Shown here piece after piece: positions 1-64,000 of a stretch of DNA of 64,000 nt; position 1 is the first letter of the stretch; each line of letters opens with the position of its first letter. The stretch is from positions 1-64,000 of the forward strand of contig CAIKZZ010000034.1 of assembly GCA_903832085.1 (NCBI GenBank). The letters run 5' to 3'. The notes beneath the pieces are model-generated. The model was not told where the DNA came from, did no database searches, and saw nothing but the letters and a program-made list of their open reading frames with translations. The translations under genes and the position numbers were made by a program. The DNA comes from an uncultured Pseudomonadota bacterium. Its GTDB lineage: Bacteria; Pseudomonadota; Gammaproteobacteria; Steroidobacterales; Steroidobacteraceae.

Positions 1-1141
1 GACAGCGCGCTAATAGACCAAGCACATCAGCGGCACCTGCGCGCGGCGGGTCGAGTAAGACCCGATCATACCGCTGCTTTGCCCACGGGTCTCGCGCCCA
101 TGTATCGGATAGCAGGTTCGCCACTGCAAACTGAGCATTGCGAATACCATTAAGGGCGGCATTTGAGCGCGCCCGGGCGATTAACGCAGGCTCTCCCTCT
201 AGCCCCATCACCTCGGCCGCCGTGCGCGCTAGCGGTAAGGTGAAATTACCTAAACCGCAGTATAAATCGAGTACCGAATGGCCCGCCTCAACCTGCAACA
301 ACTCAATCGCATGGCTAACCATACGGGCATTTAACTCAGCATTCACTTGTACGAAATCGAGAGGCCCAAATTCGAGGGTTACGTCAAATTCGTCCAAACG
401 ATAGCTTAAAACTGAGGCCGTCGACTGAAGCGGCACCGCGCTACTTGGACCCTTAGACTGCAGCCAGAACTCCACCCTATGCTCTGCAGCGAACTCGTTC
501 AGGCGCTCACAATCTGCACTCGATGGCGGCGCAAGCACCCGCAGGACGAGCACGACAATCGGAGTCGCCACCGCAACTTCAATCTGAGGAATCCGATCAG
601 CGATGCTTAAGCTCGCGATCAGCTGACCGAGCGCCTCACACAGCCCCCCGACAGGATCTGATAACACCTCGCAACGCTGAACGTCTGCTAAGAGTGCTGA
701 ATCACGCTCTCTAAAACCGATCAGTGCCCGACCCTGACGCGATAAGTTCTTAACACCCAAACGCGCCCGTCTGCGATATGCCTGAGTCGGTCCCGTCAGA
801 GGCGCAAGCACGCTCGCTGGTGTCACGTGACCGATGCGCTCTAACTCTTGTACGAGTGCTTGCGACTTATGCGTCAACTGAACTGTGGGATCTAGATGCT
901 GGAGCGCGCATCCACCACAGCGCCCGAAGGCGGTACACGGCGGTGTAACCCGGCCCGGCGCTGCAACGAGCACCTCGAGCAGCTGCGCCTCATCGTGGCG
1001 CTGGCGGCGACGCACGCGCCGCAAACGCACCTGTTCCCCTGGGAGCGCCCCGGCGACGAAGACAGCCTTGCCATCGATGCGCGCCACGCCACGCCCGTCA
1101 TGGTCAAGATCAGTGACCCATGCTGTATGCTCGTCGGTCAT
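1..1141 (-). CDS. rlmD: 23S rRNA (uracil-C5)-methyltransferase RlmD, C-terminus cut by window edge
   Basis: SAM-dependent enzyme that methylates a uracil (U1939 in E. coli numbering) of 23S rRNA. Translating back from ATG 1141 gives an open frame of 380 codons running off the left edge. An N-terminal TRAM-like stretch is followed by the iron-sulfur ligand pattern C-x5-C-G-G-C (CTAFGRCGGC, about residues 69-78) and a later Cys in DVQRCEVL, as in RumA/RlmD. The SAM motif DLYCGLGNF and the LLDPPRAG motif lie near the cut. The nucleophilic cysteine expected further downstream is outside the window. It follows pdxJ by about 40 bases on the same strand. The family call is firm; the exact start is less so, since no strong ribosome site is visible. 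Confidence 0.95.
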   Translation of the reverse strand, partial: MTDEHTAWVTDLDHDGRGVARIDGKAVFVAGALPGEQVRLRRVRRRQRHDEAQLLEVLVAAPGRVTPPCTAFGRCGGCALQHLDPTVQLTHKSQALVQELERIGHVTPASVLAPLTGPTQAYRRRARLGVKNLSRQGRALIGFRERDSALLADVQRCEVLSDPVGGLCEALGQLIASLSIADRIPQIEVAVATPIVVLVLRVLAPPSSADCERLNEFAAEHRVEFWLQSKGPSSAVPLQSTASVLSYRLDEFDVTLEFGPLDFVQVNAELNARMVSHAIELLQVEAGHSVLDLYCGLGNFTLPLARTAAEVMGLEGEPALIARARSNAALNGIRNAQFAVANLLSDTWARDPWAKQRYDRVLLDPPRAGAADVLGLLARC

Positions 1142-1179
1142 CACGAGCTATCGCGCAAAGCCTTGGCCGTCAACCATGC

Positions 1180-1953
1180 TCATGTATGCCGCGCCTCAAG
1201 CATCAGCCGCTTCATCTCGCGCACAGCATCTTTAATGCCAACGAATAAAGCGCGTCCAACAATCGCGTAACCTATATTCAGCTCAACAATCTGCGGAATG
1301 GCCGCTATTGGCGCGACGTTGTGATAGTCAAGACCATGCCCTGCATTGACGATTAAATTACAGCTAGCTGCATGAGCTACAGCTTGCCGAATACGCTCAA
1401 GCTCGTGCACTTTTTCAGCGCCATGGCTCTGTGCATATCTGCCTGTGTGTAACTCAATCACAGGCGCACCGAGTGCTAATGCCGCATCAATCTGCCTACG
1501 TTCCGGATCAATGAACAAGGACGTGCGTACTCCCGCAGCCTTAAAACGCAACACGACATCTTTCAGGTGCGCTTGATTGCTATGCGCATCAAGCCCTCCT
1601 TCGGTGGTGAGCTCCTCACGACGCTCTGGCACTAGGCACACATCGCGAGGTTTGATGCGCACGGCCACATCAATCATGGCATCGATGGCAGCCACCTCAA
1701 GATTCATATGCGTCTGTAAAGCCAGACTAAAGCGCTCTACATCATGGTCTTGAATGTGACGCCGATCTTCACGCAAGTGCAGCGTAATGCTGTCGGCGCC
1801 CGCCTCTTCAGCAAGCAGCGCTGCAAGCAACGGATCCGGATAGCGCGCCTTGCGCGCTTGCCGCACCGTTGCCACGTGATCAATATTCACACCGAGCGCA
1901 ATGCTCAGGCGAGAGCCGCTATCAGACGCCCCCGCTTCCACTTTGCCATTCAT
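1180..1953 (-). CDS. pdxJ: Pyridoxine 5'-phosphate synthase PdxJ
   Basis: Cytoplasmic TIM-barrel enzyme that condenses 1-deoxyxylulose 5-phosphate with 3-amino-2-oxopropyl phosphate to pyridoxine 5'-phosphate, the last ring-forming step of de novo vitamin B6 synthesis. The 257 aa protein carries the family opening [12 protein letters not shown] (residues 20-31), the active-site block HLREDRRHI (59-67), the TTEGGLD loop and the NAGHGL histidine motif. The N-terminus is about 14 residues longer than in E. coli. ATG 1953 has GGAG about nine bases upstream. It lies 14 bases after recO, the usual recO-pdxJ pair downstream of era. It uses deoxyxylulose phosphate, which links it to the MEP-pathway genes dxr, ispD and ispF in this window. 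Confidence 0.97.
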
Positions 1954-1967
1954 CGTGCAATCTCCGC

Positions 1968-2699
1968 CTACTTTGTGCGTCCATCAAAAATTGCGCGAGC
2001 TACGTCTCGCGTCGAGAGCGTACGCCCATCGAGCACTTGATCTAGCGCCGCACGCAGCACACGTTTTGCTGCGGCAAGACTAGACTCATCTGTTAATTCC
2101 TCAGAGGCTAACGACAAGAGTTCGCGCCCTTGGAAGTGTATTCCGGCACTCGAGCGAGCCACTGGGCCAAGCACACCTTGCTCAGACCGTACATGATAAT
2201 ACTCATTTGGATCGAGTTGCTCACCGCTCCCGGCAATTTGACTGTAATCCAGCGACACCCCGATCGCTTCCAACAGCCGCTTCTCGAACAATCGCAGCGC
2301 ACGAGCCTGGCTCAGCCCACCCGCTAAGTCGCCGAGCGCAGCCGCATAGGCTGAATAGATCTCCGGATGTGGATCCTCGCGACCCAGTAGCTTGAGCAGT
2401 AGCTCGTTTAGATAAAAAGCACTCATTAGCACGTCCGCCGACAGCGTCACTGGTGCACCAGCGAGCTCCGCTCCGGTCAACGCACCACCATCGCCAGACC
2501 CAGCCCATGAGACCAGCAGCGGCATGAATGGCTGTAGCACAGGAGACAACACGCTCTTCTCGCGGCGCACACCGCGTGCAAATAGACAAACACGCCCGTG
2601 GTCTTGGGTAAAAAACTCAATAATTCGGCCAGATTCTTGAAAATCCCGCTGGTGCAGGAGGAATGCCGGCTCAAGCGTTAAGCGACGCGATCGATTCAT
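1968..2699 (-). CDS. recO: DNA repair protein RecO
   Basis: Recombination mediator of the RecFOR pathway, which helps load RecA on SSB-coated single-stranded DNA. The 243 aa product has the N-terminal OB-fold signature ([20 protein letters not shown], about residues 12-31), the RGVRREKS stretch, and a helical C-terminal half with the [10 protein letters not shown] motif. The length matches the family (E. coli 242 aa). As in many gammaproteobacteria, it lies between era and pdxJ. The gap to era is 22 bases. ATG 2699 is the only sensible start before the conserved domain. Confidence 0.94.
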
Positions 2700-2721
2700 G
2701 CACGCTTACCAAACAGGCGAC

Positions 2722-3627
2722 TTAAGGCGTTTCATAACCAAAGGATTTTAAAGCAATGGCGTTATCAGCCCAGTTCTCTTTTACTTTTACCCATAACTCG
2801 AGATGTGTGCGTCGGCCATACAGCTTGTTCAGCTCCATCCGCGCGGCCCGCCCAATTTCTTTCAGCAGTAGACCGCCTTCGCCAATCACGATCTTCTTCT
2901 GACCGGGACGCTCCACCCAAATGACCGCTCCAATCTCGAGCCGTCCATCCTCAGTCTCCGCAGTGCGCTCAATCTCGACACTGAGCCCATACGGAAGCTC
3001 TTGCTGCAGGCGTAGGGTTAATTTTTCACGGATAATTTCTGTGGTTCGAAAGGAGTTGGACCGATCAGTCAGTTGCTCCTCCGGAAATAACGGCGGTGAC
3101 TCTGGCAAATGTGCACTTAAAATATCAGGCAACCGCGCCACATTGTCGACGCGCCTCGCGGAAAGCGGGACGACGTCCAAAAAGGTGTGCAAACTTGCCA
3201 AATGAGCGAGGTGCGGCAGCAAGCGACTTCGTGGCCGAATCTCATCGACTTTATTTACGATAATCAGCGAGGGTCGGCCACTGGCACGAATCCGTTCAAG
3301 GACTCGCTCGTCCTCGGAGTGGAAATTAAGCGCTTCAACGACAAATGCGACGAGATCCGCATCCGCTAGCGAGCTGGCAGCGGCACGATTCATATACTGA
3401 TTTAACTTACGACGCGCACCAGTATGCAATCCAGGCGTATCAACTAACGCGATCTGGTAATTCGCACGGTGTAACACACCGAGAATTCGGTGGCGAGTTG
3501 TCTGCGGCTTCGGCGAAACAATGCTGAGTTTTGTTTGCAGCAACGCATTCAATAAGGTCGACTTGCCAACATTGGGCCGTCCAACCAATGCGACGAAACC
3601 TGCTCGAAATGGCACTGTAGTGCTCAC
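2722..3627 (-). CDS. era: GTPase Era, ribosome assembly factor
   Basis: Essential GTPase that binds the 3' end of 16S rRNA during 30S assembly. Of 301 aa, residues 16-24 form the P-loop GRPNVGKST; the switch region TTRHRILGV, the DTPGLH G3 motif and the NKVDE G4 motif follow. The C-terminal KH domain includes VIGEGGLLLKEIG. The start is GTG, overlapping the rnc stop by four bases (GTGA), so translation is probably coupled to rnc. The rnc-era-recO order is the classic gammaproteobacterial operon. Confidence 0.97.
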   Translation of the reverse strand: MSTTVPFRAGFVALVGRPNVGKSTLLNALLQTKLSIVSPKPQTTRHRILGVLHRANYQIALVDTPGLHTGARRKLNQYMNRAAASSLADADLVAFVVEALNFHSEDERVLERIRASGRPSLIIVNKVDEIRPRSRLLPHLAHLASLHTFLDVVPLSARRVDNVARLPDILSAHLPESPPLFPEEQLTDRSNSFRTTEIIREKLTLRLQQELPYGLSVEIERTAETEDGRLEIGAVIWVERPGQKKIVIGEGGLLLKEIGRAARMELNKLYGRRTHLELWVKVKENWADNAIALKSFGYETP

Positions 3628-4322
3628 AGCTCACCCTTGTCTGTCAGTATTTTGAGCAGCTTACTTGCTGCGACTTGCTCTGCACGCCGCCGGCTGCTGC
3701 CCGTCCCCTCACAAACATGATCTCCCGTACCCAGAGTGCAACTCACGGTGAAAAACTGCTCATGTGCTTCTCCAGAAATTACGTCGACTGTGTACACCGG
3801 CAGCGGTAAGCCCTTGCCTTGCAGGTACTCCTGCAGCTGAGTCTTTGGGTCCTTTGTTACAGGATGCTGCTCCAGTTCCTGCAGTCTTTGCGCTAATAAC
3901 GGCTCAATAGCTGCACGAGCTGCCTCAATGCCACCATCCATATACACAGCACCAAGTACAGCCTCAAACGCGTCGGCTAAAATGGAGCGGCGTCTGAATC
4001 CACCAGAGCGTAATTCACCAGAGCCAAGACGAAGGCGCTCGCCCAGCGCAAGGTACTCACCGATATCCGCCAAGGTCTCCCCATTCACCAGACTCGCGCG
4101 GAACCGCGTCAAATCACCCTCGTCGGCCTGTGGGAAACTACGGTACAACCATTCAGCAACCAAAAATGACAGTACCGCATCACCTAAGAACTCTAACCGC
4201 TCATTGTGCGTACCCGCAGCACTACGATGCGTAAGCGCAACCTCAAGCAGCGCACCATCGCGGATCTTCCAACCCAGCCGGCGATATAGCCAATCGGCGT
4301 CCTTGCTCAGCGCTTGGGTCAC
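3624..4322 (-). CDS. rnc: Ribonuclease III
   Basis: Double-strand-specific endoribonuclease for rRNA precursor and mRNA processing. The 232 aa protein holds the signature ERLEFLGDAVL (residues 41-51) and the second acidic cluster LADAFEAVLGAVYMDGG that completes the metal site. The C-terminal dsRNA-binding domain begins at DPKTQLQEYLQGKG. It starts with GTG overlapping the stop of the DUF4845 gene (GTGA), and its own stop overlaps era in the same way. In E. coli, RNase III cleaves its own leader; no such site was identified here. Confidence 0.97.
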   Translation of the reverse strand: MTQALSKDADWLYRRLGWKIRDGALLEVALTHRSAAGTHNERLEFLGDAVLSFLVAEWLYRSFPQADEGDLTRFRASLVNGETLADIGEYLALGERLRLGSGELRSGGFRRRSILADAFEAVLGAVYMDGGIEAARAAIEPLLAQRLQELEQHPVTKDPKTQLQEYLQGKGLPLPVYTVDVISGEAHEQFFTVSCTLGTGDHVCEGTGSSRRRAEQVAASKLLKILTDKGEL

Positions 4323-4696
4323 AAGCCTCCCGATTGCTGGAGGTTTACACTCTTATCGAAGTGTGCACGCAAAGACACATTCCACAAGAACGGTACGTCT
4401 ACCGTATAGCTCATGTGTACCCGCCAGCCCGTTTTCGTTGCGCTGATCACTACATCACTGGCACGAACGGACGTCACGTCACTCACATCAAAACGTCGCT
4501 CAAGTGCAGCACGAATTGAGTCCTCGGATACACTTCCGCCTAAGTCGGCGGCGGTAAGCCCACCTACTGCTTTGGCCGCATTAAAGTATTCAATGTACGA
4601 AGGAACTAAGCGTATTCCCCCATAAACAAACATACCTAAAAAAACAATAACGATCAGCACACCAAGTGCGGTCATTCCAGTTTCACGGCGTCGCAT
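4319..4696 (-). CDS. DUF4845 single-pass membrane protein
   Basis: Small protein of 125 aa, characteristically found between lepB and rnc in gammaproteobacteria; its function is unknown. It has a short basic N-terminus, one hydrophobic segment (about residues 9-30), and a soluble domain of alternating strands that probably faces the periplasm. The layout resembles a minor pseudopilin: MTALGVLIVIVFLGM looks like a type IV pilin N-terminus, but the glycine cleavage context is not convincing. A GAGGGG ribosome site precedes ATG 4696. It overlaps rnc by four bases, so its level may set that of RNase III. The family call rests on sequence pattern and position. Confidence 0.85.
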   Translation of the reverse strand: MRRRETGMTALGVLIVIVFLGMFVYGGIRLVPSYIEYFNAAKAVGGLTAADLGGSVSEDSIRAALERRFDVSDVTSVRASDVVISATKTGWRVHMSYTVDVPFLWNVSLRAHFDKSVNLQQSGGL

Positions 4697-4717
4697 AAGA
4701 AAATCCCCTCATAACGT

Positions 4718-5587
4718 CTAATGTATTGCCATCCCAATACGCTTCAGTGGCGACCCGGCAGACGTGTTAAAACTCAGCCAGATTCGCAGTGCCTTACCAA
4801 CCAAATTCGCTTCGGGCACGAAGCCGAGTTCAGGAAAACGGCTATCGGCACTGTTATCACGATTATCGCCCATGAAAAAATAGTATCCCAGTGGCACGAC
4901 ATAGGTTCCCTGCGGTGCTCTCGACACATCGGCAGCTGGACCCAAAATCGGCGCTCCACTTTGTAAGGGGCACTCGTTTAAATCACGCTTAGGCGTACAG
5001 CCACGGTAGTACCGCTGCGGCTCCTCGGGGCAATACATTAGGGCGTGGGTGTGTTGGTCTAACACCTCGCTCGCCTCCCGAAAATTGCGGTAACACGCAT
5101 CATCGGTAAATGCACCGGTATCCGTCGCCGTCATCTCTTTACCGTTTACCCAAACGGCATCACCACGCACTTCGACTCGATCGCCGGGCAACCCCACTAA
5201 TCGCTTAATATAATTCACCGACGGCTGGCTAGGTTTACGAAAAACAACTACATCGCCGCGTTGCGGCTGCCCGACATCCACAATTTTTTTGTTCCACACG
5301 GGTAGACGGATGCCATAGCTAAATTTACTGACAAAGATAAAGTCTCCGTCAACCAGAGTCGGCATCATTGAATCTGATGGGATCCGAAATGGCTCAAAAA
5401 CAAAAGAACGGACTAACAGAACAACAAGGATCACCGGGAAAAATGACCGCGCGTACTCGATAATGACTGGCTGCGGCGCGCCGACCGGACGAGCTTTGCT
5501 CAAGAACCAGACATCAAGCGCACTAATGATCCCAGTAACAAGCGCGAGCACAACCAGCACTAGCGAAAAATCAAAAATTAATGGCAT
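4718..5587 (-). CDS. lepB: Signal peptidase I
   Basis: Inner-membrane serine protease that removes signal peptides from exported proteins. It has 289 aa: two N-terminal transmembrane segments (about residues 5-25 and 48-62), catalytic Ser73 in PSDSMMPTL, the general-base Lys128 in YIKRLVGLPGD, and the conserved GDNRDNSADSRF box near residue 240. The periplasmic domain has an insert of about 40 residues with four cysteines (165, 186, 197, 206), more than the single disulfide of E. coli LepB. A GGGAGG site lies seven bases before ATG 5587, and lepA ends 25 bases upstream. lepA-lepB is a standard pair. Confidence 0.97.
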   Translation of the reverse strand: MPLIFDFSLVLVVLALVTGIISALDVWFLSKARPVGAPQPVIIEYARSFFPVILVVLLVRSFVFEPFRIPSDSMMPTLVDGDFIFVSKFSYGIRLPVWNKKIVDVGQPQRGDVVVFRKPSQPSVNYIKRLVGLPGDRVEVRGDAVWVNGKEMTATDTGAFTDDACYRNFREASEVLDQHTHALMYCPEEPQRYYRGCTPKRDLNECPLQSGAPILGPAADVSRAPQGTYVVPLGYYFFMGDNRDNSADSRFPELGFVPEANLVGKALRIWLSFNTSAGSPLKRIGMAIH

Positions 5588-5611
5588 GCGCCCTCCCGAT
5601 AAAAAAGTCCG

Positions 5612-7405
5612 TTACTTTTTTCCAACCTGCAATACCGCAAGGAAAGCCTCTTGAGGGATCTCTACTGTCCCTAACTGTTTCATGCGTTTTTTGCCTTCTT
5701 TTTGCTTTTCAAGCAGCTTGCGTTTACGGCTTAAGTCGCCGCCGTAACACTTGGCAAGTACGTTTTTACGCATTGCCTTTACGCTCGCACGGGCAACGAT
5801 TTGACCACCAATAGCCGCCTGAATCGCTACTTCAAACATCTGCCGCGGAATCAACTCCTGCATCTTATCAACAAGTTCCCGCCCACGATGATAAGCGGTA
5901 TCACGATGAACAATAAGCGACAACGCGTCGACGCGGTCTGCATTAATAAGCACATCCAGACGCACGAGATTGGCTGCTTGAAAGCGGTTAAATTCGTAAT
6001 CAAAAGAGGCATAACCCCGACTGACACTCTTGAGGCGGTCGAAGAAATCAAGCACGACATCCGCTAGCGGTAATTCGTACTGCAAGGACACTTGATTGCC
6101 CACGTACAACATCTTTTTTTGAACGCCACGTTTTTCTGTACACAACTGCAGCACACCACCGACATGCTCCGGTGGCACCAAGATGTTTGCTGTAATGATT
6201 GGTTCACGCATTTCCTCAATGCGATCAATCGGCGGTAGTTTTGAAGGATTATCTACGGTGCGCACTATTCCGTCGGTGGTAACCACCTCGTATACAACGG
6301 TAGGCGCACTCGTCACTAGATCTAAGTTGTATTCTCGCTCTAAGCGTTCCTGCACAATTTCCATGTGCAAAAGACCGAGGAAGCCAATACGAAATCCAAA
6401 ACCAAGCGCGGTAGACACTTCGGGTTCGTACTGCAGCGCTGAATCATTTAATTTGAGCTTCTGCAGCGCATCTCGAAACTGCTCGTAGTCATCCGATGAC
6501 ACGGGGAAAAGACCGGCAAATACGCGTGGCTGAATCTTTTTAAATCCAGGCAATGGCGCGCTGCAAGGCGCCGACTCCAGCGTGATTGTGTCGCCAACGG
6601 GCGCGCCATCAATCTCCTTGATCCCAGCGATGACGAATCCCACCTCGCCGGCCGCGAGTTCCTCGCCATCAGTGCGCTTTGGCGTAAATCGACCAAGGCG
6701 CGCACATTCATGGGCGCGTCCCGTAGACCACACTTTGAACTTCTGGCCACGCTTTAGACGACCACTCATCACCCTAACGAGCGACACCACACCGACGTAA
6801 TTATCAAACCATGAATCGATGATCAGTGCCTGCAGCGGTCCGTTTGGATCCCCTAACGGAGGAGGAATACGCTTGACGATTGCCTCAAGTAACTCCTCAA
6901 CGTTTTCACCCGTTTTTGCTGAGACGCGCACGGCGTCACCGGCTTCGATACCAATAATCTCTTCGATCTCAATAATGACGCGATCAGGGTCTGCCGAAGG
7001 TAAGTCAATCTTGTTAATGACAGGCAGTACGGTTAAACCTTGTTCAAGAGCCGTGTAGCAATTCGCCACGCTTTGCGCTTCCACTCCCTGTGCGGCATCC
7101 ACGACAAGGAGCGCTCCCTCGCACGCTGCTAACGAGCGTGACACCTCATAGGAGAAGTCCACGTGCCCTGGCGTGTCGATAAAATTCAGCTGGTAGTCGA
7201 TTCCATCCTGAGCGACATAGCGTAATGTGACGCTTTGTGCCTTGATGGTGATACCGCGCTCGCGCTCAAGATCCATTGAATCAAGCACTTGGGCCTGCAT
7301 CTCGCGCTGCTGCAAGCCACCACAAAGCTGAATCAAACGATCCGCGAGCGTGGATTTACCGTGGTCTACATGGGCGATGATGGAAAAATTGCGTATGGCG
7401 GGCAT
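5612..7405 (-). CDS. lepA: Elongation factor 4 (LepA), back-translocating GTPase
   Basis: Ribosome-associated GTPase related to EF-G, implicated in reverse translocation and in initiation or assembly of 30S subunits. The 597 aa protein (E. coli 599) has the P-loop AHVDHGKST (11-19), ERGITIKAQ switch, [14 protein letters not shown], and the LepA-specific C-terminus with [31 protein letters not shown] box with an upstream TGC (extended -10) sits 48 bases before the start. It opens the lepA-lepB-DUF4845-rnc-era-recO-pdxJ-rlmD run. Confidence 0.98.
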
Positions 7406-7452
7406 GCGGTTCGTCGGCTCCTGCCGGCGACCTTGCTCGGGCCAGCCGGTCG

Positions 7453-7461
7453 ATTATAGCA
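7453..7461 (-). promoter_or_regulatory. Candidate extended -10 promoter for lepA
   Basis: On the minus strand the sequence TGCTATAAT lies 48 bases upstream of the lepA ATG, a perfect -10 hexamer with the TGn extension. No good -35 hexamer is found at 16-18 bases, which fits an extended -10 promoter. It lies in the 89-base gap after the glutaredoxin-like gene, so the lepA run can be transcribed independently of rpoE-rseAB. Not confirmed by any transcript data. Confidence 0.5.
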
Positions 7462-7494
7462 GTCACAGACGCCCCCACCTCGAAAGACAGTGAT

Positions 7495-7725
7495 TCATGG
7501 GCCAGAAGGCAGATCAATCGGGTGCAAAACACCCTCCGCAATCAAAATACCGTCAATGACCAGTACCGGGACACGGTAGCCGTAACGGCGCTTAAGATCC
7601 GGATCCGTGTCGACATCGACACAGCCGATAATCGCATTGCGCACCGTCGCCCACGGGGCAAGCTCGGCATACATCTCGTCGCAGAGCCCGCAGCCCTCAC
7701 GAACGTAAAGAACGATGTCTGTCAC
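7495..7725 (-). CDS. Small glutaredoxin-like protein (DUF836 type)
   Basis: A 76 aa thioredoxin-fold protein. The redox motif C-G-L-C is at residues 12-15 right after the first strand (DIVLYVREG), followed by VDVDTDPDLKRRYG and the cis-proline strand RVPVLVID, the standard glutaredoxin-fold landmarks. It starts with GTG in a GTGA overlap with the rseB stop, so it is co-translated with the envelope-stress operon. DUF836 proteins are common in this position before lepA in gamma- and betaproteobacteria. The substrate is unknown; a thiol-disulfide role is inferred from the motif only. Confidence 0.85.
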   Translation of the reverse strand: MTDIVLYVREGCGLCDEMYAELAPWATVRNAIIGCVDVDTDPDLKRRYGYRVPVLVIDGILIAEGVLHPIDLPSGP

Positions 7726-8759
7726 GGCCGGGATGCAGGATCTTTAGAGCTAGCCGCTTGCCGAGCTACGTGAACCGGGAGTACCCCGGCGGCGATCAAT
7801 GCCACCGTCTCACGCGGCACTTCCCCAAGAGCGGTCACCTGATGACCCGCCACAAAGCGTGAGTAAGCGTAAGCCGAGCCCACCTTTGCTTCACCCGTTA
7901 CCGGTGCGTGCGGCGCCTGCGGCACGCTCTCAATGAAGACCGACACCGAGGCAAGTCCATCGGAAACCACCAGATGCGAAACCGGCTGGTCGGCGCCCGC
8001 GAGACGCCGCTCTGACCACGAACTTAACCGAAACCCGGGTGGCAAATCGCGAAGCCGCCACAATGCGGCCGCTTTGCTGGTACGCGTCACAGCCGCCTGC
8101 TGCCGCACCCATTGAAAACCACCAGCCTGAGTCGTTGGTCGAAAGACAGCATCCGGCAACGAGGATGTCACCCGCAGGCTTGTGAACACCACTTGCTCTA
8201 AAACGACGCCCTCGGCACTACTTAAATCAGTACGCACCGGCAAATGGGTTATCTCATCAATCCACAAGCGATAACCAAAACGAAACCCATCACGGGGCAC
8301 TACATTCACAACGCGTGCCCGACCGCCCATCAGCGTGCGGACCTCAGAACCTAATTCCAGCCGGTAATTTGCCTGTAAGCTGTCATCGAATATCGGCAAA
8401 TTGCCGAGCAATGACGCCGGGCTAGTACGCGATTCCACGACGACGGTACGACTATCTGGAAGATAGCACTGCACTTCCATGTTATTCCGCACGACCTCTC
8501 GCCCAGAACCTGACAGACTTAATAATCGCTCGGCAATTTGCCCATCCTTGAATCGATGCACAATCCGCAGTTTCTCGGCGCGCCCATCAGCAAGGTGTAA
8601 AAACTCTCCTTGGTAGGTTTTGGACGCTAATGCCTCATTCATCGAGGCAAGCAATTGCCCCGCATCCTCCGCAGCAACCGCCGCAACTGTCACGCATAGC
8701 GCGGCCGTGGCGACAAGCAGGCGCCGCGTCTGCAGACAATCCATGCGCCACATAGTCAT
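7722..8759 (-). CDS. rseB: Sigma-E regulatory protein RseB (MucB)
   Basis: Periplasmic protein that binds RseA and shields it from DegS cleavage, and that senses lipopolysaccharide intermediates. The 345 aa precursor has a signal peptide (about residues 1-29, ending AVAAED). The LolA/B-like N-terminal domain contains YQGEFLHL and VHRFKDGQIAERLLSLSG, and the C-terminal MucB/RseB domain contains LPPGFRLSSWSERR and HLVVSDGLASVSVFIE. ATG 8759 overlaps the rseA stop (ATGA). The gene order rpoE-rseA-rseB is canonical. Confidence 0.95.
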   Translation of the reverse strand: MTMWRMDCLQTRRLLVATAALCVTVAAVAAEDAGQLLASMNEALASKTYQGEFLHLADGRAEKLRIVHRFKDGQIAERLLSLSGSGREVVRNNMEVQCYLPDSRTVVVESRTSPASLLGNLPIFDDSLQANYRLELGSEVRTLMGGRARVVNVVPRDGFRFGYRLWIDEITHLPVRTDLSSAEGVVLEQVVFTSLRVTSSLPDAVFRPTTQAGGFQWVRQQAAVTRTSKAAALWRLRDLPPGFRLSSWSERRLAGADQPVSHLVVSDGLASVSVFIESVPQAPHAPVTGEAKVGSAYAYSRFVAGHQVTALGEVPRETVALIAAGVLPVHVARQAASSKDPASRP

Positions 8760-9388
8760 TGACCATTGACTCCCGCCGCGGGGCCGTCAGTAACAAGGTT
8801 ATTGAGAACGCTGGTCAACCCCAACGGCGAACTCACTTCCGAGTGCGCCACCACATAACTCGCCAGCTGCGCTCGTGGGATCACACCTAGCGACGGCTGC
8901 GCCGCGGGTGTGACATAACTCTGAGGTTCATCATGACTCGCGAGGAAACTCCCGCTGACCGACTGCCTCGCCGCCGGCGCGTGCACAGACCGTACCGGCG
9001 AGACCACCGGTGTGCTAATCGCTATCTGCGGAACCGCTGCTCCATCAAAACCAGGCCGGTGCATGAGTCCAAAAATCGCCAGTCCAGCAACCGTCGCTGC
9101 CACAGCCAGCCCACCGAGCACCTTAAAAATACGTTGTGGAGTGTCGTGTCGCCGCGCAGCAGGAACGTGGGCTTTTTCTGCCGCAAGCGCTGCACTCACG
9201 CCCAATGTAACGCGCGAACCCGAGCTAACCGCATCACCGCGCAGGACCGCGCCGATCAGTGAGTAACGCGTCAGTGTTTCGCGTAATGCCGGCTCACGGT
9301 CTAGTCGACGCAAGAGCAGCTCGGTTTCTGCAGCAGGCAGCTCGCCATCCACTAATGCGGAAATCTGCTCGTTCAGCGTGTCACTCAT
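8756..9388 (-). CDS. rseA: Anti-sigma-E factor RseA (MucA)
   Basis: Inner-membrane anti-sigma factor that holds RpoE until stress-triggered proteolysis by DegS and then RseP (also in this window). 210 aa from ATG 9388: the cytoplasmic RseA_N domain has EQISALVDGELPAAE (7-21) and LRETLTRYSLIGAVLRGD (35-52). One transmembrane segment spans about 88-109 and a periplasmic tail binds RseB. ATG 9388 is preferred over an upstream ATG at 9397 because AGGA sits nine bases before it but abuts the upstream one. The gap to rpoE is 54 bases. Confidence 0.93.
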   Translation of the reverse strand: MSDTLNEQISALVDGELPAAETELLLRRLDREPALRETLTRYSLIGAVLRGDAVSSGSRVTLGVSAALAAEKAHVPAARRHDTPQRIFKVLGGLAVAATVAGLAIFGLMHRPGFDGAAVPQIAISTPVVSPVRSVHAPAARQSVSGSFLASHDEPQSYVTPAAQPSLGVIPRAQLASYVVAHSEVSSPLGLTSVLNNLVTDGPAAGVNGQ

Positions 9389-9442
9389 ACAATGCATTCC
9401 TGAAAGTCATTAAACACAAGCATCCACTCGTCCCGAAAAACC

Positions 9443-10051
9443 TTAAGGGTCTGGACGCCCAAGACCACCTGAAAAGATTGGCCGCAACGTCTTATCAATC
9501 GCCTCACGGGCCCTAAAGATGCGTGAGCGCACGGTGCCTACGGGACAATCCACAGCACTAGCAATCTCTTCATAACTAAGCCCATCAAGCTCGCGCAGCA
9601 CTATGGCTGTACGTAACTCCTCCGGTAACTCGCTCATAACAGCTTCGACGGTGCGACGAGTTTCGTCACTGAGCAGCAATTGTTCCGGAGTCTCGCCATC
9701 GGTAAGACGGCTGAGTAAGCCACTTTGCTCGGAGTCGGGGGAATCGAGGTTATAGTCCAGCGGCCTTCGCTTGGCCGACACGAGCGTATTTTTTGCGGTA
9801 TTGATCACGATTCGATACAGCCACGTATAAAATGCGCTGTCACCACGAAATCCTGGCAAGGCCCGATAGGCCTTGATGAATGCCTCTTGCGCAACATCCT
9901 CTGCCTCCATCGCATCACGCACATAGCGCATAACCAACTTCAAAACCTTGCCCTGATAGCGCAATACGAGTACGTCAAACGCCCTCTTGTCACCGCTTTG
10001 CACACGCCGCACGAGCAGCAAGTCATCTTCGCCTACCGTGTCGTCACTCAC
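9443..10051 (-). CDS. rpoE: RNA polymerase sigma-E factor RpoE (AlgU)
   Basis: Extracytoplasmic-function sigma factor for the envelope stress response. In 202 aa, region 2 carries FDVLVLRYQGKVLKLVMRYV, the DVAQEAFIKAYRAL -10-recognition helix and FYTWLYRIVINTAKN. Region 4 carries LPEELRTAIVLRELDGLSYEEIA and the helix-turn-helix CPVGTVRSRIFRAR. The start is GTG 10051 in a GTGA overlap with the sdhE stop. A sigma-E-type promoter lies at 10093-10120 inside sdhE, implying autoregulation on top of read-through from sdh. Confidence 0.97.
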   Translation of the reverse strand: MSDDTVGEDDLLLVRRVQSGDKRAFDVLVLRYQGKVLKLVMRYVRDAMEAEDVAQEAFIKAYRALPGFRGDSAFYTWLYRIVINTAKNTLVSAKRRPLDYNLDSPDSEQSGLLSRLTDGETPEQLLLSDETRRTVEAVMSELPEELRTAIVLRELDGLSYEEIASAVDCPVGTVRSRIFRAREAIDKTLRPIFSGGLGRPDP

Positions 10052-10437
10052 TGGTCAGACCCTGGGAGCCGCCGTAACTCACGGTCCTCGGAATAGACAG
10101 CGGATGTGGCAATAAGTTCGTTAGCCGGACGCTTGGCCGCGCCAAGCGCCCCCACAGGACCCCCAATCGGGTCCGGCGGGGGTCCAAAAACGTCTCGCAG
10201 CACGGCGACCAGCTCAATAAGCGGTACTGGCGCCTCGGCATTACCTAAGCACAAAGCCGCAAGATCGGGGTCACTGAGCGCTAACAGCTGCTCAAAGGCA
10301 CGGCGCTGCTCAAGGGCCGCTGTGGGCCAATGGAGCTGAAGATAGCGCTCCAACAACACATCCAGTTCGCGCATGCCACGACGGCAAGCCCAGCGCAGCT
10401 GCGCGGGGGGCAGTTGTGGCGAGGCGTTGCCAGTCAC
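10048..10437 (-). CDS. sdhE: FAD assembly factor SdhE with C-terminal extension
   Basis: SdhE helps attach FAD covalently to the SdhA flavoprotein. The diagnostic CRRGMRELDVLLERYL motif near the N-terminus and LLALSDPDLAALCLG match the family, which is usually 85-95 aa. This protein has about 129 aa. The extra 40 or so residues after the conserved fold (from about DPIGGPVGALG) are low-complexity and unlike E. coli SdhE; that DNA holds the rpoE promoter. GTG 10437, eight bases past the sdhB stop, is my choice; TTG 10461 overlapping sdhB is possible. It ends in a GTGA overlap with rpoE. Confidence 0.85.
   Translation of the reverse strand: MTGNASPQLPPAQLRWACRRGMRELDVLLERYLQLHWPTAALEQRRAFEQLLALSDPDLAALCLGNAEAPVPLIELVAVLRDVFGPPPDPIGGPVGALGAAKRPANELIATSAVYSEDRELRRLPGSDQ
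10093..10120 (-). promoter_or_regulatory. Candidate sigma-E-dependent promoter of rpoE, inside sdhE
   Basis: Minus strand: CGAACTT (-35), a 16-base spacer, then TCTAT (-10). E. coli sigma-E promoters follow GGAACTT, 15-16 bases, then a TCTGA- or TCAAA-like box. The predicted start site is about 35 bases before the rpoE GTG. The element lies wholly within the 3' coding end of sdhE. Sigma-E autoregulation is established for E. coli rpoE and P. aeruginosa algU; here it is inferred from the match. Confidence 0.65.
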
Positions 10438-10444
10438 CCTGAGC

Positions 10445-11233
10445 TCAAGTACGCCGCTCAACGAGCAGTTTTTTGATATCAGCGATCGCCTTGGCAGGAT
10501 TAAGGTCCTTCGGGCAGGCCTCGGTACAGTTCATAATCGTGTGACACCGATACAGCTTGAATGTGTCATCTAACTCATCCAAGCGCTCCGCAGTGGCCTC
10601 ATCACGCGAATCAACAATCCAGCGATAGGCCGCCAACAAGGCTGCGGGCCCCAAGTAGCGCTCACTATTCCACCAATAGCTCGGACAACTCGTCGAACAG
10701 CAGGCGCATAATATACATGCCGATGGCCGATCTACTTTCTCTTGATCGACCTTGCTCTGCAATCGCTCCTGACCAGGAGTCGCTGCCGTCGCTGTCTGCA
10801 GCCAGGGCTTGACGGACGCGTACTGGGTATAAAAATGACTTAGGTCCGGCACCAGATCTTTCACCACCGGCATATGAGGCAACGGAAAAATATTCACATT
10901 GCCTTTGACCTCAGCGACGGCTTTCGTGCACGCCAATGTATTCGTTCCATCGATATTCATGGCGCAGCTACCGCAGATCCCCTCACGACAACTACGCCGA
11001 AAGGTCAAACTTGAGTCAACCTCGTTTTTGACTTTAAGCAACGCATCGAGAACCATTGGACCACAGCGATCTAAGTCGATTTCATAGCTATCAATGCGCG
11101 GATTCTCACCACTAGCGGGATCAAAACGGTACACCTTGAACGTCTTGACGCGCACCGCTCCAGCCGGCGCCTTATAGACGCGGCCGAGACTGTCGTTATA
11201 ACGCGAGTTCTTGGGAAGAGTCAGCTGGACCAT
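10445..11233 (-). CDS. sdhB: Succinate dehydrogenase iron-sulfur subunit
   Basis: Subunit of complex II that passes electrons from FAD to ubiquinone. 262 aa from ATG 11233, which has AAGG eight bases upstream; the frame also opens earlier with a poorer start. The N-terminal ferredoxin-like domain has the 2Fe-2S ligands [12 protein letters not shown] plus a later TLAC. The C-terminal domain carries [12 protein letters not shown] and [17 protein letters not shown] for the 4Fe-4S and 3Fe-4S clusters. It lies between sdhA and sdhE. Confidence 0.98.
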
Positions 11234-11278
11234 GTGTAAAACCTTTGGCAAAAACCGATCGAACCGCCAACAAAGCAC

Positions 11279-13063
11279 TCAATATGTGCGCGCCTTAGGT
11301 GGAATACGCGCCACGTCGCTTGTGAGTGTTTCCTGATGCACAGGACGGTAGTCAATACGCACATCCCCCGCATCATTAACCCAAGACAAGGTATGTTTCA
11401 TCCACTCGTCATCGTTGCGCTCACGGAAATCTTCGCGCGCATGCGCCCCACGACTTTCAGTACGGTTTGCTGCAGACTTGATCGTCACCATCGCTTGACG
11501 CAACAGATTATCGAGCTCTAAGGTCTCGAGCAGATCTGTGTTCCAAATAAGGCCGCGATCCGTAATACCGACATCAGAAAACGAGCGAAAGGTCTTAGCA
11601 AGTTTGTCGCAACCTTGCTGAAGGGTTTCACCAGTACGGAAGACCGCAGCATCCGCCTGCATAATTTTTTGCATCTCAAGCCGTAAATCGGCTGTCGAGC
11701 GCGTCCCCTTAGCGAACCGCAAGCCATTTAAGCGCGCAACCGTCGCCGCTCCCGCGTCGGCTGCCAACGGTCGTTGCGCCGCACCCGGCACCAGACGCTG
11801 CGCTGCATAACGAGCAGCTGCGCGACCAAACACGACCAAATCGAGCAATGAATTTGAGCCTAACCGATTTGCACCGTGCACCGACACACACGCGGCTTCG
11901 CCAATAGCCATAAGACCAGGCACGACTGACTCTGGGTCACCATTTTTTAGCGTAACCACTTCACCGTGCACGTTTGCCGGTATACCACCCATATTGTAGT
12001 GGACCGTTGGTAGTACTGGAATCGGCGCACGGGTGACATCAACACCAGCAAAGATCCGCGCCGTCTCGGCGATACCTGGTAAGCGCTCTTTAATGACCTC
12101 GGCACCCAAGTGTTCGATATGTAGGAAAATATGATCCTGATGCTCACCGACGCCACGACCTTCCCGAATCTCAACGGTCATCGCACGCGAGACCACATCA
12201 CGACTGGCGAGGTCCTTCGCATTTGGCGCATAGCGCTCCATAAAGCGCTCACCCTTCGAATTCGTCAGATAACCACCCTCACCCCGGCTGCCCTCTGTTA
12301 TGAGGCAACCCGACCCATAAATACCGGTGGGATGAAACTGCACAAACTCCATATCTTGTAGTGGTAGACCAGCACGGGCCACCATACCTCCGCCGTCACC
12401 GGTACACGTGTGCGCAGAGGTGCAGGAAAAATATGCGCGCCCATAACCGCCGGTCGCCAATATGACAGTCTGACCGCGGAATCGATGCAGCCGACCTGTC
12501 GCCATTTCAAGGGCCACGACACCACGACACTCACCATTTTCCATCAGCAAATCAAGAGCGAAATACTCAATAAAAAATTGCGCATTATGTTTCAGTGACT
12601 GCTGGTATAGCGTGTGCAACATCGCGTGGCCAGTACGATCCGCTGCAGCACACGTACGCTGCGCAACGCCAGCACCGTTGTGTGTGGTCATCCCCCCGAA
12701 AGCGCGCTGATAAATCTTGCCGTCTTCAGTCCGAGAAAATGGCACACCGTAATGCTCAAGCTCAATGACGGCGCTCGGCGCCTCCTTGCACATGTATTCG
12801 ATCGCATCCTGATCGCCGAGCCAGTCAGAGCCCTTTACCGTGTCGTAAAAATGAAAGCGCCAGTCGTCCTCACCCATATTACCAAGGGCCGCCGAAATGC
12901 CGCCCTGCGCAGCAACGGTATGGCTACGGGTCGGAAATACTTTACTGATCGTAGCAACGCTTAAACCTGCCTCAGCAAGCCCAAAAGTCGCGCGCAACCC
13001 CGCACCGCCGGCTCCAACCACAACCACATCAGACGTGTGATCAATAAAATCGTATTCGCTCAT
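11279..13063 (-). CDS. sdhA: Succinate dehydrogenase flavoprotein subunit
   Basis: Catalytic subunit that oxidises succinate to fumarate. 594 aa from ATG 13063, with GGGAG seven bases upstream and an ATGA overlap with the sdhD stop; a longer frame upstream is unlikely. The FAD dinucleotide fold is [12 protein letters not shown]. The histidine for covalent flavin is in SHTVAAQGG, and [11 protein letters not shown] and the C-terminal REDFRERND arginine region are also typical. Likely FAD loading by SdhE and by the SdhAF4-type protein, both encoded beside it. Confidence 0.98.
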
Positions 13064-13410
13064 GCCACACTCCCGAGCGCTATGTTGAGCACTGCCAGAC
13101 ATCCTGCTAACACCAACAACAAATAACTACCGCGTATTGCAAGCAGCGTGTATGTCTTTAAGGTCAACCCCTGGACATAGTCCTCAACAATGACTTCAAG
13201 CCCAAGACACGCGTGGACAGCAGCCGCACACAGCAACGCGCCAACGGCCAACGCATGCCCAGAGTGCGCGATCCACTGGCGCAGCGTCGGGTAGTCAAGA
13301 TCAGGCAGTAACAGCAACGAGACTACAAACCAGAGAGTAAGCGGCACAAGTGCTACCGCACTACGCCGCTGCCAACGCCAATGGGCGACACCACTTGAAT
13401 GAGCGCTCAT
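13060..13410 (-). CDS. sdhD: Succinate dehydrogenase membrane anchor SdhD
   Basis: Hydrophobic anchor that with SdhC forms the quinone and heme b site. 116 aa from ATG 13410 (ATGA overlap with sdhC; a further in-frame start seven codons upstream is less likely). Three membrane segments are visible around [35 protein letters not shown] and [33 protein letters not shown] is the family motif with the putative heme histidine and the quinone-site Asp-Tyr pair. Confidence 0.93.
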
Positions 13411-13790
13411 GAGTGGGCCTTTAGCATCCAAAGAACGCCTAAGACAGCAAGCACGCAGGCTGACGTGATCAAAATAAGAGCAGACTGCCGTGCCTCGCGC
13501 CGCTCAAGTGCGCGACCCGAGTCGAAGACCAAGTGTCGAATGCCGGCACACAGATGGTATGCAAACGTACTGAGTAACAGACACAAAACGACCATCCCGA
13601 GCGGCGAACGTAGCAACGCGAGCACATGCGCGTATGCCGTCTCATTCCAAGCTAGCGCGACGAGCCAGGCGACTAGGGCAAGAATACTGACGCTGAGTGC
13701 CACGCCAGTCAGGCGGTGCAGAATGGATAGCACCATCGTGCGTGTTGGCCCGTAGATCTGTAGATGCGGCGATAAGGGACGCATAGTCAT
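13407..13790 (-). CDS. sdhC: Succinate dehydrogenase cytochrome b556 subunit
   Basis: Membrane anchor and heme b ligand subunit of complex II. 127 aa from ATG 13790, preceded by AAGGA. It has the family opening RPLSPHLQIYGP, the SILHRLTGVAL motif with the quinone-site Ser and Arg, and HLCAGIRHLVFD containing the heme-ligand histidine in the second of three membrane spans. The order sdhC-D-A-B-E then rpoE reads leftward with overlaps at most junctions. Confidence 0.96.
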   Translation of the reverse strand: MTMRPLSPHLQIYGPTRTMVLSILHRLTGVALSVSILALVAWLVALAWNETAYAHVLALLRSPLGMVVLCLLLSTFAYHLCAGIRHLVFDSGRALERREARQSALILITSACVLAVLGVLWMLKAHS

Positions 13791-13865
13791 AAACACCCTA
13801 TCCTTCAACTCAAAAACGTCACACCCGACCCACGCGCGTACGTCGGTTACAGCGAAATACCAGGC

Positions 13866-14066
13866 TCAAAAATCGATACACCGACCAGCCCGCTCCCAAT
13901 CACCAAATCGAGTTGGCTCCGGGCCATCGCGCCCACCACACTCGACTGCTGGGGCGGCATTAGGCGTCACACGCACTGGCACCACCAACCCGGTGTCACT
14001 CACCTGAGCCGGTGCGTCGGGACGCGGTTCAACGAGGCTCAGAGCATCTGGGGGATTACCTAACAT
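13866..14066 (-). CDS. SdhAF4-type succinate dehydrogenase assembly factor (DUF1674)
   Basis: Small protein of 66 aa whose last 20 residues, GRDGPEPTRFGDWERAGRC, match the hallmark DUF1674/SdhAF4 C-terminus. In yeast and humans SdhAF4 binds flavinated SdhA and protects it before assembly with SdhB. The first 40 residues are variable and proline-rich. ATG 14066 is favoured although no clear ribosome site is seen; a TTG 57 bases further upstream keeps the frame open. It is the first gene of the leftward sdh run, 75 bases before sdhC, which supports the assignment. Confidence 0.85.
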   Translation of the reverse strand: MLGNPPDALSLVEPRPDAPAQVSDTGLVVPVRVTPNAAPAVECGGRDGPEPTRFGDWERAGRCIDF

Positions 14067-14192
14067 GGCCGTAATTTTGCCATAATTTTGGCACTGCAAC
14101 ACTAACTCTAAAGTTATTAGCAATCAGTTATTTATCAATGTTTTGTCAGCTATCGGTATCATCTAGCAGCAATCCCCCCTATCCTTCTGCAC

Positions 14193-15059
14193 ATGCACGG
14201 TCTGTTACTTTCAAACCTATCAGTCCTTAGCCTGACTGGCGCTGATCGACGCAGTTTTCTGCAAGGTCAAATCACTCAGGACATGGCGCGCGTGGGCGCA
14301 GAGGCGCCTACACAAGGCGCACTACTGACGAGCCAAGGCCGGGTCCTCGCACTCCCGTGGCTTGTGGAGCGAGAGGACGAACTCTTGCTGATCCTACCCA
14401 CTGATTGCATAGCTGCGATAGGCGCGCACTTAAAACGGTATATTTTGCGCGCGAAAGCCATCTGCAGCATGCCTGGCATGCGTATTGCGGTCGCCGGCAT
14501 ATTGCCAAGTGTGTTACCTGCCACGCTCACCGAACGCTTACAGGTCTTGCCACTGAGCAACCGTGCGCTACTACTGGGAGAGCACAGCGAACTGACTGGC
14601 TACTTAACAACACATACCCAACCCCTAGCGCCATGTGACTGGGAGTGGGCCTGCGTCATGGCCGGGGAACCAACGGTCACCAGCGCAAGTGCGCAAACTT
14701 TTATCCCACAAATGCTCAACTTGGATCTACTCGATGCCATTAGCTTCACCAAAGGATGCTACACAGGCCAAGAGATCGTCGCCCGCACGCAGCACCTAGG
14801 GCGCATTAAGCGCCGGATGTTTTTGTATGAAGTCAGCAACGCACCAGCATCCAAGGGCCAGGCGCCGGCACCACTAACGCCCCTATACAGCGGCGCTGAC
14901 AAAGTCGGTGAGGTCGTGCGTAGCGCCAAGACCAGCACTGCCACCCGCCTCCTAGCAGTCGTGACCATTGATGCGCATCTGCAAGCACTCACACTTGCTG
15001 ATGGCAGTGCTCTGACACACCTGCCGCTACCCTACACAATCATCGAATCGGCGCTTTAG
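14193..15059 (+). CDS. ygfZ: Folate-binding Fe-S cluster repair protein YgfZ
   Basis: YgfZ-type protein of the GcvT-like fold, which needs tetrahydrofolate and supports certain Fe-S enzymes such as MiaB in E. coli. In 288 aa, RSFLQGQITQDM near residue 20 and the signature KGCYTGQEIVARTQHLGRIKRR (about 190-211), with its single conserved cysteine, are diagnostic. It is transcribed divergently from the SdhAF4/sdh operon over an AT-rich gap of about 125 bases. YgfZ and SdhE (YgfY) are neighbours in E. coli too, so the linkage with Fe-S-rich complex II is meaningful. Confidence 0.95.
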   Translation: MHGLLLSNLSVLSLTGADRRSFLQGQITQDMARVGAEAPTQGALLTSQGRVLALPWLVEREDELLLILPTDCIAAIGAHLKRYILRAKAICSMPGMRIAVAGILPSVLPATLTERLQVLPLSNRALLLGEHSELTGYLTTHTQPLAPCDWEWACVMAGEPTVTSASAQTFIPQMLNLDLLDAISFTKGCYTGQEIVARTQHLGRIKRRMFLYEVSNAPASKGQAPAPLTPLYSGADKVGEVVRSAKTSTATRLLAVVTIDAHLQALTLADGSALTHLPLPYTIIESAL

Positions 15060-15100
15060 AACCTTAAAAGCTCCAGCACAGTATTTTTTTGGATATAAAC

Positions 15101-16621
15101 CTAGTCTTGACTCGCTTCCGGCTTCATCTGCGGAAACAACAGCACATCGCGGATTGACGGTACGTTGGCATACAGCATCACCAAACGATCAATCCCGATA
15201 CCAAGACCCGCAGTAGGCGGTAATCCGTACTCCAAGGCGCGCACATAGTCTGCATCGAAGTACATAGCTTCCGCATCGCCAGCTTCCTTGCGCGTCACCT
15301 GCTCGCGAAAGCGCGCAGCCTGCTCTTCTGGGTCATTAAGCTCCGAAAAGCCATTCGCTAACTCACGACCTCCAACAAAAAACTCAAAGCGATCAGTCAC
15401 AAACGGATCAGCATCATTACATCTCGACAGCGGCGACACTTCCGTCGGGTATGCATACGCGAAAGTCGGTTGCACCAAGGTGTGCTCCACCGTCTGATCA
15501 AAAATTTCCATTTGCAACTTACCCGCGCCATCGCCCGGCGCATAGCCAATACCACGCTCAGTCAGCACACCGCGCAGGTACTCCACATCACGCAATCTTG
15601 ACGAATCAAGCGATGGATTGTGTTGCAAAATCAATTCAGCAATTGTCTGCCGTCGAAATGCAGGCGCGAAATCAATCACGAGCCCCTGTGACTCAACTTG
15701 CCTTGAGCCAAGAACGGCATCCGCAAGCCCCTGCAGCAAACGCTCAACAAGCGCCATAAAATCATTGCAGTCAGCATAAGCCTGATAGCACTCAAGCATC
15801 GTAAACTCAGGATTATGGCGCGTAGACAAGCCTTCATTACGGAAGTTGCGATTGATCTCATACACACGCTCGAAGCCACCAACGACCAGGCGCTTTAAAT
15901 ACAGCTCAGGCGCGATTCGCAGATACATGTCAATATCAAGAGCATTGTGATGTGTCACAAACGGGCGCGCGACCGCACCACCCGGTATGGGCTGCATCAT
16001 GGGAGTCTCAACTTCCATGAATCCACTCGCATCAAAAAACTGGCGCAAGAAACTCACGATGCGTGAACGCATCTCAAACACAGCGCGACTCGCCGGATTC
16101 ATGATGAGATCTACATATCGCTGCCGATAGCGCACTTCTGTATCGGTCAGACCGTGCCACTTATCTGGCAATGGTCGCAATGATTTGACCAGCAATCGTA
16201 TTGACTCAACCCGCACCGATAGTTCACCGGTGCGCGTGCGCATCAGCACACCCTCAGCCCCGATGATGTCGCCTACATCCCAGCTTTTGAAAGCACCATA
16301 GCTGTCTCCAAGTACAGCCATGTTGAGAAAAAGCTGAATCGCACCGGTGGCATCGTTTAGTTTTACGAAGCTCGACTTCCCCATATCCCGCTTGGCAAGC
16401 ATGCGTCCGGCAACCCGTACCCGCGTCGGATGCGCCTCAAGCCACTCGACCGTTTTTTCTTGAAAACTTGCTGCAAGATCGCCTGCCCAAGCATCGCGCC
16501 GAAAATCGTTAGGGTATGCCCCGCCATTTTTCCGGAGCTCATCAAGCTTGCCGCGACGTTCAGCAATGAGCTTGTTGTCGTCTAGTCCTGCCGAACCAGT
16601 GCCGTCGTTTTGTACACTCAT
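15101..16621 (-). CDS. lysS: Lysyl-tRNA synthetase, class II
   Basis: Charges tRNA-Lys. The 506 aa protein has the N-terminal OB-fold anticodon-binding domain ([21 protein letters not shown]), class II motif 1 around [16 protein letters not shown], motif 2 with [21 protein letters not shown], and motif 3 [15 protein letters not shown] near the C-terminus. The length matches E. coli LysS (505). It begins two bases after the prfB stop; prfB-lysS is conserved in most gammaproteobacteria. Confidence 0.98.
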
Positions 16622-16623
16622 CG

Positions 16624-17737
16624 TTACAATCCCTGCTTCAAGCTAGCTTCCATAAACTGATCGAGAGCCCCATCTAAAACTGCCGTCGTATTACCAACCT
16701 CAACGTTAGTGCGCAAATCTTTGATGCGCGATTGGTCGAGAACATAAGACCTGATTTGATTGCCCCAGCTCACATCAGATTTCGAATCCTCTAAAACTTT
16801 CGCTGCAGCATTGCGCTTATTCACTTCGAGCTCATAGAGCTTGGCTTTTAGCATTTTCATCGCTGTCGAGCGATTTTTATGCTGACTGCGCTCGCTTTGA
16901 CAACTCACCACAATGCCGCTAGGCATATGGCGTATGCGTATAGCTGATTCGGTCTTATTAACGTGCTGACCGCCGGCACCGCTTGAACGAAATGTATCAA
17001 CTTCAAGATCTGCAGGATTGATGTCCACACTAATATCGTCATCAACTTCTGGAGATACAAATACCGATGCAAACGATGTATGGCGCCGGTTACCAGAATC
17101 AAACGGCGACTTGCGCACCAAGCGATGTACGCCGGTCTCAGTGCGCAACCAACCATAAGCATAGTCACCGACCACACGCAATGACGCGCCTTTAATGCCG
17201 GCGACTTCACCGACACTCTCGTCCATTACCTCGACTTTAAACGCATGGCCGTCGGCCCACTTAAGATACATTCGTAGCAGCATCTGCGCCCAATCTTGCG
17301 CCTCAGTTCCACCGGCACCCGCCTGAATGTCTAAGAACGCGTTACTAGCATCCATCTGCCCGGGGAACATTCGCTGAAATTCAAAATTTTTGACTGCAGT
17401 TTCGAGCTGTGCTGCATCCTGCGCCACGTCCTGCACTGCACTGACATCGCCCTCGCCAGCGGCTAACTCTAATAATTCAAGGGAGCCTGCAATGTCATCG
17501 CGCACGGTGTCGAGGCGGCCGGTCACGGACTCCAGCTGAGCACGTTCCTTACCTAGCGCTTGTGCACGATCTGGCACATTCCAGATGCCAGGCTCCTCAA
17601 GCTCTCGGGTAACCTCGGTCAGTCGCTCAAGCTTAAGATCGTACTCAAAGGTACCCCCTTAAGGAGGCGAGGCGTTCCTCGAGGTCCTTTAACTGGCGCC
17701 CGATGGGCGCGGCAAGCGAGATAACATCAGCAGACAT
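16624..17737 (-). CDS. prfB: Peptide chain release factor 2, with programmed +1 frameshift
   Basis: Release factor that reads UAA and UGA. Translation starts at ATG 17737, runs 30 codons to CTT-TGA (stop at 17645-17647), then shifts +1 and resumes with GAG at 17646, giving about 370 aa (E. coli 365). The shift site AGGGGGTACCTTTGA keeps the internal Shine-Dalgarno, the slippery CTT and the UGA of the classic autoregulatory cassette. After the shift come [12 protein letters not shown], the SPF recognition motif in [15 protein letters not shown], and the GGQ hydrolysis motif in [14 protein letters not shown]. Reading only from the internal GTG 17577 would lose the true N-terminus. Confidence 0.97.
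17645..17659 (-). promoter_or_regulatory. prfB programmed +1 frameshift site
   Basis: Minus strand AGGGGGTACCTTTGA: an internal ribosome-binding-like AGGGGG three bases before CTT, then UGA in the zero frame. Low RF2 slows UGA decoding and lets tRNA-Leu slip from CUU to UUU, so RF2 controls its own synthesis. Only the sequence is seen here; the mechanism is established for E. coli. Confidence 0.95.
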
Positions 17738-17781
17738 GGCGTGTAACGATCGCTTTTCATTAGGAGGAAAATCGGCGATTA

Positions 17782-17790
17782 AGCATAGCA
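17782..17790 (-). promoter_or_regulatory. Candidate extended -10 promoter for prfB-lysS
   Basis: Minus strand TGCTATGCT, 45 bases before the prfB ATG, in the 69-base gap after recJ. It fits TGn plus a -10 hexamer (TATGCT); no convincing -35 is present. Weak evidence. Confidence 0.35.
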
Positions 17791-17806
17791 TGAGAGGCGC
17801 TCAGGA

Positions 17807-19531
17807 CTATATGACTTCTTCAAGATGATCAATGAGCAACTGCGCGCGCCGCACGCCCTGGTACTCATTGACATCGAGCCGATACAACAGCCGCAGTGAC
17901 GCACCAACCCGCGGCGCTTGCGCACCCGGACGCGCCATCCACCCAAAGGCAATTGCTTCCTGCGGCAACGCATCTTTGGCAGGGCGCACCCAGAGCTTTA
18001 AGTGCTTTTCAGCCAACACGCGCATTTCAACGACGGTGAATTCTCCATCAAACGACGGCTCCGGAAATCCAGAGCCCCATGGCCCGCCCGCGCGCAGCGC
18101 CTCGGCAAGCTCTAGACCCAATTCATTGACGGCTAGTGTGCCATCGCTGTACAAAATACCGTCAAGCATCCCCGGCTCTGCCCGTGCCTCAACCTCTTTA
18201 GCCAGTGCATTGGCAAACTCCTTGAGACGCGACACCCTAATAGTCAGCCCAGCGGCCATAGCATGACCACCAAACTTCTCAATTAAGCCAGGCGTACGGG
18301 TGGCGATTGCCTCTAGTGCATCACGCACGTGGATGCCCGGCACACTACGAGCAGACCCGCGGGCAAGGCCATCTTCGGCTGGCGCGAACGCGATCACCAC
18401 ACGGTGCACCTGCTCCTTCACGCGCGATGCCACTAAACCCACGACACCCATGTGCCAAGCCTCGTCATACAGACACAGCGCCGCCGGCAGTTGGCCTTCT
18501 GTTGCGGTCGCTCGCAGCCGCTCGACTAAGCTAAGCGCATCCGTTTGCATGTCCGACTCAATGGCGCGGCGATCGCGGTTGATCCGATCGAGCTCTTGGG
18601 CTAACGCAAAAGCCGTCTCCGAATCATCAGCTAACAAACACTCAATACCGATCTTCATGTTCTCAATGCGCCCAGCAGCATTGAGACGCGGCCCGATGGC
18701 AAAACCCAAGTCGCTCGCAACCACATCCGACTGGCGTCGACTCGCAAGCTGTAGCAAAGCTGAAATACCCGGCACACAGGCACCCTTACGGATACGCTGC
18801 AAACCCGCCTGTACCAAAATTCGATTATTGCGATCGAGTGGCACAACGTCAGCAACGGTGCCCAGCGCCACCAAGTCCAGCAACTCAGCGGTTAACGCGT
18901 TCGCGACGCCCAACCGTTTGCCCAGCGCCAGCATAAGATAAAAAGCGACCCCTACTCCAGCAAGCGCTCGACTACCAAACTGAGCATTGACCAAGTTCGG
19001 GTTAACGATGGCATTTGCCTGTGGGAGGGTGTCTGCTGGCAGATGATGATCTGTCACTAGCACGTCAATTCCTAGCGCTCGAGCAGCCGCAACGCCATCA
19101 TGGCTAGAGACTCCGTTATCCACGGTGATAATCAGCTGGGGCAACCGCTCAGAGCTCGCCACTAGCGCCACGATCTCAGGCGTGAGTCCATAGCCAAAAC
19201 GAAAACGATCCGGCACCAAAAAATCGACATGTGCGTGACCAAAGCGGCGCAGCGCGCGCACCACTAAAGCACTCGCGGTGGCACCATCTGCATCAAAATC
19301 GCCAACGACAAGAACGAAGCTATTCGCGCGCATGTGCGTCTCTAGCAACGCCACCCCCGACTCCATTCCATCCAAGGAGCTAATGGGTAGCAAACCCTCT
19401 AAACCAAGACTCAACTCGGCGTTTTGGGTAATGCCTCGACTCTGATACACACGCACGAGTACTGGATGGCAGCCAGACACCGCAGACGCAGTGGCACCGA
19501 CACCGCGTCGCTGTATGGGACGCACGGTCAC
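17807..19531 (-). CDS. recJ: Single-stranded-DNA exonuclease RecJ
   Basis: 5'-3' single-strand exonuclease of recombination and mismatch repair, DHH superfamily. 574 aa from GTG 19531 (E. coli 577). Motif I is VVGDFDADGATA, the DHH triad is in VLVTDHHLP, and DHHA1-like motifs near FGGHAMAAGLTI and the OB-fold-like C-terminus are present. GTG 19531 overlaps the stop of the upstream RpfE-like gene (GTGA) and starts the conserved region; a frame opening 31 codons earlier would run deep into that gene and is rejected. The recJ-prfB-lysS order is widely conserved. Confidence 0.95.
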   Translation of the reverse strand: MTVRPIQRRGVGATASAVSGCHPVLVRVYQSRGITQNAELSLGLEGLLPISSLDGMESGVALLETHMRANSFVLVVGDFDADGATASALVVRALRRFGHAHVDFLVPDRFRFGYGLTPEIVALVASSERLPQLIITVDNGVSSHDGVAAARALGIDVLVTDHHLPADTLPQANAIVNPNLVNAQFGSRALAGVGVAFYLMLALGKRLGVANALTAELLDLVALGTVADVVPLDRNNRILVQAGLQRIRKGACVPGISALLQLASRRQSDVVASDLGFAIGPRLNAAGRIENMKIGIECLLADDSETAFALAQELDRINRDRRAIESDMQTDALSLVERLRATATEGQLPAALCLYDEAWHMGVVGLVASRVKEQVHRVVIAFAPAEDGLARGSARSVPGIHVRDALEAIATRTPGLIEKFGGHAMAAGLTIRVSRLKEFANALAKEVEARAEPGMLDGILYSDGTLAVNELGLELAEALRAGGPWGSGFPEPSFDGEFTVVEMRVLAEKHLKLWVRPAKDALPQEAIAFGWMARPGAQAPRVGASLRLLYRLDVNEYQGVRRAQLLIDHLEEVI

Positions 19532-20478
19532 AAGGACACCTGAGCCAACTGCTCCCACCAAGGGCGCACCGATCGCCACCAGCGCCAACGGCGTACACGC
19601 GTCATCCGGAACACCCGACCACAAACGTGCAAATGCAACTCACGCCATTGCTGACCAAGTCCTGCAACTGCCGGAGTTAACCAACGACTTTCTAACGAGG
19701 AAAGCGGCTGCCCCTCGGCAAGCAATGCGTTCACGGACCAGCGCTCAATCACGCCATCCGCAACCTGCTCACCTGGATACTGAGCGCGTGCAGCACGCAG
19801 AGCCGAATCCGCGCACAACAACTGCGGCCAGCGCGGCGCACCGTACAAATCGGTATTGCCACTACCCCACAGCCAGAGTGAACTGACGGCGCGAGGCGCT
19901 TTAAAATCGGGTTCGCTGTGCAACCACATCTCCATTTCCGTTCCCACACGCTGGAGGAGCCGGCGATCCTGCCCTGTCGGTAGCGCATCACTCAAGGACA
20001 ATCCAGTCAATGACTCCGGATCGCGCGTCTGCACTTCCAAAAGACTGCTAAAGCGCATGAGCAGCGTGTCTGGGGCACTGTACAACGCTTGGGGTGAACC
20101 GCCTGACACGCCGTTGTAACGGGCAGCGAGCGACGCGCGCACCGCGGGCGATAGTACTACGGGGCCTTGGTTATCAAAGCGCACCGAGCTCATTCCTGCA
20201 GCTAAGCTCACGGGTGTGGCAATACACCAGGTCTGCAGAGGATCTACCGCATAGCCGGCCGCGGCCCCGAGTAACCGCCCTAAGGGCAAGTCACCTGGGT
20301 CACCCTCAAGACCCGCGAGCCTAAGCGCCCAACGACGCCAGTCCACCGGCGCCTCATGCACTTGAGCACTCGCCAGCATGCGCTCCAACAGCGGCAAGCG
20401 TGGCAATGGCGCTTGGCTTGCCATCTCGCAAGCCAGTACCGCCGGCAGATCAGTCATGGCAACATAAAGTATCGACAT
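19528..20478 (-). CDS. rpfE: RpfE-type protein (phosphoglycerate mutase-like), function unknown
   Basis: A 316 aa protein resembling RpfE, which lies by recJ in the rpf region of Xanthomonas. Family members are often labelled cofactor-independent phosphoglycerate mutase-like because of a SLWLWGSG motif (here about residues 203-210) and a neighbouring E-x-E-M-W-L stretch. There are no signal peptide or membrane segments. The gene ends in a GTGA overlap with recJ. No rpfF, rpfC or rpfG is seen nearby, so a role in diffusible-signal sensing is not supported. ATG 20478 or 20457 could be the start. The symbol is given by family resemblance and context only. Confidence 0.7.
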   Translation of the reverse strand: MSILYVAMTDLPAVLACEMASQAPLPRLPLLERMLASAQVHEAPVDWRRWALRLAGLEGDPGDLPLGRLLGAAAGYAVDPLQTWCIATPVSLAAGMSSVRFDNQGPVVLSPAVRASLAARYNGVSGGSPQALYSAPDTLLMRFSSLLEVQTRDPESLTGLSLSDALPTGQDRRLLQRVGTEMEMWLHSEPDFKAPRAVSSLWLWGSGNTDLYGAPRWPQLLCADSALRAARAQYPGEQVADGVIERWSVNALLAEGQPLSSLESRWLTPAVAGLGQQWRELHLHVCGRVFRMTRVRRWRWWRSVRPWWEQLAQVSL

Positions 20479-20511
20479 CGCTTAATCACACAATACGTTA
20501 TTCTTAAAAAC

Positions 20512-20886
20512 ATGGCACTCATATCCGACTCGGGCAGCTCCTCTGCCACACAGCGCATTATCAGCTATACGGCACTCGAGTTGCGCCTACGCGATCGCGT
20601 CATCACGCGCAGCGCTTTAATCTGCGGACACGACGTGACCGAGTGGCCGGTACAACAACCAAGTGATCTCAATCACAACACCTTAGCACCGCTACTTGCA
20701 TTGGGTGTTGATGTGGTCCTGCTGGCAACCGGAGAACGTCAGCAATTCCCGGCGATCGATATACTAAACACCGCGCGGCGAGCTGGCCTTGCCCTGGAGG
20801 TCATGGATACCGGCGCGGCCTGCCGCACCTACAACGTTCTTATCAGCGAAGATCGCGCGGTGGCGCTGGCGGTTATTTTTCCCTAG
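20512..20886 (+). CDS. Mth938-like domain protein (DUF498)
   Basis: A 124 aa protein of the Mth938/NDUFAF3-like fold. The typical blocks are present: IISYTALELRLRDRVITRSALI, a Trp-Pro pair in TEWPV, LGVDVVLLATGERQQFP, and GLALEVMDTGAACRTYNVLISEDRAVALAV with the conserved T-x-x-A-x-R-T-Y-N motif. In eukaryotes NDUFAF3 is a complex I assembly factor; the bacterial function is unknown. The frame opens earlier on the plus strand, but that would overlap the divergent rpfE-like gene, so ATG 20512 is chosen. It converges with nlpD across 32 bases. Confidence 0.88.
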   Translation: MALISDSGSSSATQRIISYTALELRLRDRVITRSALICGHDVTEWPVQQPSDLNHNTLAPLLALGVDVVLLATGERQQFPAIDILNTARRAGLALEVMDTGAACRTYNVLISEDRAVALAVIFP

Positions 20887-20918
20887 AGTCCAACCGCCCA
20901 ACGACGCCCACAGCTCGA

Positions 20919-21695
20919 TCATGGCGCTGAACGACGGGGCAGCTGGGTTAGCGGATCGACGGGTCGGCCATTAAGGCGAATCTCAAAATACAAGCGCGCA
21001 CGTCGCCCGGGGCCCTCGCCCACTGCGGCAATGCGTTGATTGGCTTTGACGAGTTCGCCCTCCGCGACAAACACCGCACTGTTATAGCCATACGCCGTCA
21101 GCCATGCCTCGTCGTGCTTAACAATGATGAGCTGCCCATAGCCGCGCAAACCTGCACCTGTATACACCACACGCCCAGCCGCCGCGGCACGCACCTCCGT
21201 ACCAACCGCTCCATCAATCTCAAGTCCCACGCCACCGTTGAGCTGCTGGACGGTACCCAAAACAGTGCCATCCACAGGCCACACCCAGCGTGGCGCCGGC
21301 GTGACCGGCAAAGTCGGCAATGGAGCGTCGTGAGTCTCGCGGGCCCCCGACGTGGGTTTCGTGCGGGTAGCCGCAGGTGCTGCTGTCGAATGTGCTCCAG
21401 CCACAGCGCGATTGGTGGCATCTTGACCGGTAGGTACAAGCGTCAGTTCGAGGCCTGCCTTAATGCGGTAATCTGCCGGCAGATGGTTCCAACGCGCGAC
21501 ATCATGATAATCAAGCCCATGGCGCCAGCTGATCGAATACAACGTATCGCCCGGCTTCACCACATAGGTGCTTTCAATTGACGGCCGCACATCGCCGCCA
21601 CATCCGCCTAAGCCCGCAACTAGCACCAAAGCGACCAGCATGCTCCGTAAAAACGCGATGCACTGCGTACTGACAGCCCTGCCGGCGACATACAT
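20919..21695 (-). CDS. nlpD: Lipoprotein NlpD-like, LysM and degenerate LytM domains
   Basis: Outer-membrane lipoprotein; NlpD in E. coli activates the amidase AmiC at the division site. In 258 aa, a signal peptide ends in the lipobox LGGC (about residue 32), then a LysM repeat (YVVKPGDTLYSISWRHGLDY) binds peptidoglycan. An Ala/Pro/Thr-rich linker leads to a peptidase-M23-like domain (WVWPVDGTVLG to YFEIRLNGRPVDP). The zinc-ligand positions of active M23 enzymes are replaced (LEIDG, TAYGYNS), as in NlpD/EnvC activators. It follows pcm. rpoS, which usually follows nlpD, is absent. Confidence 0.9.
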   Translation of the reverse strand: MYVAGRAVSTQCIAFLRSMLVALVLVAGLGGCGGDVRPSIESTYVVKPGDTLYSISWRHGLDYHDVARWNHLPADYRIKAGLELTLVPTGQDATNRAVAGAHSTAAPAATRTKPTSGARETHDAPLPTLPVTPAPRWVWPVDGTVLGTVQQLNGGVGLEIDGAVGTEVRAAAAGRVVYTGAGLRGYGQLIIVKHDEAWLTAYGYNSAVFVAEGELVKANQRIAAVGEGPGRRARLYFEIRLNGRPVDPLTQLPRRSAP

Positions 21696-21706
21696 CGTGA
21701 CTGATC

Positions 21707-22378
21707 TCAGCCGATGCCGCCCACCAGCGGCACAAAACTCACACCGCCAAGTTTTTCACGCACAAAATGCTCATCGCGGCGGGTAATGCGAAACAGCTCC
21801 TGTGCACCATCAGGGCCTACCGGCAACACCAGACGACCACCGTTTGGTGAGAGCTGCTCAAGCAGCGCTTGCGGAACAGCATGCGCTGCTGCAGCGACTA
21901 AAATGCCATCGTATGGCGCATGCGCCTTCCAGCCGAGACTGCCATCTGCGTGCCGAAAGCGAACGTTTTTTACACCGAGCTCCTTCAAAATCACCTTGGC
22001 ACGCTCCAGCAACGGCTGCATACGCTCTACCGTCGACACACGTGAGACCAACGCAGACAGGACTGCTGTCTGATAACCACAGCCGGTACCAATCTCAAGC
22101 ACATTGTGCAACACAGTCGCCGTGGAGCCATGCAGCGCCTCAGTCATGCGCGCCACCACAAAAGGCTGGGATATTGTTTGGCCAAACCCGATCGGCAAGG
22201 CGGTGTCTTCATAGGCACGGCTCGCCAATGCCTCGTCCATAAACAGGTGACGTGGCACATTGCGTACTCGGTCGAGCACACGCGGATCCTTGATGCCTTG
22301 CTCCATCAAGCGCTGCACCAGCCGCTCACGCGTGCGGGCAGAGGTCATGCCGATGCCAGAATGACGCGCATCAGCCAT
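21707..22378 (-). CDS. pcm: Protein-L-isoaspartate O-methyltransferase
   Basis: Methylates isoaspartyl residues of aged proteins, starting their repair. In 223 aa, [20 protein letters not shown] and [14 protein letters not shown] are the family's substrate-site motifs and [14 protein letters not shown] is SAM motif I. It ends [12 protein letters not shown], near-universal for this family. ATG 22378 overlaps the surE stop by eight bases; ATG 22348 is a possible alternative. surE-pcm-nlpD is a conserved stress-survival cluster. Confidence 0.97.
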
Positions 22379-23123
22379 TCAGAGGCTCCAACCATTGAGT
22401 CAGACCAGCCATCGCATCGACTCGCGTCAGGTTGACGTGCAGCGGCGTGATTGATACGTAGCCTTGCTCGATCGCATGAAAATCTGTCCCCACGCCTGCA
22501 TCAGCGCCTGCGCCAGGCGCACCGACCCAATACATCGGCCGTCCGCGCGGGTCACTCGTCTGAATGATTGGTTCGGCTTTGTGCCTCGCACCGAGGCGGG
22601 TCGCTTTGAAGCCCTGCAGCTGCACGTAGGACCTGTCCGGGATATTTACATTGTACAGCGTCGCCTCTGGGAGTGGGTTTTGCAGCAAGGCCTCAACCAA
22701 CTCACGGGCCACGCGCCCCGCTGCGTCAAAATGCCGCCCGCCGCCAGACACCAGCGAGAACGCGATACTCGGTAACCCCAAATGACGGCCCTCCATGGCG
22801 GCTGCAACCGTGCCGGAATACAGCACGTCATCACCTAGGTTTGCGCCATCATTAATTCCGGAAACCACCAAATTCTGAGGTTGGGCAAGCAGCCCCGAGA
22901 GCGCCAGATGCACACAATCAGTAGGGGTCCCGTTGACCGCGTACCATCCGGACTCCGACTCCACCACCCGAAGCGGCCCATCGAGGGTCAGCGAGTTGGA
23001 CGCCCCACTACGGTTGCGATCCGGTGCCACGACGGTAAGCGTACCAATGCCCTCGAGGGCCGACGCAAGAGCGCGTAGACCATCGGCGCGCCAGCCGTCG
23101 TCATTACTAAGGAGGATATTCAT
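22371..23123 (-). CDS. surE: 5'-nucleotidase SurE
   Basis: Metal-dependent 5'/3'-nucleotidase and exopolyphosphatase linked to stationary-phase survival. In 250 aa, the N-terminal [10 protein letters not shown] carries the Asp8-Asp9 metal pair, followed by [16 protein letters not shown], the [11 protein letters not shown] block, and [24 protein letters not shown]. Length and motif order match the family. It is transcribed divergently from the Smr-domain gene with a 54-base gap, and pcm starts before it ends. Confidence 0.97.
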
Positions 23124-23140
23124 GCGGTGCAGACACTGAC

Positions 23141-23146
23141 TATACT
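23141..23146 (+). promoter_or_regulatory. Candidate -10 hexamer for the Smr gene
   Basis: TATACT, 32 bases before the Smr-gene ATG in the short surE/Smr divergent gap. No good -35 is found at normal spacing, so this is only a plausible assignment. A strong GAGGAG ribosome site precedes the ATG. Confidence 0.3.
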
Positions 23147-23177
23147 AAAAGCAGCTGACGGAATGTGAGGAGCTGCT

Positions 23178-23720
23178 ATGCGTATCCCAAAAATTGGCAC
23201 GAAACCCGTACCAAGCGCCGAATTCCGGGCAGCCGTCAAGGACGTGAAGCCCTTAAAAGTGCGCGCTGAGGTACTCCCCACGCCACGGCCCGCGCCCCGC
23301 GCACGGTTCCGCCGTCGCGACGATCGCCGGGTATTGGAGGAAAGCTTAGTCCTCGGACCTGATGAACTATTGGTGGAAACGGGCGATGAACTCACATTTC
23401 GCCGCACACACGTCACTGCGCGCACTCTCACACGTCTGCGCCGCGGTGAATTCGCGGTCGAGGCTGATATTGACTTACACGGACTGACCGCGCTTGCAGC
23501 ACGTGACTTGCTGCGAGAGTTTCTGACAGACGCGCTCAAGCGACGCCACGGCTGTGTACGCGTCGTACATGGCAAAGGCTTGCGCTCCGGTCCTAAAGGC
23601 CCAGTGCTCAAGCATTCGGTGAATCTGTGGTTACGCAAGGTCAATGCCGTACTCGCCTTTGCCTCGGCACCACGCCGTGATGGGGGTAGCGGAGCTGTGT
23701 ATGTGCTACTTGAGCGTTAA
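23178..23720 (+). CDS. Smr-domain protein, putative endonuclease
   Basis: A 180 aa protein with an Arg-rich N-terminal half and a C-terminal Smr (small MutS-related) domain at about residues 90-180. The hallmark DIDLHGLTALAARDLLREF and the VVHGKGLRS motif, followed by LKHSVNLWLRK, are typical. Stand-alone Smr proteins are nucleases acting on DNA or, in some cases, on ribosome-bound mRNA; which applies here cannot be told. GAGGAG seven bases upstream supports ATG 23178. It converges with the isomerase gene (three-base gap). Confidence 0.92.
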   Translation: MRIPKIGTKPVPSAEFRAAVKDVKPLKVRAEVLPTPRPAPRARFRRRDDRRVLEESLVLGPDELLVETGDELTFRRTHVTARTLTRLRRGEFAVEADIDLHGLTALAARDLLREFLTDALKRRHGCVRVVHGKGLRSGPKGPVLKHSVNLWLRKVNAVLAFASAPRRDGGSGAVYVLLER

Positions 23721-23723
23721 GCA

Positions 23724-24488
23724 TCAGTGTAACGCGGGCCGTGTGCCGGTACTCTCGAGCAGCCGCAATAGACACTCGCGCGTGGCAGTCGACTCCCAAG
23801 CTGCCACCATCACTGCGAGATCAGCATCCAAAGCACCCTGTGTCGCATGCACCAGATCCTGACGCACCAAGGCCCTCGTTGCGGCAAACGCAGCCGCAGG
23901 CAACGCCAACACCCTTTGTAGCCACGAAGTCGCTGTCGAAGGTAACTGTGCGGAGGTCGTCAACTCATCAACCAAACCCACATGGCGCGCAGCCTCGGGC
24001 TCCAGCAACGCGCCTGTCATCAGCAACTCTGCCGCAAGACGCGCGCCCACCGTGCGCTCCAACAGCCGCAAGATCAGCGGGCCTGGATACAACCCAACCG
24101 CGACCTCATTCAGCCCCATGCGAGCGCGACCGGACACCATGATGCGACGATCACAATACAGGCTTAACACGGCGCCACCTGCAGGTGCATGGCCATTTAA
24201 AGCCGCAACAATCGGCATTGGCGCAAGACTCAAACGCAAAAGACAGTGCATGAATTCAGTCAAAAAATCAGTTAGGCCTGCGGTATCGAGCGACAGTAGT
24301 TCGCCAATATCAAGGCCTGCACTGAAGCAGCCACCACTGCCGGTTAGAATCACACCGCGCACCCCGTCACGCTCCGCGTTTTGCAACGCCAAGCCAAGTT
24401 GCGCTAGCAGTTCACGATTCAGCGCGTTCACTGGCGAGCGCGCCAAGGTTAAGGTCCGAATTTCACCCGCATCTGTTTGCTCAATCAT
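23724..24488 (-). CDS. Enoyl-CoA hydratase/isomerase family protein, isomerase-like
   Basis: Crotonase-fold protein of 254 aa from ATG 24488, which overlaps the truD stop by eight bases; a longer frame inside truD is unlikely. Oxyanion-hole segments are CFSAGLDIGELL and LNGHAPAGGAVL. The downstream motif MGLNEVAVGLYPGPLI resembles the GLNE motif of mitochondrial delta3,delta2-enoyl-CoA isomerases (ECI1), so isomerase activity on unsaturated acyl-CoA is the best guess. No other beta-oxidation gene is nearby, so the physiological role is open. It is last in a leftward run from ispD. Confidence 0.85.
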   Translation of the reverse strand: MIEQTDAGEIRTLTLARSPVNALNRELLAQLGLALQNAERDGVRGVILTGSGGCFSAGLDIGELLSLDTAGLTDFLTEFMHCLLRLSLAPMPIVAALNGHAPAGGAVLSLYCDRRIMVSGRARMGLNEVAVGLYPGPLILRLLERTVGARLAAELLMTGALLEPEAARHVGLVDELTTSAQLPSTATSWLQRVLALPAAAFAATRALVRQDLVHATQGALDADLAVMVAAWESTATRECLLRLLESTGTRPALH

Positions 24489-25545
24489 TGGCCGCATCCT
24501 GCGCCGGCAACTCTGTCGAGAGTATCTCGCGCACCACAACGGTGGCATAGGCGCCGGCTGGCAGCCCAAACTGCACGTGCAACTGGGTACCTTCTAGCTG
24601 CGCGACCAGATCCGTAGGCGCTAAGCGCAGCGGTCGTCGATCAGCCTCAAGACCTGCCTCACTTAAGCGTTCAACGAGACTAGCAAACTCGGCCAGCACA
24701 GACGCCTCAAGCGCACCAACCTCACCACTTAATGCGGCACCTTTGCCAGCCATCGGTCCGGTAGGATGAATATCCAGCCGGTCAAGCCGCTGCGCCAAGA
24801 CCTCATCAAATTCTTCCAACACAAACCAGCTGTTGCGCCCATCGAGATTAACCAGTTCCCCGGGAAGCAAGCGATTCCACGTTCCTTGTAGCACTCGCCG
24901 GGCAAGTAACGCATTAAATATCAGCGACCGAGCTGCTGAATAGACAAAAGCCCTAGGTTCACGTCCGTAGGGCAACTCATTGTTGCTCGCGAAGCGGTCA
25001 ACCAAATCTAAATTGCCGCCATCACGTCCAAAGCGCTGCGCACCAAAGTAGTTCGGCACGCCATGGGTTTTTAGCACCTCGATTCGATGACTGAGGGCCT
25101 CGGCGTCCACCGTCACGTCACGCAGCACAATGGAAAATAAATTTCCTTTTAGGGCGCCGCGTTTGAGCTTACGAGAGTGCGGCAAAGCTTGCGTCACCAA
25201 AAAACCATCGCCAGCGACACCCTGCCACTCAATCGGCGGCCGTGATGCAGGGACAGTGAGCCACTGGGTGGTGATGGCGTGCCTATCTTTAAGACCCGCA
25301 AACCCCACATCGCGCGAGGACACGCCCGCAATCCGCGCCAGTTGCCTTGTTAAAGCAAGTGTGTCGAGGCCACGCTTTTGAACCTTGAGTAGCACATGGG
25401 CATCACCACCATCGGCACTAAACCCCAAGCGCTCCTCGACCACAAAATCCTCTGCTGCAAACTTAATCGCGCCGGCGCCTAGTGGCTCGCCGTGCGCACG
25501 CGGAGGATTTAATGCAAAGAGCCAACTGTCCGGAGGCAAACTCAA
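24481..25545 (-). CDS. truD: tRNA pseudouridine(13) synthase TruD
   Basis: Makes pseudouridine at position 13 of tRNA-Glu. The 354 aa protein (E. coli 349) has FAAEDFVVEERLGF near the N-terminus, the catalytic-loop motif VGFAGLKDRHAITTQW with Asp87, the NYFGAQRFGRDGGN motif, and the TRUD insertion domain. The start is TTG 25545 in a TTGA overlap with the ispF stop; no better start precedes the conserved residues. The ispD-ispF-truD-surE grouping is common in gammaproteobacteria; here an isomerase gene and an Smr gene separate truD from surE. Confidence 0.95.
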   Translation of the reverse strand: MSLPPDSWLFALNPPRAHGEPLGAGAIKFAAEDFVVEERLGFSADGGDAHVLLKVQKRGLDTLALTRQLARIAGVSSRDVGFAGLKDRHAITTQWLTVPASRPPIEWQGVAGDGFLVTQALPHSRKLKRGALKGNLFSIVLRDVTVDAEALSHRIEVLKTHGVPNYFGAQRFGRDGGNLDLVDRFASNNELPYGREPRAFVYSAARSLIFNALLARRVLQGTWNRLLPGELVNLDGRNSWFVLEEFDEVLAQRLDRLDIHPTGPMAGKGAALSGEVGALEASVLAEFASLVERLSEAGLEADRRPLRLAPTDLVAQLEGTQLHVQFGLPAGAYATVVVREILSTELPAQDAAND

Positions 25546-26027
25546 ACGCGTAACTCAAGCAATACCGCCGCATGCGCCGCGATTCCTTCGCCTCGACCTA
25601 AAAACCCCAGTTTCTCCGTGGTTGTCGCTTTGATGTTGACGCACGGCACCGGCAAATTCACTGCCTGCGCGATGCACTCCCGAATCGCATCGCGGAAGAG
25701 CCCCAACCGCGGCGCTTCAGCCAGTAGCGTCAGGTCAATATTTACCAAATCAAAACCTTGCTCACGCACGCGGGATAGCGTCAGCGCAAGGAGTTCAAGA
25801 CTAGCAATTCCCTTATAACGCGAATCACTATCTGGGAAGTGCTGGCCAATATCGCCAAGGCCCGCAGCCCCAAAAAGTGCATCACACAGCGCATGTAACA
25901 GCACATCTCCATCCGAATGGGCTAACACGCCGTGCGTGTGCGGCACACGCACCCCACCAAGGTACACTGCATCGCCTTCAGTAAAGGCATGCACGTCCAC
26001 TCCAAAGCCAATACGCAGCCGGCTCAT
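25542..26027 (-). CDS. ispF: 2-C-methyl-D-erythritol 2,4-cyclodiphosphate synthase
   Basis: MEP isoprenoid pathway enzyme that cyclises CDP-ME 2-phosphate with loss of CMP. In 161 aa, zinc ligands Asp11 and His13 sit in GFGVDVHAF; LAHSDGDVLLHALCDALFGA, DIGQHFPDSD, and the C-terminal TTTEKLGFLGRGEGIAAHA are family signatures. ATG 26027 overlaps the ispD stop (ATGA), so IspD and IspF are likely made in fixed ratio. In some bacteria the two are fused. Confidence 0.98.
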   Translation of the reverse strand: MSRLRIGFGVDVHAFTEGDAVYLGGVRVPHTHGVLAHSDGDVLLHALCDALFGAAGLGDIGQHFPDSDSRYKGIASLELLALTLSRVREQGFDLVNIDLTLLAEAPRLGLFRDAIRECIAQAVNLPVPCVNIKATTTEKLGFLGRGEGIAAHAAVLLELRV

Positions 26028-26737
26028 ATCTTGCTCTCCGTCAGGAGTCGTGCGGCCAATTTAAGATCCGCGGCAGTCGTGACTTTAAAGTTCAACAATG
26101 AGCACGATATCAGTTGCGGTGTATCACCAAGCGCCTCGATAGCACTCGCCTCGTCGGTAATCGTACCCAAAGACGCGCCAGCCAGCGCCTCAAGAAGTCG
26201 CCGTAGCCGAAATGCCTGCGGGGTCGCTGCACGCCAAAGGCCTGCGCGCGCGACAGTGGTATGACTGCGCCCTTGCTCATCGGCACGCTTCACAGTGTCA
26301 TTGACGCGCATCCCCAACAAGGCGCCATGCGGCGCACTTGGCAACGCATCAACCAGGGCGGCCAGATCCTCGTCACTTAACATAGGCCGGGCGGCATCGT
26401 GCACAAGCACCCAAGGATTCTCTGAACCGACACGGGCCGAGACGCAATTCAGACCCTGGAGCACGGACAGCGCACGTACTGCCCCACCGCTCGTAACGCG
26501 CACACGGGCATCGCGACTCACTGGTAAGGACTGAAACTGCTGATCGTCGGTATGTAACGCAACCACAATGCCCACGCAGCGCCGGTCGGCAATAAAGGGC
26601 CGCAGTGCGTGCTCAATCACCCGACTACCAGCCAGCTGCTCATACTGTTTGGGACACCGAGCATCACCAAGCGACTCAGCCATGCGTCGTCCGATCCCGG
26701 CCGCAGGCATCACGAGCCAATACGTAAGGTCAGACAC
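26024..26737 (-). CDS. ispD: 2-C-methyl-D-erythritol 4-phosphate cytidylyltransferase
   Basis: Adds CTP to MEP, the third step of the MEP pathway. In 237 aa, the nucleotide-binding start VMPAAGIGRRM followed by CPKQYEQLAG, VLVHDAARP, and a C-terminal GTITDEASAIEALGD motif identify IspD. The start is GTG 26737, eleven bases after the ftsB stop. It acts between Dxr (encoded at 45.9-47.0 kb) and IspF. Confidence 0.97.
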   Translation of the reverse strand: MSDLTYWLVMPAAGIGRRMAESLGDARCPKQYEQLAGSRVIEHALRPFIADRRCVGIVVALHTDDQQFQSLPVSRDARVRVTSGGAVRALSVLQGLNCVSARVGSENPWVLVHDAARPMLSDEDLAALVDALPSAPHGALLGMRVNDTVKRADEQGRSHTTVARAGLWRAATPQAFRLRRLLEALAGASLGTITDEASAIEALGDTPQLISCSLLNFKVTTAADLKLAARLLTESKI

Positions 26738-26748
26738 GAAAGGCGCGC

Positions 26749-27234
26749 CTAGTGGGCAACGCGCGGTGTGGCGTTAGCGCCTGACAGCGGAGGTGACACC
26801 ACCGCGGTGTGCGGCACAGCGACGGCCACCGCCGGGTTTATCGATGGCGCTGGCGCCACCACAGATGCTTTGGTTGGCGTGGCTGCCAGTGTGGCAGCCG
26901 GTGGTGCTGCCAAAGAGGTCAGCGAGGTGACCGTTGGCGCTTTACCCTCCGAGGTCGCCGACTCGCCCTCTACAACCTGATAAAAGGTTTCATTTGCTCC
27001 GATCATTCCAAGATCATTACGCGCCCGTTCCTCGAGCGCAGCAAGTCCCTCTTTAAGATCTTTCACTTCCGCTACGAGCTGTTCGTTGCGCCGCGCCAAT
27101 GCGCTGTTTTCCGCCACCTGCGCCTTAACCGCCGTGCGCAAATTCATCACTGCGCGCAGACCGTCGTCAGAGATCCACAGACGGTACTGTAGACCCGCAA
27201 GAACCACTAAAAGGACGATGGCAAATGCCCGCAT
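26749..27234 (-). CDS. ftsB: Cell division protein FtsB with long Ala/Pro/Val-rich tail
   Basis: Single-pass divisome protein that forms a coiled coil with FtsL and binds FtsQ. The first 90 residues are typical: a membrane anchor (about 3-21, FAIVLLVVLAGLQYRLWIS), the coiled coil VAENSALARRNEQLVAEVKDLKEG, and ERARNDLGMIGANETFYQVVE. After about residue 91 a further 70 residues rich in Ala, Pro, Thr and Val extend the protein to 161 aa, against about 100-120 in the family. The tail should be periplasmic and disordered. The eno-ftsB-ispD order is canonical. Confidence 0.93.
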   Translation of the reverse strand: MRAFAIVLLVVLAGLQYRLWISDDGLRAVMNLRTAVKAQVAENSALARRNEQLVAEVKDLKEGLAALEERARNDLGMIGANETFYQVVEGESATSEGKAPTVTSLTSLAAPPAATLAATPTKASVVAPAPSINPAVAVAVPHTAVVSPPLSGANATPRVAH

Positions 27235-27282
27235 GGGATCAGGAGAATAGCATCGAAAAAATGGATTTGCGACGTGTCTGAA

Positions 27283-29453
<2,171 letters not shown>

Positions 29454-29455
29454 AC

Positions 29456-31152
<1,697 letters not shown>

Positions 31153-31244
31153 ACGACGGGAAGTCAGTCTATCGGAAAGGGCCACATCCCTCAACGCAAA
31201 TAGTGAGGTGGCGACCTGAAAATTTCGCCGCCATGCTCCCCACG

Positions 31245-32642
31245 CTAGCGCTGGAGAGCGCCAAAGAGCAGTGCCGCTGGTGCCCCCCGCCAGGAAATAC
31301 TCACACCCATCTCCCCAGGCCCCGCAGCGGATCCCGGCGCCACCCAAGTGGTATGTGGCAGCACCACCGCACCGACCCGCCCAGCTGACCCCGTGGCGGC
31401 CAAAAGCAGTGCCCGCTCCCGCACCCACGGTGGGAGACGCGCCTCGCGCAGCAAGTCTTTGAGCGGCCGGGTCAAGCCCGCCCGTACCTCGAAACGTTCG
31501 CCGCCCGTACGTGGCTGGGCGCACCGTCCGGCCCAGTCCGTGAGCCTCAGACCCTCGCCCCGCTGGTAGCGCACAACGAGCTCACCGAGCTCCCCGAGTG
31601 CGCACTGCCCATCCTCCGCCGGTAGCGCCAGTCCCGAGACCCGTGGCTCCGGCAGCGGCACGAAGGCATACAAGCAGCCGTCATAGACACGTAAATGCAC
31701 ACCTGGCCATGCAAGTCTTGGCCTGCCGGTCGGATCCGCCTGCAATAACTCTGACGTCACTCTGCCTAACATCGCGGTCGATGGGAGCGGCAACGACAAG
31801 CCGCGCAGCCAATAACGCAGCACCGCTGCGCGTCGTGGCCCACTGAGGCCCATCAAGCCACTAATCAACAAGCCGCCTTGATGCGCCAGCTGCGCGACGA
31901 GCGGGCCTGAGGTCTCGTCCAACAATTGCTGTCCCTCGGCAAGATGCGAGGCTGCGCGGCTAAGGGTCAGAGCCGCCTTCGGCCAGCGCTTTTGCAGCAC
32001 TGGCCACACCGCGCTTCGCAGATAGGCACGCTCAAACTGCATATCCTCATTCATAGGATCCTCAACGAAGAGCAACCCTTGGTCTTTTGCATAAGTTCGC
32101 AGCGCAGCACGCGCAACCCGTAGCAACGGACGAGCTAAGTGAGCACTACCAAATGCTGTCAAAGCAGGCATCGCACCCAAACCCTGCAAGCCCGCTCCAC
32201 GCAGTAACTGCAGAAGCACAGTCTCAGCTTGATCCTCACAATGATGCGCAAGCAAGAGCACCTCGGTGGAGCGCAGATCCTTTTTCAGCGCCGCGTAACG
32301 CACCGTGCGCGCAGCTGCCTCGACATTACTCGTGGTGGGCACCACCACGTGTAACAAGGTCAAAGGCGTTGCGCACTGGGATGCAATAGCTATCGCTGCG
32401 GCAGCGAGCTCCGCTGACGCTCCAAGACCATGATGTACATGCACCGCGCGCGCGCGCCAGTGTTTATCGGCGCTGTTATCGGATTGATTCTGGGTAAGCG
32501 CTCGCATCGCGTGCAGCAATGCAGCAGAGTCAGCTCCACCAGACACAGCAATGACCACGTCTTGCGGATAAATTTCGAGCCCACGCAACAACTCCTCGAG
32601 TATGCGCGGACTAAATGCGTCGATGAGGCGCGTGTCTGACAC
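31245..32642 (-). CDS. tilS: tRNA(Ile)-lysidine synthase TilS
   Basis: ATP-dependent enzyme that modifies C34 of the minor tRNA-Ile to lysidine so that it reads AUA. In 465 aa, the PP-loop VIAVSGGADSAALLHAM (about residues 30-46), AVHVHHGL, the RYAALKKD motif and LAHHCEDQAETVLLQLLRG are family signatures, followed by the TilS substrate-binding and C-terminal domains. The start is GTG 32642, ten bases after the accA stop with AGGG upstream. The accA-tilS-pyrG order is seen in several gammaproteobacteria. Confidence 0.95.
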   Translation of the reverse strand: MSDTRLIDAFSPRILEELLRGLEIYPQDVVIAVSGGADSAALLHAMRALTQNQSDNSADKHWRARAVHVHHGLGASAELAAAAIAIASQCATPLTLLHVVVPTTSNVEAAARTVRYAALKKDLRSTEVLLLAHHCEDQAETVLLQLLRGAGLQGLGAMPALTAFGSAHLARPLLRVARAALRTYAKDQGLLFVEDPMNEDMQFERAYLRSAVWPVLQKRWPKAALTLSRAASHLAEGQQLLDETSGPLVAQLAHQGGLLISGLMGLSGPRRAAVLRYWLRGLSLPLPSTAMLGRVTSELLQADPTGRPRLAWPGVHLRVYDGCLYAFVPLPEPRVSGLALPAEDGQCALGELGELVVRYQRGEGLRLTDWAGRCAQPRTGGERFEVRAGLTRPLKDLLREARLPPWVRERALLLAATGSAGRVGAVVLPHTTWVAPGSAAGPGEMGVSISWRGAPAALLFGALQR

Positions 32643-32651
32643 GCGACTGCC

Positions 32652-33611
32652 CTAGATCGAGCGGAACGCGCCGAACGAAGCGAGTCTACGGCTACGCGCC
32701 TCGAGCAGCTGGTCCAAGGGCTTACTAACTAAACCATCCAAGGTGCTGATCAGCGCCGTCTTCAACGCTTCGGCAGTTACCACGGGCTCGCGATGAGCGC
32801 CACCCAAAGGTTCTGCAATCACTAAATCGACCAAGCGCTGCTGCGCCAGGCGTTGCGCAGTAATGCCCATTGCATCGGCTGCAATTTCTTTCTTATCAGA
32901 GCTTTTCCATAGAATTGAAGCACAGCCTTCTGGCGAAATCACTGAGTACACGGCGTACTGCAGCATCAGTAGCTGGTCGCAAACGCCGATTGCGAGCGCG
33001 CCTCCCGAGCCGCCCTCGCCAATCACTGCACTGACGATCGGCACTTTAAGGGTAGCCATCTCAAATAAATTTCGAGCGATCGCCTCACTTTGATTGCGCT
33101 CTTCGGAGCCGATACCAGGATAAGCACCTGGCGTATCAATCAGCGTAATCAGCGGCAAGCCAAAACGCTCGGCGAGGCGCATTAATCGCAATGCCTTACG
33201 GTACCCCTCGGGCTTCGGCATACCATAATTACGTCGCACCCTCTCCTTGGTATCACGCCCCTTTTGGTGACCTATCAACATGACAGGCTTGCCATCAAGC
33301 CGCGCCGGTCCACCGACGATGGCAAGATCCTCGGCAAACATCCGATCACCATGCAGCTCTTCGAAGTCCGTAAAGATCAGCGGAATATAGTCGAGCGTAT
33401 AAGGCCGCTGCGGGTGGCGCGCAATCTGCGCGATCTGCCAAGGGGTGAGCGCGGCAAAAATACTCCGCGTCAGCGCGGCACTCTTTATCTGCAGTCGGGT
33501 GACTTCATCCCGAATATTGACCGACGCGTCCTCGCCTAAGTAGCGCAACTGGTCAATTTTTGCCTCAAGCTCGGCAATCGGTTGTTCAAAACTTAAGAAA
33601 TTAAGGTCCAT
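32652..33611 (-). CDS. accA: Acetyl-CoA carboxylase carboxyltransferase subunit alpha
   Basis: With AccD, moves the carboxyl group from biotin to acetyl-CoA to make malonyl-CoA for fatty acid synthesis. The 319 aa length equals E. coli. [18 protein letters not shown] at the N-terminus, [53 protein letters not shown] and [15 protein letters not shown] are diagnostic. The dnaE-accA order is conserved, and a TATAAT box lies 120 bases upstream at the dnaE end. Confidence 0.98.
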
Positions 33612-33730
33612 GGGGTCGCACGGTTCCAGAGGCGCCGTCGAACGTCAAGGGGGGCAACCCTCCAGCGTCGAGCACGTAAGCCAATATCCTGAGCCTGATC
33701 AGGGTGTTCGCCCCATCAGACAATCACAAA

Positions 33731-33736
33731 ATTATA
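33731..33736 (-). promoter_or_regulatory. Candidate -10 hexamer for accA
   Basis: Minus strand TATAAT immediately after the dnaE stop, 120 bases before accA. No -35 hexamer of quality lies at 16-18 bases, and no TGn extension is present. The 128-base dnaE-accA gap shows nothing else that I can assign. Confidence 0.35.
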
Positions 33737-33739
33737 CGC

Positions 33740-36700
33740 CTAACCGGCGAGCTGTAGGGCCACGGAGTCGAGTTCACCCGTCGCCCCCCAAACTTTGAGC
33801 ACCTCGTCCTGATCACGCGGGTGATATACCGCACGAAAGCCGTCGGGCCCAAAGGCACGCGCTAGCGCCTCTAACAGCGCGCGCGTCGGCCGCACTGTCC
33901 ACGCATCACCCAATTCCAGCAACGCCTGCGCTGCGCTCGACGCGTAGTACACCCCCACATGGCAAGCCCCACCGCGTGCCGGTGTCAACGCGAGTTCCAA
34001 CTGCCGCAGAACGAACGGGGCTTCGGCGCCCAGCGGCCAACGCACAATCAAGCGCTTCAGTAACGCCTCACGTGCGCTTTCAAGACCAACCAAGCGTTTC
34101 GCCTGTAAGCGCCAACCCTCGATAAAGTCATCCCACTTAAGTCCGCCCTCCACAAGCACGATGGCATCTTTGACAATGAGCGAACGGTGTTGCGCAACAA
34201 CATCATCAAACAAGGACACTTCCAAGCGCCCACTCCCATCGTCTAAGACAATAGAGGTTCGATTGGCGCGTTTTTTAATCTCGAGCACCAGACCCGCCAC
34301 TGTCACTTGCCGTGCCGCCTGCCACTTTCCTTCGCCCGCAGCTGCCGGCCGATTCCCCGCAAAATCGCCGATCCGACCAGGAGCCAAGTAACGCAAATCG
34401 TGTGCATACTCATCCATCGGATGGCCACTCAAGAAAAACCCTAACGTCTCGCGCTCAGCAGCGAGCAGCTGCGCTTTGGGCCACTCGGGTAACACGTGTC
34501 TGGCGACGACCTGCGCCGTTGGCTGGCTAACCGCCAAGCCAAACAAATCATCTTGTCCGACAGTATCCGCCCGTGTTTTTTGCTCACCAAGTTGCAACGC
34601 CGCCGGCAAATCCACCATCAGCGTGGCTCGATTGTGACCGATGCAATCAAAACATCCTGCCTTAATTAAAGCCTCTAAGGTACGTCGGTTTAAGCGATGT
34701 AAATCCACTCGACGACAAAAATCTGCCAAGTCAGCAAAATCTCCACCCGCGGCACGTGCACTCTCAATCGCCTCCACCGCTGACTCACCTACACCCTTAA
34801 TCGCACCAAGCCCATAGTGCACACGCATCGCGCCTGCCACTTGAAAACGGTAACGTGACACGTTGATATTCGGCGGCAAAATCTCCACGCCCATCAGACG
34901 GGCGTCATCCACCGCAACCACCACTTTGTCAGTCTTATCCATATCAGAGGACAGTACCGCCGCCAGGAAGGCCGCTGGGTAATGCGCTTTCAACCAAGCC
35001 GTCTGGTACGCGAGTAAGGCGTATGCCGCCGAATGCGACTTGTTAAAGCCGTAGCCTGCAAATTTTTCCATCAAATCAAATATATGGGTCGCCTGCCGCT
35101 CCGGCACGCCACGTGTAGTGGCGCCCTCCACAAAAATGGAGCGTTGCTGCGCCATCTCCTCGGCCTTCTTTTTACCCATCGCTCGCCGCAACAAGTCAGC
35201 GCCGCCGAGCGTGTAGCCAGCTAATACCTGTGCGATTTGCATCACTTGCTCTTGATACAAAATGACGCCATAGGTCGGCCGCAATACCGCCTCAAGATCC
35301 GGATGCAAATAGTCAATCTTCTGACCGCGCGGCGCGTGTTTACGCTCAATGAAGTCGTCAACCATGCCAGACTGCAAAGGACCTGGCCGGAATAACGCCA
35401 CGAGCGCCACGATATCCTCGAAGCGATCCGGCTGCAGCCGTCGCACAAGATCCTTCATACCGCGTGATTCGAGTTGAAAAACCCCAGTCGTAAGGCATGA
35501 CTTGAGTAAGGCGAATGTTTGCGCGTCGTCGTATGGCAAACGCGCCATATCGAGCGGAGCCTCACCTGTCTCGGCTCGCAACCCATCAATGATTTTCACA
35601 GCTAATTCAATCACTGTGAGAGTACGCAAACCTAGAAAATCGAACTTCACGAGCCCAGCAGCTTCAACGTCATCCTTGTCGAACTGCGTCACGATAGACG
35701 TAGAGCCTTGCTCCACAAACAGTGGCGCAAAGTCCATCAGCACGGATGGCGCGATAACAACGCCAGCCGCATGCATGCCGGCGTTACGCGTAATACCCTC
35801 AAGCGAGCGCCCAAGATCAATCAGCTCTCGCACTTCCTCATCGGTGGTGTACAGCGTGTTTAACTCTTCCGTGTCCTTGAGCGCCTTATCTAGCGTCATC
35901 TCAAGCTCGAAGGGAATCAGCTTCGCAATACGATCCACCCAACCATAGTTATGCCCAAGCACCCGACCGACGTCGCGAACAACCGCCTTCGCCGCCATGG
36001 TGCCGTAGGTAATGATCTGCGACACACGGTCACGACCGTATTTGGTCGCGACATATTCAATTACTCGGTCACGGCCATCCGTGCAGAAATCGACGTCAAA
36101 ATCAGGCATCGATACGCGTTCTGGATTCAAAAATCGCTCAAACAACAAATCGTGTTGCAAAGGATCAAGATCAGTAATCCCTAGCACATAGGCGACTAGG
36201 GAGCCCGCACCCGAACCACGACCTGGCCCAACTGGCACGCCGTTGTCGCGCGCCCAGCGAATGAAATCAGCGACGATGAGAAAGTAGCCCTCGAACCCCA
36301 TCCCACAAATGACATCGAGCTCACGCTGTAAACGCGGCTGATAATCGCCACGGTCTACTGTTTTTAAGCTCGGTAAGCCCGCATCCTGAGCCGTTAAGCG
36401 CGCCTCGAGCCCGGCGTGGCTCTGTGCACGCAAAAACGCGGCGGTGGTCATGTCATTTGGTACCGGATACTCCGGCAATAGACTTTTGCCGAGGCTAAGC
36501 TCCATGTTACAGCGCTTGGCAATCTCAACTGTCTGTTCGAGTAGTTCTGGAAAATCAGCGTACAACTGAGCCATTTCAGCGGGCGTCTTCAAATACTGCT
36601 GATCAGTGTAACGACGCACGCGTGACGCATCCGTCAACAAAGTGCCATCGTGTATACACACGCGCGCTTCGTGCGCTTCAAAATCACTCTGTTTTAAAAA

Positions 36701-37300
36701 GCGCACGTCATTGGTGGCAACTGCAGGAACCTGCAACTCGGTCACTACACTCAAGGTTGCTTCGAGCAACGCCTCTTCATCAGCACGGCCCGTGCGCTGT
36801 ACTTCAAGGTAGTACCGATCGCCAAACAGCTCACGCCATGCGCGTACCGCGCGGTGCGCCTCGGCCACCTTACCATTACCTAAATGCCGCCCCACGTCAC
36901 CATCTGCGGCACCCGAGAGCGCAATTAATCCCGTGGTTGTCTCGGCATTGAGCCACGCACGCTCAAGTAACGGCACCCCGTTCACCTGCCCCTCCAAATA
37001 AGAGCGCGACACCAGGCCGGTGAGGTTGCGGTATCCCACGGGGTTCATGCACAGCAGAGTTAAGCGAGTGGGCTCCGCGCTGATATCCTTAAGCCACACA
37101 TCGACACCGACAATGGGCTTAATCCCAGCGGCTTGCGCCGCCTTCCAGAATTTAACGAGCGCAAATAAGTTGCTTTGATCAGTGACAGCAATAGCGGGCA
37201 TACCGGCAGCGCGCGTCGCTGCTGCTAGCTCCTCAATACGCACGACTCCATCAACCAATGAATACTCAGTGTGCAGCCGCAGATGTACAAATGCCGTCAT
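33740..37300 (-). CDS. dnaE: DNA polymerase III subunit alpha
   Basis: Replicative polymerase catalytic subunit, 1186 aa (E. coli 1160). The N-terminal PHP domain begins FVHLRLHTEYSLVDG. The polymerase core has PGRGSGAGSLVAY, the catalytic aspartates in PDFDVDFCTDGRD, GVILYQEQVMQIAQVLAGYTLGGADLLRRAMGKKK and GFNKSHSAAYA. The helix-hairpin-helix follows, then an OB-fold (TVAGLVLEIKKRANRTSIVLDDGSG). Its ATG overlaps the rnhB stop (ATGA). rnhB-dnaE-accA follows the E. coli layout. Confidence 0.98.
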   Translation of the reverse strand: MTAFVHLRLHTEYSLVDGVVRIEELAAATRAAGMPAIAVTDQSNLFALVKFWKAAQAAGIKPIVGVDVWLKDISAEPTRLTLLCMNPVGYRNLTGLVSRSYLEGQVNGVPLLERAWLNAETTTGLIALSGAADGDVGRHLGNGKVAEAHRAVRAWRELFGDRYYLEVQRTGRADEEALLEATLSVVTELQVPAVATNDVRFLKQSDFEAHEARVCIHDGTLLTDASRVRRYTDQQYLKTPAEMAQLYADFPELLEQTVEIAKRCNMELSLGKSLLPEYPVPNDMTTAAFLRAQSHAGLEARLTAQDAGLPSLKTVDRGDYQPRLQRELDVICGMGFEGYFLIVADFIRWARDNGVPVGPGRGSGAGSLVAYVLGITDLDPLQHDLLFERFLNPERVSMPDFDVDFCTDGRDRVIEYVATKYGRDRVSQIITYGTMAAKAVVRDVGRVLGHNYGWVDRIAKLIPFELEMTLDKALKDTEELNTLYTTDEEVRELIDLGRSLEGITRNAGMHAAGVVIAPSVLMDFAPLFVEQGSTSIVTQFDKDDVEAAGLVKFDFLGLRTLTVIELAVKIIDGLRAETGEAPLDMARLPYDDAQTFALLKSCLTTGVFQLESRGMKDLVRRLQPDRFEDIVALVALFRPGPLQSGMVDDFIERKHAPRGQKIDYLHPDLEAVLRPTYGVILYQEQVMQIAQVLAGYTLGGADLLRRAMGKKKAEEMAQQRSIFVEGATTRGVPERQATHIFDLMEKFAGYGFNKSHSAAYALLAYQTAWLKAHYPAAFLAAVLSSDMDKTDKVVVAVDDARLMGVEILPPNINVSRYRFQVAGAMRVHYGLGAIKGVGESAVEAIESARAAGGDFADLADFCRRVDLHRLNRRTLEALIKAGCFDCIGHNRATLMVDLPAALQLGEQKTRADTVGQDDLFGLAVSQPTAQVVARHVLPEWPKAQLLAAERETLGFFLSGHPMDEYAHDLRYLAPGRIGDFAGNRPAAAGEGKWQAARQVTVAGLVLEIKKRANRTSIVLDDGSGRLEVSLFDDVVAQHRSLIVKDAIVLVEGGLKWDDFIEGWRLQAKRLVGLESAREALLKRLIVRWPLGAEAPFVLRQLELALTPARGGACHVGVYYASSAAQALLELGDAWTVRPTRALLEALARAFGPDGFRAVYHPRDQDEVLKVWGATGELDSVALQLAG

Positions 37301-37893
37301 AGGATCGATCTTACCGGCTCAAAGCTCTTGCGGTGTAATAGACACGGTCCCAACGCGTGCAAAGCCTGCACATGTTGGGCAGTCCCATATCCCTTGTGCG
37401 CTGCAAAACCATACCCCGGATAGCGCGTATCCGCCGCTACCATCCAGCGATCCCGCCACGTTTTGGCCAGCACCGAGGCGGCCGCCACAGCTGCGTCTTT
37501 GCGATCACCCTGCACCAGCGTCTGAAGCGTACAGACGAACGGCAAACCGGCCAGCGACGGCGCGCGGTTGCCGTCCACCCGCACGTGCAAAGGCGCCACG
37601 GGCAACGCCAGCAAGGCTCGACGCATGGCCAAAAAGGTCGCGCCAAGAATATTGACCGCATCAATTTCTGCAGCATCTGCCCAACCCAATCCATAGGCAA
37701 CAGCATGCATACAAATCTCGCCACTTAAACGTTGCCGCTGCTGTTCGGTAAGCTTTTTCGAGTCATCGAGTCCAGTGATAAGCATCCGCGCCGGTAAGAT
37801 CACAGCAGCGGCCACCACGGGCCCAGCGAGTGGGCCGCGACCTGCCTCATCGACTCCAGCGAGTCGCGCTGTCATGTCCCACACCGGGCTCAT
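37297..37893 (-). CDS. rnhB: Ribonuclease HII
   Basis: Cuts RNA in RNA-DNA hybrids and removes single misincorporated ribonucleotides. 198 aa; LAGVDEAGRGPLAGPVVAAAVIL carries the Asp-Glu catalytic start, LDDSKKLTEQQR follows, and a later Asp lies in HVRVDGNRAP, with GDRKDAAVAAASVLAKTWRD in the C-terminal half. ATG 37893 overlaps the lpxB stop (ATGA), and its own stop overlaps dnaE. Confidence 0.97.
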   Translation of the reverse strand: MSPVWDMTARLAGVDEAGRGPLAGPVVAAAVILPARMLITGLDDSKKLTEQQRQRLSGEICMHAVAYGLGWADAAEIDAVNILGATFLAMRRALLALPVAPLHVRVDGNRAPSLAGLPFVCTLQTLVQGDRKDAAVAAASVLAKTWRDRWMVAADTRYPGYGFAAHKGYGTAQHVQALHALGPCLLHRKSFEPVRSIL

Positions 37894-39056
37894 GCGGACC
37901 TAAGTGGTTGGCCAGGCTGATCTAGGATGGCAAGCACTGCGTCCGCTGCCCGGTCGGTCGCACCGCGTCGCAGTGAGGCGTGTATGGCACGACATTCGCT
38001 TTCAAATACACCGACACGCACGGGATCATCAAGCCAAGCCAACACAGCCTGTCCCAACGCTTCGGGCGTCGCCGCATCTTGCAAAAACTCTGGCACTAAG
38101 GGGTGGTCGGCAAGCAAATTAGGCTGTGAAAAAAACCGCACCTTGATTAAACGCCTCATGAGCCAGAACGTTGCCGGGTTTAATCGATATGCAACAACCA
38201 TCGGTCGCTGACACAGCAGGGTTTCGAGCGTCGCTGTTCCTGATGCAACAAGTACTGCATTTGATGCAACCAGCACTGCCGTCGCACCACCTTCAACAAT
38301 CCGCACGCCCAGTGCCGCTGCGTGCTCGAAGCACTGCGAGGCGAAGATCTGCTGCACTTCAGGATTTGCCATCGGCGCCACGAACTGTACGTCCGGTCGG
38401 CGCGCCTTAAGCCACAGGGCCGCAGCCAAAAAGATAGGCCCCAGTCGCTCCACTTCTCCACGGCGACTACCAGGCAGCAATGCAACCACACACGCATCAG
38501 GCGTAATCCCAAGTTCAGCGCGCGCGCGCGCACGATCCGGGGCTTCAGGCAGCCGATCAGCCAGTGGGTGCCCCACAAACTCAGCTCGAAGTCCCACTGA
38601 ATCGTAGAACTGCTTCTCAAACGGCAACACGCACAGCACTAAGCGTAAGCGCTTCGCCATGCGCCTCGCGCGACCTTGCCGCCACGCCCAAACTTGGGGG
38701 CTCACATACTGCACCGCCGGAACCTGCAAGCGCCCGAGCTTATCTGCCACCGACAAATTGAACTCCGCTGCATCAATGCCGATGTACAGCGCGGGCCGGT
38801 CAGACCGCATGCGCGCAAGCAACTCCCGCCGCAAGCGCAACACGTCACGCAAATGACGCAACACCTCAAAAATACCCATGACTGCCAGACGCTCGGCGCT
38901 GCCCCATGCAACACAGCCAGCGGCACGCATTTTTGGACCAGCTATTCCTGCGAAACGCAGTGCTGGGCGCCGCGCTCGCAGCTCGGCAATGAGCGCTCCA
39001 CCGAGGTTGTCCCCAGAGGTTTCGCCGGCAACAAGCACAATTAGTGGCCCCGACAT
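37890..39056 (-). CDS. lpxB: Lipid-A-disaccharide synthase
   Basis: GT19 glycosyltransferase that joins UDP-diacylglucosamine and lipid X to the lipid A disaccharide at the inner membrane. 388 aa from ATG 39056; a frame opening 14 codons earlier (ATG 39098) adds non-conserved residues. VLVAGETSGDNLGGALI, the YIGIDAAEFNLSVADKL block, VQYVSPQVWAWRQGR, the FVGHPLADRLP loop and LLPGSRRGEVERL match the family. It follows lpxA in the standard lpxD-fabZ-lpxA-lpxB order. Confidence 0.97.
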   Translation of the reverse strand: MSGPLIVLVAGETSGDNLGGALIAELRARRPALRFAGIAGPKMRAAGCVAWGSAERLAVMGIFEVLRHLRDVLRLRRELLARMRSDRPALYIGIDAAEFNLSVADKLGRLQVPAVQYVSPQVWAWRQGRARRMAKRLRLVLCVLPFEKQFYDSVGLRAEFVGHPLADRLPEAPDRARARAELGITPDACVVALLPGSRRGEVERLGPIFLAAALWLKARRPDVQFVAPMANPEVQQIFASQCFEHAAALGVRIVEGGATAVLVASNAVLVASGTATLETLLCQRPMVVAYRLNPATFWLMRRLIKVRFFSQPNLLADHPLVPEFLQDAATPEALGQAVLAWLDDPVRVGVFESECRAIHASLRRGATDRAADAVLAILDQPGQPLRSA

Positions 39057-39113
39057 ACGCTCACCAAAGACACTGCAAGCCTCATGCGATAGCCGCATCG
39101 GCGACGATCTGCA

Positions 39114-39890
39114 CTAGCGCACGAGGCTGCGCGTGACGCGCGGCAAAAAATCAATCAGCGGCTGCAGTGCGGCGCAGGACTCTGCCAACACCACCAACTC
39201 TGTAGTAGCCTCGCTGAGCTTAAGACCAGATCGATACAGCACCTTGTACGCCGCTTTCACGGCCGCAAGATCCTCCGCACTGAAGCCTCTTCGCTTCAGC
39301 CCCTCACTGTTAATACCCTTTGGCTCTGCCGGCGCACCTGCCACCATCACGAACGGCGGCACATCACGCGTGGCCGTTGCATTATTGGCTAAAAATGCAT
39401 GCGCGCCGATTTTGCAAAACTGGTGAACTCCCGAGTAGCCACCCAAGATAACCCAGTCGTCAAGCTCCACATGCCCAGCAAGACCTGAGTAGTTGGCGAG
39501 AATACAGTGACTTGCGACCACGCAATCGTGCGCTACATGGGTATACGCCATAAATAGGTTGTCATCGCCAATACGCGTCACACCACCACCGGCTACCGTG
39601 CCGCGGTTCACCGTACATGTTTCACGAAACACATTGCGATCACCAATGATCAGTTCCGTTCGCTCGCCTTGATATTTCTTATCCTGCGGGTCGTCACCAA
39701 TGGAAGCGAACTGGAAAATATGGTTTTCTACACCGATGCGTGTGGGTCCTTTGATCACGACGTGTGGACCAATTCTCGTGCCCGCGCCGATCCTTACCTC
39801 GCCCTCAATCACGCTATAGGCACCCACGACTACATCCGGCGCAAGCGTTGCCTGCGGATCAATAATTGCGGTTGGATGCACCTGCGTCAT
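39114..39890 (-). CDS. lpxA: UDP-N-acetylglucosamine acyltransferase LpxA
   Basis: First enzyme of lipid A synthesis; moves a 3-hydroxyacyl chain from ACP to UDP-GlcNAc. In 258 aa, a left-handed beta-helix of hexapeptide repeats starts with HPTAIIDPQATLAPDVVVGAYSVI. The catalytic histidine is in TYTHVAHDCVVASHCILAN, with GHVELDDWVILGGYSGVHQFCKIG following. The C-terminal helices read LKRRGFSAEDLAAVKAAYKVLYRSG. It lies six bases after fabZ. Confidence 0.98.
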   Translation of the reverse strand: MTQVHPTAIIDPQATLAPDVVVGAYSVIEGEVRIGAGTRIGPHVVIKGPTRIGVENHIFQFASIGDDPQDKKYQGERTELIIGDRNVFRETCTVNRGTVAGGGVTRIGDDNLFMAYTHVAHDCVVASHCILANYSGLAGHVELDDWVILGGYSGVHQFCKIGAHAFLANNATATRDVPPFVMVAGAPAEPKGINSEGLKRRGFSAEDLAAVKAAYKVLYRSGLKLSEATTELVVLAESCAALQPLIDFLPRVTRSLVR

Positions 39891-39896
39891 GGCGAG

Positions 39897-40358
39897 TTAC
39901 CCTCTAGCCTCAGGCGCTACCATCATGTCAGCGCAACACACTTCCACATCGTTGACCAATGCACGTGTGCTGAACTTCCAGATACCACGTACTGCGCGCT
40001 GAAATTCGGCATGCAGGATCAATTGATCACCAGGCTCGACGGGCTTGCGAAAACGCGCCCCATCAATCCCCACAAAATAAAAGCGACTGTCATCATCAGG
40101 CACAACACCTGCAGTCTTGAAAGCGAGTATTCCAGCGGTTTGCGCTAGCGCCTCCAAAATCAGCACGCCCGGCATCACCGGTCGATGCGGAAAATGACCT
40201 GGAAAAAACGGCTCGTTGATGGTGACGTTCTTCAAGGCTTTGATTGTTTTTCCTGGCACCACTTCCAGCACTCGATCCACCAGCAAAAATGGGTAGCGGT
40301 GCGGCAGCTGCTTCATCACTGCTGCAATATCCATCTGAAGTCCTGCGATCTCGCTCAT
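39897..40358 (-). CDS. fabZ: 3-hydroxyacyl-[acyl-carrier-protein] dehydratase FabZ
   Basis: Dehydrates 3-hydroxyacyl-ACP in type II fatty acid synthesis. It shares its substrate with LpxA and LpxD, which explains the clustering. In 153 aa, the hot-dog fold has [38 protein letters not shown] with catalytic His and Glu, and [24 protein letters not shown] 40358 overlaps the lpxD stop (ATGA). Confidence 0.98.
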
Positions 40359-41401
40359 GAGTTCTCCGAATCCCCAAGTTTGTGCCGACGTTCGAGCACG
40401 CGCACCTTATCAAACAGCTCGTCGATGTTCCGCAAACGCGCGACGATTCGCCTCCAAGCACCCGCCTCGCTGACCGGCACTCCGGACGAGTACACACCCG
40501 CACGAGTAATAGAGCTAGAGACCATCGACAGACCAGTGATGACCACGTCATCCGCGATCTGCAAGTGGCCAACGATCCCCACGGCGCCTGCGATCAAGCA
40601 CCGCTTACCAATCGTGGTACTACCCGATATACCTACACAGGCAGCGATCGCGGTGTGCTCACCGATACGCACGTTGTGGCCAATCTGAATCTGATTGTCG
40701 AGTTTTACGCCACGCTCAATAACAGTGTCACCGATTGCGCCGCGATCAATCGTCGTATTGGCACCAATCTCGACATCATCATGAATAACAACGCCACCTA
40801 ACTGGGGCACTTTCACCCAACCGTCTCGATCTTGGGCGATACCAAACCCATCCGCACCGATCACAGCACCCGCATGTACGATCACACGCGCGCCTAAGCG
40901 CACACCACCATAGAGCGTCACCCGCGCCATGAGGCGACAATCCTCAGCCAGCGTGACGCCATTACCGATCTGCGTTCCGGAACCGACCACTACACGCTCG
41001 CCAATCACCGCGTGCGCGCCAACCACCGTGTGTGGACCAATTTGAGCCGATTCCGCGACGATAGCCGACGGGTCAATTACAGCGCTTGCATGTATACCCG
41101 GACGCACAGGCTCAGGCGGATGCAGCCATGCAGCGATACGAGCGTACGCCGCACGCGGATTGTCACTGATCAGCGCAGCCACCTGACATTGGCTGGCAAG
41201 CTTCGGCTCAAGTACCACAGCCGCCGCCTTCGTATCAGCTAAGTAGCGCTCATAGCGCGCGTCCGCAAGGAAGCTCAGCGCAGCGGGCCCAGCATCCTTT
41301 AATTCCCCGACGTGCGTGACGCGCGTCGCGGGATCGCCCTTAAGCTCAAGGCCAAAGCGGACAGCGATCTGCCCGAGTGTCGCACCATCAGCCGTCGTCA
41401 T
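40355..41401 (-). CDS. lpxD: UDP-3-O-(3-hydroxyacyl)glucosamine N-acyltransferase LpxD
   Basis: Third lipid A enzyme; adds the N-linked 3-hydroxyacyl chain. The 348 aa protein has an N-terminal uridine-binding domain (about 1-100), then a hexapeptide beta-helix with [52 protein letters not shown] (family-specific), and [17 protein letters not shown] with the catalytic histidine. It follows skp by 20 bases. Confidence 0.98.
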
Positions 41402-41421
41402 GGTGAGGTGCGACCGAACGA

Positions 41422-41976
41422 TTACTTCTTGGTGGGCGCCGGCGCTGCGCTGGGGGCCAATACCGCAGCGGCTGCTTTGCTCTGCAAGCTGGAAAGCGCA
41501 GCGCTCGTGATGTCAATCGAATCGGAGTTGTAGATCACGCCCTGCGCAATCACCAAATCGTAGCCCTGTGCCTTTGCATAAGTGCGGACCGATTCCACGA
41601 TCATTTTTTGGACCCGCTGTAGTTCCTCGTTCTGACGCATCTGCACGTCTTCCTGGAACTCTTTCGCACGACGCTCCAGCGTCACTTGCGAATCACGCAA
41701 ATCGCGCTGCGTCTTGGTACGCTCCGACTCAGACATCGTGGCCTGGTCACGCTCGAACTTTTGAGCGCGGCCGTCCAGCTCCTTCTTCTGAGCTTCCAGC
41801 TGCTTTTGCTTAGGCGCAAATTCGGATTCCAACGCCTGCGTCGCGGCCCGGGCCTGGGGCGATTCTTGCACCAGCCGTTGATAATCCACGTAAGCAATCT
41901 TCGTGCCATCGGCAAGAGCCGCCCAACCAAGCGTCGCAAGGGCTAGAGCGAGTACAGTCTTCATGATAATACGCAT
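41422..41976 (-). CDS. skp: Periplasmic chaperone Skp (OmpH family)
   Basis: Holdase that carries unfolded outer-membrane proteins across the periplasm to the BAM complex. 184 aa from ATG 41976 (ATG 41964 or a TTG at 41982 are alternatives). The signal peptide ends near WAALADG. TKIAYVDYQRLVQESPQA starts the mature domain, and a long charged helical arm follows. The C-terminus is Ala/Pro-rich and ends in a Lys pair. It sits between bamA and lpxD as in E. coli. Confidence 0.93.
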   Translation of the reverse strand: MRIIMKTVLALALATLGWAALADGTKIAYVDYQRLVQESPQARAATQALESEFAPKQKQLEAQKKELDGRAQKFERDQATMSESERTKTQRDLRDSQVTLERRAKEFQEDVQMRQNEELQRVQKMIVESVRTYAKAQGYDLVIAQGVIYNSDSIDITSAALSSLQSKAAAAVLAPSAAPAPTKK

Positions 41977-42010
41977 GTTCAAGAAACCTATATAAGCCTA
42001 TGATATTAAA

Positions 42011-44440
42011 TTAGAAAGCAGAACCGATCGAGAACTGAAAGCCTTCGCGCTGATCCGCAAAATGGATGCCATCTGTCGGCGTCGCATTCAGAGGCACCGC
42101 ATAGCTAAAGCGGAACACGCCCATCGGCGCGAGCCACTGCACGGCAAGGCCCGTGGAGCGCTTGAGCTGATTGTAACTGAACTTGTAGTTAACCGGCGTA
42201 ATCCCATCTTGGCCAGTGAACTTGACGCAACAGGTTGAAAACACGTTACCCATGTCAAAAAAGAGGCTCACGCGGACATTGGCCTTCCACTTCTCAGGGG
42301 TTGGAAATAGCAGCTCAGCGTTCGCCACCGTCATTAAGTTTCCGCCATAGGGGTTACCGAAGCTGTCTTTAGGACCCATGCGGCTTTCCGTGTAGCCACG
42401 CACCGTATCCGGTCCACCGCCATAGAATTGAACAAATGGCGGCAACGAAGTCGTTTTTCCTAACTTGTCGCCGTAGTCGATCTGGGTCTTGAAGGCTGCT
42501 GTGAAGTGGGTATTAAAAATAGGCACGAGTTTTAAGAAACGGAACGCCTCGGTGTAGTAACGCACCTCAGTCCCTGGCAGCGCATAACTTGCCTGAAAGC
42601 TGACCTGCGTACCGCGATCGGCAAAGATCGCCCGGTTGCGGCTGTCATAACTCCAGCCGAGGCTCGCCTGTATCACGTTAAATTTGGTGCCGAAATAATC
42701 GAAGGTCGTCGTCACGCCATTGCCTTGCGCCAAGGTTGCGGCGTTCGTGTAGATGTTGCCGTTATTGCGCACCCAGTCAATTGCCTGGGAGGCACTGCCA
42801 TTGTCACTCGCCAGCAAGTTGTTACGGCTAACTGACGCACCAAACATGATGGATTGGAACTCAGAGATCGGATAACCGTACTGCAAGCCACCGGTCAGCA
42901 TGGTGGTCCCAAAGGCCGATGCCGATGACACGAACTGTGTGCTCTTGCGGTAACTCATCGACATCGTCCGGACGATGCCATCCACCGTCACTGCCGGGTC
43001 GGTTTGCGAAACTTGATACACACTGGAATAACGGCCCGCATTGATCTCGGTCTGCACACGCTGGCCGGTGCCCATAAAGTTTGAATGGGTAAAGTTGCCA
43101 TTCAACATGAACTTTTGTGATTGCGAATAGCCGATACCACCACCGAACTGCCCCGGAAGCCCGTCTTTAATATTGAAGTCCACATCCACGAGGTCTGGCG
43201 TACCAGGCACGGGCTTATTCTCAAATTCTACTTTCTCGATGTACGGCAGACGCTGCAAACGCTGCTTGGAACGCTCAAGCGCCTGATTCGACAACCAAGC
43301 TCCTTCCATCTGGCGCATTTCGCGGCGCAGCACGTTATCATTCACAGCGCTCGTGTTATTGAAGTTGATACGACGCACATAGGCGCGGCTACCTGGATCA
43401 ATAAAGAATGTCAGCGAAACAGTCTTGTTGGCCTCATCGGTCGTAGGCACAGGCTCAATCTTGGCAAAGGCATAGCCTGCGGCACCCAACCGATAACTCA
43501 TAAAATCCTGAGTGGTCGTCGCCAATTTGCGGTTATAAATCTGCCCAGGCTTTACTAGAAGCAAGCGCTTTAAGTCTTCTTCGGGCACCACCATGGTCCC
43601 GGCAAGTTTGACCTCAGAAATCTTATAGACATCACCTTCATTCACGTTCACGGTGATAAAGATATCTTCCTTCTCAGGTGCAATCGCCACCTGTGTCGAC
43701 TCGATTTGGAAGTTCGCATACCCACGATCCATGTACCACGAGCGAATTTTCTCCAAATCGCCTGTCAGTGACTCGCGCGAGTAACGATCATCCTGCTTGT
43801 ACCACGACAACCAGTTAGGCGTTTTCAGTTCCAGCGCCTGCAAAATCTCTTTCGGTGGGTACTTAGTATCTCCCACGAAGTTAATTTGCCTAATAATCGC
43901 GCGCTTGCCTTCCTTGATATCAATCGAAATCTTGACCTTATTACCAGGCACATCTTCAACTTTGGTCGTCACTCGTACCGCGTATTTTCCGCGTGAATAA
44001 TACTGATCTGTCAAATACTGCGTGACGTCTTCGAGCACACTGCGATCAAATGTCTTGCCAGTCGATAGGCCGACGTTCTTGAGGCTCTTCGTCAGATCCT
44101 CTGTCTTAATGTCCTTATTGCCCTTTAACTCGAAACTCTCGATCGAGGGGCGCTCACGTACGGCAACCACGAGTGTCGCTCCATCACGCCTCAATTCGAC
44201 ATCACGAAAAAAGCCGGTGCCGTACAGCGCCTTGATCGACTCTTCAACCTTCTGGTGCGTCATCCGATCGCCAAGGCTGATCGGTAAATAATTGAATACC
44301 GTGCCCTCAGAGATGCGCTGTAGGCCTTCGACTTTCATATCACCCACAGTGAACTCTGCCGGTTCAGTGGACGTTGTTTGTGCCCGTAGCGCGCCCGCGG
44401 TCAAAGCGAGAGCGACGGCGAGGGCCAGCCTGGATCGCAT
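42011..44440 (-). CDS. bamA: Outer membrane protein assembly factor BamA
   Basis: Central beta-barrel of the BAM machine. The 809 aa precursor has a signal peptide ending near ALRAQ, five POTRA domains (from FTVGDMKVEGLQRISEGTVF to about residue 430), and a C-terminal 16-strand barrel. FVQFYGGGPDTVRGYTES is the conserved loop 6 VRGF/Y motif. The last residue is Phe (FQFSIGSAF), the standard outer-membrane signal. A Cys-Cys pair lies in a barrel loop near residue 740. AAGGA precedes the ATG, and rseP lies 42 bases upstream. Confidence 0.98.
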   Translation of the reverse strand: MRSRLALAVALALTAGALRAQTTSTEPAEFTVGDMKVEGLQRISEGTVFNYLPISLGDRMTHQKVEESIKALYGTGFFRDVELRRDGATLVVAVRERPSIESFELKGNKDIKTEDLTKSLKNVGLSTGKTFDRSVLEDVTQYLTDQYYSRGKYAVRVTTKVEDVPGNKVKISIDIKEGKRAIIRQINFVGDTKYPPKEILQALELKTPNWLSWYKQDDRYSRESLTGDLEKIRSWYMDRGYANFQIESTQVAIAPEKEDIFITVNVNEGDVYKISEVKLAGTMVVPEEDLKRLLLVKPGQIYNRKLATTTQDFMSYRLGAAGYAFAKIEPVPTTDEANKTVSLTFFIDPGSRAYVRRINFNNTSAVNDNVLRREMRQMEGAWLSNQALERSKQRLQRLPYIEKVEFENKPVPGTPDLVDVDFNIKDGLPGQFGGGIGYSQSQKFMLNGNFTHSNFMGTGQRVQTEINAGRYSSVYQVSQTDPAVTVDGIVRTMSMSYRKSTQFVSSASAFGTTMLTGGLQYGYPISEFQSIMFGASVSRNNLLASDNGSASQAIDWVRNNGNIYTNAATLAQGNGVTTTFDYFGTKFNVIQASLGWSYDSRNRAIFADRGTQVSFQASYALPGTEVRYYTEAFRFLKLVPIFNTHFTAAFKTQIDYGDKLGKTTSLPPFVQFYGGGPDTVRGYTESRMGPKDSFGNPYGGNLMTVANAELLFPTPEKWKANVRVSLFFDMGNVFSTCCVKFTGQDGITPVNYKFSYNQLKRSTGLAVQWLAPMGVFRFSYAVPLNATPTDGIHFADQREGFQFSIGSAF

Positions 44441-44482
44441 GCGGTGGTAATTCCTTAGAGTAAAAATATCGTCATCGCCCGG

Positions 44483-45859
44483 CTAACCAAAGCGCCAAGC
44501 GATGTCATTGTAGAAGGCTAAGCTCATCAGGAGTATCAGCACCGCCATTCCAAACTGCTGACCAAGACTCTGCACACGCTCCGACAGCGGTCGACCACGC
44601 ACCGCCTCCGCTAACTGATAGACCACCTGCCCCCCATCCAAAATTGGGATTGGCAACAGGTTCAGCACCCCAAGACTGATGCTAATGATCGCGAGAAAAT
44701 CAAGAAAGGTCGAGGGCCCGGCAAGGGCACTTGCCCCCGCGTAGGTTGCAATACTAATCGGTCCGCTCACATTTTTGAGAGAAACCTGCCCGGTCACCAT
44801 CCTTCCGAGAAACTTTAGGGTGACAGCGCTCTTATTCCATGTGGCTTTGCCAGCTGCCAAAATAGCCCGAAACGGCCCATAACGCTCCAGCGTCTGCATT
44901 TCGGGGGCAAAGGTGGCCGCCGCGCCCGAGCTAACGCCGATTACCCCAATCGGAGGGCCCGCAGGAGCCTCACGGTCGGGCACCGCACGGGTCAGGACGG
45001 GGATGGTGAGGATATTGCCCCCACGGTGCACCACAAGACGCAGCAAGGCCGCCGGGCGGGCGCGTACCAACTGACGAAACTCGCGGTATTCAGACACATT
45101 GCGGCCGTCCACGGCCACGATCTCGTCCCCAACTTGAAGCCCAGCTCCCGCGGCGCTACCACCCGCCTCAAGGCCACCCACCACCACTGGAATATGTGGC
45201 TCGGTGAATTCAAAACCGATGCCCTCACTAAAGACCCCCGGCTCCGTTAACGCGCGGCGGCGCGCATCGGGCACCTCGAACGATAGCGCTTGCGTAACAC
45301 CTGCACGACGCACCAACACCGCGATCTGACCCCTGTCGACCACCTGTGATAACAGTTCAAGTGCCGCGCTGTCACGCGTGGCGACGGATTGACCGGCGAC
45401 GCTTACGATCTCGTCCCCACTCATCAGCCCAGCACTTGCTGCAATGGAGTTTGCACGAACACTCCCCACGACGGGGCGCACCCCTGGCACACCATGCACA
45501 AACAGCACGCTGTACGCGAGAATCGCGAACAAAAAATTCGCCCCCGCCCCCGCCAGCAAGACCAATAGCCGCGCATACACAGGGCGACGGGTAAAGGCGT
45601 GAGGCAAGTCCTCTGGCGCCACGGGACCTTCACGCTCGTCCACCATCTTGACGTACCCACCGAGCGGGATCATTGCGAGCACGTATTCAACGCCGTCACG
45701 CCCAATACGCCGATACAAGGGTTTGCCGAATCCGATCGAAAATCGCAGCACCTTAAAGCCCAAGCGCCGCGCCACCCAAAAATGTCCGAACTCATGCACT
45801 GACACCAGCAGACCAATGCTGACAATAAACCCTAGCACCATGGCAAGCGTAAATGTCAT
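44483..45859 (-). CDS. rseP: Site-2 metalloprotease RseP
   Basis: Intramembrane zinc protease that makes the second cut in RseA, freeing RpoE (both encoded at 8.7-10.1 kb); it also clears remnant signal peptides. In 458 aa, the zinc motif is HEFGH in [16 protein letters not shown], two PDZ domains lie around residues 115-300 ([13 protein letters not shown] and [15 protein letters not shown]), and the third zinc ligand is in [14 protein letters not shown] 45859 overlaps the dxr stop (ATGA). dxr-rseP-bamA is the canonical order. Confidence 0.97.
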
Positions 45860-47046
45860 AACGAGATGCCACCTTGAATGAGATTCAGCGCGAGTACCCG
45901 CGCCACGCGGTCAATCTCAAGAATATCCTCAAGACCGGTGACCGTAGCAGCCGCACACCGCTCCAGCACCGTTTCAATGACCCGTGGTATCGCACTAAAG
46001 TTCAAACGTCCTCCCAAAAATTCAGCCACCGCAACCTCATTCGCTGCATTGAGTATGGCCGGCGCCGTCCCGCCCCGACGCCCAGCAGCAATAGCAAGCG
46101 CTAGACACGGAAACTTCGCAAGGTCCGGCGACTCGAACTCAAGCGCACCCAGTCGCGCCAAGTTAAGGGATTCTACACCGGACTCGATGCGCTGCGGCCA
46201 TGCAAGCGCATGCGCGATGGGGGTACGCATATCCGGATTGCCGAGCTGGGCTAGCATCGAGCCATCCAGATACTCGACGAGGGAATGCACGATGCTCTGC
46301 GGGTGTATCAACACCTCGATCGCCTCAGGTGACACGCCAAACAGCAATTGCGCCTCAATACACTCAAGGCCCTTATTCATCAGGGTGGCTGAATCCACAG
46401 AAATCTTCGGTCCCATCGCCCACTTGGGGTGCGCGCAGGCGGCCGCTGGCGTCACGGCGCGCAACTGCTGCTCGCTCGCCCGCAAAAATGGTCCACCCGA
46501 CGCGGTCAGCACAATGCGCCGCACGCCAGACGGTGCCACGCCAGGCACGTGCGGCGGCAGACACTGAAAAATAGCATTGTGCTCTGAATCAATCGGTAGC
46601 AACTCAGCCCCGCCTGCGGCAACCGCATCAAGCAAAAGCTGCCCGGACATCACCAAGGCCTCCTTGTTCGCCAGCAATACCCGCTTACCGGCGCGCGCTG
46701 CCGCCAATGTCGGCAGCAAGCCGGCACTGCCAACAATAGCCGCCATCACGATGTGCACCTCGGGCTCAGCCACAATCGACGCTAACGCCGCCGGCCCAAC
46801 AAGAACCTCGGTGCGGATCGCTTCCGCTGCCAGTGCTTTGCGCAATTGAGCGGCTGAACTCAAATCCATGATGACTGCAAAGCGTGGGCGATACTGGCGA
46901 CACTGATCGCGCAAGATCTCCCAGCGACTTGCCGCCGCTAATGCAACGACGGTGTAGCGATCAGGATGCCTAGCGACCACATCCAGCGTGCTCTGGCCTA
47001 TGCTCCCTGTGGAACCGAGGATCACAAGACCTTGCGGCGCGCTCAT
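45856..47046 (-). CDS. dxr: 1-deoxy-D-xylulose 5-phosphate reductoisomerase
   Basis: Converts DXP to MEP, the committed step of the MEP isoprenoid pathway. 396 aa from ATG 47046, which overlaps the cdsA stop (ATGA); a frame opening six codons earlier is less likely. The NADPH motif is [28 protein letters not shown], the [13 protein letters not shown] metal and substrate site, LTASGGPF and the [11 protein letters not shown] stretch are typical. It feeds UppS (via IPP) and shares its pathway with IspD and IspF. Confidence 0.97.
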
Positions 47047-47852
47047 TGCATAAATCCGAACCAAATTAGGCCTAATACAAAAAATGGCACGGCTGCGGTG
47101 AGCGCATCAATCCGATCAAGCACCCCACCGTGGCCAGGCAACAGCTGCCCCGAATCCTTTAGGCCTGCATAACGCTTGAACAAACTCTCTGTCAGATCAC
47201 CCACGGCGGAGGCAAGCACAACGACGAGGCCTATCCATAAAAAACCCAAGCGTGGAACACCCAGCCATGCGGCTCCAACAACCGCAATCGCTACGCCACA
47301 AATGAGGCCGCCTATCAGCCCCTCCCAAGTCTTATTTGGGCTCACCCGAGGCGCAAGAGCTAAGCGACCAAACGTGCGACCCACAAAATACGCGCCCACG
47401 TCAGCTCCAGCGACCACAGCCAACAGCCACAGCACCCACAACGATCCACGAATTGGGCCAGTGATCATCAAAACACGCGCTAGTAGCGCCCAAGCAGGCA
47501 CCAGAACACATAACCCTGCGATGCCAGCAAGCAGTCGATTGACGCGATGAGGAGCAATACAAATCCACGCAAAAGCAATGAACCACCAGACGCCTGCAAG
47601 CATGGCAAGCCACAGTAGTCCTGTCGGCGAAAAGCTTGATCCGAAAGCGATCGGGGCAAGCACCACAATCACTTCAACGTATATCCATCGGCGCGCTGGA
47701 GTCGCAAGCTGCAGAAAATGCGACCACTCGAGCGCACCAAGTAACACCAAGACAGAAACAGCAATCACAGCACCGATCGGCGGCAATGCCAATAATATTC
47801 CGAGCATGAGCAACCCAAAAATTACTCCTGTCAGCACGCGTGTCTTTAACAT
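47043..47852 (-). CDS. cdsA: Phosphatidate cytidylyltransferase
   Basis: Inner-membrane enzyme that makes CDP-diacylglycerol from phosphatidic acid and CTP for all phospholipids. In 269 aa, about eight hydrophobic segments and the signature [16 protein letters not shown], followed by [33 protein letters not shown] (given here as the start and end of one motif run), identify CdsA. The start overlaps the uppS stop by seven bases, and its stop overlaps dxr. Confidence 0.97.
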
Positions 47853-48571
47853 ACGTCACCTACAATCTGCCGCGAGGTAACACCAAACCGGCGCTCGCGA
47901 GCTGCGAAAGCCTCAAACGCCTGATCCAACGCTCCCACATCAAAATCAGGCCAATACACATCGCTAAACCACAACTCAGAATAGGCAAGGTTCCAAAGTA
48001 AGAAATTACTCACCCGCCTCTCACCGCCCGTACGGATAAAAAGATCTGGATCCGGTAGACCGCCCAAACTGAGCGCTTGCGCAAACAGCGCTTCATCAAT
48101 CGCATCAACACCAAGTTCGCCGCTCACACAACGCCGCGCCAACTGCTGCACTGCCTGCACGGCATCCCACCGACCGCCATAAGCGACGGCGATGACAAGT
48201 TTTAAGCCGGTGTTACCGGCGGTGCGGGATTCAACCGAACTGATGCACTCCTGCAACTCTGGAGCGAGCGCCGCGCGATCACCGATAAACCCAACGGAAA
48301 TATTCTGCTGAGCCAATTCATCTACTTCGCGGCCAAGCACCTCAAGAAAAAGCTTCATCAGCAAGCCCACTTCTTGCGCGGGTCTACGCCAATTCTCTGT
48401 AGAAAATGCAAATAGCGTCAGCACCTCGACGCCACGCCGTGAGCACTCTTGGATTACCAGCCTGACAGGCTTTAACCCGGCGCGATGCCCGGCAACGCGC
48501 GGCAATTTGCGCTTTGCAGCCCAGCGCCCGTTGCCGTCCATGACAATGGCAACGTGTCGCGGAACACGCAC
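47846..48571 (-). CDS. uppS: Undecaprenyl (isoprenyl) diphosphate synthase
   Basis: cis-Prenyltransferase that builds the C55 carrier lipid for cell-wall and O-antigen synthesis. About 241 aa from GTG 48571. HVAIVMDGNGRWA with the catalytic Asp, GHRAGLKPVR, LTLFAFSTENWRRP, and DLFIRTGGERRVSNFLLWNLAYSEL identify it. A longer frame reading into frr lacks family similarity. GTG 48571 has GAGGAG about twelve bases upstream; the exact start is uncertain. The frr-uppS-cdsA order is conserved. Confidence 0.92.
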   Translation of the reverse strand: MRVPRHVAIVMDGNGRWAAKRKLPRVAGHRAGLKPVRLVIQECSRRGVEVLTLFAFSTENWRRPAQEVGLLMKLFLEVLGREVDELAQQNISVGFIGDRAALAPELQECISSVESRTAGNTGLKLVIAVAYGGRWDAVQAVQQLARRCVSGELGVDAIDEALFAQALSLGGLPDPDLFIRTGGERRVSNFLLWNLAYSELWFSDVYWPDFDVGALDQAFEAFAARERRFGVTSRQIVGDVC

Positions 48572-48587
48572 AGTGGACAGGATCTCC

Positions 48588-49145
48588 TCAGACGTGGAGG
48601 AGATCCTTCTCCTTCTCGGCGAACACCCCGTCAAGCTCGGCAATAAACCGATCGGTGAGCTTTTGGACCTCATCGTGCGCGCGCTTCTCATCATCCTGAG
48701 TGATCAGCTTTTCCTTGAGCATGTCCTTCAATTCGTTCATCACGTCGCGCCGCACATTGCGTACAGCAACACGGGCATTTTCAGTTTCCTGTTTAGCTGC
48801 TTTCACAAGATCGCGGCGGCGCTCTTCAGTCAAGGGCGGCATTGGCAAGCGAATCACGGCGCCAGCCGTATTGGGTGTCAGACCCAGATCGGACTTATGG
48901 ATAGCCCGCTCAATAATGGGCACCATCGATTTATCCCACGGCGTCACCGCCAGCGTACGGGCGTCTTCCACAATAACATTGGCGATCTGCGCGAGCGGAG
49001 TGTCAGTACCGTAGTAATCGACCTTTACATGCTCAAGCAGTGCGGTACTCGCCCGCCCGGTGCGCATGCGTTTGAACTCGAGTTTCAAGGCGGCGACACA
49101 TTTGGTCATACGCTCAGTCGCTTCTTTCTTAAGATCTTCAAGCAT
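48588..49145 (-). CDS. frr: Ribosome recycling factor
   Basis: Splits post-termination ribosomes with EF-G. The 185 aa length equals E. coli. The three-helix-bundle sequence has RMTKCVAALKLEFKRMRTGRAS, VDYYGTDTPLAQIANV, ARTLAVTPWDK, and the RRDLVKAAKQETENARVAVRNVRRD block. It lies 21 bases after pyrH. It follows the standard rpsB-tsf-pyrH-frr order. Confidence 0.98.
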   Translation of the reverse strand: MLEDLKKEATERMTKCVAALKLEFKRMRTGRASTALLEHVKVDYYGTDTPLAQIANVIVEDARTLAVTPWDKSMVPIIERAIHKSDLGLTPNTAGAVIRLPMPPLTEERRRDLVKAAKQETENARVAVRNVRRDVMNELKDMLKEKLITQDDEKRAHDEVQKLTDRFIAELDGVFAEKEKDLLHV

Positions 49146-49166
49146 GAGGTCACTCCTCAGTTCGAA

Positions 49167-49895
49167 TCAGCCATTTGAGACAACGGTACCCACGTCTTCG
49201 CCGTCGACGATCCTAAGCAAATCACCTGCGTTGTGCAGATTAAACACCTGCAACGGTAAATTATTGTCACGACACATCACAATTGAAGTTGCATCCATCA
49301 CGTTCAAACGGTCAGTCAGGACCTGATCAAAGGTAAGTCGGTCATAGCGTTTTGCTGATGGGTTTTTCAGCGGATCATCGGTGTAGATACCGTTAACCTT
49401 GGTGGCTTTCAACAGCACCTCAGCACCGACCTCGATAGCACGTAGGCTGGCCGCTGTATCAGTTGTGAAAAACGGGTTGCCGGTACCGGCTGCGAACACC
49501 ACAACGCGGCCTTTTTCGAGATGACGAATGGCGCGGCGGCGTATGTAATCCTCGCACACCTCATTGATACGCAGCGCCGACATAACGCGCGCATGGGCAC
49601 CGAGACCTTCAATCGCATCTTGCATCGCAAGCCCGTTCATCACAGTTGCGAGCATGCCCATGTGATCAGCCGTCACGCGATCCATGCCCGCGCGCGCAAG
49701 GCCTGCGCCACGGAAAATATTGCCGCCACCAATTACCACCGCGACTTCGGTGCCGCGTGATAGCACGTCAATAATCTCGCCGGCGATGCGCTTGAGCACA
49801 TCAGGATCGACGCCGTAGTCCGCCTGACCCAAGAGCGCCTCGCCGCTTAACTTCACCAGAATGCGGCGGTAACGTGGTGTTTTCGTGTCGGGCAT
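49167..49895 (-). CDS. pyrH: UMP kinase
   Basis: Phosphorylates UMP to UDP; UTP goes on to CTP through PyrG. In 242 aa of the amino-acid-kinase fold, [67 protein letters not shown] and [13 protein letters not shown] are family motifs. It sits between tsf and frr, with a 38-base gap to tsf. Confidence 0.98.
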
Positions 49896-49933
49896 GCGTA
49901 GTTTCCTCGGCTAACCTCCCACGAGTCTAAAAA

Positions 49934-50821
49934 TCAGCGTTTTTCGCTGCTCTTGACTTGGGCCATGACTTCTTCAGCAAAATTCTCTTGCTTCTTCTCG
50001 ATGCCAGCGCCCACTTCGAAGCGAGCAAACTCCACCACACGAGCGGACGCTTTAGCGAGCAACTTCTCGACCGTGATATCAGGATCCTTCACAAACGGCT
50101 GACCAACCAGCGTGATTTCAGCCAAGAACTTACGGACTCGGCCTTCGACCATTTTTTCAATAATCGCCGCAGGCTTACCCTCAACACTGGCCTGAGCGAT
50201 CAAAATTTCACGCTCCTTGGCAAGTTGTGCGGGATCCACCGACGTTGAATCTAGGTATTGCGGATTGATCGCTGCAACATGCATCGCGAGATCCTTCGCA
50301 AGAGTGGCATCGCCACCCTCAAGGCTCACCAGTGCACCGATACGGGTTCCATGCAGGTAAGCTCCAAGTGCACCCGGTGCGGTCACGCGCACCAATCGTC
50401 GGACACTCAAATTCTCACCAATTTTAGCAACCAGCACGCGACGACGTTCATCAAGTGACACGCCATTAGCACCCTTGGCAGCCAACAGGGCCTCAACGTC
50501 AGCCGCATTGCTGGTCAAAGCGACTTGGGCCACCTCGTCACTAAATGCAACAAAATCGGCCTCACGCGCCACAAAGTCAGTCTCGCAATTGACTTCGACT
50601 AACACGCCGCTACGTCCATCGGCGGTCCCGGCATAGACGATCCGACCCTCAGCCGCAATGCGCGAGGCTTTTTTGTCGGCCTTTGTGAGACCAGCCTTAC
50701 GCATAATCTCAGCCGCGACATCCAGATCGCCATTGGCTTCAACCAGTGCTTTTTTGCACTCCATCATTCCAGCGCTGGTGCGCTCGCGTAACTGTTTTAC
50801 GCTTTCTGCCGTGATATTCAT
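49934..50821 (-). CDS. tsf: Elongation factor Ts
   Basis: Nucleotide exchange factor for EF-Tu. In 295 aa, the N-terminal [23 protein letters not shown] and the exchange loop in [20 protein letters not shown] (TDFV motif) are diagnostic. The C-terminal domain has [23 protein letters not shown]. It lies eight bases after rpsB, with which it forms the conserved S2-Ts operon. Confidence 0.98.
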
Positions 50822-50829
50822 CAGCTTGT

Positions 50830-51714
50830 TTACTCTGCGGCCGGTTCATCGCCGGCAGCACCGGCGTCTTCAACGGGGCTTAAGCTTGGACGACGCGCTG
50901 GGGCTTTACGCTTGACGGCTGCCGCGGCGGGAGCTGGACGACGGCGACCGCCAGGAGCGGCCTTCTTGGCACGTGGGTTACCACCCTCGTCGAGCTCAAC
51001 GAACTCATCTTCACCAACAGGCACGTCGGGTCCTGAGGCGCGACCCTCAAGAGCGCAGTCAGCCACTGCCTCGGCATACAAGCCGATGGCACGCATGGCG
51101 TCATCGTTACCCGGGATAATGTAATCAACTCCGTCAGGGGAGCAATTGGAGTCCACAACCGCTACCACCGGAATACCCAGCTTGCGGGCTTCCTGAATCG
51201 CGATGGCCTCATGACCGACGTCGACCACGAACAGCACATCAGGCAATGAACCCATTTCCTTGATGCCGCCAAGCGAGCGCAGCAGTTTCTCCATTTCGCG
51301 ACGCAGCATCTGCGCCTCTTTTTTGCCACGACGCTCAAGAGCGCCCGTGGAATTCAGGTCCTCAAGCTCGGTGAGCCGCTTGATTGACTGGCGAATCGTC
51401 TTAAAGTTGGTAAGCATACCGCCGAGCCAACGCTGGTTTACATAAGGCATTCCTGCCCTTGCTGCCTCGCGCTGGATGACCTCGCGGGCGGACCGCTTGG
51501 TGCCGACAAACAGGACTTTCCCGCCGTCGCTCACGATGTTCTTGATGAATGCCGTGGCCTCGGCAAACATAGGCTGAGTCTTCTCAAGATTGATAATATG
51601 AATCTTGTTTCGCTCTCCGAAGATATAGGGGGCCATCTTCGGGTTCCAGAAGCGGGTTTGGTGCCCAAAGTGCACGCCCGCTTCCAGCATTTGTCGCATG
51701 GACACGCTGGTCAT
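50830..51714 (-). CDS. rpsB: 30S ribosomal protein S2 with C-terminal extension
   Basis: Small-subunit protein that binds S1 to the ribosome. 294 aa from ATG 51714, nine bases after [63 protein letters not shown] and [28 protein letters not shown] are conserved. After about residue 235 comes a tail of roughly 55 residues, first Lys/Arg/Pro/Ala-rich (about 250-275), then acidic; E. coli S2 has 241 aa. The tail is probably disordered. tsf follows directly. Confidence 0.97.
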
Positions 51715-51772
51715 CGTCAATTACTCCTGGGTTAATTCCTGCGCACACCCCATGCGAAGACCGTTCGGGGGC

Positions 51773-51789
51773 CCTGCGAGGCTCGCAGG
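51773..51789 (-). other. Hairpin in rpsB 5' leader
   Basis: A perfect seven-base-pair inverted repeat, CCTGCGA and TCGCAGG around GGC, about 60 bases before the rpsB ATG and inside the predicted leader of about 140 bases. In E. coli the rpsB leader is the target of S2 autoregulation. Whether this hairpin serves that role is inference. Confidence 0.45.
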
Positions 51790-51839
51790 ACAGGCCGACC
51801 GGCACCCGTCCGCATGTGACGATGTGCGTGTGGATTTCA

Positions 51840-51868
51840 TTGCCAAAAAACGCCGCGCTTTATACCAT
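51840..51868 (+). promoter_or_regulatory. Candidate map-glnD-dapCD promoter
   Basis: Plus strand TTGCCA (-35), 17-base spacer, TACCAT (-10). The predicted start is about 43 bases before the map ATG. It shares bases with the rpsB -10, so RNA polymerase binding at the two should compete. Confidence 0.45.
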
Positions 51869-51887
51869 GCTGGGCTCGTGCAAACAA
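51859..51887 (-). promoter_or_regulatory. Candidate rpsB-tsf promoter
   Basis: Minus strand TTGTTT (-35), 17-base spacer, TATAAA (-10), the latter preceded by TGG (an extended -10). It predicts a transcript start near 51852 and a leader of about 140 bases. It overlaps the divergent map promoter. Confidence 0.65.
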
Positions 51888-51917
51888 TGGTTTAGCACTA
51901 CCCCCCTCTGGAAACCC

Positions 51918-52733
51918 ATGCTTAGCCCTGAACTTCCGAACACGATCACAGTCAAGACACCCGCCGAACAGGCCGGAATGCGCACCGCTGGGCGCCTAGC
52001 CGCCGACGTCCTAGACATGATCGGCGAGCATGTCGCCGTTGGGGTCTCGACCGATGAGCTCAACGCGCTGTGCCACGATTATATCGTCAACGTCCAGCAG
52101 GCGATCCCCGCCCCCCTCAACTACCGTGGCTTCCCCAAATCAATCTGCACCTCCGTAAATCATGTGGTTTGCCACGGCATTCCGGGTGATAAACGCTTAA
52201 AATCGGGCGATGCAGTCAATATCGATGTCACAGTCATCAAGGATGGCTGGCACGGTGACGCCAGCCGCATGTTCCTCGCCGGCACCCCCTCGGTCCAAGC
52301 GAAGCGCCTGACGGATACCTGCCTGGAGGCGATGTGGATCGGCATTCGCATGGTTCGGCCTGGAATTCAGCTCGGCGACATCGGCCATGCGATCCAGACC
52401 TATGCTGAAGGCCAGGGATTTTCCGTGGTGCGCGAGTACTGCGGCCACGGGATTGGCCGCGTTTTTCACGAAGACCCCCAAATATTGCACTACGGTACGG
52501 CGGGCACGGGCATGCATCTGGTCGAAGGCATGACATTCACCATTGAGCCGATGATCAATGCGGGCAAGCGACATGTGCGCCTGCTGGGCGATGGCTGGAC
52601 CGTCGTCACCAAGGATCATGCGCTTTCAGCGCAATGGGAACATACAGTGCTGTGCACAGCGAGCGGTGTTGAGGTACTAACCTTAGGCAAAGCCGACCGC
52701 GAGCGCTTGGCCAGTGCCGGTGCGTCTATTTGA
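51918..52733 (+). CDS. map: Methionine aminopeptidase, type I
   Basis: Removes the initiator methionine from new proteins. 271 aa from ATG 51918; the frame is open further upstream but covers the promoter. Metal ligands are visible in order: Asp in VNIDVTVIKDGWHGDASRMF (two), His in GHGIGRVFHEDP, Glu in MTFTIEPMIN, and Glu in SAQWEHTVL. It is divergent from rpsB, as in most gammaproteobacteria, and its stop overlaps glnD (TTGA). Confidence 0.97.
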   Translation: MLSPELPNTITVKTPAEQAGMRTAGRLAADVLDMIGEHVAVGVSTDELNALCHDYIVNVQQAIPAPLNYRGFPKSICTSVNHVVCHGIPGDKRLKSGDAVNIDVTVIKDGWHGDASRMFLAGTPSVQAKRLTDTCLEAMWIGIRMVRPGIQLGDIGHAIQTYAEGQGFSVVREYCGHGIGRVFHEDPQILHYGTAGTGMHLVEGMTFTIEPMINAGKRHVRLLGDGWTVVTKDHALSAQWEHTVLCTASGVEVLTLGKADRERLASAGASI

Positions 52734-55447
52734 ACCGCATCGTAGATAGATCCGCGCACGGCGCTACCACGGGCACTCAGGCCACAGATGCCGCATCATG
52801 GCCGGCGCTGCGTGACTTAGGCGAGCGACTGAACGCCATCAGTCTTAGCAATCAGCCGCTAGCTATCGCGGAATTTCGTGGTGTGCTTGACAGTGGCGAT
52901 GCCGCTCTAAAAATTCGCTTCGCTGCGAATGAACCGGTTGAAGAACTCGTCCGCGATCGCGCCCACCTTGTGGACCTTGTGCTACTGCGAGCATGGCATC
53001 TACACAGCACAGCACACACCCACGAACTCGCATTAATCGCGGTGGGTGGTTACGGACGCGGCGAACTACATCCATGCTCCGACATTGACGTCTCAGTGCT
53101 ACTACCAAAGTCTATGGGCACGGACTGGCAGGCCAGCCTCGAGCGATTCCTAACATTCCTTTGGGATATAGGCCTCGAGGTCGGTCATAGCGTACGCACG
53201 ATCGATGACTGCCAGCAGGAAAGTTTAGGAGACATCAGCGTCGCAACGACATTACTCGAAGCGCGCCTGCTGTGCGGACCGGAACTACTCTACTTAGCAA
53301 TGAAGAAGGCCCTCGCCCCAGATCATATTTGGAGCGCCGCCGCCTTTTACGAAGCGAAGGTCAAGGAGCAGCAAGTCCGGCATTTGCGCTTCCATGACAC
53401 GGGTTACAACTTAGAACCTAACGTTAAGGCGAGCCCAGGCGGACTACGCGACATACAAACGATCGCGTGGGTTGCCAAACGTCATTTTGGTGCGGACACG
53501 CTTGACGAACTTGTTGCGCACGGATTCTTAACTCGTCACGAGCTCGTAAAATTAAAAAACGCTCAATCATTTCTATGGAAGATCCGCTTCGCTTTGCACG
53601 TACTTACTGGACGACGCGAAGACCGCTTGCTGTTCGACCACCAAATCAAACTCGCTCAACAATTCGGGTATGAAGACGCGACTTTCACGCTCGCTGTTGA
53701 GCAATTCATGCAGCGCTATTATCGCACTGTCATGGACATTTCTCTGCTGAACGAGATGCTGCTGCAATTATTTGCTGAGGCAATCGTTAACCCTAGTCCG
53801 AGCGCCCCGCAACCGTTGAACTCACGCTTCCAGGTTCGCGCAGACTACCTTGAGATAATTAATGATGAAGTCTTTCTGCGCACGCCCTCAGCGATCCTCG
53901 AACTGTTTCAGCTCTTGCAGGAAAATCCTGCAGTCAAGGGCGTACGCGCTGAGACCATCCGTGTGTTACAACGCCACCTCGATCTCATAGACGAAGAGTT
54001 TCGTCAAAATCCGCGCAACCATCGCCTGTTCATTGAAATACTGCGTGCGCCTCAAGGCGTCACTCGCGGCTTCAGGCGCATGAACTTGTATGGCGTTCTT
54101 GGCCGTTACATACCCGCATTTGGTCGCATCGTTGGCCGTATGCAATATGACTTGTTTCACGCCTACACCGTTGATGCTCACACACTGTTTGTGCTGCGCA
54201 ACCTGCGACGCCTTGCCTTACCGCGCTTCGAGCATGAGTTTCCAAAACTGTCGGCGCTGTTCAACACCTTGCCGCGCCCGGAGCTTGCCTATCTTGCCGC
54301 ATTGTTTCACGACATCGCGAAAGGTCGTGGTGGCGATCACTCTGAACTTGGCGCTGTCGATGCCGAGGCCTTCTGTCTGGAGCAGGGGCTATCTCGTTAT
54401 GACGCGCGCTTAGTTTCATGGCTGGTACGCCACCATCTGTTGCTCTCGGTGACTGCACAGAAGAAAGACATTGCAGATCCAGAAATCGTCAACGAATTTG
54501 CGCGTCGTGTTGGCGATCAAACGCATTTAGACTACCTATACATGCTCACGGTTGCCGACGTACGTGGCACCAATCCGAAGCTGTGGAACACTTGGAAAGC
54601 CTCGCTATTTGAAGAATTTTATCAGCGCACGCGCCGCGCCTTACGACGCGGCCTTGAAAGCCCAATCGATCAAGAAGAACTAATTGCAGAAACACAGCTA
54701 GAGGCACGTAGCTTATTGCAACGTGATGGTGTTTCTGGCGCGGATGTTGAGCGAGTCTGGAAGAGCCTCACGACGACTTATTTTTTGCGACACACAGCTG
54801 AAGAAATCGCATGGCACACGTCATTACTCGCAGGGAGAGATGCATTTGACGAAGAGCCACTAGTCGCTGTACGCCAAGAAACTGGCCGCGGTGGCACCGC
54901 TATTTTCAGTTACACGCCACGGCGTCAAAATAGCTTTGCGCGCGCAACCGCGGTTCTTGATCAAATGGGATTAACCATTTTAGATGCGCGCATTACACCG
55001 ACGAGTAACGGCTTTTCTGTAGAGACCTATCTCGTACTCGAGGATACGGGAGGCGCTATCACTGACCGCACCCGCATTCACGAAATAGAGCAAGGTCTTT
55101 GGCGCAAACTGCGCGAAGAGCCGACCGCACCTGTGGTGGTGACACGCCGCGCGCCGCGCCAAGTCCGCATGTTCATGACACCCACCCAGATCAGCTTTAC
55201 AGATGATCCACGTAATCAACGCACGGTACTTGAACTGGTTGCGTCTGACAGGCCGGGATTACTTTCAGAAGTTGGCAAGACGTTCATGAATGAACGCGTC
55301 AACCTGCATGGGGCTCGTATCTCAACCGTCGGCGAGCGTGCTGAGGACGTTTTTTACTTGTCAGACAATCGCGAGCAGGCACTGGATGAGCCCGCGCGCG
55401 CGCGGGTGGAGGCGGCCCTCATCGCAGCGCTAGACCGCCGTGGCTGA
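52730..55447 (+). CDS. glnD: Bifunctional uridylyltransferase/uridylyl-removing enzyme GlnD
   Basis: Nitrogen sensor that adds UMP to PII proteins when glutamine is low and removes it when high. In 905 aa (E. coli 890), the N-terminal nucleotidyltransferase has GGYGRGELHPCSDIDVSVLL; NLEPNVKASPGGLRDIQTIAW follows. The HD domain has LAALFHDIAKGRGGDHS, and two C-terminal ACT domains start near FARATAVLDQMGLTI and VLELVASDRPGLLSEVG. The start is TTG 52730 in a TTGA overlap with map; no ATG or GTG lies before the conserved region. Its stop overlaps dapC by eight bases. Confidence 0.97.
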   Translation: MNRIVDRSAHGATTGTQATDAASWPALRDLGERLNAISLSNQPLAIAEFRGVLDSGDAALKIRFAANEPVEELVRDRAHLVDLVLLRAWHLHSTAHTHELALIAVGGYGRGELHPCSDIDVSVLLPKSMGTDWQASLERFLTFLWDIGLEVGHSVRTIDDCQQESLGDISVATTLLEARLLCGPELLYLAMKKALAPDHIWSAAAFYEAKVKEQQVRHLRFHDTGYNLEPNVKASPGGLRDIQTIAWVAKRHFGADTLDELVAHGFLTRHELVKLKNAQSFLWKIRFALHVLTGRREDRLLFDHQIKLAQQFGYEDATFTLAVEQFMQRYYRTVMDISLLNEMLLQLFAEAIVNPSPSAPQPLNSRFQVRADYLEIINDEVFLRTPSAILELFQLLQENPAVKGVRAETIRVLQRHLDLIDEEFRQNPRNHRLFIEILRAPQGVTRGFRRMNLYGVLGRYIPAFGRIVGRMQYDLFHAYTVDAHTLFVLRNLRRLALPRFEHEFPKLSALFNTLPRPELAYLAALFHDIAKGRGGDHSELGAVDAEAFCLEQGLSRYDARLVSWLVRHHLLLSVTAQKKDIADPEIVNEFARRVGDQTHLDYLYMLTVADVRGTNPKLWNTWKASLFEEFYQRTRRALRRGLESPIDQEELIAETQLEARSLLQRDGVSGADVERVWKSLTTTYFLRHTAEEIAWHTSLLAGRDAFDEEPLVAVRQETGRGGTAIFSYTPRRQNSFARATAVLDQMGLTILDARITPTSNGFSVETYLVLEDTGGAITDRTRIHEIEQGLWRKLREEPTAPVVVTRRAPRQVRMFMTPTQISFTDDPRNQRTVLELVASDRPGLLSEVGKTFMNERVNLHGARISTVGERAEDVFYLSDNREQALDEPARARVEAALIAALDRRG

Positions 55448-56675
55448 GCAACGAGCACAGATAGTGCCGCTCCCGGTTAATCCAGGCCTCGCACAGCTCA
55501 AACCCTACCCGTTTGAGCGCTTAGCAGCGCTGCTGCATGGCATATTGCCCCCAAGCGACTTCACTCCCATTGCGCTGTCAATCGGCGAGCCCAAGCATGC
55601 ACCACCCTCATTTGTCATTGAGGAACTCACCCGCGCTCTAGGCGGCGTCGGCGTATACCCCGCCACCCTAGGGCTGCCTGAGTTCCGCCAGGCCGTTACA
55701 GGCTGGCTTACGCGTCGTTATGGCCTACAGGGGCTCATTGATCCGGCCACCATGGTGCTGCCCGTGAATGGGACACGTGAGGCGCTGTTTGCGTTTGCAC
55801 AGAGCCTGATTGACCCGACAACCGCTCGGCTGGTGGCTATGCCAAATCCGGGTTACCAGATCTACGAGGGCGCGGCCCTACTCGCCGGTGCCACGCCCTA
55901 CTTTCTGAACACACACCCAGAGCACGACTTCCTGCCCTACCTTGAGGCCGTCCCTGATCACGTCTGGGAACGTTGTAGCCTGCTGTATTTGTGCTCTCCG
56001 GGTAACCCGACAGGCGCCACGGCCTCGCTCGAGTTCATGGCTCTGGCGTTGAAGCTCGCTGATCGTTTCGGTTTTGTGATTGCCGCCGACGAGTGCTACT
56101 CGGAAATATACGATAGCGAAGCTGCACCACCGCTGGGCTTTCTCGAAGCCTGCCGCCAATTGGGCCGCACAGGCTTTGATCGCGTGGTGGTGTTTCACAG
56201 TCTATCGAAACGCTCAAGCTTACCGGGCTTGCGCTCAGGCTTCGTCGCAGGCGACGCGCAGCTCATTGCGAACTTCCGTCAGTACCGCACCTACCACGGT
56301 TGTGCGTTGCCGATACACGTACAACGCGCGAGCATTAAAGCATGGGATGACGATACTCACGTCCTTACAAACCGCGCGCTCTACCGAGCCAAATTTGCGG
56401 CCGTACTACCGATTCTTGCCGAGGTGCTCCCCGTCTTTCGCCCAGCGGGAAGTTTTTACCTTTGGCCGTTCGTCGGCGCTGATGACGAAGCCTTTACCCG
56501 TGAGCTGTATGCACAGACTCACGTAACAGTTGTACCCGGCAGCTATCTTGCGCGCGATACGGGTGATGGCAACCCAGGGGCTGGTCGAGTACGCATTTCC
56601 CTTGTGGCGCCAATCGATGAATGCATCGAAGCCGCCAATCGCATTTCCAATTTCATTAAGAGTCGAGCCACATGA
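55440..56675 (+). CDS. dapC: Succinyldiaminopimelate transaminase DapC
   Basis: PLP-dependent class I aminotransferase that converts N-succinyl-2-amino-6-ketopimelate to N-succinyl-LL-DAP for lysine and peptidoglycan. In 411 aa, [59 protein letters not shown], the DECYSEIY stretch and the PLP lysine in [17 protein letters not shown] fit the DapC family. The start is GTG 55440, and its stop overlaps dapD (ATGA). Flanking dapD supports DapC over a general aminotransferase. Confidence 0.92.
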
Positions 56676-57493
56676 CTGACACACGCATCGCCATCATCGA
56701 AGGTCACTGGGATTCACGTGGCGAACTCAACCCAACGAGCGCACCAGCAGAACTGATCACAGCCCTACACTCAGTGATCATGGATCTCGATAGCGGCCGG
56801 GTGCGGGTCGCAGAACCAACCGCATCTGGGTGGGTGGTCAACCAGTGGCTAAAAAAAGCCGTCCTCTTGTATTTCAGAGTCAATGACAATCAAGCCATGG
56901 CCGCCCAGTACACTAATTACTTTGACAAAGTTCCACTGAAGTATGCGGGCCTAAGCGAGGCTGAACTGCGTGCGATGGGCACCCGAGTCGTGCCACCCGC
57001 GGTTGCGCGCCGCGGCGCTTACATCGCATCTGGCGTCGTGCTCATGCCCAGCTATGTCAACATCGGCGCCTACGTCGATACCGGCACGATGGTCGATACT
57101 TGGGCAACCGTGGGTTCGTGCGCCCAGATTGGCAAGAACGTGCATCTGTCCGGAGGTGTCGGTATTGGCGGGGTACTTGAACCGCTACAAGCCAATCCCA
57201 CTATCGTCGAGGACGGTTGCTTTATCGGCGCCCGCTCGGAGATTGTTGAAGGCGTGATCGTGGAACGTGGTGCTGTCATTTCGATGGGCGTCTTCATCGG
57301 CGCCAGCACAAAAATATACGATCGGGAAACAGGCGCCGTCACATATGGTCGGGTACCTGCAGGCGCGGTGGTTGTTGCGGGTAATTTACCGTCAGCGGAT
57401 GGCAAGTATTCGCTGTACTGCGCGGTCATCGTCAAGAAAGTGGATGAAAAAACTCGCGCGAAGACTTCGATTAATGAGCTACTGCGCGACTAG
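56672..57493 (+). CDS. dapD: Tetrahydrodipicolinate N-succinyltransferase
   Basis: Transfers succinyl from CoA to tetrahydrodipicolinate, opening the ring, the step before DapC. In 273 aa, an N-terminal helical domain (about 1-100) is followed by a hexapeptide beta-helix with [46 protein letters not shown] (start and end of one run) and [16 protein letters not shown]. The length matches E. coli DapD (274). It is last in the map-glnD-dapC-dapD operon. The 63 bases after it hold only a weak six-base-pair hairpin. Confidence 0.98.
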
Positions 57494-57556
57494 CCACGCT
57501 TTTGGCACCGGCCAAATTGCCCCACAGTGATCAACCCTTTGACGGCACTCATCGGC

Positions 57557-58309
57557 TCAACAGTCACGATTCGATACATTGGCTAAGTGCGCTCTGAACT
57601 CTTCTTGCTTCTGGATCGATTTAACAGGATGGTACATGGTATTCGCATTCAACTGATGCGCTTGCCAGTCGTGCCGAAACACAATTCCTTTAAGGGCATC
57701 AACACATTTCACAGACAGGTTATTGTGCAGAGCAAGCGTATGAAAAATATACTCAATAAATTTATCCACTTTCGGATGCCTGCAAGCGAATTGCTCAACA
57801 AGCTGCAATAGCTTTGCCGAAGCGCGCATTGCGCAAACCATTCCGCGCGCGCATGGCAAGCTCAACGCCGGTGTGATTGAGCGTGCATGAGCCCAAACAT
57901 CAGCCTCTCGAGACTCAACAATCCAACTCTTTGATGAAAGCAGATCCGCACCTAAGTTAGCAGCATCGATCTCACCTATCAACGTAGTTCGCGGCACGAA
58001 AACGTCATCTTCAAGAAACCAAACGTTTTCATAAGCAGTATTCAACCGACAGAAATACAAAAGCGCCTTATCCCAAGCACTGACGCGTAGCCCTGGTGCC
58101 TTGCTGAGACGATTGAACCGATTAAATCCACTATCCCCACATACAGTGTCATCAAGTTGAACAAACTTTATACGATGGTCGGTGGGCACCTGGAAATCAT
58201 TATCGTCGACAAAATAAAACACGTCGTAGTCGTCGTCACGCCCAGTCTTACTATAGAAATCTACCAGCTCTGATTTAGGCCTTAAACTCAGGATTGCGAT
58301 TGCATTCAT
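57557..58309 (-). CDS. Unrecognised glycosyltransferase-like protein
   Basis: A 250 aa protein with no signal peptide or membrane segment. I do not recognise a named family. Features suggest a GT-A-like glycosyltransferase: DYDVFYFVDDNDF near residue 27, a WDKALLYFC helix near 80, and an ENVWFLEDDVFVP strand with an acidic E-D-D triplet near 98, which could be a DxD-type metal site. The function is inference only. Codon use and base composition look more A/T-rich than the neighbours. ATG 58309 is directly preceded by a run of nine G. It is isolated between dapD (convergent) and pstB (same strand, 148 bases upstream). Confidence 0.65.
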   Translation of the reverse strand: MNAIAILSLRPKSELVDFYSKTGRDDDYDVFYFVDDNDFQVPTDHRIKFVQLDDTVCGDSGFNRFNRLSKAPGLRVSAWDKALLYFCRLNTAYENVWFLEDDVFVPRTTLIGEIDAANLGADLLSSKSWIVESREADVWAHARSITPALSLPCARGMVCAMRASAKLLQLVEQFACRHPKVDKFIEYIFHTLALHNNLSVKCVDALKGIVFRHDWQAHQLNANTMYHPVKSIQKQEEFRAHLANVSNRDC

Positions 58310-58318
58310 CCCCCCCCC
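58310..58318 (-). repeat. Nine-G homopolymer abutting a start codon
   Basis: C9 on the plus strand (G9 on the coding strand), preceded by GA and directly followed by the ATG of the glycosyltransferase-like gene. It may act as the ribosome-binding site. Length change by slipped pairing would alter the distance between GAGG and ATG. Confidence 0.9.
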
Positions 58319-58399
58319 TCGCTACTCGTGAGCCTACATACAACGACGTGACTCGAATCAAACTGACACACCCCGGCAAAGCCTCAATGGCTCGCACTG

Positions 58400-58423
58400 A
58401 GGCCGATGTTCGAATATCGGCCT
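58400..58423 (-). terminator. Hairpin downstream of pstB, possible terminator
   Basis: A perfect eight-base-pair inverted repeat, AGGCCGAT and ATCGGCCT with an eight-base loop, 34 bases after the pstB stop. There is no T-run, so intrinsic termination is doubtful. It may end or stabilise the pst transcript. The remaining gap to the glycosyltransferase-like gene has no other assigned element besides the G9 tract. Confidence 0.45.
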
Positions 58424-58457
58424 AAACCGAGAGATACCCACAATCAACAAGGAACTA

Positions 58458-59351
58458 TTAGCCAAAACGACCCGTGATGTAATCCTCAGTCAATTTATGG
58501 CGCGGATTGGTAAACATCTGATTGGTAGAGCCCACCTCAATGACGTTACCGAGGTGAAAATATGCCGTGCGTTGCGACACGCGAGCAGCCTGCTGCATAT
58601 TATGCGTCACGATTACGATGGCGTAATTCTGACGTAGCTCGTCAATTAGATCCTCGACTCGAGCCGTCGCCACAGGATCGAGCGCCGAGCATGGCTCGTC
58701 CATCAAAATGACCTCAGGGTCCACCGCGATGGCTCTCGCAATACACAAGCGCTGTTGCTGACCACCCGACAAGCCCGTACCGGGCTGATCGAGCCGATCC
58801 TTAACCTCGTCCCAAAGGCCTGCTTTGCGCAGCGATGTCTGCACGATCTCATCGAGATCCGCGCGTGTGGGGGCAAGCCCATGTATGCGTGGGCCGTATG
58901 CAATATTCTCAAATATGGATTTTGGAAAAGGATTTGGGTGTTGAAACACCATGCCGACGCGCGCGCGCAACTGCACAACGTCTTCACTCCTATCGTAGAT
59001 ATCCTTACCGTCCAAGGTAATGGTCCCGCTGACACGCGCAGCCGCAATCGTGTCATTCATGCGATTTAAGCAGCGCAAAAACGTTGACTTACCGCAACCT
59101 GATGGGCCAATGAAGGCGATCACTGAATTTCGACCAATATCGATATTGACATCAGCAATCGCTTTCTTTGCGCCATAGTGCACGCTGACCTGGCGCGCCG
59201 TCATAACCGGATCCTGCACGGTCACCTGGCCAATTGTTTGTGTATCAATTGCAGCGCCCGGCGCTGACTGATCACCAGCCGCAGAGACAGTTGCTCGGGG
59301 CACCGCAAACTTCGCAGCATCCACAACGACATCACGCGTGTCACTTGCCAT
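58458..59351 (-). CDS. pstB: Phosphate ABC transporter ATP-binding protein
   Basis: ATPase that drives high-affinity phosphate import. 297 aa from ATG 59351 (TTG 59357 also possible). There is an N-terminal extension of about 50 residues. Walker A is GPSGCGKST, the Q-loop region [13 protein letters not shown] is PstB-specific, the signature is LSGGQQQR, and Walker B is [12 protein letters not shown], with [10 protein letters not shown] as the switch histidine. It ends the pstC-A-B run; phoU does not follow. Confidence 0.97.
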
Positions 59352-59369
59352 GGTCAAAAAACCTCTGCG

Positions 59370-60686
59370 CTACCAGCGCCGCTCAAACCGATTACGAAGT
59401 ATCATTGCGAGCGCATTCATAAGCAGCAAAAATATCAAGAGCACGATAATCGCCCCTGAGGTGCGCTCTACAAACGCTTGCTCCGAACTACTAGACCACA
59501 AGTAGATCTGCACTGGTAGCACCGTTGCAGAATCACTGAGTGCTCGCGGCACATCTGCGATGAACGCGACCATCCCAATCATCAACAAAGGGGCACTTTC
59601 GCCCAGTGCTCGCGCCATACCAATGATTGCACCCGTAAGAATGCCAGGCATCGCCAGTGGTAGCACATGATGCGTCACCATCTGTACGGGCGAGGCGCCC
59701 ATACCAAACGCCGCCTGCCGAATCGCAGGCGGGACCGCTTTCAATGCGGCTCGGCTCGCAATGATAATCGTGGGCAGCGTCATCAGTGTCAGCACCAAGC
59801 CACCCACGATCGGCGCTGAACGCGGCAAGCCAAAGAACTGAATAAAGACTGCAAGCCCCAGCAAACCAAACACGATGGACGGAACGGCCGCCAAATTATT
59901 GATATTGACTTCAATAAAATCCGTATAACGATTGCGAACGGCAAATTCCTCCAAATACACTGCCGCTGCCACACCAATCGGTAGCGACAAGCACACGGTC
60001 ACAAGCAAGGTCAACATCGATCCGACCAGCGCACCCAAGATGCCGGCTTGCTCAGGCTCGCGCGAGTCGCCATGTGTGAAGAGGCCGGTGTTAAACTGTT
60101 CTTTTAAGCGATGCTCAGCGAGCAAAGCCTGAATCCACCCAAACTCAAGGTCGCTGACGGTGCGATCGGCTTCAGGGGTGTTTTGGCTGATGCGTCCCTT
60201 CACGACAAGATCGACCCGGTCGCTTGCAAGCAAAGCCACACGCTCGGTGGTGCCGATCAGTTGCGGATTCTTTACCACCCGATCACGTAAAATCGTGTCG
60301 GCTGAGTTGCTGAGCAAGCCATAAAGCTTGCGCTTCTCATCGCGCTCGGTGACATCACTGAACCGGTTGCGTAATGCGGCCTTCACGACAGCCTCGTAGT
60401 CACCCTGAGCAAGATCCGCCGGAGCAAGCTTACCGTCTGGGGCAATATCAGCCGCCGAATAAGTCACATCTAGCGTGACGTAGGCCTGTTTAAACGCGCC
60501 AATGCCTTTGGAGATGATGGTAGAAAACAGCACTACAACAAACAACAAACCCAAGGTAACGGCGACGATCCCATAGGTGCGAAATCGCAACTCCGCCCGA
60601 TAGCGTCGCTTAAGACTTGCAGCCACCAACCGCTGCGTCCGCTGGCCGCGGGTCTCAAAAGGAGTTGCGTTATTTGTATTGTTCAC
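59370..60686 (-). CDS. pstA: Phosphate ABC transporter permease PstA, long form
   Basis: Membrane subunit of the Pst importer. About 438 aa from GTG 60686, which overlaps the pstC end by 17 bases; an earlier frame opening inside pstC is rejected. The N-terminal domain (about residues 1-200), with TYGIVAVTLGLLFVVVLFSTI and a soluble stretch, matches the long gammaproteobacterial form (DUF3333). The permease core has GILGALVGSMLTLLVTV, the EAA loop ALKAVPPAIRQAAFGMGASPVQM, and ALGESAPLLMIG. Confidence 0.93.
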   Translation of the reverse strand: MNNTNNATPFETRGQRTQRLVAASLKRRYRAELRFRTYGIVAVTLGLLFVVVLFSTIISKGIGAFKQAYVTLDVTYSAADIAPDGKLAPADLAQGDYEAVVKAALRNRFSDVTERDEKRKLYGLLSNSADTILRDRVVKNPQLIGTTERVALLASDRVDLVVKGRISQNTPEADRTVSDLEFGWIQALLAEHRLKEQFNTGLFTHGDSREPEQAGILGALVGSMLTLLVTVCLSLPIGVAAAVYLEEFAVRNRYTDFIEVNINNLAAVPSIVFGLLGLAVFIQFFGLPRSAPIVGGLVLTLMTLPTIIIASRAALKAVPPAIRQAAFGMGASPVQMVTHHVLPLAMPGILTGAIIGMARALGESAPLLMIGMVAFIADVPRALSDSATVLPVQIYLWSSSSEQAFVERTSGAIIVLLIFLLLMNALAMILRNRFERRW

Positions 60687-62058
60687 TGTAGCGGCGCACG
60701 ATGCGTAAGGCGATGATATTAAGCACGAGGGTGGCAAAGAAAAGGACCAAGCCAAGCGCGAATGCAGACAGTGTTTTTGGACTATCAAACTCGCTATCAC
60801 CAACCAACAGCGAGACGATTTGAACCGTGACGGTGGTGACCGCCTCAAGCGGGTTGGCCGTCAACTTAGCGGTCAACCCTGCCGCCATCACCACAATCAT
60901 CGTTTCACCGATGGCTCGCGACACGGCGAGCAGTACACCACCGACAATGCCTGGGAGCGCTGCCGGTAACACCACCCGACGAATGGTTTCCGACTTCGTG
61001 GCGCCAAGCGCATACGCGCCATTACGCAATCCCAGCGGCACTGCGGTCAACATATCATCCGCAAGCGATGACACAAACGGCACAATCATGATTCCCATAA
61101 CCAGACCCGCTGCCAGTGCACTTTCAGCAGACACCGCTACACCAAGCGCCTGCCCCACGCCACGTAGCAACGGCCCCACCGTCAGAACTGCAAAAAAACC
61201 ATACACAACCGTTGGTATGCCCGCGAGCAACTCCAACAAAGGCTTCGCAACGGTGCGCACGCGACGGTCTGCATATTCCGAAAGATAAATTGCGGACAGT
61301 AACCCAATCGGCACAGCCACTAACATGGCAATGAGTGCGATGAGCGCGGTTCCAGCGAAAAGCGGGACCGCTCCGAATGCACCAGAAGAACCGACCTGGT
61401 CTGCTCGAGTGGCCAGCTGCGGGCTCCAAGATGTCCCAAGCAGGAACTTAAAAATCGGCACTAGATGAAAAAACCGCAGCGCCTCATACAGCACTGAGAG
61501 AATGATCCCAACGGTGGTTAAGATTGCTATCAGCGAGCACAGCACCAGGGCAAGCTTAACTACCCACTCAACGCCGTTGCGGGCGCGCAAAGTGGGCGAA
61601 ATACGTGACCATGCAACGCTTGCGCCAATCAGACTTACGCTAAGCGCAACCAGCCCGCCTGCGGTGCGACTTAATGCATCAAGCCGTATCCACTCTTGGG
61701 CCGCCGCCCGTACGTCGGGACGTACGTCGCCTAGCGCCGCACCGCCGTGAGCGAGGCGCAGCACTTCATCCATTAGTAACCGTCGCTGCCCCGCACTTGC
61801 CGTCAGGTAGTCACCTGACAAATGCGACATCACAACGTCGAGAATGTGGTGCTGACCCACGACGTGCCATACAGCCAGCAATAGCAACGCAGGTACCGCG
61901 CACCAAAGGCCGGTCAAGACGCCGTAATAACCCGGAAGTGAATGCAATTGGGCCGCACTGCGCAACCCGCCGACAACGGCAATGGAGCGCCGGCGCCCCA
62001 ACCAGTAGGACATCGCACTCAGACCAAGAATCGCGATAATGACGCTCAAGTTTTGCAT
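60670..62058 (-). CDS. pstC: Phosphate ABC transporter permease PstC, long form
   Basis: Second membrane subunit of Pst. 462 aa from ATG 62058 (GTG 62064 is possible), longer than E. coli PstC (319). The extra N-terminal region has two membrane segments and a soluble part, as in other long-form PstC. The core has AVPIGLLSAIYLSEYA, KPLLELLAGIPTVVYGFFA, the EAA loop LGLRNGAYALGATKSETIRRVVLPAALPGI (start and end of one loop) and SRAIGETMIVVMAAG. A Pho-box-like element lies about 125 bases upstream. Confidence 0.95.
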   Translation of the reverse strand: MQNLSVIIAILGLSAMSYWLGRRRSIAVVGGLRSAAQLHSLPGYYGVLTGLWCAVPALLLLAVWHVVGQHHILDVVMSHLSGDYLTASAGQRRLLMDEVLRLAHGGAALGDVRPDVRAAAQEWIRLDALSRTAGGLVALSVSLIGASVAWSRISPTLRARNGVEWVVKLALVLCSLIAILTTVGIILSVLYEALRFFHLVPIFKFLLGTSWSPQLATRADQVGSSGAFGAVPLFAGTALIALIAMLVAVPIGLLSAIYLSEYADRRVRTVAKPLLELLAGIPTVVYGFFAVLTVGPLLRGVGQALGVAVSAESALAAGLVMGIMIVPFVSSLADDMLTAVPLGLRNGAYALGATKSETIRRVVLPAALPGIVGGVLLAVSRAIGETMIVVMAAGLTAKLTANPLEAVTTVTVQIVSLLVGDSEFDSPKTLSAFALGLVLFFATLVLNIIALRIVRRYSEQYK

Positions 62059-62164
62059 GCGCACTCGCCTAAGAACTCAACGCACTCGCGGCATCCGTTA
62101 GCGGCGCTACACGCGGCCCAGCGATGCCGACCTTAAAAAGTGAGCACTCTTCTGAGCAGCAAAC

Positions 62165-62198
62165 AGTATCGACAGCAATTGTTACGAAATTGTGACAA
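62165..62198 (-). promoter_or_regulatory. Candidate Pho box and -10 for pstC
   Basis: Minus strand TTGTCACAATTTCGTAAC (62181-62198) resembles the PhoB consensus of two CTGTCAT-like repeats spaced by 11. Ten bases downstream lies GATACT (62165-62170), a -10-like hexamer at the spacing seen in PhoB-dependent promoters, which lack a -35. The second repeat is imperfect. The same bases form a nine-base inverted repeat with one mismatch (62177-62200), so binding of another regulator is possible. Confidence 0.5.
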
Positions 62199-62295
62199 TT
62201 AGGTATTCAATTTATTAATCAATCTCTTAGACATCGATTATCGACGTTCTAGGCTACCAGGCAATGCGCGCTACCTTGCCTTGGCACACTAACCC

Positions 62296-62324
62296 TTGCC
62301 GGTCGGCGGTGGCATACGTATAAA
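62296..62324 (+). promoter_or_regulatory. Candidate dapE promoter
   Basis: Plus strand TTGCCG (-35), 17-base spacer, TATAAA (-10), 38 bases before the dapE ATG. It is a good sigma-70 match in the 300-base pstC/dapE intergenic region. The rest of that region holds the Pho-box-like element and no gene that I can see. Confidence 0.6.
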
Positions 62325-62361
62325 CTCTCTTAACTACATCACTTAACTGATATTCGCTCTT

Positions 62362-63492
62362 ATGACAGACGCGCTTGCACTGACCCAAGAATTGATTCGC
62401 TGCCAGTCCATCAGCCCCGCAGACGCAGGCTGCCAGGATCTGATGATTGAACGATTACGCGCACTCGGTTTTACCATCGAGCATCTGCCCTTTGGACCCG
62501 TTAAAAACTTCTGGGCCACCCACGGCGAGACGAGTGCACCCACTTTTTGTTTCGCAGGCCATACAGACGTCGTGCCCACGGGACCTCTCGAGGAGTGGCA
62601 TTCTGACCCGTTCGTACCGACCATCCGCGATGGCCTACTGTTCGGCCGAGGCGCTGCAGATATGAAAAGCGGCCTTGCCGCCATGATCACAGCAACCGAA
62701 GCGTTTTTAAAGAAACACCCTAAGCACCGTGGCCGCATCGCTTTTTTGATTACCAGTGACGAGGAAGGCCCATCAGTGGATGGCACACGCCGCGTCGTCG
62801 AAGTGCTGAAAGCACGCACCGAACGCATCGATTGGTGCCTCGTTGGTGAGCCCACCAGTGAGCAACTCTTAGGCGATGTCATTAAAATTGGCCGCCGCGG
62901 GTCACTCAGCGGACGCCTCACCGTCCACGGCACGCAAGGGCATATCGCCTATCCGCAGTTAGCGGATAACCCCATTCATCGCTTTGCGCCCGCACTCGAC
63001 GAACTTGTGAACCACCACTGGGACGCGGGCAATGAGCATTTTCAGCCGACCAGCTTTCAAGTGTCCAATTTCAATGCGGGCACCGGCGCGCCCAACGTGA
63101 TTCCCGGGGAACTCAAGGCGCGCTTTAACATCCGTTGGTCACCGATCCAGACCGTGGAATCACTACAAAGCGCTGTGATACAGATACTCAAAAAACATGG
63201 TGTCAAACATACTTTGGATTGGTTCGTATCGGGACTGCCCTTCTACACTCCACCGGGCGTGCTTTCCACTGCGGTCAGCAAATCCATCGGCGAAGCCCTC
63301 GAGCGCACACCAGCTTTGACCACGGGTGGCGGCACCTCAGATGGCCGATTTATCGCCCCGCTCGGGGCTGAGGTTATCGAACTAGGTGTCATTAACCGCA
63401 CAATTCACAAGGTGAACGAACATGTGCGTGTAGAGGACATTGATCGCTTAAGTGCAACTTACGAGCGCGTGCTGCACAATCTGCTGGGTTAG
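62362..63492 (+). CDS. dapE: Succinyl-diaminopimelate desuccinylase
   Basis: Zinc peptidase-M20 enzyme that releases LL-DAP from its succinyl form, the step after DapC. In 376 aa, metal and catalytic residues are in FAGHTDVVPTG, FGRGAADMKSGLAAM, TSDEEGPSVDGTRRV and GEPTSEQLLGD, and the C-terminal histidine is in GVINRTIHKVNEHV. The dimerisation domain has TVHGTQGHIAYPQLADNP. It is separated from dapC-dapD by the pst genes and has its own promoter. Confidence 0.98.
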   Translation: MTDALALTQELIRCQSISPADAGCQDLMIERLRALGFTIEHLPFGPVKNFWATHGETSAPTFCFAGHTDVVPTGPLEEWHSDPFVPTIRDGLLFGRGAADMKSGLAAMITATEAFLKKHPKHRGRIAFLITSDEEGPSVDGTRRVVEVLKARTERIDWCLVGEPTSEQLLGDVIKIGRRGSLSGRLTVHGTQGHIAYPQLADNPIHRFAPALDELVNHHWDAGNEHFQPTSFQVSNFNAGTGAPNVIPGELKARFNIRWSPIQTVESLQSAVIQILKKHGVKHTLDWFVSGLPFYTPPGVLSTAVSKSIGEALERTPALTTGGGTSDGRFIAPLGAEVIELGVINRTIHKVNEHVRVEDIDRLSATYERVLHNLLG

Positions 63493-63504
63493 AGGACGTG
63501 CGCT

Positions 63505-64000
63505 CTAGCGCGTGCGCGCCAACGATAAATTAATCAGGACACCACTCAAGCCGAGCGCAGCTAAGGCCAGCGAGACCCACAGGGGCATGGAAAACCCGAG
63601 CAGCGTCCAGTTAACGGCCTGGCAATCACCGCCACCAGCGAGTACACGGGCGACGGCTTCGTAGAAGCCAAATATATCAACGAGGCTATAAAAGTCAGCT
63701 CCGCAAGACGGCAAACTGCCAAGCGGCTGCGCCTGCATCCACACGTGTCTAAGCGCGACTGCAACGCCAGCACCAGCCGTCAGACCAATAACGCTTGCCG
63801 ACACACGTGCAACCCAGACCTTGCAAGGCACAACCGCTGCGAGCAAAAAGACCATTCCCAGACCACAGACTGCGATACGCTGCAGCACGCACATATTGCA
63901 TGGAGCTAGGTGCAGCACATACTGCGCATAGAGGGCGAACGCCATCATTGCAGCACAAGCCACCGCCCCAACTGCGTTCCACTGCCGCGGCGTCAAGCCA
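63505..64000 (-). CDS. dsbB: Disulfide bond formation protein DsbB, N-terminus cut by window edge
   Basis: Inner-membrane quinone reductase that re-oxidises DsbA. The frame is open to the right edge; a TTG at 63996 exists, but family N-termini suggest that the start lies just outside. Counting from that TTG, the first redox pair is APCNMC (Cys33, Cys36), followed by the quinone-site Arg in VLQR, and the second periplasmic pair is Cys98 (LPSCGADF) and Cys125 (GGGDC). Four membrane segments are visible. It converges with dapE across 12 bases. Confidence 0.95.
   Translation of the reverse strand, partial: GLTPRQWNAVGAVACAAMMAFALYAQYVLHLAPCNMCVLQRIAVCGLGMVFLLAAVVPCKVWVARVSASVIGLTAGAGVAVALRHVWMQAQPLGSLPSCGADFYSLVDIFGFYEAVARVLAGGGDCQAVNWTLLGFSMPLWVSLALAALGLSGVLINLSLARTR

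Follow-up and report, generated by a model that had tools for sequence, protein, structure and literature searches.

We regard the run of nine G that abuts the start codon of a 250-codon gene as the poly-G Shine-Dalgarno sequence of a probably laterally acquired gene, with a tract length that is probably near-neutral in effect, and put the probability of this reading at about 0.68. Under this reading, a lone gene encoding a GT-A-fold (nucleotide-sugar-using) protein would have been inserted by lateral acquisition between dapD and pstB, and GA together with the nine G would serve as both the Shine-Dalgarno sequence and the spacer, GAGGGGG pairing with the 16S anti-Shine-Dalgarno and being followed by four G and the ATG. 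From six G upward, the strength of pairing would be independent of the tract length and the spacing alone would change, and the length would probably be neutral or mildly graded in its effect. The features are collected in Table 1, in the coordinates of the window (i.e., the whole stretch of 64,000 nucleotides analyzed).

Table 1. Features of the G9 locus in the window.
Feature	Position	Strand	Basis or remark
dapD	56672-57493	+	Left border of the insertion, convergent; matched in 15/15 genomes of the genus
Gene of 250 codons (stop included) for a GT-A-like protein	57557-58309	-	Relatives, model and fold searches, lowest GC/GC3; probably laterally acquired
Codons 100-102 (E-D-D)	58004-58012	-	Alignment A3; strand 95-100 of the model ends at this place
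G9 tract	58310-58318	-	Direct reading and run-length census; adjoins the start codon
Best predicted Shine-Dalgarno helix, GAGGGGG	58314-58320	-	RNAduplex, -11.4 kcal/mol
In-frame TAG	58322-58324	-	Slightly 5' of the G9 tract; direct reading and enumeration of frames
Inverted repeat	58400-58423	.	Two 12-nt arms, 92% complementary, 0 nt between; lies between pstB and the gene
pstB	58458-59357	-	Right border of the insertion; matched in 15/15 genomes of the genus; so annotated under DNA matches

The minus strand reads GAGTAGCGA, nine G and then ATGAATGCA, and the ATG of the gene (58309-58307, minus strand) stands immediately 3' of the tract. Direct reading thus confirmed the original prediction in that nine G directly precede the ATG. 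No start codon was found between the in-frame TAG and the ATG, which is the first start of the frame, and the TAG rules out a longer in-frame protein at G9. That this ATG is the true start is supported by a viral relative (L083; see below), which begins with M-N-A and aligns from residue 1, while the other two relatives start elsewhere (L087 six residues earlier in the alignment, and L091 in a frame that continues upstream). For the main start, it is also correct that a change in the tract length spares the reading frame.

Pairing with the anti-Shine-Dalgarno was predicted by RNAduplex against an assumed 16S 3' end. GAGGGGG, composed of GA and the first five G of the tract with four G remaining before the ATG, was the best site in the 25 nt 5' of the ATG and the only Shine-Dalgarno-like sequence there. 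At G9 its predicted pairing exceeded that of all six further window starts included in the comparison, which are mechanical starts that may be misplaced and which ranged from +0.6 to -7.0 kcal/mol. Hence the tract, which had been proposed to separate a ribosome site from the ATG, is predicted to form most of the only Shine-Dalgarno-like sequence itself. The predicted pairing energy was constant for 6 to 13 G and the spacer was predicted to grow by one base per added G, whereas the predicted local accessibility varied little for 6 to 12 G (0.39-0.46 for the Shine-Dalgarno sequence and 0.69-0.78 for AUG+6). Of the two routes by which length had been expected to act, the predictions show a shift in spacing and hardly any change in local mRNA access. 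The constant pairing and the flat accessibility suggest that the tract is most simply a Shine-Dalgarno sequence and that any effect of its length is graded at most. Four bases between the helix and the AUG are on the short side, so that the gain or loss of one or two G could have a noticeable effect on translation.

As in other Shine-Dalgarno leaders, the sequence is purine-rich, is predicted to pair with the anti-Shine-Dalgarno and leaves few bases before the ATG. On the other hand, those leaders carry AGGAGG, whereas here GA is followed by a pure G run that merges into the spacer up to the ATG. The leader region of 228 nt folded no better than its shuffles (z -0.53), and an intramolecular G-quadruplex was judged by eye to be unlikely because there is a single G run. 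A sigma-70-type promoter was looked for at the locus and none was found. The sole terminator-like site falls inside the gene, and none was reported at the inverted repeat.

According to the run-length census, the tract is the sole G/C run of at least seven in the window, in which runs of four, five and six numbered 177, 29 and 10, respectively, with none of seven or eight and one of nine. G8 matches were at least as many as in the real window in 32 of 100 dinucleotide shuffles. The genome scanned for G8 (2,649,145 bases in 48 contigs) gave 28 overlapping matches, which merged into 18 runs of at least eight (12 G8, four G9, one G10 and one G12; hence six of at least nine); contigs C8 and C26 carry further G9 runs. 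Under a first-order Markov model derived from the window and scaled up to the whole genome, ~35 runs of at least eight, ~8 of at least nine, ~2 of at least ten and 0.1 of at least twelve would be expected. Thus, long G/C runs are not in excess in the genome (18 observed versus ~35 expected for at least eight, and 6 versus ~8 for at least nine), the single G12 (1 versus 0.1) being perhaps an exception. G9 matches were present in all 15 genomes of the genus, including the genome studied here. The tract itself is thus not beyond chance.

The position of the tract is less easily put down to chance than the tract itself, and is somewhat unlikely to have arisen in that way. By rough arithmetic in which 2,500 genes were assumed, the chance that at least one run lies within 15 nt 5' of a start is p ~0.12 for the 18 runs of at least eight and ~0.04 for the six of at least nine, and the corresponding values for exact abutment to a start are ~0.009 and ~0.003. 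Among the 39 reference ORFs of the window (at least 250 codons, chosen mechanically and with mechanical starts), this gene alone had a G run of at least four within 20 nt 5' of its start. Selection on the tract is therefore possible, as exact abutment is unlikely by chance and no other reference ORF has such a leader.

Across 296 genomes of the order, G8-ATG matched at 96 places in 70 genomes, as compared with 27 matches for the reversed pattern, and this contrast, taken at face value, counts against a plain Shine-Dalgarno sequence. Of these places, we inspected 30, each from a different one of the 70 matching genomes (the place in the window was not among them), and an ORF of at least 100 aa opened at that ATG in seven, two of which had an upstream in-frame stop at most 30 codons away. 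The reversed control contains TAG, which is avoided in coding DNA. As the control is affected in this way and most inspected matches open no sizeable ORF, we discount the contrast; with seven ORFs in 30 places and two near upstream stops, G8-ATG does not resemble a lineage-wide type of leader.

Two other long runs in the same genome deserve mention in their own right. The longest G run of the genome, G12 (C9:64379-64390; L007:1501-1512), lies towards the 3' end of what by eye resembles the frame of a GntR/FCD-type regulator and ~190 nt before a frame resembling a TonB receptor, again by eye; changes in its length would alter the last residues and the stop of the regulator-like frame. This G12 is a better candidate for mutability than the G9 of the window. 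A G10 run (C18:90-99; L016:90-99) lies close to a contig end, ~180 nt before a frame that by eye resembles an outer-membrane efflux (TolC-like) protein.

The protein encoded downstream of the tract had no relative in protein-only searches of Pfam, PHROGs, NCBIfam, PDB sequences, plasmids, phages, genome_contigs and viral_contigs. In the test for known families, the best Pfam and PHROG E-values were 0.18 and 0.079, NCBIfam gave no match, and nothing passed the cut-offs. The first relative was reached through a degenerate DNA pattern for the motif W-F-x-E-D-D-V-F, which occurred at one place in IMG/VR, and the relatives recovered in total are 25-35% identical and come from two viral lineages and Prosthecomicrobium. 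L083 is a 241-aa protein on a 281-kb contig, of which residues 1-239 were aligned (E 5e-27, 28%); its own family search gave a best Pfam E of 0.006, under its cut-off, and no PHROG. The alignment-based scan added a 256-aa relative identical on two contigs (L087/L088; E 2e-24, 29%) and, from one of 104 candidate stretches, a protein of Prosthecomicrobium pneumaticum (L091; residues 2-247, 34%, E 5e-44). The latter (L091:4998-5816) is the only other bacterial member found and has the motif E-H-D rather than E-D-D; by eye, no polysaccharide cluster was recognized in the 5 kb on either side of it.

All four of the L087 neighbors tested matched phage families (DnaB-like helicase, DNA polymerase exonuclease subunit and two DNA methyltransferases), as did two of the five L083 neighbors tested, in the latter case families of unknown function. 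A giant-virus origin was raised by the 281-kb contig and by giant-virus proteins among the fold matches, and is weakened by the phage-family matches of those two L083 neighbors. When relatives were used as queries, L083 retrieved nothing from phages and L091 nothing from plasmids, and a search with the profile of the four sequences added no member from 398 genomes of the phylum or 369 of the class. On the basis of these alignments, we regard the gene family as a real one that the searches used rarely find, and it is common to bacteria and viruses, the latter probably phages.

The structure was modeled by AlphaFold2 on the four-sequence alignment A3, with moderate confidence (pLDDT 66.4, pTM 0.69; pLDDT below 50 for residues 66-72, 129-157, 212-235 and 244-250), while the model from the single sequence was useless (pLDDT 37.1). 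Foldseek found 214 PDB matches at E<=0.001, with query-normalized TM-scores of 0.33-0.50 among the 50 matches listed, and the top ten included the ABO enzyme GTB, IspD cytidylyltransferases, chondroitin synthase and mannosylglycerate synthase. The best match in a viral structure library was the glycosyltransferase of Tetraselmis virus 1 (E 1.2e-8), and a second aligner (VIA) ranked mannosylglycerate synthase first (2bo7_A; Z 14.2, rmsd 3.6, 178 residues aligned). The DXD motif of GT-A enzymes is a metal/nucleotide motif at the end of a central strand, and we take codons 100-102 to occupy its place. E100 and D102 are invariant in all four aligned sequences, residue 101 being H in L091; the motif is thus present as the variant E-x-D, not as a literal D-x-D, and the GT-A alpha/beta arrangement was recovered at the fold level in this model of moderate confidence.

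The protein shares with glycosyltransferases of the GT-A fold and the nucleotidyltransferases related to them (mannosylglycerate synthase, ABO GTB, IspD and GlmU) the predicted fold and an E-x-D that ends a strand; it differs in that its identity to 2bo7_A is 11%, and no Pfam or NCBIfam family assigns it. The model supports a GT-A-type nucleotide-sugar enzyme. Since both glycosyltransferases and nucleotidyltransferases are among the top fold matches, the fold cannot separate glycosyl from nucleotidyl transfer, and sugar transfer stands as a presumed activity. The glycosyltransferase-like character suggested originally is therefore upheld at the level of the predicted fold and motif, while the surface role attached to it is unsupported, as no other gene accompanies this one between dapD and pstB.

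The left neighbor, which we take to be dapD by family resemblance, is separated from pstB by 970 nt in the genome studied here. A protein search found the gene in none of the 14 congeners. In an order sample of 396 genomes, the protein search returned the own genome and two marginal hits (E 0.003 and 0.006), both of which we judged by eye to be spurious: one comprised 47 aligned residues lying antisense to a 260-aa frame, and the other was a gapped stretch inside a 390-aa frame resembling an alpha/beta hydrolase. The own genome alone was matched in the 398 phylum genomes (protein and profile) and the 369 class genomes (profile), and a protein search of the genomes of 40 relatives found nothing beyond it. 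With a GC of 0.459 and a GC3 of 0.458, the gene is the lowest among the 39 ORFs of at least 250 codons.

Nine of the 14 congeners carry dapD and pstB on the same contig in convergent orientation. Five of the nine have a gap of 21, 53, 55, 62 or 68 nt (last sense codon to last sense codon), and the other four have ~0.4, ~0.8, 3.9 and 10 kb. The absence from congeners, the lowest GC and GC3 and the short junction in five congeners together point to a probable horizontal insertion, which is the simplest reading of these sequence comparisons. Across the genus, this junction is not empty in every case, given the four congeners with 0.4-10 kb there and, in a tenth congener, G002 (C9:1500-4500, L081), a second pstB-like copy, which has 53% identity and lies ~0.8 kb from dapD, an 83%-identical pstB being on another contig. 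Within the larger gaps of G001, G010 and G011, a PhoU-like frame adjoins pstB among the ORFs listed (by eye, no profile). In G005, the ~400 nt between pstB and dapD (L070:1109-1514) look by eye like a decayed PhoU-like gene, which suggests gene turnover at this junction.

The loss of phoU was considered as the setting of the insertion and rejected, because PhoU is encoded in the own genome on the same contig (C34:64111-64680), shortly beyond the end of the window. This phoU lies beyond dsbB and away from pstB, unlike the PhoU-like frames in G001, G010 and G011. Flanking repeats amounted to one short direct pair inside the gene and nothing at the borders. A DNA search of plasmids with the 2.1-kb region returned 147 records, of which the best 20 match the pstB part only.

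The original prediction was phase variation. In a contingency locus of this kind, slipped-strand mispairing would alter the length of G9 in the population, and thereby the spacing between the Shine-Dalgarno sequence and the AUG or the mRNA structure, giving graded or switch-like production of a surface-modifying enzyme. The modeled GT-A-like product and a tract adjoining the start, a position somewhat unlikely by chance, are in favor of such a contingency locus, as are two precedents. One source describes 29 polyG/polyC phase-variable loci in Campylobacter jejuni NCTC11168, switched ON and OFF by tracts within the reading frame (PMC4965091). The G run studied here is comparable in length to these and is likewise beside a transferase-like gene, but it lies outside the frame, with no variation known, while the C. 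jejuni tracts are in frame, with 29 loci in the one genome (PMC4965091). For espR of Mycobacterium tuberculosis, it is reported that an added G changes the predicted folding of the leader and raises translational efficiency; the homopolymer begins 144 bp before the start of translation, and its proposed action is through leader folding (PMC11898584). Both cases have a G run in the 5' leader, the length of which can affect translation in espR, but the tract adjoins the ATG here and the predicted accessibility hardly changes. The literature searched contained no paper on a mutable tract that itself serves as the Shine-Dalgarno sequence. Against phase variation, contingency loci usually show an excess of long tracts over composition and a tract conserved beside homologues, but G/C tracts are not enriched in this genome (18 versus ~35 runs of at least eight), none of the three relatives has a G/C run of at least seven in the fetched locus, and no orthologue occurs in any of the 14 congeners. 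Furthermore, the tract length hardly affects the predicted pairing and access, the neighbors of the gene are by eye not a surface-polysaccharide cluster, and the G8-ATG excess in the order (96 versus 27) has few ORFs at the inspected loci and a control containing TAG. Thus, phase variation of the G9 tract, which these results do not support, is a minor and rather unlikely possibility, a plain poly-G ribosome site being the more probable of the two.

A reading in which the length of the tract is an error of assembly or sequencing, or the tract is chance composition without function, is unlikely as well; homopolymers are a common place for indel errors, which speaks for an error, and the run counts fit composition, with G9 matches in 15 of 15 genus genomes. 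This reading has to face the need of a working ribosome site, which a purine-rich leader directly before the start would answer, and the position of the tract, which is somewhat unlikely by chance. Frame fusion, in which upstream GTG or TTG codons in other frames would be read through the tract and joined to the gene at some lengths, seems very improbable. With nine G in the tract, the upstream frames end 1 or 32 nt beyond the A of the ATG, and at G8/G11 and G7/G10 different GTG/TTG codons come into frame and would add 11-30 residues; these upstream candidates are putative starts of the GTG and TTG types only, and the M-N-A start of L083 also argues against them. A translational rheostat would combine a mutable poly-G Shine-Dalgarno sequence abutting the ATG with slippage, each slip of one G shifting the spacing by one base and grading the expression of a virus-shared glycosyltransferase-like protein, with the frame and the strength of pairing unchanged; we hold this to be quite doubtful. 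The plain poly-G Shine-Dalgarno sequence of a laterally acquired gene is the reading that we prefer.

The lesson from this locus is that an isolated long run of G preceding a start should be considered as a Shine-Dalgarno candidate before anything else. Should the tract vary, nature would here provide a homopolymer that is the ribosome site and the spacer at once, with slippage tuning translation stepwise. The useful, smaller result is a rare GT-A-like family that is common to viral contigs and at least two bacteria.
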